This document shows, piece after piece, positions 1-39,567 of a DNA stretch of 39,567 nucleotides (the stretch's first letter is position 1; every line of letters begins with the position of its first letter). A program made the translations under genes and the position numbers. The stretch comes from an uncultured Rhodospirillales bacterium (GTDB lineage: Bacteria; Pseudomonadota; Alphaproteobacteria; Azospirillales; Azospirillaceae). Under the pieces are notes generated by a model that did not search any database, was not told the origin of the DNA, and saw only the letters and a list, made by a program, of their open reading frames with translations. The stretch lies in contig CAIZDL010000226.1 of assembly GCA_903931735.1 (NCBI GenBank), forward strand, positions 1 through 39,567, in the 5' to 3' direction.

Positions 1-2014
1 GGCCGGTCTGACCAAGACGAGCACGGTAGACCTGAAGCGCCTCCAACACCCGCTGAACATAGTTGCGGGTTTCGGCGATCGGAATCAGCTCCATCCAGTC
101 GAGCGGGTCCACACCATAGCCGCGCGGATCGCCAAATTTGCTGAGCCAACTGGAAACCCGGCCCGAGCCGGCATTATAAGCCGCAATCGCCAACACATAG
201 GAGCCGCCGTAACCATCGATCAACTCGCGAATATAGGTGGTTCCCAACAAAATATTGAAGTCCGGGTCGGCGATCAACCGATCATCGCTCGCCTGGATCT
301 TGAGCTTATGAGCCACCAGCCGCGCCGTTGCCGGCATGAGCTGCATCAAGCCCCGAGCCCCGGCCGAACTGATGATATTGGTGTTAAACGTGCTCTCCTG
401 GCGAATTAACGATAGCGCCAGCCCGGTTTCAACCCCGCCGGTATGGGGCATCGACAGCATGGGATAGCCCGAACCAATCAACACCACTCCATTTTGAAAC
501 GCTTGCTTGGCGGCGAAAATCGCCAGCTCGGGCTGGTGGACTTCGGTGGCCATCCGCCCCAACAATACCCAATCGGTGGCGGTGGTGGCATCCCTGATCA
601 TCCGGCGCAAAAACAGCCCGATCCGGTCGGCGTTATCGCGGGGATCGATTTCATGAAGGAGGCGCACCACCCGCACCAGTTCCCGCCGTTCAAAGCGCAT
701 CACATCGTCTTGCGACACGGGTGGCTCGGCCGGCAGAGCCACCGCGCGCTCCGAGCCCAGCGCCGCCGCCGCGAGCTGGCCATAAAACATGGTGGGAAAC
801 GCCGCCGCCTTGCCATACCACTCCTGGGCCTCATCGTGATCGCCCGCAGCCTCGGCCGCACGGCCACACCAATAAGCGCCCCGGGCTCGGCTCATGGGCG
901 ACGTCACGGCGGACAGCATCCGCTGAAAGTGAGCCAGCGCCTCGGCTGGCCGACGCAATTGGCGCAACGCCAGCCACCCGGCCAAAAACTCCGCCTCGGC
1001 CAGCGGTTGGCCCTCGGTCAAACCATGAGCAACAACAAGCTGATAAGCCGCGGGGAAATTTTGCTTTTCAATCAGACGGCGCGCCATGGCATTGCGCTCG
1101 GCCCACCACAGCGCCGGCCGACCAAGATCGACGGGGGGGTGATTGAGAACGTCGAGCGCACCGGCGTCGTTGTCTTTGTGCCGACGCCAGCGGAGCCGCT
1201 CATAAGCCAACCCGGCGTCGTTTTGATAATCCTCGGGCACCCGCTGCAAAGCGGCTTCAAGGCCCGGTTCATCATCGGCAAGAGCGAGGCGCGCCTCGGC
1301 CACCGCCCGCCTGCCGTCATCGACCAGGGGCAGCATCCGTTGCGCCGCCTGGGTCCGGTGCTCCCAGAGCAGCCGCTCCAACCGGCTGAAATGATCCCGC
1401 CCCGACAGCAACGAGGCAAACCGGTGGCGAAACGCGAGTTCGTCCTCGGTATTGAGGAAATTGGCCTCGGTCCAGAATCGCCGCACCACCGAGCCCGCTT
1501 TGCCCGCCTCGCCCCGAGCCAACAAAGCCTCGGCCTGCCGTCCGATTCCCACCGCACTCACCGGGGCGTGCGCCTCAAACCACCCTGCCACTTCAGACGC
1601 CGAAAGATCGGCCGGCATCGTCTCCTCGGCTTGGCGCAACAGGCCGGTTTGATTGGGCCAAGTCGGATTGGCACGAATGAAGGTTGCGATATCGACGAAA
1701 CTATTGCCACTCCTGGCCCGGGCCAAATCCATCCAGCGGATCACTTTGCCCGGCAAACGCTCGCGCGCCGCCACGGTGCGCGATACCGCCTCGCTCCACT
1801 TTTCCTGTTGGACGGACCGGAACGCGGCGCGGTAAAGATCAAGATCGCTGTCGGAAAGCCCGCCCGCCCGAGCTGGCACCGTCGCCAAAACCATCAGGGC
1901 GCAAAAAAGCCCAAGCAGCAGCGCCGAAAGCCGCCAAGGCTTCGTGGGGCGCGCACCATCCGCCCGGCGCCCCTTGCCGCGAGCGGCGGGCGAGAGTAAG
2001 CTCCCCCGCTCCAA
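1..2014 (-). CDS. slt: Soluble lytic murein transglycosylase (Slt family), 3' end cut by window edge
   Basis: Periplasmic enzyme that cleaves the MurNAc–GlcNAc bond of peptidoglycan non-hydrolytically, forming 1,6-anhydroMurNAc ends. The minus-strand frame is open from the left edge to about 2014. An N-terminal hydrophobic stretch ([19 protein letters not shown], about 1880–1935) is a signal peptide. A long helical superhelix follows, with the typical [12 protein letters not shown] and FYGQLAA motifs. The C-terminal SLT domain has RQES with the catalytic Glu at 395–397, then [10 protein letters not shown] and AYNAGSGRV. The last visible residues are RARLGQTG, probably close to the natural end. 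The start is uncertain: the TTG at 2014 gives a long n-region, while the ATG at 1894 would cut the signal peptide. It is divergent from dapA with only about 24 bases between, so the promoters must overlap coding sequence. Confidence 0.9.
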
Positions 2015-2038
2015 CGAGATGTTGCAAGGGAGTTCGGC

Positions 2039-2914
2039 ATGTTTACGGGATCGCTCGTCGCACTGGTGACGCCGTTTAAAAACAACGCGGTGGACGAGGC
2101 CGCCTTTCAAGCTCTGGTCGCTTGGCACGTGAGCCAGGGCACCCACGGCATCGTCCCCTGCGGGACAACCGGAGAATCGCCGACTCTCAGCCACGCCGAA
2201 CACAAGCGGGTGGTGGAACTCGCCATTGAGGCCGCAGGTGGCCGGATTCCGGTAATTGCGGGCACTGGTTCCAACTCGACCAGCGAAGCCATCGAACTGA
2301 CGCGCCACGCCAAAATGGCGGGAGCCGACGCCGCGCTGGTGGTCACGCCCTACTACAACAAGCCTACCCAAGAAGGTCTTTATCAGCATTTTAAAGCGAT
2401 CCACGATGAAGCAGAATTACCGATCATCATCTACAACATTCCGGGCCGGAGTGTCGTCGACATGTCGGTGGCGACCATGGGCCGACTGGCGAGGCTGCCT
2501 AACATCGTCGGCGTGAAGGATGCCACCGCCAATTTGCAGCGCCCGCTCGACGTTCGGCGCGAGATCGGTGCCGATTTCTGCCAGCTATCGGGCGAAGACG
2601 CAACCATCGTCGCTTTCCTGGCTCAGGGTGGAGTCGGTTGCATCTCGGTGACCGCCAACGTCGCGCCCGCCCTTTGCGCCGAACTCCATAACGCTTGGCG
2701 CGCCGGGGATTACCAAACTGTGTTCCGAGTCCGCGACCTGTTGGGGCCACTCCACAACGCCATGTTCCTTGAAACCAACCCCGCCCCGGCCAAATATGCG
2801 GTCAGCCTGCTCGGCCGCTGCGAAAACTCGGTGCGGTTGCCACTGGTTACCGTGACCGACGACACCAAAATAAAGGTCAAGGCCGCCATGACCCAACTCG
2901 GCCTGCTGGGCTGA
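2039..2914 (+). CDS. dapA: 4-hydroxy-tetrahydrodipicolinate synthase
   Basis: Condenses pyruvate with L-aspartate-4-semialdehyde, the first committed step of the diaminopimelate/lysine branch; it feeds both protein and peptidoglycan synthesis in the cytosol. The protein has 291 residues, the usual family length, and is a complete TIM barrel. Visible active-site parts are CGTTGES (Thr43/Thr44), IYNIPGR with Tyr132, and GVKDAT with the Schiff-base Lys160. An AAGGGAG ribosome-binding site sits about 7 bases before the ATG. The stop is followed after 11 bases by smpB on the same strand, so the two are probably co-transcribed. The slt–dapA–smpB order is common in Alphaproteobacteria. Confidence 0.97.
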
Positions 2915-2925
2915 ATCGAACGATC

Positions 2926-3411
2926 ATGGCTCACAAAAAAAGCGATAGCGACGAGAATGCGCGCACGGTTGCCCAGAACCGGCGCGCCCGTTTCGACTAT
3001 TTCATCGACGAAACCCTCGAGGCCGGCATTGTCCTTGCCGGCACCGAGGTAAAATCGCTGCGCTCGGGCCGGGCCAGCATCAACGAATCCTACGCTGGCG
3101 AGCAATCGGGGGAGTTGTTTTTAGTCAATGCCTTCATCCCCGAATATCTCCAGGCGGGCCGCTGGCTCCAGCACGAGACCAAACGGCCGCGCAAGCTTTT
3201 GGTCAAGCGGCGTGAACTTGCCAAACTACTGAGCGCGATTCGCCGCGATGGCGTTACCATCGTGCCCATGGCGATTTACTTCAACGAACGGGGAATTGCC
3301 AAGGTTCGCCTTGGCCTTGCTCGCGGCAAGCGCATGACCGACAAAAGAGAAACCCAAAAAGACCGCGACTGGCAGCGCGATAAGGCAAGATTGATGCGCA
3401 ATCGCGGATAA
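2926..3411 (+). CDS. smpB: SsrA-binding protein SmpB
   Basis: Binds tmRNA and delivers it to stalled ribosomes for trans-translation. The 161-residue product has the OB-fold signatures [20 protein letters not shown] and LVNAFIPEY, and the family's basic C-terminal tail ([22 protein letters not shown]), which becomes helical in the mRNA channel. The start ATG lies 11 bases after the dapA stop. It is convergent with the downstream methyltransferase, with an 11-base gap and no clear terminator hairpin. I did not find the partner tmRNA gene in this window. Confidence 0.96.
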
Positions 3412-3422
3412 AACGCGCCGCT

Positions 3423-4055
3423 CTAAAACCCGGTGTCGGCAAAAACAATAAGATCGGACACAAACCGCTCTTTCACCGTGGGGGCAACCCTGCGGTGAAT
3501 TTCCACCAGCGTGCGCCGAGCTTGGCCGCGCCGAGTGAGAAAATAAACCCCGATCGAATTATGCACAAAGCAAGTTACCACAGTATCGGGAAAGCTGGCG
3601 CAGACTTCGCTGTGGGACCAATCCTCCTTAACGTGACGCTGAAAAGGGTTTCCCTCGACCTCATCTTGCGGGTAATCAACAATTGGAATAGAAATCATGA
3701 CATAGGGGACCACGGCCAGGGCCTTCCTCACCACTGCTAACGCTTCTTCTTGGGTCATATGCTCCAAAACATCGCCAAACAGCACCAAATCCGGCGCTAA
3801 CGGCGCGATTTCCAAGTCCCGGATATCTCCGTTAATCACCTCGTGGTATTGGCTGGCGAGATCGTAGTTGACAATATTCGGGGCCCACACCTCAACCGCG
3901 ATCCACCGCGCGCCCGCCGACGCCGGCCCAAGTAACTTTGCGTAGGTTCCACCGCCCGCCCCGACATCCAGCACCCGCCGGATCAACCCGGCATCAAAAA
4001 ATGACTTCAAAAGGACCGCGGTGTAGTGCTTACCCTGAACAGCGCTGCCGGACAT
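3423..4055 (-). CDS. Class I SAM-dependent methyltransferase, substrate unknown
   Basis: A 210-residue Rossmann-fold methyltransferase. Motif I is VLDVGAGGGTY (residues 28–38), the acidic strand-2 end is AVEVWAP, and GDVLEHM matches the post-II/III region of the Methyltransf_11/23 type. No substrate domain is attached. It lies 51 bases downstream of mutS on the same strand and may be co-transcribed, but nothing links it to mismatch repair. Its stop codon is embedded in the sequence TAGAGCGG, the edge motif of a short dispersed repeat seen elsewhere in this window. The substrate (small molecule, lipid or glycan) cannot be told from the sequence. Confidence 0.8.
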   Translation of the reverse strand: MSGSAVQGKHYTAVLLKSFFDAGLIRRVLDVGAGGGTYAKLLGPASAGARWIAVEVWAPNIVNYDLASQYHEVINGDIRDLEIAPLAPDLVLFGDVLEHMTQEEALAVVRKALAVVPYVMISIPIVDYPQDEVEGNPFQRHVKEDWSHSEVCASFPDTVVTCFVHNSIGVYFLTRRGQARRTLVEIHRRVAPTVKERFVSDLIVFADTGF

Positions 4056-4106
4056 GGTGCGGCCTTTGCCTCCCTGCGGTGACTCGATAGCATTTTAAGT
4101 ATATCG

Positions 4107-6821
4107 TTATTCCCGCAGCGAAACCATCCCCCGCAAGCGATACAAAATCTCCAGCGCCTCGCGCGGCGAAAGATCGTCGGGGTTGACGGCCCGAAGCGCC
4201 TCCTCTACCGGCGACGGCAACGATACTTCCGGCTCCACCGCCTGAGTGACAGGGCTCGGACGGTGCACCGCAAGACTAAAGAGCGGCAAATCATCGACCA
4301 GCCGAGTAATCGCGGCGCCGTGATCCCCCGATTCGAGAATTTTCAACACCTCTTCGGCGCGTTTGATCACCGGCTTTGGCAACCCGGCCAGGCGGGCGAC
4401 ATGAATGCCATAGCTCCGGTCGGCGGCGCCGGCAGCCACTTCATGCAAAAACACCACGTCGCCGCGCCACTCCTTTATCCGCATGGTGTAGCACGTTAAC
4501 CGGGGCAACTTCCCCGCGAGCCGGGTCAATTCATGGTAATGGGTCGCAAACAGCGCCCGACAGCGGGTCGCTTGATGCAAATGCTCAACACAGGCCCAGG
4601 CAATCGACAACCCATCGAAAGTCGCAGTGCCCCGGCCGATCTCATCAAGGATAACCAAAGCGCGCGGCCCAGCTTGATTGAGGATAGCCGCAGTCTCGAC
4701 CATTTCGACCATAAAAGTCGACCGGCCCCGCGCCAGATCATCGGCGGCCCCGACCCGGCTAAACAGCCGGTCCACCGTACCAAAATGAGCCCGCGCCGCT
4801 GGCACGTACGCCCCCATTTGCCCCAAGATCGCGATCAATGCGTTTTGGCGCAAGAACGTACTCTTACCCGCCATGTTGGGACCGGTGAGCAACCACAGTC
4901 GGCGCTCCGGAGCCAGATCGCAGTCGTTGGCAACAAAAGCAGAGCCGCCCATACGCTCCAACGCCTCCTCCACCACCGGATGGCGCCCGCCCTGTATGTC
5001 AAAAACCAAGCTATCGTCTGTCCGAGGTCGGCACCAATTCTTCTCCACCGCCAAAAGTGCCAGTGCCGTTACCACATCGAGCGACGCCAAGGCCCGGCCG
5101 AGTGTCGCCAGACTGTCGCCGACCGCCAACACGTCTGCCACCAACTCGGCAAACAAGCTTAGCTCCAGCGCCAACGCCAGGTCGGCGGCCTCGGAAAGCC
5201 TGCGCTCTAGCTCGCCCAACTCAATGGTCCCGAAACGTACAGCGGTGGCCATGGTCTGGCGATGGATGAACACATCCCGCGCCCGACCGGTCAACAGCTT
5301 GTCGGCGTGGGTGGCAGTAACCTCGATATGATAGCCGAGCACGTTGTTATGTTTGATTTTTAGCCCAGCCACCCCAGCCAGATCGGCATAGCGCGCCTGT
5401 AGGCCGGCAATCACCCGCTTGCCTTCATCGCGCATCACCAACAACTCGTCCAACGCCTCCGAATAGCCCTGGGCGATAAAACCACCATCCCGGGTCAGGA
5501 TCGGAAGCTCTTGAGCCAGAGCCGAAGTCAGGCGGTTGGCCACCGCGGCGCTCTCATCTCCTGGCACCCCCATCGCGCGCACCAGATCGGTAATCCCCAC
5601 CGGCATCGCCGCCAATGTCCGCCGCGCCAAAGCCGTACGTATGTTGGACGTACGGCAAAGCGCCTCACGTACACCCGCCAGATCACGCGGCCCGCCGCGT
5701 CCAAGCGCAAGGCGGGACAGGGCGCGCTCCAAATCCGGCATCCCGACCAACAGCGCCCGTATGTCACCGCGCACAGCCTCTTCTGTGAGAAAAAACTGCA
5801 CCATATCAAGCCTTGGCTCGATATCGGCCGCTCGGGCCAAAGGCGCCGCCAGTCGTGCCGCCAACAACCGCGCCCCAGGCCCGGTAACAGTACGGTCGAT
5901 CGTATGCAGCAAGCTGCCACGGCGCTCGCCCGCAAGGGTGTACGTCAACTCCAGATTGCGCCGAGTCGGCCCATCAATCTCCATAACCGACCCGGGAGCC
6001 AGACGCACCGGCGGGGCCAGCGCTGGCACCTTGCCCTTTTGCGTGAGACTGACATACAGCGCCAGCGCCCCAATGGCCCCGACTTCAGCCCGGCTAAAGA
6101 GCCCAAAGGCGTCGAGAGTCCCGACCTTATATTGCTCCAACAACCGGTTGCGGCCGTTCTCGCTGTCGAAACGGGTATCGGGCTGGATTGAGAGCCGAGC
6201 CTTCCACTCGCCCCACAACTCCCGCAGTTCGGGTCGTTGGGACAGACGCTCCGGCACCAGCAACTCGCGAGCATCGATACGGGCCAGCGCCGCCGCCAGC
6301 CCGGCCCGCTCCACCGGTTGCACGGCCACCTCGCCGGTCGAAAGATCAAGCCACGCCAGCCCCATACCGCCACCAACCTCGGCCACCGCCGCCAACAGGT
6401 TGGCCGTGCGCGAATCGAGCAAGCTATCTTCGGTGATTGTGCCCGGCGTCACGATACGAACGACATCACGCTTCACCACCGCCTTATAACCGCGCTTTTT
6501 TGCTTCAGCAGGATCTTCCAACTGTTCGCAAATCGCCACCTGAATGCCCTGCCGGATCAGCCGCAGCAAGTATGACTCGTGACTATGCACCGGCACCCCG
6601 CACATCGGGATGTCACTGCCCTCATGCTTACCCCTTTTAGTCAAGGTAATATCGAGGGCTTGGGCGGCTCTTACCGCATCCTCAAAGAACATCTCATAAA
6701 AGTCACCCATACGATAGAACAGCAGGCTATCGGGGTGCGCTCGTTTAATCTCGAGATACTGGATCATCACCGGCGTGGCGCCAGCGCTCTCCGTTTGGGG
6801 GGGGATAAAATCGTCAGCCAT
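4107..6821 (-). CDS. mutS: DNA mismatch repair protein MutS
   Basis: Recognises mismatches and small loops and recruits MutL. From the ATG at 6821 the product has 904 residues. The mismatch-binding motif is GDFYEMF with Phe41 and Glu43. The ATPase has Walker [10 protein letters not shown] (around residue 647–655), Walker [16 protein letters not shown] (around 720–733) and the following ATHYHEL. A longer GTG start at 6878 exists, but the ATG start matches the family N-terminus ([10 protein letters not shown]). Codons 6–9 contain a run of eight C (6797–6804 on the plus strand is G8), a possible slippage site just after the start. No mutL is nearby, as is usual. Confidence 0.97.
6797..6804 (-). 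repeat. Mononucleotide tract C8 in the first codons of mutS
   Basis: Eight consecutive C on the coding strand, within codons 6–9 of mutS (Ile-Pro-Pro-Gln). Gain or loss of one base would put the whole of MutS out of frame. Confidence 0.8.
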
Positions 6822-6926
6822 AGGTTCAACTATATAGCTGCCCTTGCCCGCCTGGGTCAATCTCGGAGGGCCCCTCACGCGTCAGCGGCGATAGGGCCCC
6901 GGCCCCCCAAGCCAGCCGCCCAAGTT

Positions 6927-7331
6927 TCACTTCAAGGCCTCGATCCGTTTCAGTGCATCAACATTATACTGCTCAATATCCGACAGTTTCACATCCCGAC
7001 TTACCCGTCGATACCACGTTTTCAAGTCAAAATACGCCTGAAGCTTACGATCTTGAAATATATAGCCGTGACGGGCATAAATTTCATTGCGCATCAAGCG
7101 CAGCCGGTTCAAGCGACGCTCACCAGCGCCCGGAGAGTCATCGCCGCCATCAGTCTCGCTAATCAGGTCTTGTTCTTCTTGGCTCAAGCGACGTTTGCTA
7201 CTATCGTCCAATAAAAACCCCGCCGCATCACAGCCAACCACCTCTTCAAATGGACACCGAGCCTGAACTGGTGCGCTACAGGCCAGAACACTTCCCGCAA
7301 TTGCCAATACTATCCATATATACCGAACCAT
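6927..7331 (-). CDS. Secreted or lipid-anchored YARHG-domain protein
   Basis: A 134-residue protein with an N-terminal export signal (hydrophobic residues 5–17, then SVLACSAPVQA). The VLAC may be a lipobox, or cleavage may occur after VQA; the sequence does not decide. The C-terminal half is a YARHG domain, an extracellular module named for its motif: RNEIYARHGYIFQDRKLQAYF followed by TWYRR. The domain is usually found in envelope proteins and beside signalling proteins; its ligand is unknown. It sits 47 bases after the response-regulator gene on the same strand and may be the last gene of that transcript. Confidence 0.8.
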   Translation of the reverse strand: MVRYIWIVLAIAGSVLACSAPVQARCPFEEVVGCDAAGFLLDDSSKRRLSQEEQDLISETDGGDDSPGAGERRLNRLRLMRNEIYARHGYIFQDRKLQAYFDLKTWYRRVSRDVKLSDIEQYNVDALKRIEALK

Positions 7332-7378
7332 TCATCACCTCCCAAAACAAAGAACAGGACCACCCCGTCCAAGCGCAA

Positions 7379-7789
7379 TCATTTTACCTTAAGCACCGCC
7401 CCTACTCGTTGCTGAAATGTATCCAAGCTGAACGGCTTGGCAATAACCGCGGCCACGGCCAATCGTTCTTGACGGATCTGTTCAATCATGCCATTATTAA
7501 CACTACCCGTGACGAGCATAATCGGCGTAGAAAGTCGCGCCCGAAGGTTTGAGAGCATTCGGATAATATCAAGACCCTTCATCCCGGGCATATCATGATC
7601 CAAAATTATCAGTCGAAATGGCTTTGATATAATTAAATTTAGCGCATCCGTGCCATTTGTAACGATTTCCGCGTCATAAAGCCCAAACATTTCCATCGAT
7701 GATTTGATATAGGCCGTCATAGTGTCGCTGTCGTCGGCGATCAAGACGCGCCGCCGAGCATCAGAACGAAGAGCAGGGCCATTGTTCAT
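7379..7789 (-). CDS. Single-domain response regulator (CheY-like)
   Basis: A stand-alone receiver domain of 136 residues, with no output domain. Visible are the acidic pair in VLIADDSDTM, the phosphoacceptor Asp in LILDHDMPGMKG, the Thr in MLVTGS and the Lys of VIAKPFS. The ATG at 7789 has a GAGG ribosome-binding site 7–8 bases before it; a TTG 15 bases further upstream is less likely. It directly follows the REC–HPt gene (33-base gap). It is therefore a good candidate for the terminal phosphate receiver of the hybrid kinase phosphorelay encoded just upstream. Confidence 0.9.
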   Translation of the reverse strand: MNNGPALRSDARRRVLIADDSDTMTAYIKSSMEMFGLYDAEIVTNGTDALNLIISKPFRLIILDHDMPGMKGLDIIRMLSNLRARLSTPIMLVTGSVNNGMIEQIRQERLAVAAVIAKPFSLDTFQQRVGAVLKVK

Positions 7790-7822
7790 CGGTTGCCTCA
7801 ACAAACACCAAATTTTACCGTA

Positions 7823-8911
7823 TCAACGATCCGAAAGTTCATCCAGCGCTGTAATGGCCGCTTCAAAATCAAAAACACGCAGCCGCCCAGACAAATCGCG
7901 GAGACTATAGAGGATGTCACGCACCCCGTCGAGTGGATCTCCGTCCGCCTCAGCTCCCGGTTCGGGTGTCACAGGCAACGTGGCAACCGCAGCCACCGCT
8001 TCCCTCAGCGCCGCCCGAACCACCGTTACCACCGCTGCTGCCTGATCAAATTTGCCAGCCTCAATGGCCTCTTCCAATTCAGCCGCTGGCATACTGAGCG
8101 ATGGCGCCGCAAGCGTCCCGGCGACCCCTTTCAACGAATGGGCCAGCCGGCGCGCCTCATCCCAATTTTCCTCGGCGACATACAAGGCAAGGTCCGCTTC
8201 GGCCGTGACATACCCATCATGAAAGCTGATCAGCAGCCGCTTTGCCAAATCACGCTTGCCGCCCAGCATCGCCAGAAGCTGAGGAATATCAAACGGCGCC
8301 AGCGAACACGGCAAGCCATCGCCAATCTCCTCAACCACAAGGAGCGCATCGGGCACAAGGAGCACATCGGGCACAAGGAGCGCATCGGGCTGAGGAGAGG
8401 CCGCGGGCGGCATTGCGGGCGTCCTGCGTTCACGAACCTCGACCCAACGACTGAGCATCCCCCGCAAACGCTCGGGATCAATCGGCTTCGAAATGTGATC
8501 AACCATACCAGCATCAAAGCATCGCTTCCGCTCGCGTTCCATGGCGTGCGCGGTCATTGCTACAATCGGTGGATGAAAGCTGCCGAGGGTTTGCAAAATC
8601 CTCCGCGTTGCTTCCAAGCCGTCCATTTCAGGCATTTGAACATCCATAAAAACCACATCATAGGCCTCAGGGCAAGCCACAACCGCTTCAAGTGCAAGCC
8701 GCCCATTTCCTACGCAATCGACGGTCACACCGAACTCATTCAGCAACTCAAGCGCGACGAGTTGATTGATCGAGTTATCATCGGCCACCAAAACATGGGC
8801 GCCCAGAAAATGATCGTCCGGGATCTTGTGGTTTCCATCCTTCACCAACGGCTTAATCCCGGGCGCCGGCCCAGTTGTCGGTTGCACGAATACGGCCGCA
8901 ATCGTATGCAA
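7823..8911 (-). CDS. REC–HPt protein; probably the separated 3' part of the upstream hybrid kinase
   Basis: The fragment starts inside the last helix of a receiver domain (HTIAAVFVQ). A complete receiver follows (VLVADDNSINQ, phospho-Asp in VVFMDVQMPEMDG, Lys in HISKPID), then a low-complexity linker and an HPt domain with phospho-His in ARRLAHSLKGVAGTL. The only start near the 5' end is a TTG without a convincing ribosome-binding site. The reading frame continues unbroken upstream, through FLTKPVTREKI, to a single TGA that ends the kinase gene. It would work as an intermediate in a His-Asp-His-Asp phosphorelay. As a separate gene its start is uncertain; as part of the kinase the full product would be about 882 residues. 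Confidence 0.75.
   Translation of the reverse strand: MHTIAAVFVQPTTGPAPGIKPLVKDGNHKIPDDHFLGAHVLVADDNSINQLVALELLNEFGVTVDCVGNGRLALEAVVACPEAYDVVFMDVQMPEMDGLEATRRILQTLGSFHPPIVAMTAHAMERERKRCFDAGMVDHISKPIDPERLRGMLSRWVEVRERRTPAMPPAASPQPDALLVPDVLLVPDALLVVEEIGDGLPCSLAPFDIPQLLAMLGGKRDLAKRLLISFHDGYVTAEADLALYVAEENWDEARRLAHSLKGVAGTLAAPSLSMPAAELEEAIEAGKFDQAAAVVTVVRAALREAVAAVATLPVTPEPGAEADGDPLDGVRDILYSLRDLSGRLRVFDFEAAITALDELSDR
8336..8389 (-). repeat. Three tandem 18-bp units inside the REC–HPt linker
   Basis: The unit CACAAGGAGCRCATCGGG (plus strand) occurs three times in tandem at 8336, 8354 and 8372, and encodes three copies of PD(A/V)LLV between the receiver and HPt domains. The copies are nearly identical, suggesting recent slippage expansion of the linker. 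Confidence 0.85.
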
Positions 8912-8944
8912 TATTTTTTCTCTCGTAACCGGCTTGGTTAAAAA

Positions 8945-8947
8945 TCA
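8945..8947 (-). other. In-frame TGA interrupting one hybrid kinase reading frame
   Basis: Frames on both sides are identical, and the residues flanking the stop (GVK, stop, FLTKPV) reconstitute the end of a receiver domain, where a Gly codon (GGA) is usual. A single GGA-to-TGA change would explain it. Sequencing error, true nonsense mutation or readthrough cannot be distinguished from one sequence. Confidence 0.85.
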
Positions 8948-10474
8948 TTTGACACCAAAAGACGCAGCCTCGGCCATCGCCTCGTCTTGGTGAAAAGCGC
9001 TGGCCATAATAAGAATTGCAGTATCCGCCGATTTCGGGTCGCGGCTGATTTGCTGAATCGTACCGCCCCCCTCCATCCCGGGTTTTACCCAATCGACTAT
9101 TACTAGGTCGAAAGGACACCCGCGAGCGAATGCAGCCTCAAGCAATACACGAGAATCCTCACCACCAGCCGCCAGATCAATGCTCTTTACATATGGAGCC
9201 AAAATATCTGCGATATGCTTTCTTGCGGCGTCATTGTCATCGATAACCAATATTCGCCGATGAGCCAGCGCCTCCGACACCAAAACCTGGGGGTCATCCC
9301 GCGCAGGCTGCCGCCCAAACCGACCTTGGAACGTAAAACGGCTGCCCTTGCCCGGTTGGCTGGTCACCGACAGAGAGCCCCCCATTAACGCCGCTAACCG
9401 ATTACTAATCGCCAATCCCAGACCAGTGCCACCAAAACGGCGGGTGGTTGACATATCCGCCTGAGAAAATGATTGAAATAGCCGGGCCATTTGCTCCTCT
9501 GTCATTCCAATACCCGAGTCGCGGATACAAAAGGATAACGTCGCCGCCGTGTCGTTCGCCTCAATTACCTGAACCGAAATGATCACCTCTCCGATTTCAG
9601 TAAATTTTACCGCATTCCCCGCCAAATTCAACAAGATCTGCCGGAGCCGCAATGGATCTCCAACCAAGCGGGTCGGAACTACCGGTGAGATATCAAACAA
9701 TAACTCAACATTTTTTTCATGGGCAGCGAACGACAACGAAGACGACAGCTCATCGATCAGGCCCGATAGGTCAAAATCGATCGTTTCCAAATCAAGCTTC
9801 CCAGCCTCTATTTTTGAGAAATCCAGAATATCGTTAATTATTCCCAAAAGTGATTTTGATGCGCTGCTAATTTTGGTGAGATAGTCGGCCTGCCGCGCAG
9901 TCAAATCGGTCTTCATCACCAAATGACTAAGGCCGATAATCGCGTTCATTGGTGTCCGGATTTCATGGCTCATATTAGCGAGAAATTCGCTTTTGATTTT
10001 TGTCGCCTCTTCAGCCGCTTGTTTTGCTTTTTTGAGCGCATCCTCATTTTGTTTCAGCCGCGTAATGTCGGTAAAGACAATATTGATGACTTCCAAGCCA
10101 TCCCAAAATAACGGCGACATAGATACCTGAATGACTTGAACCTCTCTCCCGTCTTCGTACAAACAAAACTCATGATCTCGAATTGCCATTTGGTGATCAA
10201 AGCAATTATTGAACGCCAGTTTTGCCTCTTTGGAATATTCTTCTGGGATAAAATCGAGAAAGTGCATTCCAATTAGATATTGTGCTGGCAAATGAAATAT
10301 GGTTGATGCCTCAGAATTGGCAAAAATGATCGCATGTCTTTGGTGAACAAACAAACCGGTTGGGATCAGATCCAGAAACCCGCCATGCTTTTCCTGTACT
10401 GAAATGATCTCGTCGTGAGTCTTATTTGCATCGATACTCGCTTCAAATAACTCGATATCCCCATTATCATCCAT
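8945..10474 (-). CDS. PAS hybrid sensor histidine kinase, truncated inside its receiver domain
   Basis: A cytoplasmic kinase with no membrane segment. In order: a PAS-like region (about residues 30–150, ending [12 protein letters not shown]), a short coiled coil, HisKA with [15 protein letters not shown], HATPase_c with [14 protein letters not shown] and GGTGLGLAI, then a receiver starting [12 protein letters not shown] with its acceptor Asp in [12 protein letters not shown]. The protein stops at SFGVK, just before the receiver's conserved Lys. The same frame reads on after the TGA as FLTKPV, exactly what the domain should contain, so this looks like a nonsense mutation. The ATG at 10474 has GGGAG 7 bases upstream and is preferred over an in-frame extension to 10696 that shows no family features. 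Confidence 0.85.
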
Positions 10475-10796
10475 CTTTGTCTCCCAACCGACCGCCAGCA
10501 TGGCCCAACACCTCGCGAGCACTCTCTTATCATCGCCGTCGGCATGCTGCAACGCGGATTGGCCATGCGACAGAGTGGCCATGCCCACCAACCAACGCCT
10601 GACATACACAGCTCGGCCGACTCCATAAGCACACACCATGGCCGAAGCCCTGGATGGGCGGGCAACTCGCCGCATGTATGTCGACAGCACCACCACAGTG
10701 TGTTAGTGAGTTGCGGGATTGAGCCACAGGGTGTTCGACCTTACGACCAAACGCTATGTCTAGTCGTTGTCTGACACAACCGGACGGGATTGAGCC
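10475..10796. promoter_or_regulatory. Divergent intergenic region between hybrid kinase and HTH gene, with a 13-bp direct repeat
   Basis: No convincing gene is seen in these 322 bases. The 13-mer CGGGATTGAGCCA occurs twice, at 10714–10726 and 10785–10797. The second copy overlaps the start codon of the HTH gene and provides its GGGA ribosome-binding region. It may be an operator for autoregulation, which is inference from position only. Confidence 0.4.
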
Positions 10797-11291
10797 ATGG
10801 ATGGTAAACTATACCTGTTGACCGAGGCGGCTGAACTGACAGGCATCACCGTCGAGGCCCTCCGCCAACGGATTAAGCGCCGTAAGTTTCAGGGGGTTCG
10901 CGGCAATGATGGCCGGCTTCGTGTCCGCCTGAGCAGCGCCGAGATCGGCACGCTGGCTGCGACCGGTCGCGGATCAACCGGACCGGTTATCACGACCGAA
11001 CCGCCAACTGAACAACCGGCCAACCACGCGATGACCGTCCTGACAAACCGACCGGTCGCAACCGACGCCAGCGAAGCGCGCCACCTCGCGGAAATCGGAA
11101 GGCTCCAAGCCCAACATACCGCCGAGATCGGCAGGCTAATCGATCAGGTAACCGCCGAGCGGGGCTTGTGGTTAGAACGGATTGATGCCGCCGAAATCCG
11201 GGCAGAAAAGGTTGAAGCCAAGCTCGATATGGTCCTCAACGAACTTCTGGCCGACCGCCGCCGCCCCTGGTGGGCGCGCTGGCGACGCTGA
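10797..11291 (+). CDS. Small helix-turn-helix/coiled-coil protein with Trp-Arg-rich tail
   Basis: A 164-residue protein. Residues 6–45 (LLTEAAELTGITVEALRQR followed by GNDGRLRV) resemble the winged-helix DNA-binding unit of excisionase/MerR-type proteins. A Pro/Thr-rich linker spans about 55–90. Residues 93–152 are strongly helical and charged, consistent with a coiled coil, and the protein ends in RRPWWARWRR. This layout recalls small DNA-binding proteins carried on alphaproteobacterial plasmids and mobile regions, but I do not recognise a named family. It stands alone: a repeated 13-mer lies before it and an array of GACTCAC heptamers just after it, so a DNA-binding role on these repeats is plausible. 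Function is unknown. Confidence 0.7.
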   Translation: MDGKLYLLTEAAELTGITVEALRQRIKRRKFQGVRGNDGRLRVRLSSAEIGTLAATGRGSTGPVITTEPPTEQPANHAMTVLTNRPVATDASEARHLAEIGRLQAQHTAEIGRLIDQVTAERGLWLERIDAAEIRAEKVEAKLDMVLNELLADRRRPWWARWRR

Positions 11292-11310
11292 CATACGATA
11301 GCTTCACCCC

Positions 11311-11465
11311 CGGACTCACATCGGACTCACATATATAGACCCCTAGACTCACCGCTGACCTTCCCAGGTATGGCGAATTGATCGTGTAAAATCAAATAGA
11401 TATATGACATACAGCTACTTCTGTGAGTCTGAAAGTGAGTCGCCCTGTGAGTCTCACGGTGAGTC
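11311..11465. repeat. Iteron-like array of GACTCAC / GTGAGTC heptamers with dyad arrangement
   Basis: Left arm: GACTCAC at 11313, 11324 and 11346; the first two lie in exact tandem 11-mers CGGACTCACAT. Right arm: its complement GTGAGTC at 11423, 11435, 11447 and 11459, each exactly 12 bases apart. The arms face each other across an AT-rich centre (about 11370–11412). Regular spacing of about one helical turn and inverted arms suggest cooperative protein binding, as at plasmid iterons, partition sites or complex operators. It lies between the HTH gene and tldD, and the tldD promoter must lie in or after it. Confidence 0.8.
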
Positions 11466-11605
11466 GTGGCGATCGTTGATACGGCGCGGCAACAACCGTC
11501 GAAATGAATCGCAGTAAGCCGCGCGCCGGGCTTGCCTTAACGGGCCATAGACGCCACAGTCACTTCTTGTCCCACAGTTATTCGCCTTCCCTTGTGGAGT
11601 TTGCC

Positions 11606-13045
11606 GTGAGCACTCTTGCCGTCACCGACGATATCTTTTTCAACAAGGCCGGGTTGGACCGGGTGCGCACCGAGGCGCTGGTTTCAGAGGCGTTGGCCGG
11701 GGCCGATGATGGCGAGCTGTACCTGGAATATGCCCAGTCGGAGAGCCTGTCGTGGGATGACGGGAAGCTGAAGAGCGCGGCGTTTGATACCTCGCACGGC
11801 TTTGGCCTGCGGGCGGTAACCGGCGACACTTTTGGCTACGCCCACGCCTCCACGCTGACGGAGCCGGCACTCCGGCGCGCGGCCGCCACGATGAGGGCGA
11901 TCAGGGCCGGGCACAGCGGCAGCTCCAATATGTCGGACCCACCGCACGGCACCAACCGCCTCCTTTACAGCGCCGACAACCCGCTGACCCCGATGCCGTT
12001 TGAAGCCAAGGTCAAGCTACTGGAGGAGATCGACGCCTACGCCCGCTCTCGCGACCCGCGCATCCGCCAAGTCAGCGTCGGGCTGGTCGGCGAATGGCAG
12101 GCGGTACAGATCATCCGCGCCGATGGGTGCCGAATCGCCGACCTCCGACCGCTGGTCCGGCTCAATGTTTCGGTGATAACCGCCGACGGCGAACGCATGG
12201 AAGGCGGCAGCTTCGGCGCTGGCGGCCGCCACGGCTATGAGCGGATCACCACGCCGGAGTGCTGGCAGGCCCAGGTCGATGAAGCACTGCGCCAAGCGCT
12301 GGTCAATCTTGATGCCCGACCAGCCCCCGCCGGCGAGATGACGGTGGTGCTCGGGCCGGGTTGGCCGGGCGTTTTACTGCATGAAGCGATCGGTCATGGC
12401 CTCGAAGGCGACTTTAACCGCAAGGGGACCTCGGCGTTTGCCGGGCTAATGGGCCAACGAATCGGTGCGCCGGGGGTAACGGTGGTCGATGATGGCGGCA
12501 TTGATGACCGCCGGGGCTCACTGAGCGTCGACGACGAAGGCACGCCCAGCCAATGCACAACCCTCATCGAAGACGGCATCCTGGTCGGCTACATGCAAGA
12601 CCGGCTGAACGCGCGCCTGATGGGCCAAGCCCCCACCGGCAATGGCCGCCGCCAAAGCTTTGCTCATCACCCGATTCCCCGCATGACCAACACAGTCATG
12701 CGCTCGGGTCATCATGCTCCCGAGGAGATCATCGCTTCGGTAAAAAATGGGCTTTACGCGATCAACTTTGGCGGCGGGTCTGTGGACATCACCAGTGGTA
12801 AGTTTGTCTTTACCGCTTCTGAGGCCTATCGGATCGAAGATGGCAAGCTTGGCCATGCTGTTAAAAACGCAACCCTGATCGGCCACGGCCCCGACGTGCT
12901 GACCCGAATTTCCATGATCGGCAACGATAGCCGCATGGACCCAGGGGTCGGCGTCTGCGGCAAAGAGGGGCAAGGCGTACCGGTGGGCGTCGGCCAACCA
13001 ACATTACGGGTAGACGGGCTGACGGTTGGCGGAACGGCACCCTGA
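11606..13045 (+). CDS. tldD: Metalloprotease TldD
   Basis: Subunit of the TldD/TldE(PmbA) zinc protease, which degrades unfolded peptides and matures some modified peptides. From a GTG at 11606 the product has 479 residues, the family length; GGAG lies 6 bases before it. The upstream frame to 11504 has no family similarity and is left out. The metal site HEAIGHGLEGDFNRK (His259, Glu260, His264) marks TldD as the catalytic partner. The C-terminal part, with SGKFVFTASEAYRIEDGKL and the Gly-rich NDSRMDPGVGVCGKEGQGVPV, is complete. The partner pmbA is not in this window, which is common. A phosphatase gene follows on the same strand. Confidence 0.95.
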   Translation: MSTLAVTDDIFFNKAGLDRVRTEALVSEALAGADDGELYLEYAQSESLSWDDGKLKSAAFDTSHGFGLRAVTGDTFGYAHASTLTEPALRRAAATMRAIRAGHSGSSNMSDPPHGTNRLLYSADNPLTPMPFEAKVKLLEEIDAYARSRDPRIRQVSVGLVGEWQAVQIIRADGCRIADLRPLVRLNVSVITADGERMEGGSFGAGGRHGYERITTPECWQAQVDEALRQALVNLDARPAPAGEMTVVLGPGWPGVLLHEAIGHGLEGDFNRKGTSAFAGLMGQRIGAPGVTVVDDGGIDDRRGSLSVDDEGTPSQCTTLIEDGILVGYMQDRLNARLMGQAPTGNGRRQSFAHHPIPRMTNTVMRSGHHAPEEIIASVKNGLYAINFGGGSVDITSGKFVFTASEAYRIEDGKLGHAVKNATLIGHGPDVLTRISMIGNDSRMDPGVGVCGKEGQGVPVGVGQPTLRVDGLTVGGTAP

Positions 13046-13132
13046 AGCCGCGATAACCCTGTTTTGCGCCCCGCCGATACGATAGTTTGCGCTTGAGAAG
13101 GCGGCCAGCCGGCATGAAACAAGGAATCGGTC

Positions 13133-13936
13133 TTGCCCAGCGTAAAACAGCCCCCACCGGCCCCGCTAAGACGACCCGAAGACCTGATGGTGGCGCCGCA
13201 AGACATAAAGCGAGGCCGGTTGCCTCCGGGGTTGCGAGTCTACGCCATCGGCGATATCCACGGCCGCATGGATCTGCTGACGGCGATGCTGGAGCGCATC
13301 CATGGCGATATTGAGACAATGCCGCCGGAGGGGCGGGTGCACATTGTCTTCCTGGGCGATTATCTGGACCGGGGCAACCACTCGAAATCGGTCATCGATT
13401 ACTTGATTTCCTGGCCACAGCCCCACTTCGAGGTCACCTTCCTGCGCGGAAACCACGAAGCAACCATGCTCCAATTCCTGACCGACCTCACCGCCGGGCC
13501 AGGGTGGTTGACCTATGGCGGCGTCAACACCCTGCTCAGTTATGGCGTGCGACCACCCGTCGATGTGCCACCACGACTACGACTGGCCGCAGTCCAAACA
13601 CAATTGCGCGCCACCTTGCCCACCGCCCACGTGGCCTTTTTACGCCATTTATCGTTTTATACCGAGATTGGCAGCTATCTATTCGTTCATGCTGGCATCC
13701 GCCCCGGCGTGCCGCTCGACCAACAGCGCCACGAAGATCTGGTGTGGATTCGCGAGGACTTCCTTTCGTCCACTGCCGACCATGGCTGGGTCGTCGTTCA
13801 CGGCCACACCATCACCATGGAAGCGGAATCACTGCCCAACCGCATCGGCATCGATACCGGCGCCTATGCCACCGGCCGCCTGACCGCTGTCGTTCTCGAA
13901 AATGAAGACCGGCGGTTTATCGATACCGCCCTTTAG
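13133..13936 (+). CDS. PP2A/PPP-type serine/threonine phosphatase
   Basis: A calcineurin-like metallophosphatase of about 267 residues. The three metal-binding motifs are present: GDIHGR, GDYLDRG and GNHE, followed by FVHAGIRPG and VVHGHT. These are characteristic of bacterial PPP-family protein phosphatases, as in phage lambda phosphatase and PrpA/PrpB. The TTG at 13133 has AAGGA 7 bases upstream. An ATG at 13187 is the alternative and loses only a Pro-rich leader. The substrate is unknown; several kinases lie in the window but none is adjacent. The stop codon forms part of a short inverted-repeat element. Confidence 0.88.
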   Translation: MPSVKQPPPAPLRRPEDLMVAPQDIKRGRLPPGLRVYAIGDIHGRMDLLTAMLERIHGDIETMPPEGRVHIVFLGDYLDRGNHSKSVIDYLISWPQPHFEVTFLRGNHEATMLQFLTDLTAGPGWLTYGGVNTLLSYGVRPPVDVPPRLRLAAVQTQLRATLPTAHVAFLRHLSFYTEIGSYLFVHAGIRPGVPLDQQRHEDLVWIREDFLSSTADHGWVVVHGHTITMEAESLPNRIGIDTGAYATGRLTAVVLENEDRRFIDTAL

Positions 13937-13986
13937 AGCGGGGCGAGAAGGATAGAATCACCCCGTAGCGTTTAACATCCGCTCTA
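13934..13986. repeat. Short inverted-repeat element starting at the phosphatase stop codon
   Basis: Perfect 8-bp ends TAGAGCGG (13934–13941) and CCGCTCTA (13979–13986) enclose about 37 bases containing TAGAATCACCCCGTAGCGTT. The inner part recurs imperfectly at 15457–15497 (TAGAATCTCCCCGAAGCGTT). The TAG is the phosphatase stop. It could fold into a hairpin and act as a terminator, but there is no T-run. Confidence 0.65.
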
Positions 13987-13999
13987 TAAACGGAAAGCC

Positions 14000-14356
14000 T
14001 CAGCCGCCCCGTTGCAACGCCGCCAGAAACGATGTGGCGTGGATCTTTTTCTTGCCCTCGGCAAGCTTCGTGGTAATCGACTTCAACGTAACCCTGGTTC
14101 GCACAGTGCTGGCGTTTTGCCGGGCGATCTCGATCGCGTTACTGCGGATCGACTTTTTGACCGCAGGGTCAATGTCATCGAAAGCAACCTTGGCCAGGGA
14201 GAACAGACGGTGGGAAGGAGATTCGAGATACTGCTGAAGAATGCGAACCGAAGTCTTCAATTCGCCCGAATCCTTTTCCGGCTGAGCTTCAATGGCCTGA
14301 ATCAACAGGTTGACCGCATCCCGTTCATGTTCATCAAGCGTGAAAGTCGGTATCAT
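14000..14356 (-). CDS. Hypothetical protein, helical, 118 residues
   Basis: Not recognised. The product is soluble, mostly helical and charged, with no signal peptide or membrane segment: MIPTFTLDEHERDAVNLLI at the start, a basic KLAEGKKKIH region near the end, and a terminal LAALQRGG. The ATG at 14356 has GAGG about 9 bases before it. A TTG at 14386 would overlap the yajQ stop as TTGA and is the alternative. It lies immediately downstream of yajQ on the same strand, so co-transcription is likely. Confidence 0.6.
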   Translation of the reverse strand: MIPTFTLDEHERDAVNLLIQAIEAQPEKDSGELKTSVRILQQYLESPSHRLFSLAKVAFDDIDPAVKKSIRSNAIEIARQNASTVRTRVTLKSITTKLAEGKKKIHATSFLAALQRGG

Positions 14357-14382
14357 CGCGATGCCTCGCTCCGGCTGCCGCT

Positions 14383-14868
14383 TCAATCCCTAAAATTAAG
14401 ATACTGCAAGGGCTGCTCAATATTTAACTCTTTAATGAGCCGAATGATAGCCTGAAGTTCATCAATTTTCTTGCCGGTAACCCGCAGCTCATCACCCTGA
14501 ATCGCCACCTGAACCTTAGATTTCCCATCCTTAACCGCTTTAACGATCTGTTTCGCTAGGTCCTTGTCAATACCTTGGCGAATAGTCACCTCTTGGCGCA
14601 CGCTATTACCCATCGCTTTCTCGACCTTGCCAAAATCAAGCGCGCCAGCATCGAGCTTGCGCCGGGTCAGGTGAACACGCAACAACTCGTGCATCTGCTT
14701 GAGCTTCAGATCATCGTCCGCAAGGATGGTGATAACGTTTTCCGCCCGCTCGATTGAGCACTTGGCGCCCTTGAAATCAAAGCGCTGGGCGACCTCGCGG
14801 CGGACGCCATCAAGGGCATTATCAACTTCGTGAACATCGGTCTTGGAAACGACATCAAAGGACGGCAT
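14383..14868 (-). CDS. yajQ: YajQ family cyclic di-GMP-binding protein
   Basis: A 161-residue protein matching the whole YajQ family: MPSFDVVSKTDVHEVDNA at the start, QRFDFKG, KLDAGALDFGKVEKA, a middle GIDKDLAKQIVKAVK, KVQVAIQGDELRVTGKK, and the end PLQYLNFRD. YajQ proteins bind nucleotides or nucleic acid; the Xanthomonas and Pseudomonas members bind cyclic di-GMP and act with a transcription factor. The ATG at 14868 fits the family start, with a GGAG upstream; the longer upstream frame is not conserved. It is divergent from the hypothetical gene at 14989. Confidence 0.95.
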   Translation of the reverse strand: MPSFDVVSKTDVHEVDNALDGVRREVAQRFDFKGAKCSIERAENVITILADDDLKLKQMHELLRVHLTRRKLDAGALDFGKVEKAMGNSVRQEVTIRQGIDKDLAKQIVKAVKDGKSKVQVAIQGDELRVTGKKIDELQAIIRLIKELNIEQPLQYLNFRD

Positions 14869-14988
14869 GATCCGGCTCCGTTGCGGCCTTGGCTTTTTAC
14901 GGGGCACTGGCCGGTATTTTCGCGCGCCCGCTCGCTTACAGTATCGGATATCCCGCTTCCGCGCCACCAACTCCTAGGAGCCCCACAC

Positions 14989-15459
14989 ATGCCTTACCTG
15001 GATCGGGCCGGTTTCCTCGAACTTCTGGATAAGCTGGCATCCGAAAGCGACACCGACGTATTAGCCGCAGCCCGGGAAATTCAACGCCGAATCGAAGCGG
15101 CGGACGTCAGTTGGGCCGATTTGGTCCGCCCCGCAGCGGACGACACCACCTTTGACCAAACGGAAGATTTTGACGTGTCCGGCGACGATATCGGCCGGTT
15201 CGAGATTCGCGAACAACGCCGCGAACCGGAGCCAGCGCTGCCCGGCCTGCCGCCGGTGCCCGAGCGACTCGCAATCACCCACTCAGAAGAGTTGAACCTG
15301 ATCAACTCGCTGCTCCGCCGAGCAAATCTCAGCAAAGAAACCCGGGATGACCTGATCAGCATTCGAGCCGATATCGCAACCGACGCGTTCGCCGAAATGG
15401 ATCGCACCTATCTGCGCGATCTGGCGTCCCGGCTCAACGCCCGCGACCAGGAGGACTAG
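14989..15459 (+). CDS. Hypothetical acidic protein, 156 residues
   Basis: Not recognised. The start ATG has a good AGGAG ribosome-binding site 8 bases upstream. The product is soluble and acidic, with an N-terminal helical part (YLDRAGFLELLDKLASES), a disordered Asp-rich middle (about residues 40–90, DDTTFDQTEDFDVSGDD) and a C-terminal helical bundle (SEELNLINSLLRRANLSKETRDDLISI). It may be a small adaptor or regulator, but nothing specific can be said. The stop codon begins a degenerate copy of the TAGAGCGG-type repeat, followed by a GC-rich hairpin. Confidence 0.7.
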   Translation: MPYLDRAGFLELLDKLASESDTDVLAAAREIQRRIEAADVSWADLVRPAADDTTFDQTEDFDVSGDDIGRFEIREQRREPEPALPGLPPVPERLAITHSEELNLINSLLRRANLSKETRDDLISIRADIATDAFAEMDRTYLRDLASRLNARDQED

Positions 15460-15509
15460 GGCGCGTCGCGAAAGAGTAGAATCTCCCCGAAGCGTTGCCC
15501 CCCTCTACC

Positions 15510-15542
15510 CCCCCCGCCCCCACACGCAGCGCGGGCGGGGGG
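15510..15542. terminator. GC-rich hairpin between convergent genes
   Basis: Perfect 10-bp stem CCCCCCGCCC / GGGCGGGGGG (15510–15519 and 15533–15542) with a 13-base loop, between two converging genes. There is no strong T-run, so a terminator role is inferred from position and stability. Confidence 0.5.
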
Positions 15543-15550
15543 ATCGGCGT

Positions 15551-15955
15551 TTATAGGGTCATGTGCCGCGCCCGCGCGCCGCGCTCGATGGCGGCCGACA
15601 CCAAGCCATCCAGGCCCAACTTGTCGCGCAACAACTCCAGCAACCGCAGCTCCTCGCGGCTGACATTGTGGTCAGAGGCAACAATATCGCAGCCCACGGC
15701 ATAGGCGGTCTCAAAGAGCTTGGCCGGCAACTTGGTCCGAATGACATCCAGCGCTTTATCGAGCCCCCGAGGGTCGGCCAACAACTTCAAACACTCTTCC
15801 GTCATCTCGGGCAAGCGGTGAAAATCGAAACCCTTAAAGATTGGCAGATAACGAACATTCTCACCAATGGTATTCAGCTCATCATCGCTCATATTGCCAT
15901 CGGATGCCGACAACAACACCATGGTGTAGATCAGCGCGCTGTGATGATCGATCAT
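15551..15955 (-). CDS. TerB-like protein (tellurite resistance TerB fold)
   Basis: A 134-residue helical protein. The start IDHHSALIYTMVLLSASDGNMSDDEL matches the metal-binding first helices of the TerB fold, and SREELRLLELLRDKLGLD matches the repeat toward the end. Stand-alone TerB-like proteins of this kind are widespread in Alphaproteobacteria; most are not tied to tellurite and their role is unknown, probably in stress response at the membrane. No other ter gene is present. A GGGAAAAG ribosome-binding site precedes the ATG. Confidence 0.78.
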   Translation of the reverse strand: MIDHHSALIYTMVLLSASDGNMSDDELNTIGENVRYLPIFKGFDFHRLPEMTEECLKLLADPRGLDKALDVIRTKLPAKLFETAYAVGCDIVASDHNVSREELRLLELLRDKLGLDGLVSAAIERGARARHMTL

Positions 15956-16100
15956 CGGTCTTTTCCCGCCTTATATGCTTGGGCCGATTTGGCTTGCCTG
16001 CTTTAGCTGGCCCTCACCCTGGCCGTTCACCGCGCAACAAACAGAGCATGGCGCCGACCCGCGCGAAAGGTCAAGGCCGGAACCATGACCAACAGACTGG

Positions 16101-17462
16101 TTATTCGGGCGGGTGTGGCACGGTCAGCAGCCGGTCGGCCGGAGGGTTGGTGATCACCGCCTCGCTGCCATCGGGCCACCGGATCTCAACGCGATCGACA
16201 CGGTGCGTTTCACCGAGACCAAAATGGGCAATCGGCTCCATCTGGCTGAGATAACCGCTGCCGGCGCAAATGGCCCGGCGCTGGGTGCGGCCGGCGACAA
16301 CGCACAGCACCAGGGCACCCCGCGCAGGCGCCCCCGCCACCGTAAGCGGCAAGACCCGGAGCCAGCCATTGGCGTTGGGGGCGGACTTGAACAACGCCAA
16401 GGGCTGATGACCATCATGGTTGACCAGCACCTCCAGCAGGCCATCGCCATCAATGTCGGCAACGGCGGCCCCGGTGGAGGCGCCCCGAACCTCCACGGCA
16501 TCACCAAGATCGATCTCGGTCCACTCCTCATGACGGAGGGCAAACAGCCGGTTGGGCTGACCGTGATTGAGAAACAGCACCTCTTCCAGGCCATCATTGT
16601 CGAAATCGGCCGCAATCACCGAGGTGGCGTGGGAGGGCAGTGAGAAATCGGCTGGGGCCTCCTCGGTAAAACCACCGCCAGCGCGCTGAAGAAACAGCCG
16701 GTGACTGCCCTGCCGCACCGCGCACACCAAATCGAGCAGCCCATTGCCGTCGGCATCCAGCACCGTAACCCCACGTCCAAGCTGACGCGGATCGGCCAGC
16801 CCGCGCTGTTCGGCCACCTCTTCAAAGGTGCCATCGCCAAGGTTGCGGAACAGGCAATTGGCGCCGCCATCGGCATGGATAAACAGGTCCATCCGGTCGG
16901 AAACCAGCGGCAAGGCCAGCACCCCAGGCCCGGCCACCGATTGATCGAGCCCGGCGTCTTCGGCCACATCCAGCAACCGCCCACCCGGACCCATTTCATA
17001 AAGCACCACCGGCTCGCCCGGTTGAATCACAACAAAGCCGTATCGCCCGCGCCCCAACCGATCGATCACCGCCACCGCGTGCCCGGCGATGCCCTCAACG
17101 GCGGCGGCATTTTCGGCCTGACCCAACAAATCCAGCCAATGGTGGCCAAAGGGAGCAAACAAACGGTCGAGCTGCGCAGCGTCGCTCTGCTCGGACTCTT
17201 CGTTGCAACTGTAAATTTCCTCGCGGCCGTCGCCATCAATGTCGGCGGCAACCATGCAGGTGGTATGGCCGGTCACGTCGGCCAGCACCGGGTCGGCCAC
17301 ATCCTCCAACTTGGTGCCGACCCACTTCAGCACCCGGTTGGCGACGCCATAGCCGGTCACCAAAAACTCAAACCGGCCGTCGCCATCGACATCGCTAACG
17401 GCGACGCCATGGCCGCGATGAGGCGGGTTGTTCGCGATGAATTCACTAATGTCGATGAACAT
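16101..17462 (-). CDS. FG-GAP repeat/CRTAC-type beta-propeller protein with ASPIC/UnbV C-terminus
   Basis: A 453-residue protein with several FG-GAP/VCBS calcium-binding repeats: VSDVDGDGRFEFLVTG, AADIDGDGREEIYSC, VLDADGNGLLDLVC, AADFDNDGLEEVLFLN, VADIDGDGLLEVLVN. The C-terminal part, with YLSQMEPIAHFGLGETHRVDRVEIRWPDG, is an ASPIC/UnbV domain as in cartilage acidic protein 1. GGAGGG stands 5–6 bases before the ATG at 17462. No export signal is visible from this start, which is odd because these repeats usually work outside the cytoplasm. The 5' end lies 28 bases beyond the purD stop, on the same strand. Confidence 0.88.
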   Translation of the reverse strand: MFIDISEFIANNPPHRGHGVAVSDVDGDGRFEFLVTGYGVANRVLKWVGTKLEDVADPVLADVTGHTTCMVAADIDGDGREEIYSCNEESEQSDAAQLDRLFAPFGHHWLDLLGQAENAAAVEGIAGHAVAVIDRLGRGRYGFVVIQPGEPVVLYEMGPGGRLLDVAEDAGLDQSVAGPGVLALPLVSDRMDLFIHADGGANCLFRNLGDGTFEEVAEQRGLADPRQLGRGVTVLDADGNGLLDLVCAVRQGSHRLFLQRAGGGFTEEAPADFSLPSHATSVIAADFDNDGLEEVLFLNHGQPNRLFALRHEEWTEIDLGDAVEVRGASTGAAVADIDGDGLLEVLVNHDGHQPLALFKSAPNANGWLRVLPLTVAGAPARGALVLCVVAGRTQRRAICAGSGYLSQMEPIAHFGLGETHRVDRVEIRWPDGSEAVITNPPADRLLTVPHPPE

Positions 17463-17490
17463 CCCCCGCCCTCCACCAAAGCCGGCCGTT

Positions 17491-18783
17491 TTATACTTCT
17501 CGAGCGATGGCCCGCCAGCCAATGTCGCGCCGGCAAAAACCATCATCCCACGCCAGCCGGTCCACCGCCTGATAGGCCCGGTCGCGCGCGTCTTGAACCG
17601 AGGCGCCTTGCGCTGTCACACCCAGGACCCGGCCGCCGTTGGCCAACATTGTCCCGCCGGCCCCTCCCTTGGTCGCGGCATGAAACACCGTAACGCCCTC
17701 AACCGCACCCGCTTCGGCAAGACCGCCGATTGCGCCGCCCTGTTTGGCCTCGCCGGGATACCCCTTTGCCGCCATCACCACACAAAGCGCAGCGTCGTCC
17801 CGCCATTGCACCGTCATGCCCGCAAGTTTGCCCTCGGCCGACGCCACCAATAACGGCAACAGGTCGGACGCCAAGCGCTTCATCAACACTTGGCATTCCG
17901 GGTCGCCAAAACGAGTATTATATTCCAGCAGGCGCGCTTCACGGCCGCCCTCGGTCCCGCTGATCATCAAGCCCGCGAACAGCACGCCCTTAAACGGCCG
18001 CCCCTCGGCCACCATGGCGCGCACGGTGGGGCGGATGATCCGTTCCATAACCTGGGCCGTCAACTCGGGCGTGACCACCGGGGCCGGCGAATAAGCGCCC
18101 ATGCCGCCGGTATTGGGGCCTTTGTCGCCATCGTAAACCGCTTTGTGATCCTGGGCCGCCACCAGGGGCAAGGCTGTTTCACCATCGACCAGGGCGAAGA
18201 AGCTCGCCTCCTCACCCTCCATGAACTCCTCGATCACCAACTCGGCCCCGGCGCCGCCAAAGCGCCCGGCAACCAGAATCTCGTCGATCGCGGCCAGCGC
18301 TTCCTCAACCGTCCGGGCCACGGTGACCCCCTTACCGGCGGCCAGCCCATCGGCCTTAACCACGATCGGCGCGCCCTTGAGCGCCACATAAGCGCTGGCG
18401 GCACCGGCATCGGAAAAGCGCCGGTAGCCGGCGGTCGGGATATTGTGGCGGGCGCATAAATCCTTCATGAAGCCCTTGGAGCCTTCAAGCGCCGCCGCAG
18501 CCGCACTCGGACCAAACGCCTTGATCCCGACCTCGCCAAGGCGATCGACCAAGCCGCCAACCAAGGGCCCTTCCGGCCCGACCACCACAAAATCGATGTG
18601 AACCTCTTGGGCAAAGCGGACCATGCCTTCAACGTCGTCGGCTTTGATGGCCACGCACTCGGCAACACCATCGATCCCGGCGTTACCGGGGGCGCAATAG
18701 AGCTTTTCACACAGGGGCGATGCTGCCAATTTCCAGCATAGCGCGTGCTCCCGCCCGCCCGAGCCCACGACCAACACCTTCAT
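17491..18783 (-). CDS. purD: Phosphoribosylamine–glycine ligase
   Basis: ATP-grasp enzyme joining phosphoribosylamine and glycine, the second step of de novo purine synthesis. The 430-residue product starts with the family signature [15 protein letters not shown] and contains [13 protein letters not shown], the ATP-grasp loop [26 protein letters not shown] and the metal-binding [12 protein letters not shown]. An ATG 15 bases upstream (18798) is possible, but the family start is the one chosen. It is divergent from xseA across a 92-base region holding a strong hairpin. The CRTAC-type gene follows on the same strand. Confidence 0.97.
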
Positions 18784-18809
18784 GTTCTGTCTTATCATTT
18801 TCGTGCCGC

Positions 18810-18856
18810 CACAAGTGCTGGGGGACCAAGCCCAGCACTTGTGCTGGGGGACCAAG
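18810..18856. repeat. Hairpin plus 16-bp direct repeat between purD and xseA
   Basis: CACAAGTGCTGGG (18810–18822) and CCCAGCACTTGTG (18831–18843) are a perfect 13-bp inverted repeat with an 8-base loop. Overlapping it, GTGCTGGGGGACCAAG occurs at 18815–18830 and 18841–18856. It lies in the divergent promoter region and could be an operator or a small dispersed repeat; I saw no further copy in this window. Confidence 0.7.
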
Positions 18857-18875
18857 ATTGTATCATGGGCAGACC

Positions 18876-20297
18876 ATGACAGAAAAGCCCGGCACAAATC
18901 TTCCAGAATTTACCGTTGGCGACCTTGCCCGCGCGCTCAAGCGCACGGTGGAGGAGGCGTTCGGCTATGTCCGGGTGCGGGGCGAAATCTCCCAGCCCAA
19001 GCGCCATAGCTCGGGCCATCTCTATCTGCGCCTCAAGGACGACAGCGCGGTGATCGAGGCGGTGTGCTGGCGCCCGACGGTGGCGAAACTCGGCATGGTC
19101 CCCGAAGACGGCATGGAGGTGATCGTCACCGGCCGCCTCACCACCTACCCCACCCGCTCGCAGTACCAGCTCATCATCGAGTCGATGACGCTGGCCGGCG
19201 AGGGGGCGTTGCTCAAGATGCTGGAGGACCGCAAACGCCGTCTTGCCGCCGAGGGCCTGTTCGCCCCCGAGCGCAAAAAGAAGCTGCCGTTTTTGCCCCA
19301 GGTGATCGGCGTGATCACCTCGCCCACCGGGGCGGTGATCCGCGACATTTTACACCGCCTCGCAGATCGCTTTCCCCGCCACGTCTTGTTATGGCCGGTG
19401 GCGGTTCAGGGCGAACAGGCGGCGGCTCAGGTGGCCAACGCCATCGCCGGTTTCAACGCGCTGAAAGCCGGCGGCCCGGTTCCGCGCCCCGACCTGATCA
19501 TCGTCGCGCGCGGCGGCGGCTCCCTCGAAGACCTGATGGCGTTCAACGAAGAGGTGGTGGTGCGCGCCGCTGCCGCCAGCGCCATTCCGCTGATTTCCGC
19601 CGTTGGCCACGAGACCGACACCACACTGATTGATTTCGCCTCGGATCTGCGCGCCCCCACCCCCACCGCCGCCGCCGAATTGGCGGTGCCGGTGCGGGCC
19701 GAACTCCTGGCCCAGTTGCTCGACCTGGAGCGGCGCCAGTTTCGCGGCCTGACCCGCGGCATCACCGAGCGGCGCAGCCGGCTGGATGGGCTGGCGCGTG
19801 GGCTCGGCGATCCACGCGCCTTGATCAACGAACGCGCCCAGCGGCTCGATGAACGGGGCGAACGACTGACCCTGGCCATCACCTCCCTTACCGAACGGGG
19901 CCGGACCCGCCTGGAGCGCCTCGCCGCCGCCATCCGCCACCCGCGCGAAAAGCTGGCCGAAGCCCGCGCCCGCCTTGCCGCCGAAGCCCGTGCGCTGCCA
20001 ACCGCGCTGCGCAATGCCGCCAAGCTCGAGGAGCGCCGGGTTCGCCTTGAAGGGCTCGGCCAACTGCTGGAAAGCTATTCTTACAAAGGCGTGCTCGCGC
20101 GCGGCTTTGCCCTGGTCGGCGACAGCAAACACCGCCCGCTGACTTCGGCCGCCGCAGCCGCCGTCGCCCCCGCGCTCACCCTTACCTTCCATGACGGCGA
20201 AGTCGTGGCCTACCCTGCCGGCTCCGCCCCCACAGCCCCGCCCAAACCCCGGCGCAAAGCCCCCGAACCGCCCAGCGGCCAGGGCAGCCTATTTTGA
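18876..20297 (+). CDS. xseA: Exodeoxyribonuclease VII large subunit
   Basis: Catalytic subunit of ExoVII, which degrades single-stranded DNA from both ends. The 473-residue product has an N-terminal OB-fold ([27 protein letters not shown]) and the catalytic core with [37 protein letters not shown] and [30 protein letters not shown] long coiled coil of Arg-rich repeats and the C-terminal LARGFALV segment follow. The ATG at 18876 fits the family start; the frame further upstream runs into the repeat region. Its TGA overlaps a possible TTG start of the next gene. The small subunit xseB is not in this window. Confidence 0.96.
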
Positions 20298-20317
20298 GCC
20301 TGCCAAACGGTATGCCC

Positions 20318-20851
20318 ATGATTCGCGTATTCATTGCCCTCAGCCTGCCCGACGATGTGCGCTCCCGGTTGGCCGGGCTGGCGGGCGGAGTGCAAAAGGC
20401 GCGCTGGGTCGAGCAGCACAACCTCCACCTGACGCTCCGCTTCATCGGCGAGACTTACGAGGACCGGCTGCCCGACCTCGATGCCGAACTCCGGGGCATC
20501 AAGGCCGCCCCCTTTGAGCTAAGCCTGAGCGGCACCGGGCAATTTGGCAATCGGCGCGGGGTTCACACGCTCTGGGTCGGGGCCGAGCCATCGTCCGCGC
20601 TGACAGACCTTCAAACAAAAGTCGAGGCCGCCGTGGTCCGGGCCGGCTTTCCGGCGGAAGGCCGCAAATTTTCCCCCCACGTTACCCTGGCCCGGCTCAC
20701 CGGCAGCCCGCTGGAGCGGGTGATCCGGTATCTGGTCGATAACAGTCTGTTTCGTTCAGGACCATTTCCGATCGAGAGCATTACCCTGTATGAGAGCCGA
20801 CAGAGCCACCACGGCCCCGACTACACCATAATTTCGTGCTATCCGTTGTAA
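20318..20851 (+). CDS. thpR: RNA 2',3'-cyclic phosphodiesterase (2H family)
   Basis: A 2H phosphoesterase of about 178 residues that opens 2',3'-cyclic phosphates on RNA ends; formerly annotated as 2'-5' RNA ligase (LigT). Both active-site motifs are present: HLTLRF (His37) and HVTLAR (His121). The start is chosen at MIRVFIALSLP to fit the family; an ATG six bases upstream and a TTG at 20294 overlapping the xseA stop are alternatives. The short distance to xseA suggests co-transcription. The 3' end lies 38 bases before the cysQ-like start. Confidence 0.92.
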   Translation: MIRVFIALSLPDDVRSRLAGLAGGVQKARWVEQHNLHLTLRFIGETYEDRLPDLDAELRGIKAAPFELSLSGTGQFGNRRGVHTLWVGAEPSSALTDLQTKVEAAVVRAGFPAEGRKFSPHVTLARLTGSPLERVIRYLVDNSLFRSGPFPIESITLYESRQSHHGPDYTIISCYPL

Positions 20852-20889
20852 TCTTGCCCGCCGTTGTAACCTTGCCCGAAAGTTCCCTT

Positions 20890-21699
20890 ATGCCCTGCCC
20901 GACCTCTGCCGATCTGCTGTTGGCGATCCGCGCTCTGGCCATTGAGGCCGGCACCGTGATTTTGCGCTATTACGCCGAAGGCACCACGGTGACGGAAAAA
21001 ACCGACGGCAGCCCGGTGACCGAGGCCGACCAAGCCGCCGAAGCCCTGATCAGCCCGGTGTTGCGGCGGCTACTGCCAGGGGTGCCGGTGGTGGCCGAGG
21101 AAGCGGCGGCGGCGGGACATCTGCCAACCATCGACCCCGACGGCCGATTCTGGCTGGTGGACCCGCTCGACGGCACCAAAGAATTCATCAACCGCAATGG
21201 CGATTTTACGGTCAACATCGCCCTGATCGAGCGCGGCGTGCCGCTGCTGGGAGTGGTGCTGGCACCGGTTGCCGGCGACCTTTACACCGGAATCGTGGGG
21301 ATCGGCGCAACATTGACCCGCCCCGGCACGCCCGAACGCCCGATCATGGCCCGCGAGGCGCCGGCCGGCGACTGGATCGCCGTTGGCAGCCGGAACCATT
21401 ATGACCCCGCGATCGAAGGCCCCTATCTTGCGAAGTTCCCCGTGACCACTCGGCGCTCCCGGGGCAGCTCGCTCAAATTCGGGCTGGTCGCCGAGGGCGC
21501 GGCCGACATTTACCCCCGAATCGGCCCCACTCACGAATGGGACACCGCCGCCGGCCATGCCGTACTTCTGGCCGCGGGCGGCCGGGTCGAGAACCTGAAC
21601 GGCAGCGTCCTCAACTATGGCAAACCTGGCTTCAAGAACCCCCCATTCGTGGCCTTTGGTCGCACCCATGTTCCGTTGCCGTGCAATATGGGCGTATAG
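20890..21699 (+). CDS. cysQ: 3'(2'),5'-bisphosphate nucleotidase CysQ-like (inositol monophosphatase superfamily)
   Basis: Removes the 3'-phosphate from PAP (and PAPS), a by-product of sulfate assimilation; Mg-dependent and sensitive to Li/Na in the family. The 269-residue product has VVAEE (Glu70/71), the metal site DPLDGTKEFI (Asp91, Asp94) and WDTAAGHAVL near the end. The pattern TKEFI, rather than TTNF, favours CysQ over inositol monophosphatase. The ATG at 20890 fits the family; the upstream in-frame start at 20836 overlaps thpR. No other sulfur-assimilation gene is nearby. Confidence 0.93.
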   Translation: MPCPTSADLLLAIRALAIEAGTVILRYYAEGTTVTEKTDGSPVTEADQAAEALISPVLRRLLPGVPVVAEEAAAAGHLPTIDPDGRFWLVDPLDGTKEFINRNGDFTVNIALIERGVPLLGVVLAPVAGDLYTGIVGIGATLTRPGTPERPIMAREAPAGDWIAVGSRNHYDPAIEGPYLAKFPVTTRRSRGSSLKFGLVAEGAADIYPRIGPTHEWDTAAGHAVLLAAGGRVENLNGSVLNYGKPGFKNPPFVAFGRTHVPLPCNMGV

Positions 21700-21733
21700 T
21701 AACGGCTAGGTCTCTTAAGGCAGCGGAAACGCA

Positions 21734-22702
21734 ATGAAACGCCACCAAACCATTTTATGCGCCGCCCTCACCTTCACAGCTCTGGCCGGCACCCCAGGGG
21801 CCGCGTTGGCGGTGGATAAATGGGTCAACGACGAGCGATCGGGCTGCAAGCTGGTCGATGTCCACCCGGTGGCGCATCGCTCGGTATTGTGGGACGGGGC
21901 CTGCCCCAACGGAGCAGCCGAAGGAACCGGAACCGTTCAGTGGTTTTCAGACAGCAAGGCCGAATCAACCCAAACCGGCACCTTCATCGCCGGCAGAGCG
22001 GAAGGGCCGGGCGAAATCAAATGGGCCACCGGCCGGCACTACCGGGGCGACTGGGTAGCCGGCCACCGCACCGGCAAAGGCGTGCTGGTCTTCAGCAATG
22101 GCGACCGCTTCATCGGCCGCTTCAATAACGACCGCCCGGCGGGAGATGGCGAATACGTCACCATCAATGGCCTGAGGCTGGTCGCCCATGTAACCGAAGA
22201 CGGCGCCATTCGGGCCGGCGAGCCGATCACCGCCCAAACGCCAGCGCCAACCGAGCCGCCACCCGCAGCGCCGTCCCCCTCCGAAGCCCTCGCCCCCCCG
22301 CCACCGCCGCCACCAACCGCCGCCGACCGGGCCGCACTCCACCGCCCGATCGGCCCCCCGCTCGCCCTCACCGCCCCCGAACCACCCCTCACCGCCGCTC
22401 TTCCCTCCAGAGCAGAAACGCCGGTGCCAGCGCCGCCCCCGATTCCCGCACCAATCAAACCCGAGCCGCTGGGGGCTCCGGAACCGGGATCGGTAATGAC
22501 GCCGCCGCCAGCGCGAACAGCCGGCGCACCCCTCCAACTCAGCCCGCTACCAACGCTGGGCGCCCCCGAGCAGCCGCCCATTTCGATAATCGCGCCGCTC
22601 CCGCTCGGCGAGGCGCCGGCCACCTGCCGCGCTCCCAACGGCGCGGTGGTTCCGATCGACCCTGCAAGCTGCCTTGCCATCGGTGGCATGCCGTTGCCTT
22701 AG
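21734..22702 (+). CDS. Exported MORN-repeat protein with proline-rich C-terminus
   Basis: A 322-residue protein with a signal peptide (MKRHQTILCAALTFTALAG, cleavage near ALA). About three MORN repeats follow (residues 50–150): AEGTGTVQWFSDSK, AEGPGEIKWATGRHYRGDW, GKGVLVFSNGDRFIGRF. Residues 165–290 are very rich in Pro and Ala and probably disordered. The last part has an isolated segment with two Cys (ATCRAPNGAVVPIDPASCLAIGG) that could form a disulfide. It is likely a periplasmic or surface protein; function unknown. It lies between cysQ and murI on the same strand. Confidence 0.8.
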   Translation: MKRHQTILCAALTFTALAGTPGAALAVDKWVNDERSGCKLVDVHPVAHRSVLWDGACPNGAAEGTGTVQWFSDSKAESTQTGTFIAGRAEGPGEIKWATGRHYRGDWVAGHRTGKGVLVFSNGDRFIGRFNNDRPAGDGEYVTINGLRLVAHVTEDGAIRAGEPITAQTPAPTEPPPAAPSPSEALAPPPPPPPTAADRAALHRPIGPPLALTAPEPPLTAALPSRAETPVPAPPPIPAPIKPEPLGAPEPGSVMTPPPARTAGAPLQLSPLPTLGAPEQPPISIIAPLPLGEAPATCRAPNGAVVPIDPASCLAIGGMPLP

Positions 22703-22825
22703 GGCCACGGCCGGTGGGCGAATCCGCCGGCCGGAGGGATGGTTGCTTGCTCACCTTATCGCGACGGGGCTAAAGTTGGCGCCGCGCGCAAGGGATTGAC
22801 CCGCAAGGGATTGGGACGAAACACG

Positions 22826-23734
22826 ATGATCGGAGTATTCGATTCCGGATTCGGCGGGCTGACCATCCATGAAGCGTTGCTCCAGCGCCTCCCCGCGCTC
22901 AGCTTCACCTATCTCGGCGACCATCGAAACGCTCCCTATGGCTGCCGGGACCCTGGCGAAATCCTCGAGATCACCCGCAACAATATCGACCGGCTGTTTC
23001 AACGCGACTGCCGGCTGGTGATCATCGCCTGCAATACCGCATCGGCGGTGGCGCTACACAATCTTCAGCAATATTGGTTGAAGGACGCTTGGCCCGGCCG
23101 CAACATTCTTGGCATCATCGTCCCCACCATCGAGGCCGCAACCCAGGTGCCGTGGGCGATCAATTACCCGGTCTATCCCCAAATGTACGCCAACCACACG
23201 GTGGCGGTGTTCGCTACTCAGCGCACGGTGGACAGCGGGACCTATCCGGTCGAGATCAACCAGCGCTGCCCTTCGGTAGAAGTGGTGCAGCAAGCCTGCC
23301 CCGAGCTTGCCGGGTTGATCGAAGCCGGCGCCGGGCCGATCCGGCTTCGGGGCCTGATCCGCACCTATGTCGCGGCCCTGCTGGAAACAATGAACGGGCG
23401 CCTGCCTGAAAGCGTCATCCTTGGCTGCACCCATTACCCGCTGGTAAAAAACCTGTTCCAAGAGGCCCTGCCCAAAAGCGTGCGCCTGTTGTGCCAGCCC
23501 GGCGCGGTTGCCAACAGCTTCGAGCACTACCTGAAGCGCCACCCCGAATATTTGAAGGACATGCCGGCCGTGCCGCTCCGCACCTATCTCACCACCGGCG
23601 ACCCCACCCAGGTAACGGCTCTTTCGGCCGGGTTCCTCGGACGCAGCATTTTGTTCCAAGGGGTGGATCGCTCGGCGCCCTGGATAACCGCTCCGGCAGC
23701 ACCGCTTCGCATCGCAGCGAGGGGCGGCCTTTGA
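22826..23734 (+). CDS. murI: Glutamate racemase
   Basis: Interconverts L- and D-glutamate for peptidoglycan. The 302-residue product has FDSGFGGLT (Asp6, Ser7), the two catalytic cysteines in ACNTASA (Cys69) and LGCTHYP (Cys201), and a racemase-family middle. The ATG at 22826 gives the family N-terminus ([11 protein letters not shown]); the longer frame to 22739 is not conserved. Just before it, AAGGGATTG occurs twice (CGCAAGGGATTGACC, then CGCAAGGGATTGGGA), a small local duplication in the leader. It overlaps the trmFO start by four bases (TTGA), so translational coupling is likely. Confidence 0.95.
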
Positions 23735-25065
23735 CCCACCCCATTCATGTTATCGGCGGCGGGTTGGCCGGCTCCGAGGCGGCATGGCAATTGGCGTCGT
23801 CGGGCGTGCCGGTGGTGCTTCACGAGATGCGCCCCGACCACCCGACCGAGGTTCACCAAACCAGCGATCTGGCCGAGTTGGTGTGCTCCAACTCTTTCCG
23901 CTCCGACGACGCCGAATTCAACGCCGTGGGGGTGCTCCACGCTGAAATGCGGCGGCTGAGCTCGCTGATCCTGACCTGCGCCGACCAGCACGCCGTGCCG
24001 GCCGGAGGCGCGCTGGCCGTCGATCGGGAGGGCTTTGCCGCAGCGGTGACCGCCGCCCTCGCCGGGCATCCCCTGGTCACACTGGTGCGCGGCGAGGTGG
24101 CAGGGCTGCCGCCAGACGAATGGGCCGACGTGATCGTGGCCACCGGCCCGCTCACCAGCCCCGCCCTGGCAACAGCCATTCAAGAGCTGACCGGCGAGGC
24201 CCAGCTTTCGTTTTTCGACGCCATCGCGCCGATCGTGCATTTTGAGAGCATCGATCTTGGCAAAGCCTGGTTCCAGTCACGCTACGACAAAGCGGGGCCG
24301 AGCGGCACCGGGCGCGACTATATCAACTGCGCCTTCGACCGCGAGGGCTATCACGCCTTTCTCGACGCCCTGCTGGCCGCACCCAAAATCGAGTTTCACG
24401 AGTGGGAAAAGAAAACTCCCTACTTCGAAGGCTGCCTGCCAATCGAGGAAATGGCCCGGCGCGGCGCCGACACCTTGCGTTATGGCCCAATGAAGCCGGT
24501 CGGCCTCACTGACCCTCACACAGGACGGCGCCCTTACGCCGTGATGCAACTACGCCAAGACAACGCGCTGGCCTCTCTCTACAACTTGGTTGGGTTTCAA
24601 ACCAAGTTGCGCCATGCCGAGCAAGCAAGAGTATTCCGGATGATTCCGGGGCTGGAAAATGCCGAATTCGCGCGCCTTGGCGGAATGCACCGCAACACCT
24701 TCATCAACAGCCCGCGCCTTCTCGATGAAGAGTTGCGGCTGAAGGCACAGCCCCGGCTGCGCTTTGCCGGCCAGATCACCGGCTGCGAAGGCTATGTGGA
24801 GAGCGCGGCAGTCGGCCTGCTGGCCGGACGGTTCGCCAGCGCGCGCAGGCGAGGCGAGGCGCCGCGTATCCCGCCCCCAACCACCGCCATGGGCGCGCTG
24901 CTCAACCACATCACCAGCGGTGCGGACGCCCAAACCTTCCAGCCGATGAACATTAACTTCGGCCTGTTTCCGCCAATCGCCGGGGTTTTTCGGGGCCGCG
25001 AACGCAAACAAGCCCTGGCCCAACGGGCACTTGAGGATATCTCCCCCCTCATCAGCCCGAGATAA
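23731..25065 (+). CDS. trmFO: Methylenetetrahydrofolate–tRNA-(uracil-5-)-methyltransferase TrmFO
   Basis: FAD- and folate-dependent enzyme that makes m5U at position 54 of tRNA. The 444-residue product starts at a TTG overlapping the murI stop as TTGA, with GAGG about 8 bases upstream. Motifs: FAD-binding [16 protein letters not shown], then [27 protein letters not shown]-like [17 protein letters not shown], and [22 protein letters not shown]. TrmFO replaces TrmA in many Gram-positive bacteria and Alphaproteobacteria. A run of nine C lies just after the stop, with no hairpin. Confidence 0.96.
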
Positions 25066-25217
25066 GCTCACCCCCCCCCTCTCGCCACCGATCATCTATC
25101 CCCTTGAGCTTACCCCCGCGTTCGGCCATCTTAGTGGCTGGCGTGGAGACCGGGCCGCGAAAGCTTTCCAGCCTCCGCGCCACATCCGGATCGGCGAGAC
25201 TCGGAAATGGGGTGGAA

Positions 25218-26450
25218 ATGAGCGGGCAGGCCAAGGACGTTTTGGTGTTTGCCAAAGAATCGGCAAAGCCCCGCGAAGCGGAGGTCGATCGGCCCTGGCT
25301 GGTGCTGGTGGTCGACGACGAGCCCGATGTCATTGCCGTGACCCGCACCGCCCTGAAAGGCAGCACCTTCGAAAAACGGCCGATCGTGATTCTGAGCGCC
25401 GGCTCGGCCGCCGCCGGCCGCCAAGTGCTAGAGCAATACCCCGACATTGCTGTGGTGCTGCTTGACGTGGTGATGGAAACCGATGATGCCGGGCTGCGGC
25501 TGGCGGTTGCCATCCGCGAGGACATGCAACGCCAAGCGGTGCGCATCGTCCTTCGGACCGGGCAGCCCGGCTTTGCCACCGAGCGCGAAGTGATCGTGCG
25601 GTATGATATCAACGATTATCGTCTGAAAACCGATCTGACCGCCCAAACGCTGTTCACCACCGTCATCGCCGCTCTGCGCGGCTTTAACGAGATCATGGGC
25701 CGGTTGCGCGCGGAAGAGCGAGCGGTGATCGCCAATCGGGCCAAAACCGAGTTTCTCGCCAACATCAATCACGAGCTGCGCACCCCGCTCAACGCCATCA
25801 TCGGCCTTGCCGAACTCATGGACAACGAGGTGTTCGGCGCCCTGCCCAACGAGACCTACCGAGGCTTCGTCCGCGACATTATCCTATCCGGCAAAGCGCT
25901 GAACGAAACCTTGAGCGCGATTCTCGATGTCGCCAACATCGAGGTCACCAACCTGAAACTAATGCCGGAAAGGCTGGATGCCACAACCCTGCTTCAGCGG
26001 GTCATCAAGCCGATGGCGCCCCAGGCCGTCACCGCCGGCGTTTCAATCTCGGCAGAGGTGCTGGGCAACCTGCCCCTGATTTGGGGCGACGGCCGCAGGC
26101 TGCGACAAATGCTGCTCAACCTCGTTTCCAACGCCATCAAGTTCAACCGCAAGGGCGGCGAGGTCGTTCTCCACGCCGAGGCCGCAGGCGAAGGCCGCCT
26201 CGTGCTCACCGTGAAGGACACCGGCATTGGCATGAGCGCCAGCGATATCGAAGTTGCCCTAACGCCGTTTGGGCAGGTGGATGGCAGCCTCACCCGACGC
26301 CGGGACGGCAGCGGCCTCGGCCTGCCCCTGGCCCGGATGATCGCCGACCTGCACGGCGGCCACCTGGAAATCTCCAGTATCCCCGGCCAGGGCACCGCCG
26401 TGCGCATCCTGTTGCCAACCGCCCACCCCGCCACCGTCAGCCCGGCTTAA
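25218..26450 (+). CDS. Response-regulator/histidine kinase (REC–HisKA–HATPase)
   Basis: A soluble 410-residue protein with the receiver first and the kinase behind it. The receiver (LVLVVDDEPDVIAVT, acceptor Asp in VVLLDVVME) has the long variant RIVLRTGQPGFATEREVIVRYDINDYRLKTDLTAQTLFTTV, typical of receivers in DUF3369 proteins. HisKA has the phospho-His in NINHELRTPLNAIIG; the ATPase has LVSNAIKF, DTGIGMS and DGSGLGLPLARMIA. No sensor or membrane domain is present, so its input is likely phosphorylation from another kinase. The ATG at 25218 is preferred over an upstream frame from 25104. It is convergent with hemB, with eight bases between. Confidence 0.9.
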   Translation: MSGQAKDVLVFAKESAKPREAEVDRPWLVLVVDDEPDVIAVTRTALKGSTFEKRPIVILSAGSAAAGRQVLEQYPDIAVVLLDVVMETDDAGLRLAVAIREDMQRQAVRIVLRTGQPGFATEREVIVRYDINDYRLKTDLTAQTLFTTVIAALRGFNEIMGRLRAEERAVIANRAKTEFLANINHELRTPLNAIIGLAELMDNEVFGALPNETYRGFVRDIILSGKALNETLSAILDVANIEVTNLKLMPERLDATTLLQRVIKPMAPQAVTAGVSISAEVLGNLPLIWGDGRRLRQMLLNLVSNAIKFNRKGGEVVLHAEAAGEGRLVLTVKDTGIGMSASDIEVALTPFGQVDGSLTRRRDGSGLGLPLARMIADLHGGHLEISSIPGQGTAVRILLPTAHPATVSPA

Positions 26451-26458
26451 TGCTCGTG

Positions 26459-27708
<1,250 letters not shown>

Positions 27709-30177
27709 ATGTCAAAGACCGGGACCATCTGTCCCAATTGCTTCACCTCTGCCGGCACCGGCACCGCGTGCCTCGAGTGCGGAGCCGCGCTCACGGCGCC
27801 CGTCAACGACTTGGTGCTGGCACCAGGATCGGTGCTGGCTGAGCGCTACATGGTCGGCAGAGTGCTGGGCCAAGGCGGCTTCGGCGCCACCTATCTCGGC
27901 CAAGACGTGAAGCTGTCGACGCGGGTTGCGATCAAAGAATATTTGCCGTTTGGCTGCGTGAGTCGCGCCTCCAATCGCAAAGGGCTCCAAGTCAACCCAA
28001 GTATGGCCGAGAGCTATCAATTCGGCCTGACCCGCTTTCTCGATGAAGCGCGGGTCCTGGCGCGCTTTCGCAGTTGTCGAAACATTGTTTCGGTGTTCGA
28101 TTTCTTCGAGGAAAACGGCAGCGCCTATATTGTAATGGAGTTTCTAACCGGCTCGACGCTAAAACACCTGATCGCCAACAGTGATAAGGGGCGGATGCCA
28201 CTGGCCAAAGCCGGGCCGATCCTTGATGCCGTGCTGAACGCTCTCATCGATATTCACGCCCAAAACATTTTGCACCGAGATATCAGCCCCGATAACGTCA
28301 TCATTACCGACACCAACGAGGTGCGTATTCTCGACTTTGGCGCCGCCCGGCAAGCGCTGTCGAGCCACAGCCAAAAAATGTCGGTGATCCTCAAGCCTGG
28401 CTACGCTCCGTTTGAGCAATATCTGGAGACCGGCAACCAGGGGCCATGGTCCGATGTCTATGCCACCGCGGCCACCTTCTACCACGCCGTAACCGGGGTC
28501 AAACCCACCGACGCGCTCGCCCGGATGTCGGGAGATTCGCTCCGTAAGCCCTCGGAACTTCAGATACTCCTGCCGGCCGAGCTTGAACCAACGCTGATGA
28601 AGGCGCTGGCGCTTAAGGTGGAAGACCGCTACCGCAGCGCCGCCGAATTCAGGGCCGAGGTTGCCAAGGCAATGCCGGCGGCGGCCCAGCCGGTTCCTGT
28701 TCCGGTCGCTGTTGCGCCCGCCTCCCCCCTTGCCAAGCCCACAGCGCCCAAGCCGCCCGCCAAACCCGGGGCGGCAGCCCTGCCCGAAGATGTGACGATC
28801 GCGCTCGGCCAACTGACCCGAACGGCGTTTGGCCTGCCGGCAACAGCCCCCGCCGCACCCGACTCGAACCCCCAATTCGACGCCGCGCTGCAATCGGCGC
28901 TCGCGGCCGAAGGCGCCAACGGGGACCTCTTTGACGGCAAGCCGATTTCCGCCCCCGAACTCTCGAAACTGCTTCAAGAGCACACCCGTTACCTCAAGGG
29001 ACAAAAGCTAGGACGGCGACTCGATCTGTCGTTCCGGCGCATGTCGGGCATGGTGCTGCCCAACCTCACCCTGCAAGACAGCGAGTTGCGGGGCTCGCTC
29101 TGGCGGAACTGCACGCTGACTGGGACCAACCTGCGCGGAGCCAACCTTTTTTGCGCCGACTTCACCGGCGCAAAACTGGTCGGCTGCAACTTCCAAAAAG
29201 CCGACCTGCGGGGCACCCGCTTCGATGGCGCCAATCTCACCGAAGCGGTCTTCGACGGCGCCGATTGCCGCGAGGGCATAATGTTCGTCGCCTCCGGCGG
29301 CGGCCTGCTCGATGTGCACCGCGAGCGCGACGCCCGCGCCGCCAGCTTCAACGGCGCCATGCTCGCGCGGTCCAGCTTCTGCTCGGCCGATTTATCGGGG
29401 GTCAACTTCAAAAAGGCGCGGGCGGAGGACACCCGGTTTGACAAGGCCAACCTCGCCAACGCCAACTTCTCCGAAGCCAAAGTTATCCGGGCCGAGTTTA
29501 GCGGCGCCAATCTTTCCGGGGCCGAGTTCACCCTCGCCGACATGCAAGGCGTCGATACCAGCAAGCCCGAATTCGCCCATGCCCGCATCGTCCGCCACCT
29601 TGAAGACATTGAGGACGAACTCCAGGCCAAGATTCTCGATCATAAGCGCTGGGTCGACAGCCTTTCACGCGATGGCAAACGGCTGGTGATGAAGGACTGC
29701 AATCTTAGCGGCCTTCAAATGCAAGAGGTCAACTGGGCGGCGGCGGAGTTTCACAACGTCGAGTTTCACGATGTTGTTCTGCACGGGGCCAAGCTCTCCA
29801 TGGCCACCTTCCGCAAATGCCGGATGACCAACGCCGATATTTCCGCCGTTGAAGGCTGCGGGACCAATTTTAGCGGCAGCAACCTTGCCGGCGCCAATCT
29901 GAGCGACGGTGATTTTTCCATCGTCACCTCGATCAGCAACTCAAAAACCAAGTGGCGCACCAACTTTGAGGGCGCCGACCTGAACGGGGCCTGCTTTGCC
30001 GTGGCCAAACTGACCGACGCCCGCCTCGCCAAAGCCAGTCTCGTCAAAGCCGACCTTTCGGGCGCAAACCTCACCAACGCCGACTTCACCGACGCCGACC
30101 TTACCGGCGCCAACTTCACAGGCGCGAACATTACCGGCGCCACAGGGTTGCCCGCCCATATCCTCGGAAAAAAATAG
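27709..30177 (+). CDS. Serine/threonine protein kinase with N-terminal zinc ribbon and C-terminal pentapeptide repeats
   Basis: An 822-residue cytosolic protein in three parts. Residues 8–24 form a Cys4 zinc ribbon (Cys8, Cys11, Cys21, Cys24). Residues 47–305 are a kinase: P-loop LGQGGFGATY (53–62), Lys76 in VAIKEY, Glu of the C-helix in LDEARVL, catalytic HRDISPDN (His189, Asp191, Asn196; ISP replaces the usual LKP), DFG at 209–211 and GYAPFEQY. A Pro/Ala linker spans about 320–390. From about 430 to the end run pentapeptide repeats of the A(D/N)LXX type, interrupted once around 625–660 by a charged helix. A similar Cys-motif/kinase/pentapeptide layout is known in cyanobacterial SpkB. Substrates are unknown. 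A terminator follows at once. Confidence 0.92.
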   Translation: MSKTGTICPNCFTSAGTGTACLECGAALTAPVNDLVLAPGSVLAERYMVGRVLGQGGFGATYLGQDVKLSTRVAIKEYLPFGCVSRASNRKGLQVNPSMAESYQFGLTRFLDEARVLARFRSCRNIVSVFDFFEENGSAYIVMEFLTGSTLKHLIANSDKGRMPLAKAGPILDAVLNALIDIHAQNILHRDISPDNVIITDTNEVRILDFGAARQALSSHSQKMSVILKPGYAPFEQYLETGNQGPWSDVYATAATFYHAVTGVKPTDALARMSGDSLRKPSELQILLPAELEPTLMKALALKVEDRYRSAAEFRAEVAKAMPAAAQPVPVPVAVAPASPLAKPTAPKPPAKPGAAALPEDVTIALGQLTRTAFGLPATAPAAPDSNPQFDAALQSALAAEGANGDLFDGKPISAPELSKLLQEHTRYLKGQKLGRRLDLSFRRMSGMVLPNLTLQDSELRGSLWRNCTLTGTNLRGANLFCADFTGAKLVGCNFQKADLRGTRFDGANLTEAVFDGADCREGIMFVASGGGLLDVHRERDARAASFNGAMLARSSFCSADLSGVNFKKARAEDTRFDKANLANANFSEAKVIRAEFSGANLSGAEFTLADMQGVDTSKPEFAHARIVRHLEDIEDELQAKILDHKRWVDSLSRDGKRLVMKDCNLSGLQMQEVNWAAAEFHNVEFHDVVLHGAKLSMATFRKCRMTNADISAVEGCGTNFSGSNLAGANLSDGDFSIVTSISNSKTKWRTNFEGADLNGACFAVAKLTDARLAKASLVKADLSGANLTNADFTDADLTGANFTGANITGATGLPAHILGKK

Positions 30178-30203
30178 GGGCGCCCTTTCGGACGCCCCTA
30201 TTT
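30172..30203. terminator. Bidirectional terminator hairpin
   Basis: AAATAGGGGCG (30172–30182) pairs perfectly with CGCCCCTATTT (30193–30203), loop 10 bases. It starts within the kinase stop codon region and ends a few bases before the ecm stop on the other strand. T-rich tracts follow on both sides (CACTTTTTATT on plus, the complement of AAAAAAA on minus), so it can serve both converging genes. Confidence 0.85.
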
Positions 30204-30209
30204 CACTTT

Positions 30210-32180
30210 TTATTCGGCGCGCTCGGCCACCAACTCAACGATATCCGCCATGATCTGGGTAAGATCATAGTCTTTGGGCGTATAAACCCGCGCCACCCCG
30301 GACGCTTTCAAGATCACAGCATCCTCGACCGGAATAATACCACCGACCACCAGTGGAATATGCCCAAGCCCGGCCGCTTTCATCCGTTCCAGAACATCGG
30401 CAACCAAGGCGAGGTGGGAGCCCGAGAGAATTGATAGCCCGACCACATGAACGCCCTCTTCAACCGCGGCGTTAACAATTTGAGCGGGTGTAAGCCGAAT
30501 TCCCTCGTAAACCACCTCCAGGCCCGCATCGCGGGCACGCACCGCGATCTGTTCGGCGCCATTGGAATGGCCATCCAGCCCCGGCTTGCCGACCAGCATT
30601 TTGATCCGCCGGCCCAAACGATCCGACACCACGCCGACCCGGCTACGCACCCGCGCCAGCGCCTCGCCGCTTGGTGCCACCCCGGCCTTGGAAACGCCGG
30701 TCGGCGCCCGGAACTCGCCAAATATTTCCCGCAGCGTGCCTGCCCATTCGCCGCCAGTGACCCCGGCATGGGCGCACACGATCGAGGCCGGCATGATATT
30801 GGTGCCGTCCTTGGCCGCCGCCACAAGCCCCGCCAGCGCCTCCGCCACCGCCTTGCCGTCGCGCCCGGCCCGCCACGCCTGAAGCCGGGCAATCTGCTCT
30901 GCCTCGGCCTTGGGGTCCACCGAGAGAAACCCACCATCTTCGCCGGCGGTCAAGGGCGAGGGGGCATTTTCCTTAAACTTGTTGACGCCAACCACGGTGA
31001 TCTCGCCCAACTCGATCGCGGCAAGGCGCCGGGCGTTCGATTCGACCAACCGCTGTTTAAAGTACGACGACTCGACCGCCGCCACCGCGCCGCCCATGGC
31101 ATCAATGCGCGCCAACTCGGCCCGCGCCTCGGCCGACAACTCTTCCACCTTGGCCTCAATCACCGGGCTGCCGGTAAAGAGGTCGCCATACTCCAAAAGG
31201 TCGGTCTCGTAGGCCATAATCTGTTGAAGACGCAGGCTCCATTGCTGGTCCCACGGCCGGGGCAAGCCCAGCGCCTCGTTCCAGGCCGGCAACTGCACGG
31301 CGCGGGCGCGGGCGTCTTTTGAAAGAACAACGGCCAGCATTTCCAACAAGATACGGTAAACATTGTTTTCCGGCTGTTGCTCGGTCAACCCCAGCGAGTT
31401 GACCTGAACGCCATAGCGGAACCGGCGCAGTTTCTCATCGGTGACGCCGTAGCGGTCGCGGGCAATCTCATCCCACAGGCGGCCAAACGCGCGCATCTTG
31501 CACAGCTCGGTGACAAAGCGGATGCCGGCATTGACGAAAAAGCTAATTCGCCCAACCACCTCGGCAAACTCCGACGGCTGGACCTGACCGCTCGCCTTCA
31601 CCGCATCCAGCACCGCCACCGCCGTCGCCAGCGCATAGGCCAGCTCTTGAACCGGCGTCGCCCCGGCCTCCTGAAGGTGGTAGGAGCAAACGTTGGTGGG
31701 GTTCCACTTCGGCGCCTCGCGCACGGTGAATGCGATAACGTCGGCGGTCAACCGCAGGCTGGGGCCGGGCGGAAAGATATGAGTCCCGCGCGAGAGATAT
31801 TCCTTGATAATATCATTTTGGGTTGTGCCATTCAACTGCGCCCGCGACGCCCCCTGCCGTTCGGCAGCCGCGACATAAAGCGCAAGCAACCACGGCGCCG
31901 GAGCGTTTATAGTCATCGAGGTGTTCATCTCGACCAGTGGAATGCCCTCGAACAGGGTCTCCATGTCACCGAGATGACACACCGGGACACCGACTTTACC
32001 AACCTCGCCCTTCGCCAGCGGGTGATCGGAGTCGTAACCGGTCTGCGTTGGCAGGTCGAACGCCACCGACAAACCGGTCTGGCCCCGGGCCAGATTCGTG
32101 CGGTAGAGCCGGTTTGAGGCCGCTGCCGTCGAATGGCCGGAATAGGTGCGGAACAGCCAGGGCTTTTCACGAACGCTCAT
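30210..32180 (-). CDS. ecm: Ethylmalonyl-CoA mutase (coenzyme B12-dependent)
   Basis: Interconverts (2R)-ethylmalonyl-CoA and (2S)-methylsuccinyl-CoA in the ethylmalonyl-CoA pathway for acetate/C2 assimilation; also called MeaA. The 656-residue single-chain product fits the family length. The start MSVREKPWLFRTYSGHSTA is characteristic of Ecm. The barrel has SVAFDLPTQTGYDSDHP, TMTINAPA-like SMTINAPAPWLLALY and GTTQNDIIKEYLSRGTHIFPP. The C-terminal B12 domain has the DxHxxG motif in GKPGLDGHSNGAEQ, then GLSILSGSH. The divergent neighbour is ccr, the preceding pathway step, which supports Ecm over methylmalonyl-CoA mutase. The ATG at 32180 is preferred over an upstream frame reaching into the ccr leader. 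Confidence 0.94.
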   Translation of the reverse strand: MSVREKPWLFRTYSGHSTAAASNRLYRTNLARGQTGLSVAFDLPTQTGYDSDHPLAKGEVGKVGVPVCHLGDMETLFEGIPLVEMNTSMTINAPAPWLLALYVAAAERQGASRAQLNGTTQNDIIKEYLSRGTHIFPPGPSLRLTADVIAFTVREAPKWNPTNVCSYHLQEAGATPVQELAYALATAVAVLDAVKASGQVQPSEFAEVVGRISFFVNAGIRFVTELCKMRAFGRLWDEIARDRYGVTDEKLRRFRYGVQVNSLGLTEQQPENNVYRILLEMLAVVLSKDARARAVQLPAWNEALGLPRPWDQQWSLRLQQIMAYETDLLEYGDLFTGSPVIEAKVEELSAEARAELARIDAMGGAVAAVESSYFKQRLVESNARRLAAIELGEITVVGVNKFKENAPSPLTAGEDGGFLSVDPKAEAEQIARLQAWRAGRDGKAVAEALAGLVAAAKDGTNIMPASIVCAHAGVTGGEWAGTLREIFGEFRAPTGVSKAGVAPSGEALARVRSRVGVVSDRLGRRIKMLVGKPGLDGHSNGAEQIAVRARDAGLEVVYEGIRLTPAQIVNAAVEEGVHVVGLSILSGSHLALVADVLERMKAAGLGHIPLVVGGIIPVEDAVILKASGVARVYTPKDYDLTQIMADIVELVAERAE

Positions 32181-32355
32181 GGGAGACCTCGGTTGAGACA
32201 GATCATTGCGGCGTTGCAAAGCAACTAGCAATTTGTTTAATGTGTGCGGGTTCGATGGTCCACTGGATTTCGTCAAAAACAACCAATATCCTGCGGGTGC
32301 GAGCCCTCGGCGCTGTCGCGGTGCCCCCCCTTGAGCTTGTAAGGAACAGCAAGGC
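32181..32355. promoter_or_regulatory. Divergent promoter region ecm / ccr
   Basis: 175 bases must drive both pathway genes. It contains TTGCAAA at 32214–32220 and GCAATTTG at 32228–32235, an imperfect inverted pair. RamB/ScfR-type regulators of ethylmalonyl-CoA and acetate genes are known to bind TTTGCAAA-like sites, so this is a candidate operator, on weak evidence. The ccr ribosome-binding site AAGGA precedes its ATG. Confidence 0.35.
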
Positions 32356-33621
32356 ATGAATCAATCCGCCCCCTCCGCCCCGCCGAAGGACCTTTACGAG
32401 GTTGGGGAAATTCCGCCGCTTGGCCATGTGCCGGCGAAAATGTACGCTTGGGCAATTCGCCGCGAGCGCCATGGCGAGCCGGAAGTCGCCATGCAGGTGG
32501 AGGTCGTCGAGACCCCGACCATCAGCCCCGACGAGGTGCTGATTATGGTGATGGCGGCGGGCGTCAACTACAACGGCGTCTGGGCCTGCCTTGGCAAGCC
32601 GATTTCAACCTTCGATTACCACAAGGCGGCGTATCACATCGCGGGCTCCGACGCCTCAGGTGTGGTCTGGGCCGTGGGCAGCAAGGTCAAGCGCTTCAAA
32701 GTTGGCGATGAAGTGGTTGTTCACTGCAATCAGGACGATGGTGACGACGAAGAGTGCAATGGCGGCGATCCGATGAACTCGCCCAGCCAACGCATTTGGG
32801 GCTATGAGACCGCAGACGGCTCTTTTGCGCAATTCACGCGCGTGCAGTCGCGCCAAGTTATGCACCGGCCGCGCCATTTGTCGTGGGAAGAGAGCGCCTG
32901 CTACACACTCACCCTCGCCACCGCTTACCGCATGTTGTTCGGCCATCGTCCGCATATTTTGCGGCCGGGTCACAACGTGCTGGTGTGGGGCGCCTCGGGC
33001 GGCCTGGGCTCGATGGCCATTCAGCTCATCGCCACGGCTGGCGCCAACCCGATCGGCATTATCTCCGACGAGTCGAAGCGCGATTTCGTGATGCAGCTCG
33101 GCGCCAAGGGCGTGATCAACCGCAATCAATTCGATTGCTGGGGCCAGCTTCCCGATGTTGACGACGCCGCCGCCTATAACGCCTACCTCAAAAAGGTGCG
33201 CGCGTTCGGTAAGGCGATCTGGGACATCACGGGCAAGGGCAACGATGTTGATTTCGTCTTCGAGCATCCCGGCGAGGCCACCTTCCCGGTTTCGTGCTTT
33301 GTCGTGAAGCGGGGCGGCATGGTTGTGTTCTGCGCTGGCACCACCGGCTACAACCTGACCTTTGACGCGCGCTTTGTGTGGATGCGCCAAAAGCGCATTC
33401 AGGGCAGCCATTTCGCCAACCTGCTCCAGGCCAGCCAGGCCAACGAGCTGGTGATCGAGCGCCGGATCGACCCCTGCATGAGCGAAGTGTTTTCGTGGGC
33501 CGACATTCCGCGCGCCCACACCAAAATGTGGAAGAACCAGCACAAGCCCGGCAACATGGCGGTGTTGGTCAACGCCAAGCGTCCCGGCCTGCACACCCTC
33601 GAGGATGCCATCGAGGCGTGA
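32356..33621 (+). CDS. ccr: Crotonyl-CoA carboxylase/reductase
   Basis: Reductive carboxylation of crotonyl-CoA with NADPH and CO2 to (2S)-ethylmalonyl-CoA, the key step of the ethylmalonyl-CoA pathway. The 421-residue medium-chain dehydrogenase/reductase starts with the family-specific KDLYEVGEIPPLGHVPAKMYAWAIR. It has GVNYNGVWACLGKP, WGYETADGSFAQFTRVQ, the nucleotide-binding GASGGLGSMAIQL and QGSHFANLLQA. The Asn of NYN, the Glu of GYE and the His of GSHF correspond to residues known to bind CO2 in this family. Divergent from ecm. A UUCG-loop terminator follows. Confidence 0.97.
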   Translation: MNQSAPSAPPKDLYEVGEIPPLGHVPAKMYAWAIRRERHGEPEVAMQVEVVETPTISPDEVLIMVMAAGVNYNGVWACLGKPISTFDYHKAAYHIAGSDASGVVWAVGSKVKRFKVGDEVVVHCNQDDGDDEECNGGDPMNSPSQRIWGYETADGSFAQFTRVQSRQVMHRPRHLSWEESACYTLTLATAYRMLFGHRPHILRPGHNVLVWGASGGLGSMAIQLIATAGANPIGIISDESKRDFVMQLGAKGVINRNQFDCWGQLPDVDDAAAYNAYLKKVRAFGKAIWDITGKGNDVDFVFEHPGEATFPVSCFVVKRGGMVVFCAGTTGYNLTFDARFVWMRQKRIQGSHFANLLQASQANELVIERRIDPCMSEVFSWADIPRAHTKMWKNQHKPGNMAVLVNAKRPGLHTLEDAIEA

Positions 33622-33642
33622 GGGTTGAGGTACTAAGCCTTT

Positions 33643-33677
33643 AAAAAAGCGGGGGGCTTCGGCCTCCCGCTTTTTTT
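33643..33677 (+). terminator. Rho-independent terminator after ccr
   Basis: Stem GCGGGGGGC/GCCTCCCGC (33649–33657 and 33662–33670, one G·T pair) closes a TTCG tetraloop of the very stable C(UUCG)G type, followed by seven T (33671–33677). An A6 tract on the left could pair with the T-run and allow weak function in the other direction. Confidence 0.92.
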
Positions 33678-33715
33678 GTGCCCAAAATTGACGCCGATCG
33701 CCCCCCCCCCTGCGC

Positions 33716-33895
33716 GACCCGCTCTCGTGGGCCGCATCCGTTAACTTGCTCAAAAGTCCGGGTTTCCAAAGGCCCCGGCCGTTGGTCGCCGAAGGCAATC
33801 TGAACGTTTTGTCGGGGCTTTGCCCCGCCGACCCCACCAAAGGCCACCGGCCGTTGGAAACCGTTAACCCAGCAAGTTTAAGGACCCGCTCTAGC
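33716..33895. repeat. Dispersed hairpin-rich element, copy 1
   Basis: The core (33752–33894) is the inverted copy of the element at 37439–37582. Shared blocks include GGTTTCCAAAGG near both ends, a central GGGGC/GCCCC hairpin, GCCGAAGGCAATC, GTTAACCCAGCAAG and the TAGAGCG end. The element end on the right supplies the stop codon of the minus-strand nucleotidyltransferase-fold gene. GACCCGCTCT is present on both sides (33716–33725 and 33883–33892). A ten-C run lies just before it (33701–33710). Confidence 0.8.
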
Positions 33896-35063
33896 GCCTT
33901 CGGCCAACGATGCCCGAACACGCCCCGCCGATGACCCGGGCGAGGCGCACGCCATAGTAGAGAAAGCCCAACCAGTCCGGCAGACGCAGCCAGCCGCGAT
34001 CACGCTCGGAGGGCTGCGCCCGGTTCGCCAGCGCGGCCCAGCGCGCGGCGGGTCTGCGATACATCAGCGCGTCCCACACCACATAGCGCAAGCCGCCGAA
34101 TCGATGAAAGGCGGCGCGATCGTCACCATCACCCGTGCCGGCGATCACCGCGCGCAACGGCCGGGCAGCGCGCCTGGCCCGGCCGATCAACGCCGCCTCC
34201 CGGGCCAACACGGCGGGCAGCGACACGCCGATCAGATCTTCGACCAGGACCATCGCCAGCGCCAACTGCCGCTCCACCCCCGCCCGCCGGGCAAGATCGA
34301 GCGCCGCCGGCCAATCCACCACGCCCGAGCGCTGAAACGCCGCCATATCCGCCAGCCAATACAGCAAAGACCACACGTGATTGGTGCCATGATACGCCGC
34401 GTATACCACCGCCGCTTCGGGTCCGAGCGTGGGGATGTGCTGGCCGCCGATGGAAACCCGCGCTACATTTTCAAAGGGCCGAACCAGCCGGCAGGGCAGC
34501 AAGCGGTCATCATCGCCAAACCTGACATGCAGCTCAAGCGGGAAGGAAAATCGCTGGTGATAGAGCGATACCGCATTGGTATTGCGCGCAATCAACTGTC
34601 CATTTTCTCCATAACCAAGCGTACACAACAGGTCGAGCGCCGCAGCTTCGGCCTCAGGCCGGACCATCAGGTCAATATCCCGCGAAAATCTCCGCCACGG
34701 GTCGCCATAAAGAAGCTCTGACAGCGCTGGCCCTTTGAGCACCACCAGCTCGATGCCAGCGGCCTGAAATGCGGTGGCGACGCCGACCAGCTCGCCCCCC
34801 AGCGCCAACATCCGCCGAGTGGCCTGCCTTTGCAACTCAAGCAGTTGGACGCGAACCGCCTCGGGCACCGGGCCGTCGGCCGCCAGCGCCGGCCCCATCA
34901 GCGGCACAACCCGGTGATGCCCGACGGCATCGAGAAAGCGCCCCCAATCAATCCCAAACGGCGCGTGAAGAATGACGGGCCGAAAGGAAGCCGCCATCAC
35001 ATCCAGCAAGAAGCGCAGCTCCGCTGGCAACTGGGTCCGCCAGAACGCCGCCGCTGCAATCAT
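33891..35063 (-). CDS. Nucleotidyltransferase-fold protein (NTP_transf_5-like)
   Basis: A 390-residue protein with the signature of the uncharacterised nucleotidyltransferase family PF14907: VLKGPALSELLYGDPWRRFSRDIDLMVRPE (about residues 106–135), with the Asp pair of DIDLMV as likely metal ligands. Members commonly lie in polysaccharide and lasso-peptide loci and their substrate is mostly unknown. It follows the GT61 gene on the same strand after 10 bases, so co-transcription and a role in surface glycan building are likely but inferred. The stop codon is part of the repeat element's TAGAGCGG edge. Confidence 0.82.
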   Translation of the reverse strand: MIAAAAFWRTQLPAELRFLLDVMAASFRPVILHAPFGIDWGRFLDAVGHHRVVPLMGPALAADGPVPEAVRVQLLELQRQATRRMLALGGELVGVATAFQAAGIELVVLKGPALSELLYGDPWRRFSRDIDLMVRPEAEAAALDLLCTLGYGENGQLIARNTNAVSLYHQRFSFPLELHVRFGDDDRLLPCRLVRPFENVARVSIGGQHIPTLGPEAAVVYAAYHGTNHVWSLLYWLADMAAFQRSGVVDWPAALDLARRAGVERQLALAMVLVEDLIGVSLPAVLAREAALIGRARRAARPLRAVIAGTGDGDDRAAFHRFGGLRYVVWDALMYRRPAARWAALANRAQPSERDRGWLRLPDWLGFLYYGVRLARVIGGACSGIVGRRR

Positions 35064-35073
35064 CGCCCCGCAC

Positions 35074-36288
35074 CTAGCTGGCGAGAGCCTGATCCGTGAT
35101 ATTTTTTAGCGCCTCGATATTGATCACCATATCCCGTTGGGGCGATATACTGTCATCGCAAATCAGGCGCCCATAACGACAGCCACTCAGCGATGAGTAT
35201 ATCCAATTCACACAGTGAAGATATGAGGCCGGGATAAGTTCTATCAATGTTGCGCCCGGGGATGAAAACGCCATGTTAATTCCAGCCGCCCCATTCGGCA
35301 TAACGACCACCCGAGCATTGCTGAATATCTCTATCTGTTCTTTGACAGAATAATCTTCCATCATCATGGTCTTGAAACCGCGCGCATCCAGCGCGGCAAC
35401 AACTTGGTCCTCGTTCAACAGCCGGCGCGCCCCGGCCTTCCGGCGCGACACATAGATCAGGTCTCGCGGATGGCCCTCCGCCACGCCAAAGGCCGGCTTC
35501 AACCGCTCCTTCAACCACTTGATATTGCGAATCGACGCATTTCCGGGGGCAATACACGACGAAAAATAGAGACAATCCGCCTGAAGCATCCAGCCATCGA
35601 AGGGCAACAGCCGTTCGGCGCCAATCCCCAACGCCGCCAGTGTTTCAACCTGAAAGGGTAGTAGCGGAGAATGAATAATCAGCGGCAGATCTTTTAGGCC
35701 CGGAATAACATCGTGCCACCAAATTCGCGGCAGCATCTCCAACAGCCAGTGATGATAATTATAAAAACTCGGCCCGCTCAGCAACATCGCCGGACTATTG
35801 AGGCAACGGTCAACATCGCGATCGATGTAATACTTCGTATCGAGCCGAGATGTGAAGTTATCTGAACCAAGCTGATAATCAACGCTGAATTGAGCTGAAC
35901 GCCGCGTGCTGTGTGCTCCGTACCAAACCTTGCTCTCTTCAGTTAAAGTACGATTATGATAAGATTCATCCATAATCAAATGGCGATCGAGAATGATACC
36001 AAACCCGGGCCGTTCAACACGAACATTTTCCAGGCGCGCAACAAAGGGCTGGGACGTGGCCCGAACCGTGCCGGTATCTAAATTTAAGTTAACGCCGAAC
36101 TCTTCTGTTCTGGAAAATACGTCATCAGGGAAGCCGGTATCGACACGAAACTGTGGCGCGACCAGCGCTGGCTCAACCGGCGAGTCCGCAAAATAAACAA
36201 GGTTCCCCGAACCAGTAATCAACCCAGCTGCGTCAACCGGCTTGCACCATTTTTCGACGGAAATATATTCATGCGAGGTAATTCGCAT
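35074..36288 (-). CDS. Glycosyltransferase family 61 protein (DUF563)
   Basis: A 404-residue cytosolic glycosyltransferase. The GT61 core shows FYNYHHWLLEMLPRIW (about residues 176–191), LIYVSRRKAGARRLLNEDQVV and VVVMPNGAAGINMAFSSPGATLIELIP, the last corresponding to the usual HGAGLTN motif but with Asn-Gly-Ala-Ala in place of His-Gly-Ala-Gly. Bacterial GT61 proteins build capsule and O-antigen-like glycans; donor and acceptor are not evident. Start ATG at 36288, with an AAGGGAG sequence upstream. It heads a two-gene unit with the nucleotidyltransferase-fold gene. Base composition is slightly more AT-rich than its neighbours, which may reflect transfer. Confidence 0.88.
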   Translation of the reverse strand: MRITSHEYISVEKWCKPVDAAGLITGSGNLVYFADSPVEPALVAPQFRVDTGFPDDVFSRTEEFGVNLNLDTGTVRATSQPFVARLENVRVERPGFGIILDRHLIMDESYHNRTLTEESKVWYGAHSTRRSAQFSVDYQLGSDNFTSRLDTKYYIDRDVDRCLNSPAMLLSGPSFYNYHHWLLEMLPRIWWHDVIPGLKDLPLIIHSPLLPFQVETLAALGIGAERLLPFDGWMLQADCLYFSSCIAPGNASIRNIKWLKERLKPAFGVAEGHPRDLIYVSRRKAGARRLLNEDQVVAALDARGFKTMMMEDYSVKEQIEIFSNARVVVMPNGAAGINMAFSSPGATLIELIPASYLHCVNWIYSSLSGCRYGRLICDDSISPQRDMVINIEALKNITDQALAS

Positions 36289-36539
36289 TAGAAAACTCCC
36301 TTTATTGCCGGGGCGCTCTTTATTGCGAGCATCGTTGACTATACTGCCATTACTTTATGGCGCCCTAACGCTGTTGGCAAGAAGGAAATCAACATCGCGC
36401 CCCAGCCGCGCGACCACCCGGCGTTCAGAGGTGCGAGCGATAAATGATTTCTGGCCAGGGGGCCGATCTTGCCTTAAAAATCCTGGCCGCGCCGCTATCA
36501 ACGAAGGCGCTAAATCTGCGACCGCCAGAAGGGGTGGTG
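36289..36539. promoter_or_regulatory. Divergent intergenic region GT61 / hemerythrin
   Basis: 251 bases with no supported gene. It must contain both promoters, and is AT-richer toward the GT61 side. No operator recognised. Confidence 0.35.
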
Positions 36540-36980
36540 ATGGTCATGATCGGCTATGGCGATATTTTGGGGGCACAAACCCCGATTACCTGGAGCGACG
36601 ACTATAAAATTGGCGTCGAAAAAATTGATCGCGAGCATGAAGAGCTGTTTAATGCCTATGGAAAATTCATCGAGTCCATAAACAGCAACAACGCCCCCTC
36701 CTCCATCACGTCAACCTTGGAAATTTTCGAAGATTACATACTCTATCACTTCAGTAATGAAGAGAGCTTAATGTTATCGATTGGCTACCCAGACCTCTTT
36801 TCTCATAAACTCGAACACCTTGATTTTAGAGTATCGGTCACGAGGTTCAGAACAGCGATCACGCAAGGTGATGATATCAATCATGATTTCGTAAAATTTT
36901 TTGGGCATTGGCTAATCTCCCATATCATGGTCATGGACAAGAGAATTAGTGAGTTTATCAAGAATTCTTCCACAGCCTAG
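36540..36980 (+). CDS. Bacteriohemerythrin
   Basis: A single-domain, 146-residue non-haem di-iron O2-binding protein. All seven iron ligands are visible: His33 (REHE), His70 and Glu74 (YHFSNEE), His89 and His93 (HKLEH), His128 and Asp133 (HIMVMD). The ATG at 36540 follows AAGGGG; the second in-frame ATG (36546) is equally possible, and the longer frame to 36444 is not conserved. Such proteins carry or sense oxygen in microaerophilic and motile bacteria. It stands alone between the GT61 gene and a small exported protein. Confidence 0.93.
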   Translation: MVMIGYGDILGAQTPITWSDDYKIGVEKIDREHEELFNAYGKFIESINSNNAPSSITSTLEIFEDYILYHFSNEESLMLSIGYPDLFSHKLEHLDFRVSVTRFRTAITQGDDINHDFVKFFGHWLISHIMVMDKRISEFIKNSSTA

Positions 36981-37041
36981 CCCACAGGACGATCATTATT
37001 AAGGGCTAATGCTTGGCGGCGTTCACGCGGGGGAGAGGGTG

Positions 37042-37425
37042 ATGGCGAGGTGGGGCCTGGGGAGATTACCGGTGCGGGTCATGCTCGTGTTGGCGATGTT
37101 GGCCGCCGCCCCCACGGTAACGAGAGCCCAAACCCAACCCGCCGGAGGTGACGACGATCCGGGCGCCGAGAGCCTTCTTTACTCTCTGGGCGTGCCCGCG
37201 CTTCAGGTCGGGCTGTTGGTCGGCGGGGCCTGGGTTGGCTCGCTGCTCGCAAAACGCATCGGTGCCAGCACTTGGTTATCGCTGGTGGGCGCCCGACTCG
37301 GCGCCGGCCTGGGCTTGGAGGCAGCCTCCGGCTTGGGGGTGCTCGGACTTGGCGCTAGCGGTGCTCTGCCGGCCGCCGGCCGGGCTGTGGCTCCACAACT
37401 GGTCGCTGCCCCAGCCCGCCAATAA
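37042..37425 (+). CDS. Small exported hypothetical protein, 127 residues
   Basis: Not recognised. The ATG at 37042 is preceded by GAGAGGG. An N-terminal signal peptide (RVMLVLAMLAAAPTVTRAQ) is followed by a short acidic stretch, then a hydrophobic Gly/Ala-rich region (LQVGLLVGGAWVGSLLAKRIG and beyond) that could be one or two membrane segments. The last 20 residues end AAPARQ. The 3' end overlaps the left copy of a 27-bp direct repeat, which extends a few bases beyond its stop. Confidence 0.6.
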   Translation: MARWGLGRLPVRVMLVLAMLAAAPTVTRAQTQPAGGDDDPGAESLLYSLGVPALQVGLLVGGAWVGSLLAKRIGASTWLSLVGARLGAGLGLEAASGLGVLGLGASGALPAAGRAVAPQLVAAPARQ

Positions 37426-37614
37426 CAACCAGCGCTAGTAGAGCGCGTCAGTTAACTTGCTGGGTTAACGGTTTCCAAAGGCGGCGGCCTTTGGTGGGGG
37501 GCGTCGGGGCAAAAGCCCCGACAAACCAGCCGGATTGCCTTCGGCGACCAAAGGCCGACGGCCTTTGGAAACCCGGACTTTTACCAACTGCCCCAGCCCG
37601 CCAATAACAACCAG
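37406..37614. repeat. Dispersed hairpin-rich element, copy 2, flanked by a 27-bp direct repeat
   Basis: The 144-base element (37439–37582) has terminal inverted blocks GGTTTCCAAAGGC (37470–37482) and GCCTTTGGAAACC (37561–37573), and a central GTCGGGGC/GCCCCGAC hairpin. It is an inverted copy of the element at 33752–33894. An identical 27-mer lies on each side, at 37406–37432 and 37588–37614 (CTGCCCCAGCCCGCC at its start). No open reading frame is inside. It sits between a small gene's stop and the L,D-transpeptidase stop. Confidence 0.85.
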
Positions 37615-37623
37615 GAATACCGC

Positions 37624-39204
37624 CTAATAGAGCCCCCAGCCACACTTATCGGTGCAATGAGCCCCCTCGCTCGGGGACGCCGCTCCCTGAACCGCAACCT
37701 GCTCGGACTGTACCCCAGGAAACAGCTTAATCTCCCCGGCTGCCGGCAACGTCGGGGGCTCCGGCATGTAAGCCATTACGTTGGTGAAGATTTGCTCCAA
37801 AAGGCCGGCAGACTCGGGCACCGGGCCGGCAGCGACCGGCACAGGGGCCGAAACCGCCGGGGCCAAAGGCACCCGCGCAACCGACCGGCGAACGATAAGT
37901 TGGTGGGGCGCCGAAAGCCCCGCCGCTGGCGAATGGCGAACCGCCGCAGTCCGGACTTGGTGAGTATTCTGCCCATAAATGTCTCTCTGGACCCGAACCA
38001 CGCCGGCATCATCGACAATCGCTTGCCAATACACGAACCGCACCGGCAAGGGGTGGCGCAAGCTAATGTATTGAGTACGCTCGGAATCCAGGGCATGATC
38101 GATCCGCTCGGGGGTCCAGCCATCGCGGCCGAGCAGAGTTTCGGCGAGTTGGCGCGGCTCGGCCAAACGCACGCACCCCGAACTCAACGCCCGCCCCTGA
38201 CGCGCGAACACCGAGTGATCATTGGTGTCATGCATATAAATGCTCTGACCGTTCGTCAGGTTGAACTTGAACCGCCCAAGCGCATTCTGATCCCCCGGCG
38301 ACTGTACGATGCGCACACGATCAGGGGTAACCGTCGTCCAATCAACCGTGGCGGGATCGACTTCCACATGATCGACATAAATCGTCGCATCTTCAATGCC
38401 GGGGTGTCCGGTCCGGCGCAACGACGGCAACTTGTCTTTGGCAAGAACGGTGGTCGGTGCCGTCCAGGTTGGATTGATCACCACATCGGTGACCTGATCT
38501 GTCAATAACGGCGTCGGCCGGGAAGGGCGCCCAACCGCCGCGCGCATTGACATCGCAATCTTATTGCCCTGGATGAGATATGCGGTCTGCGACGGAATGT
38601 TAACCAAGAAGAACTCTTCCGGAGCAACCACCGCCAAGCTGCGCATCCCCTCAACAGCGCTGCTCAGAGCTTGAACAGTGCCCGCCGCGTTGCGATCGAG
38701 GCTCTCGACGGTCGCTTCACCGGCCAAACCGTCGGCAAATATCCCCTCGTTGGTCTGAAAAGCGGCCACGGCCGCCTCCACCGCCAGATCATAAAGGCCG
38801 TGATAGGCGCCGCTCGGGAGAAAGCCGCGCGCAACCAATTGCGCCGCCAAACGATCCACCCGCTCGCCACCGGCGCCGGGCTTCAACCGCGCGCCCGGCC
38901 CAACCGGGGGAGCAACGGGCAGCGCGTTGGGGTCGGTCTGAGCCAATCGTTGCGCAACCGCTTGCGCCCACCGCTCCAACACCGGACGAGGATCGGCCAG
39001 CGCCGCTGCGGGGGCTGCCACAACCGGCGCGCTTATAACCGGGGTGCTCGCGACCGGGGTACTCGCAACCGGCGCGCCCTCGGGCGTGGGCGGGCTAACA
39101 CCCTCGGCGCCAGCGCCCCCCGCAGCCACGCCAATGGCCACAACGAGCGCCCAAGCGCAGGACAGACGAAATTCGTTAATCCAAGTCATCGTGGCTAATT
39201 TCAT
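37624..39204 (-). CDS. L,D-transpeptidase with peptidoglycan-binding domain (YcbB/LdtD type)
   Basis: Makes 3-3 cross-links in peptidoglycan, or attaches envelope proteins to it. The 526-residue product has an N-terminal export signal (LSCAWALVVAIGVAAGGAGA) and a Pro/Val-rich linker with PVAS repeats. A peptidoglycan-binding domain follows (RLKPGAGGERVDRLAAQLVARGFL), then the YkuD catalytic domain with MHDTNDHSVF and ALSSGCVRL; the nucleophile is Cys344. The size and layout match the YcbB class. The C-terminal tail (about 100 residues) is low-complexity and ends CTDKCGWGLY, with two Cys. The start at 39204 or the ATG at 39189 cannot be resolved. Confidence 0.9.
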   Translation of the reverse strand: MKLATMTWINEFRLSCAWALVVAIGVAAGGAGAEGVSPPTPEGAPVASTPVASTPVISAPVVAAPAAALADPRPVLERWAQAVAQRLAQTDPNALPVAPPVGPGARLKPGAGGERVDRLAAQLVARGFLPSGAYHGLYDLAVEAAVAAFQTNEGIFADGLAGEATVESLDRNAAGTVQALSSAVEGMRSLAVVAPEEFFLVNIPSQTAYLIQGNKIAMSMRAAVGRPSRPTPLLTDQVTDVVINPTWTAPTTVLAKDKLPSLRRTGHPGIEDATIYVDHVEVDPATVDWTTVTPDRVRIVQSPGDQNALGRFKFNLTNGQSIYMHDTNDHSVFARQGRALSSGCVRLAEPRQLAETLLGRDGWTPERIDHALDSERTQYISLRHPLPVRFVYWQAIVDDAGVVRVQRDIYGQNTHQVRTAAVRHSPAAGLSAPHQLIVRRSVARVPLAPAVSAPVPVAAGPVPESAGLLEQIFTNVMAYMPEPPTLPAAGEIKLFPGVQSEQVAVQGAASPSEGAHCTDKCGWGLY

Positions 39205-39567
39205 GGTGGCACAGCGGCAATCGGCAAGTGTGTGACACTAACTGCAAACCATCGGCGGCACTGTCAACCCATGCCGCCCAATTTTATCGAGTCCGCAGAT
39301 GGCTGTGGCAAATAAGCTTACTCACCGCCGCCGCCCCGGTTTATTGCAGTCTTCATGTTCTGTAGCGATACCATCTGATAGTGCGTTGCCAAACCGGATG
39401 TTTTTTAGAGATCAACACCGCCCGCGAAACCGGCCCCGGGGGCCGTCATCGCCCCCTCGGCCCGGGCACACTCACCGCCCCCAACAACACCCCACCCCAG
39501 CAGCAGCCCGGCTTTTCGTTCGACTCGTAACGGGTCCCCGGCCTCACGTATCCAGAAAGCTACGCAA
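39205..39567. other. Right-edge intergenic region, nothing supported
   Basis: 363 bases upstream of the L,D-transpeptidase gene. It must hold that gene's promoter. A plus-strand open frame begins about 39399 and runs off the edge, but is Pro/Arg-rich with no family features, so I do not call it. Confidence 0.5.

Follow-up and report, generated by a model that had tools for sequence, protein, structure and literature searches.

What reads the cluster of GACTCAC words between a small helix-turn-helix (HTH) gene and tldD in this alphaproteobacterial genome, and what could such a cluster be for? We considered the question in the whole stretch of 39,567 nucleotides that was analysed (hereafter the window). 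The initial annotation had described seven GACTCAC/GTGAGTC heptamers, three facing four, spaced by 11, 22 and 12-12-12 bases around an AT-rich centre. An exact-match scan confirmed all of this. The position given, 11292-11605, is that of the whole intergenic stretch; the heptamers do lie there, but the array proper occupies 11313-11465. The features at the locus are the following:

10776 to 10785, plus strand: putative operator ACAACCGGAC, ending 11 bp before the ATG of the HTH gene
10797 to 11291, plus strand: HTH gene, 164 aa, an open reading frame with an AlphaFold2 model, Foldseek matches and a 77% identical orthologue in the sister species G002
10955 to 11070, plus strand: linker-coding DNA, with several ACCGG(A/T)C copies and no clear 12-bp period
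11313 to 11352, plus strand: left arm, three exact GACTCAC copies, of which the first is identical, the second matches at 6/7 bases and the third is lost in G002
11353 to 11422, no strand: AT-rich centre, 60% AT
11423 to 11465, minus strand: right arm, four GTGAGTC copies with a 12-bp period, of which the first three are identical and the fourth is lost in G002
11606 to 13045, plus strand: tldD, a PmbA/TldD metallopeptidase gene (Pfam PF19289/PF19290/PF01523)

Exact copies of GACTCAC start at 11313, 11324 and 11346 on the plus strand (left arm) and, as GTGAGTC, that is GACTCAC on the minus strand, at 11423, 11435, 11447 and 11459 (right arm), which gives start-to-start spacings of 11, 22, 77, 12, 12 and 12. 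The word has nine exact matches in the 39.6-kb window, against a mean of 2.5 and a largest count of 6 in 100 shuffles; seven lie inside the array and the remaining two at 10415 and 27958. When every heptamer is considered, the densest cluster per 160 bp of the window is that of GACTCAC, with seven copies, whereas the top cluster in 150 dinucleotide shuffles held three (91 times) or four copies (59 times) and never more. The centre between the arms is AT-rich by comparison with the window (60% against 39%). In the window's genome (G000), the pair GACTCAC-N0-20-GACTCAC has five matches, all within the array, and this confinement led us to reject a genome-wide repeat or regulon. Facing heptamer pairs no more than 30 bp apart occurred at a single place among the five genus genomes, in G004. 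No sigma-70 consensus promoter was found in 10600-11650.

The gene just before the array was said to encode a winged-HTH/coiled-coil protein of plasmid-like style, and this description agrees with the structural model, the fold matches and the relatives found on plasmids. In its model, the protein is a MerR/BldC-like winged HTH followed by a linker, a long helix and a Trp/Arg tail. AlphaFold2 (three-sequence alignment; mean pLDDT 79.9, pTM 0.33) placed the winged HTH at residues 4-57 with the element order E-H-H-E-E-H, a disordered linker at 59-89 (residues 59-81 at pLDDT <50), and a single long helix at 90-154, a candidate coiled coil with block pLDDT of 82-98. The top Foldseek match was the BldC-DNA complex 6ama (E 0.022), with no match at or below 0.001 and weak E-values throughout; the closest solved folds to residues 1-62 were BldC bound to DNA, MerR-type regulators, RacA and Xis, all weak matches, with a middling structural Z of about 5. 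The top two rows of VIA-align matched the long helix only, and the listing, which contained no pSK1 Par chain, is uninformative on relatedness. A PDB sequence search returned a weak HTH-sized match (E 0.027) plus coiled-coil proteins. No Pfam or NCBIfam model scored above its cut-off; Pfam, searched to E 0.1, gave sub-threshold matches to HTH_17 and MerR alone and none to DUF536. Seven family members fared similarly, with best E-values of 1.3e-3 (excisionase) in NCBIfam and 5e-4 in PHROGs, and sub-threshold Pfam HTH models. As modelled, it is a DNA-binding protein of plasmid type that probably self-associates.

In the sister species G002, the HTH gene has an orthologue (77% identical protein) in the same orientation before tldD. 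It is followed by a reduced array of four exact and two degenerate copies: on the left one exact and one 6/7 copy 11 bp apart, with an extra GACTC in the centre, and on the right three exact copies 12 bp apart, such that the left-arm spacing of 11 and the right-arm spacing of 12 are common to both species. In an alignment of the two intergenic regions, the five window heptamers with a G002 counterpart were identical at 34 of 35 bases, compared with 5 of 14 bases in the spacers inside those arms and 93 of 265 intergenic bases outside the heptamers (70 of the 265 being gaps); the third left and the fourth right heptamer of the window are lost in G002. Conservation of the heptamers beside diverged spacers argues for selection on the words themselves. 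By eye, an inverted repeat that reads GGGTGCCAAA / TTTGGCACGCCC on the tldD strand borders the right arm in G002 (L002 1331-1413); no such repeat was noticed in the window.

Gene and array are both present in two of the five genus genomes. The other three (G001, G003 and G004) carry tldD (81-82% identity) and gave no match to the HTH protein; the triple GACTCAC pattern was not found in them, nor was a single GACTCAC in the ~700 bases inspected before their tldD. More widely, two of the 82 genomes examined from the order contain the triple pattern (spacers 4-6), and a class-wide sample of 385 genomes, which did not take in G002, yielded it once, in the genome of the window (spacers 5). Because the three congeners with tldD have neither, the array appears to go with the HTH gene, and the proposal that the two travel together held for the orthologues: an array accompanies the one close orthologue found and is absent where the gene is absent. 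Since both are confined to two sister species, the co-occurrence may nonetheless represent one event. The upstream neighbours of the HTH gene differ between G000 and G002.

We take the window contig to be chromosomal because of its genes (tldD, a hybrid kinase and others). The most likely start of tldD is GTG 11606, a query from there aligning from residue 1 in all five genus genomes, and this puts the array 141 to 293 bp upstream. Profile typing of the neighbours of the HTH gene identified a hybrid histidine kinase, tldD and a metallophosphatase, and among these typed neighbours there was neither an initiator (Rep) gene nor an NTPase motor gene. A replication module, one of the roles first suggested, is accordingly not supported, and iterons were rejected: no initiator gene adjoins the array and the spacing is unlike theirs. 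As for the suggested control region of tldD, three congeneric tldD genes do without the array, but it is possible that the array also controls tldD in this genome. Within 7823-10480 (minus strand), the upstream hybrid histidine kinase ends inside a receiver domain (PF00072 matched at 1-92 of 111), and the next minus-strand frame, 7823-8911, resembles by eye a further receiver domain; 7823-10480 may be a split or frameshifted hybrid kinase, or reflect a sequencing error.

The plasmid-like style of the HTH protein was borne out by its relatives, which lie on plasmids, some of them near Rep genes. A direct tblastn search of plasmids with the window protein gave one record, with 30% of the query covered, and stepwise searches extended the family to plasmids of Methylobacterium, Methylorubrum, Agrobacterium, Rhizobium, Sinorhizobium, Bartonella, Aureimonas, Paracoccus, Acetobacter, Gluconobacter and Bradyrhizobium, ranging from ~4 kb to 1.8 Mb. 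Most relatives are annotated as hypothetical proteins; that of pNK6a is called Blr0165 protein, the CB3090 record is without annotation, as is the relative's gene on pGO128. A relative follows a Rep_3 gene on a Paracoccus plasmid and RepL on two Bartonella plasmids, and lies near a G2P-type replication gene in Agrobacterium cucumeris. The window's own assembly has a 6.7-kb contig (C104) with a relative near a Rep_3 initiator. This contig (L004/L029; 6,685 bp) is plasmid-like, with the Rep_3 initiator, ~22-bp repeats beyond it and what looks by eye like a toxin-antitoxin pair. The plasmid that carries the Methylobacterium 4-46 relative also has ParA and ribbon-helix-helix genes, ~1.7 kb from the relative, and this weakens a role in single-protein partition.

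Among 385 genomes of the class, at least two (first profile) and at least four (second profile) have a relative; genome-wide protein searches give lower bounds, since scoring as a rule covered nine first-look candidates in each genome. The relatives on plasmids were sampled from a plasmid collection and therefore cannot show how often the family is chromosomal. An aromatic-basic tail, defined as an 8-residue stretch with at least two W/F and at least two K/R within the last 25 residues, is present in 22 of 27 proteins, the window's included; such a stretch occurs elsewhere in the protein in 3 of 27.

The relatives carry repeats of their own in promoter and linker-coding DNA, and the word is specific to each member: GGACGGGCACC in Pararoseomonas, GACGTCGCCCCT in Paracoccus, GGACAGTCC in Sinorhizobium pRm1132f, AGTCCCGG in p2META1, and GATCCCC in contig C104, where the copies lie within the linker-coding DNA of the HTH/coiled-coil relative. 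Inspection of the plasmid records L027 and L030-L049 showed many linkers with 12-bp-period repeats that recur in the promoter of the same gene, with words that differ between plasmids. Sharing of 6-mers between promoter and linker went beyond shuffles in 13 of 26 sequences (p < 0.05, uncorrected for multiple tests); the test took in 26 of the 27 family sequences, window and near-duplicates included, and omitted L026, which begins inside the gene. In two of the 13 (L037 and L038), the coiled-coil-coding control was equal or higher.

The period itself was clear in counts of exact 5-mers at lag 12 over 20 relatives, window excluded (19 upstream, L026 having no upstream DNA; the near relatives L002, L040, L041, L044, L049 and L050, of the 27, were left out of the period tests). 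Linker-coding DNA gave 74 (15 of 20 members; shuffles 5.8, sd 3.2, largest 17) and upstream DNA 43 (7 of 19 members; shuffles 3.9, sd 2.4, largest 15), and lag 24 was also raised (35 in linker DNA, 37 upstream). The lag-12 controls, run on 21 of the 27 members with the window included, gave 4 for HTH-coding DNA and 23 for coiled-coil-coding DNA, the latter with larger peaks at 21 and 33. Gene ends are uncertain for L050, which ends at the record end, and L034, which is without annotation. Four-residue protein repeats could be the source of the linker period, but non-coding upstream DNA shows the 12-bp period as well.

Downstream of the genes, lag 12 was not raised (10 versus 5.2 in shuffles), while lag 11 gave 32 matches (shuffles 5.2, largest 17), 12 of them from L038. 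Arrays 3' of the gene are rare in the family: an Aureimonas member has TTGAACAGGTG at an 11-bp period directly after its stop codon, carrying the motif of its promoter, and shorter post-stop versions of such an 11-bp array were seen by eye in Methylobacterium 4-46 and Agrobacterium Kin002. Nine more remote HTH relatives, read by eye, had no evident array; the remote relatives L005/L060 and L052-L059 stand outside all counts.

A core word common to GACTCAC and the relatives' repeats was sought and rejected: ACAG/CTGT was the top 4-mer in the 20 relatives (z 3.7 upstream, 3.4 in the linker), and we set it aside because the HTH-coding control reaches z 4.2 for 4-mers and 6.2 for 5-mers. A resemblance by eye between the flank of the 11346 heptamer and a 22-bp iteron of a G037 contig was treated as chance.

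The HTH gene of the window differs from this family pattern. GACTCAC is found in neither its near promoter nor its linker-coding DNA, and its upstream-linker 6-mer sharing is not significant (p 0.45); CAACCGG occurs at -20, +178 and +216 of the gene but is not significant alone in shuffles. Promoter and linker contribute nothing to the period counts, and the window's period is that of the 3' array. The ten bases of ACAACCGGAC are identical in G002, where they end 12 bp before the ATG of the HTH gene. A remote HTH gene on a 753-kb contig (L060, G037 contig C1) also has ACAACCGGAC just before its assumed start, and its match to the window protein spans the HTH region only. If the family follows a rule of one word per protein, in promoter and linker, then the window's word would be AACCGG(A/T)C rather than GACTCAC, and GACTCAC would be read by another protein.

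This leads directly to the strongest rival, in which the array is an operator for another transcription factor controlling tldD, and the HTH protein binds its own AACCGGAC sites as a mere neighbour. We consider this rather unlikely, though a serious contender. It fits an array 141 to 293 bp before the tldD start and away from the promoter of the HTH gene, the absence of GACTCAC from the gene's near promoter and linker, and the 13 of 26 family sequences with their own motif common to promoter and linker. However, three congeneric tldD genes have no such array upstream, and a regulon would be expected to give more close GACTCAC pairs in the genome than the five matches within the array. Control through methylation is less probable still, and we judge it unlikely that the array is a cell-cycle element where GcrA or a methylation-sensitive protein reads replication. 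GANTC is the target of CcrM, which accepts any central base and carries a RAMA domain (PF18755). This is a live rival because every heptamer contains GANTC and the five genus genomes all have GcrA (PF07750) and a RAMA-domain protein (PF18755). The intergenic stretch 11292-11605 holds eight GANTC sites (seven in heptamers and one GAATC at 11506), a count that no 200-bp stretch elsewhere in the window reaches, out of 92 sites in all, and its G002 counterpart holds six, of which two depart from GACTCAC. Yet a central C/G is common to the seven array sites and the six of G002, 13 in total, and the AC that follows is kept in 11 of these 13; such constancy despite the tolerance of CcrM requires a sequence-specific reader. 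Moreover, GcrA and the RAMA protein occur in three congeners whose tldD lacks an array.

It is very unlikely that HTH gene and repeats are the decaying, functionless remnant of an integrated plasmid. Relatives on plasmids, upstream gene neighbours that differ between G000 and G002, and the loss of two window heptamers in G002 are what such a remnant would leave, but five heptamers were kept while their spacers diverged, and the reading frame is intact at 77% identity in two species. We regard as highly improbable that the inverted arms act as RNA, the transcript folding into a long hairpin upstream of tldD. The window stretch folds better than shuffles (z -3.4; 1 of 200 as good) and so does that of G002 (z -2.5), a score that follows from the array because inverted copies of a word must pair; against a hairpin stand the 12-bp period maintained in the right-arm copies, the single left copy of three that is exact in G002, and the lack of any Rfam match at gathering threshold in the window.

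A viral or plasmid origin of the array itself was also considered, the exact triple pattern being present in 24 IMG/VR stretches, and these were not taken as its source. In 21 of the 24 there is no facing heptamer within 300 bp, and most are tandem amino-acid repeats in an open frame; the stretches with one facing copy (L079, L081 and L084) are nearly identical sequences. Frames >80 aa near L079, L081, L084, L069 and L062, read by eye, showed no evident relative of the HTH protein. Five IMG/VR contigs (L064, L065, L066, L075 and L083) have long GTGAGTC tandem arrays with a 12-bp unit, reading as (DSQL)n on the other strand, and no link between these and the window locus was seen. A search of plasmids with the array DNA gave one Vibrio record (E 0.5), which was discarded.

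We favour, at a probability of roughly 0.4, the reading of the array as a cooperative binding array of the adjacent protein, the two forming a plasmid-derived anchoring or segregation module like pSK1 Par or RocS. We assign the array to the HTH protein because its period is like that of the family, because one relative has repeats in the same position, and because array and gene co-occur. The analysis shows the array, its conservation and its co-occurrence with the gene, a predicted protein architecture, and relatives on plasmids with repeats of 11-12-bp period; what we infer on this reading is binding, bridging, anchoring, an effect on tldD and a direction of descent. Each GACTCAC site, about one helical turn from the next, would be occupied by a winged-HTH domain, much as BldC occupies direct repeats, and the coiled coils would link the left and right arms over the AT-rich centre; two facing arms around such a centre suit bridging by a coiled-coil protein. 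The aromatic/basic tail may anchor this assembly to the membrane or nucleoid. The complex would also lie where transcription of tldD would start, and might tether DNA, silence tldD, or both. The module may descend from single-gene stability systems of alphaproteobacterial plasmids and now be settled among chromosomal genes.

More tentatively, and with considerable doubt, the relatives may form an uncharacterised alphaproteobacterial family of single-gene segregation or anchoring proteins in which 12-bp repeats in linker-coding DNA match those of the promoter, one gene thus providing protein, operator and centromere; the window would hold a plasmid-derived copy among chromosomal genes, with its array 3' and its word changed. 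If true, a gene for plasmid anchoring or segregation can become established on a bacterial chromosome along with an array, a mostly unannotated protein family may aid the persistence of alphaproteobacterial plasmids, and the 12-bp repeats in promoters and linker-coding DNA predict the binding place of each family protein. We found no description of this HTH/coiled-coil family or of linker-coded arrays in the open-access literature, which is weak evidence of novelty.

Among known systems, the closest architecture is that of pSK1 Par and RocS, single-protein DNA segregation proteins of the DUF536 type, with an N-terminal MerR-type winged HTH, a long coiled coil and a short C-terminal tail (PMC11500499). 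The window gene resembles them in its N-terminal MerR-type winged HTH, as indicated by the model and by weak BldC, RacA and MerR-type matches, and in the lack of an adjacent motor gene, and its long helix is a candidate for the coiled coil. The family is also marked by a membrane-binding amphipathic helix at the C terminus and by binding to repeats beside the gene, for which the Trp/Arg tail and the array would be the candidates. The window gene differs in having no DUF536 match in Pfam, a Trp/Arg-rich tail and a Gram-negative host, and in its repeats, which are 3' of the gene, those of its relatives being in promoter and linker-coding DNA. The tail recalls the membrane tails of RocS and TubY (PMC11500499, PMC7762940). 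TubY, of type III partition, is portrayed as a plasmid-encoded protein with an HTH, a coiled coil and a basic membrane-binding tail (PMC7762940) that works with TubZ/TubR, whereas no such genes are next to the window gene. ParABS, ParMRC and TubZRC have an NTPase motor beside the DNA-binding gene, which the typed neighbours here do not include. The split centromeres parC of R1 and tubC of pBtoxis are described as direct repeats in two blocks, with a promoter between the blocks in R1 (PMC5016525); the two-block layout is alike, but the window arms face each other and have no adjacent motor gene. An iteron-type origin has an adjacent Rep gene, again absent from the typed neighbours; although relatives lie near Rep_3 genes in contig C104 and on the Paracoccus plasmid, the window heptamers are 11-12 bp apart and not ~22-bp units as on C104.

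BldC, Xis and RdfS are winged HTHs that oligomerise on DNA, the first two being among the closest folds to residues 1-62. BldC is reported to bind direct repeats head to tail (PMC5859096, PMC11963761), with repeats of 9 bp (PMC5859096), and is described as lacking a coiled coil. The window protein goes beyond an HTH alone by the predicted helix at 90-154, and its repeats, direct within each arm as in the BldC sites described, are 11-12 bp rather than 9 bp apart and form two facing arms. The combination of HTH, coiled coil and tail with repeats beside the gene is of a known kind, represented by pSK1 Par, RocS, RacA and TubY; what would be new, if borne out, is the family, its linker-coded repeats and the chromosomal setting.
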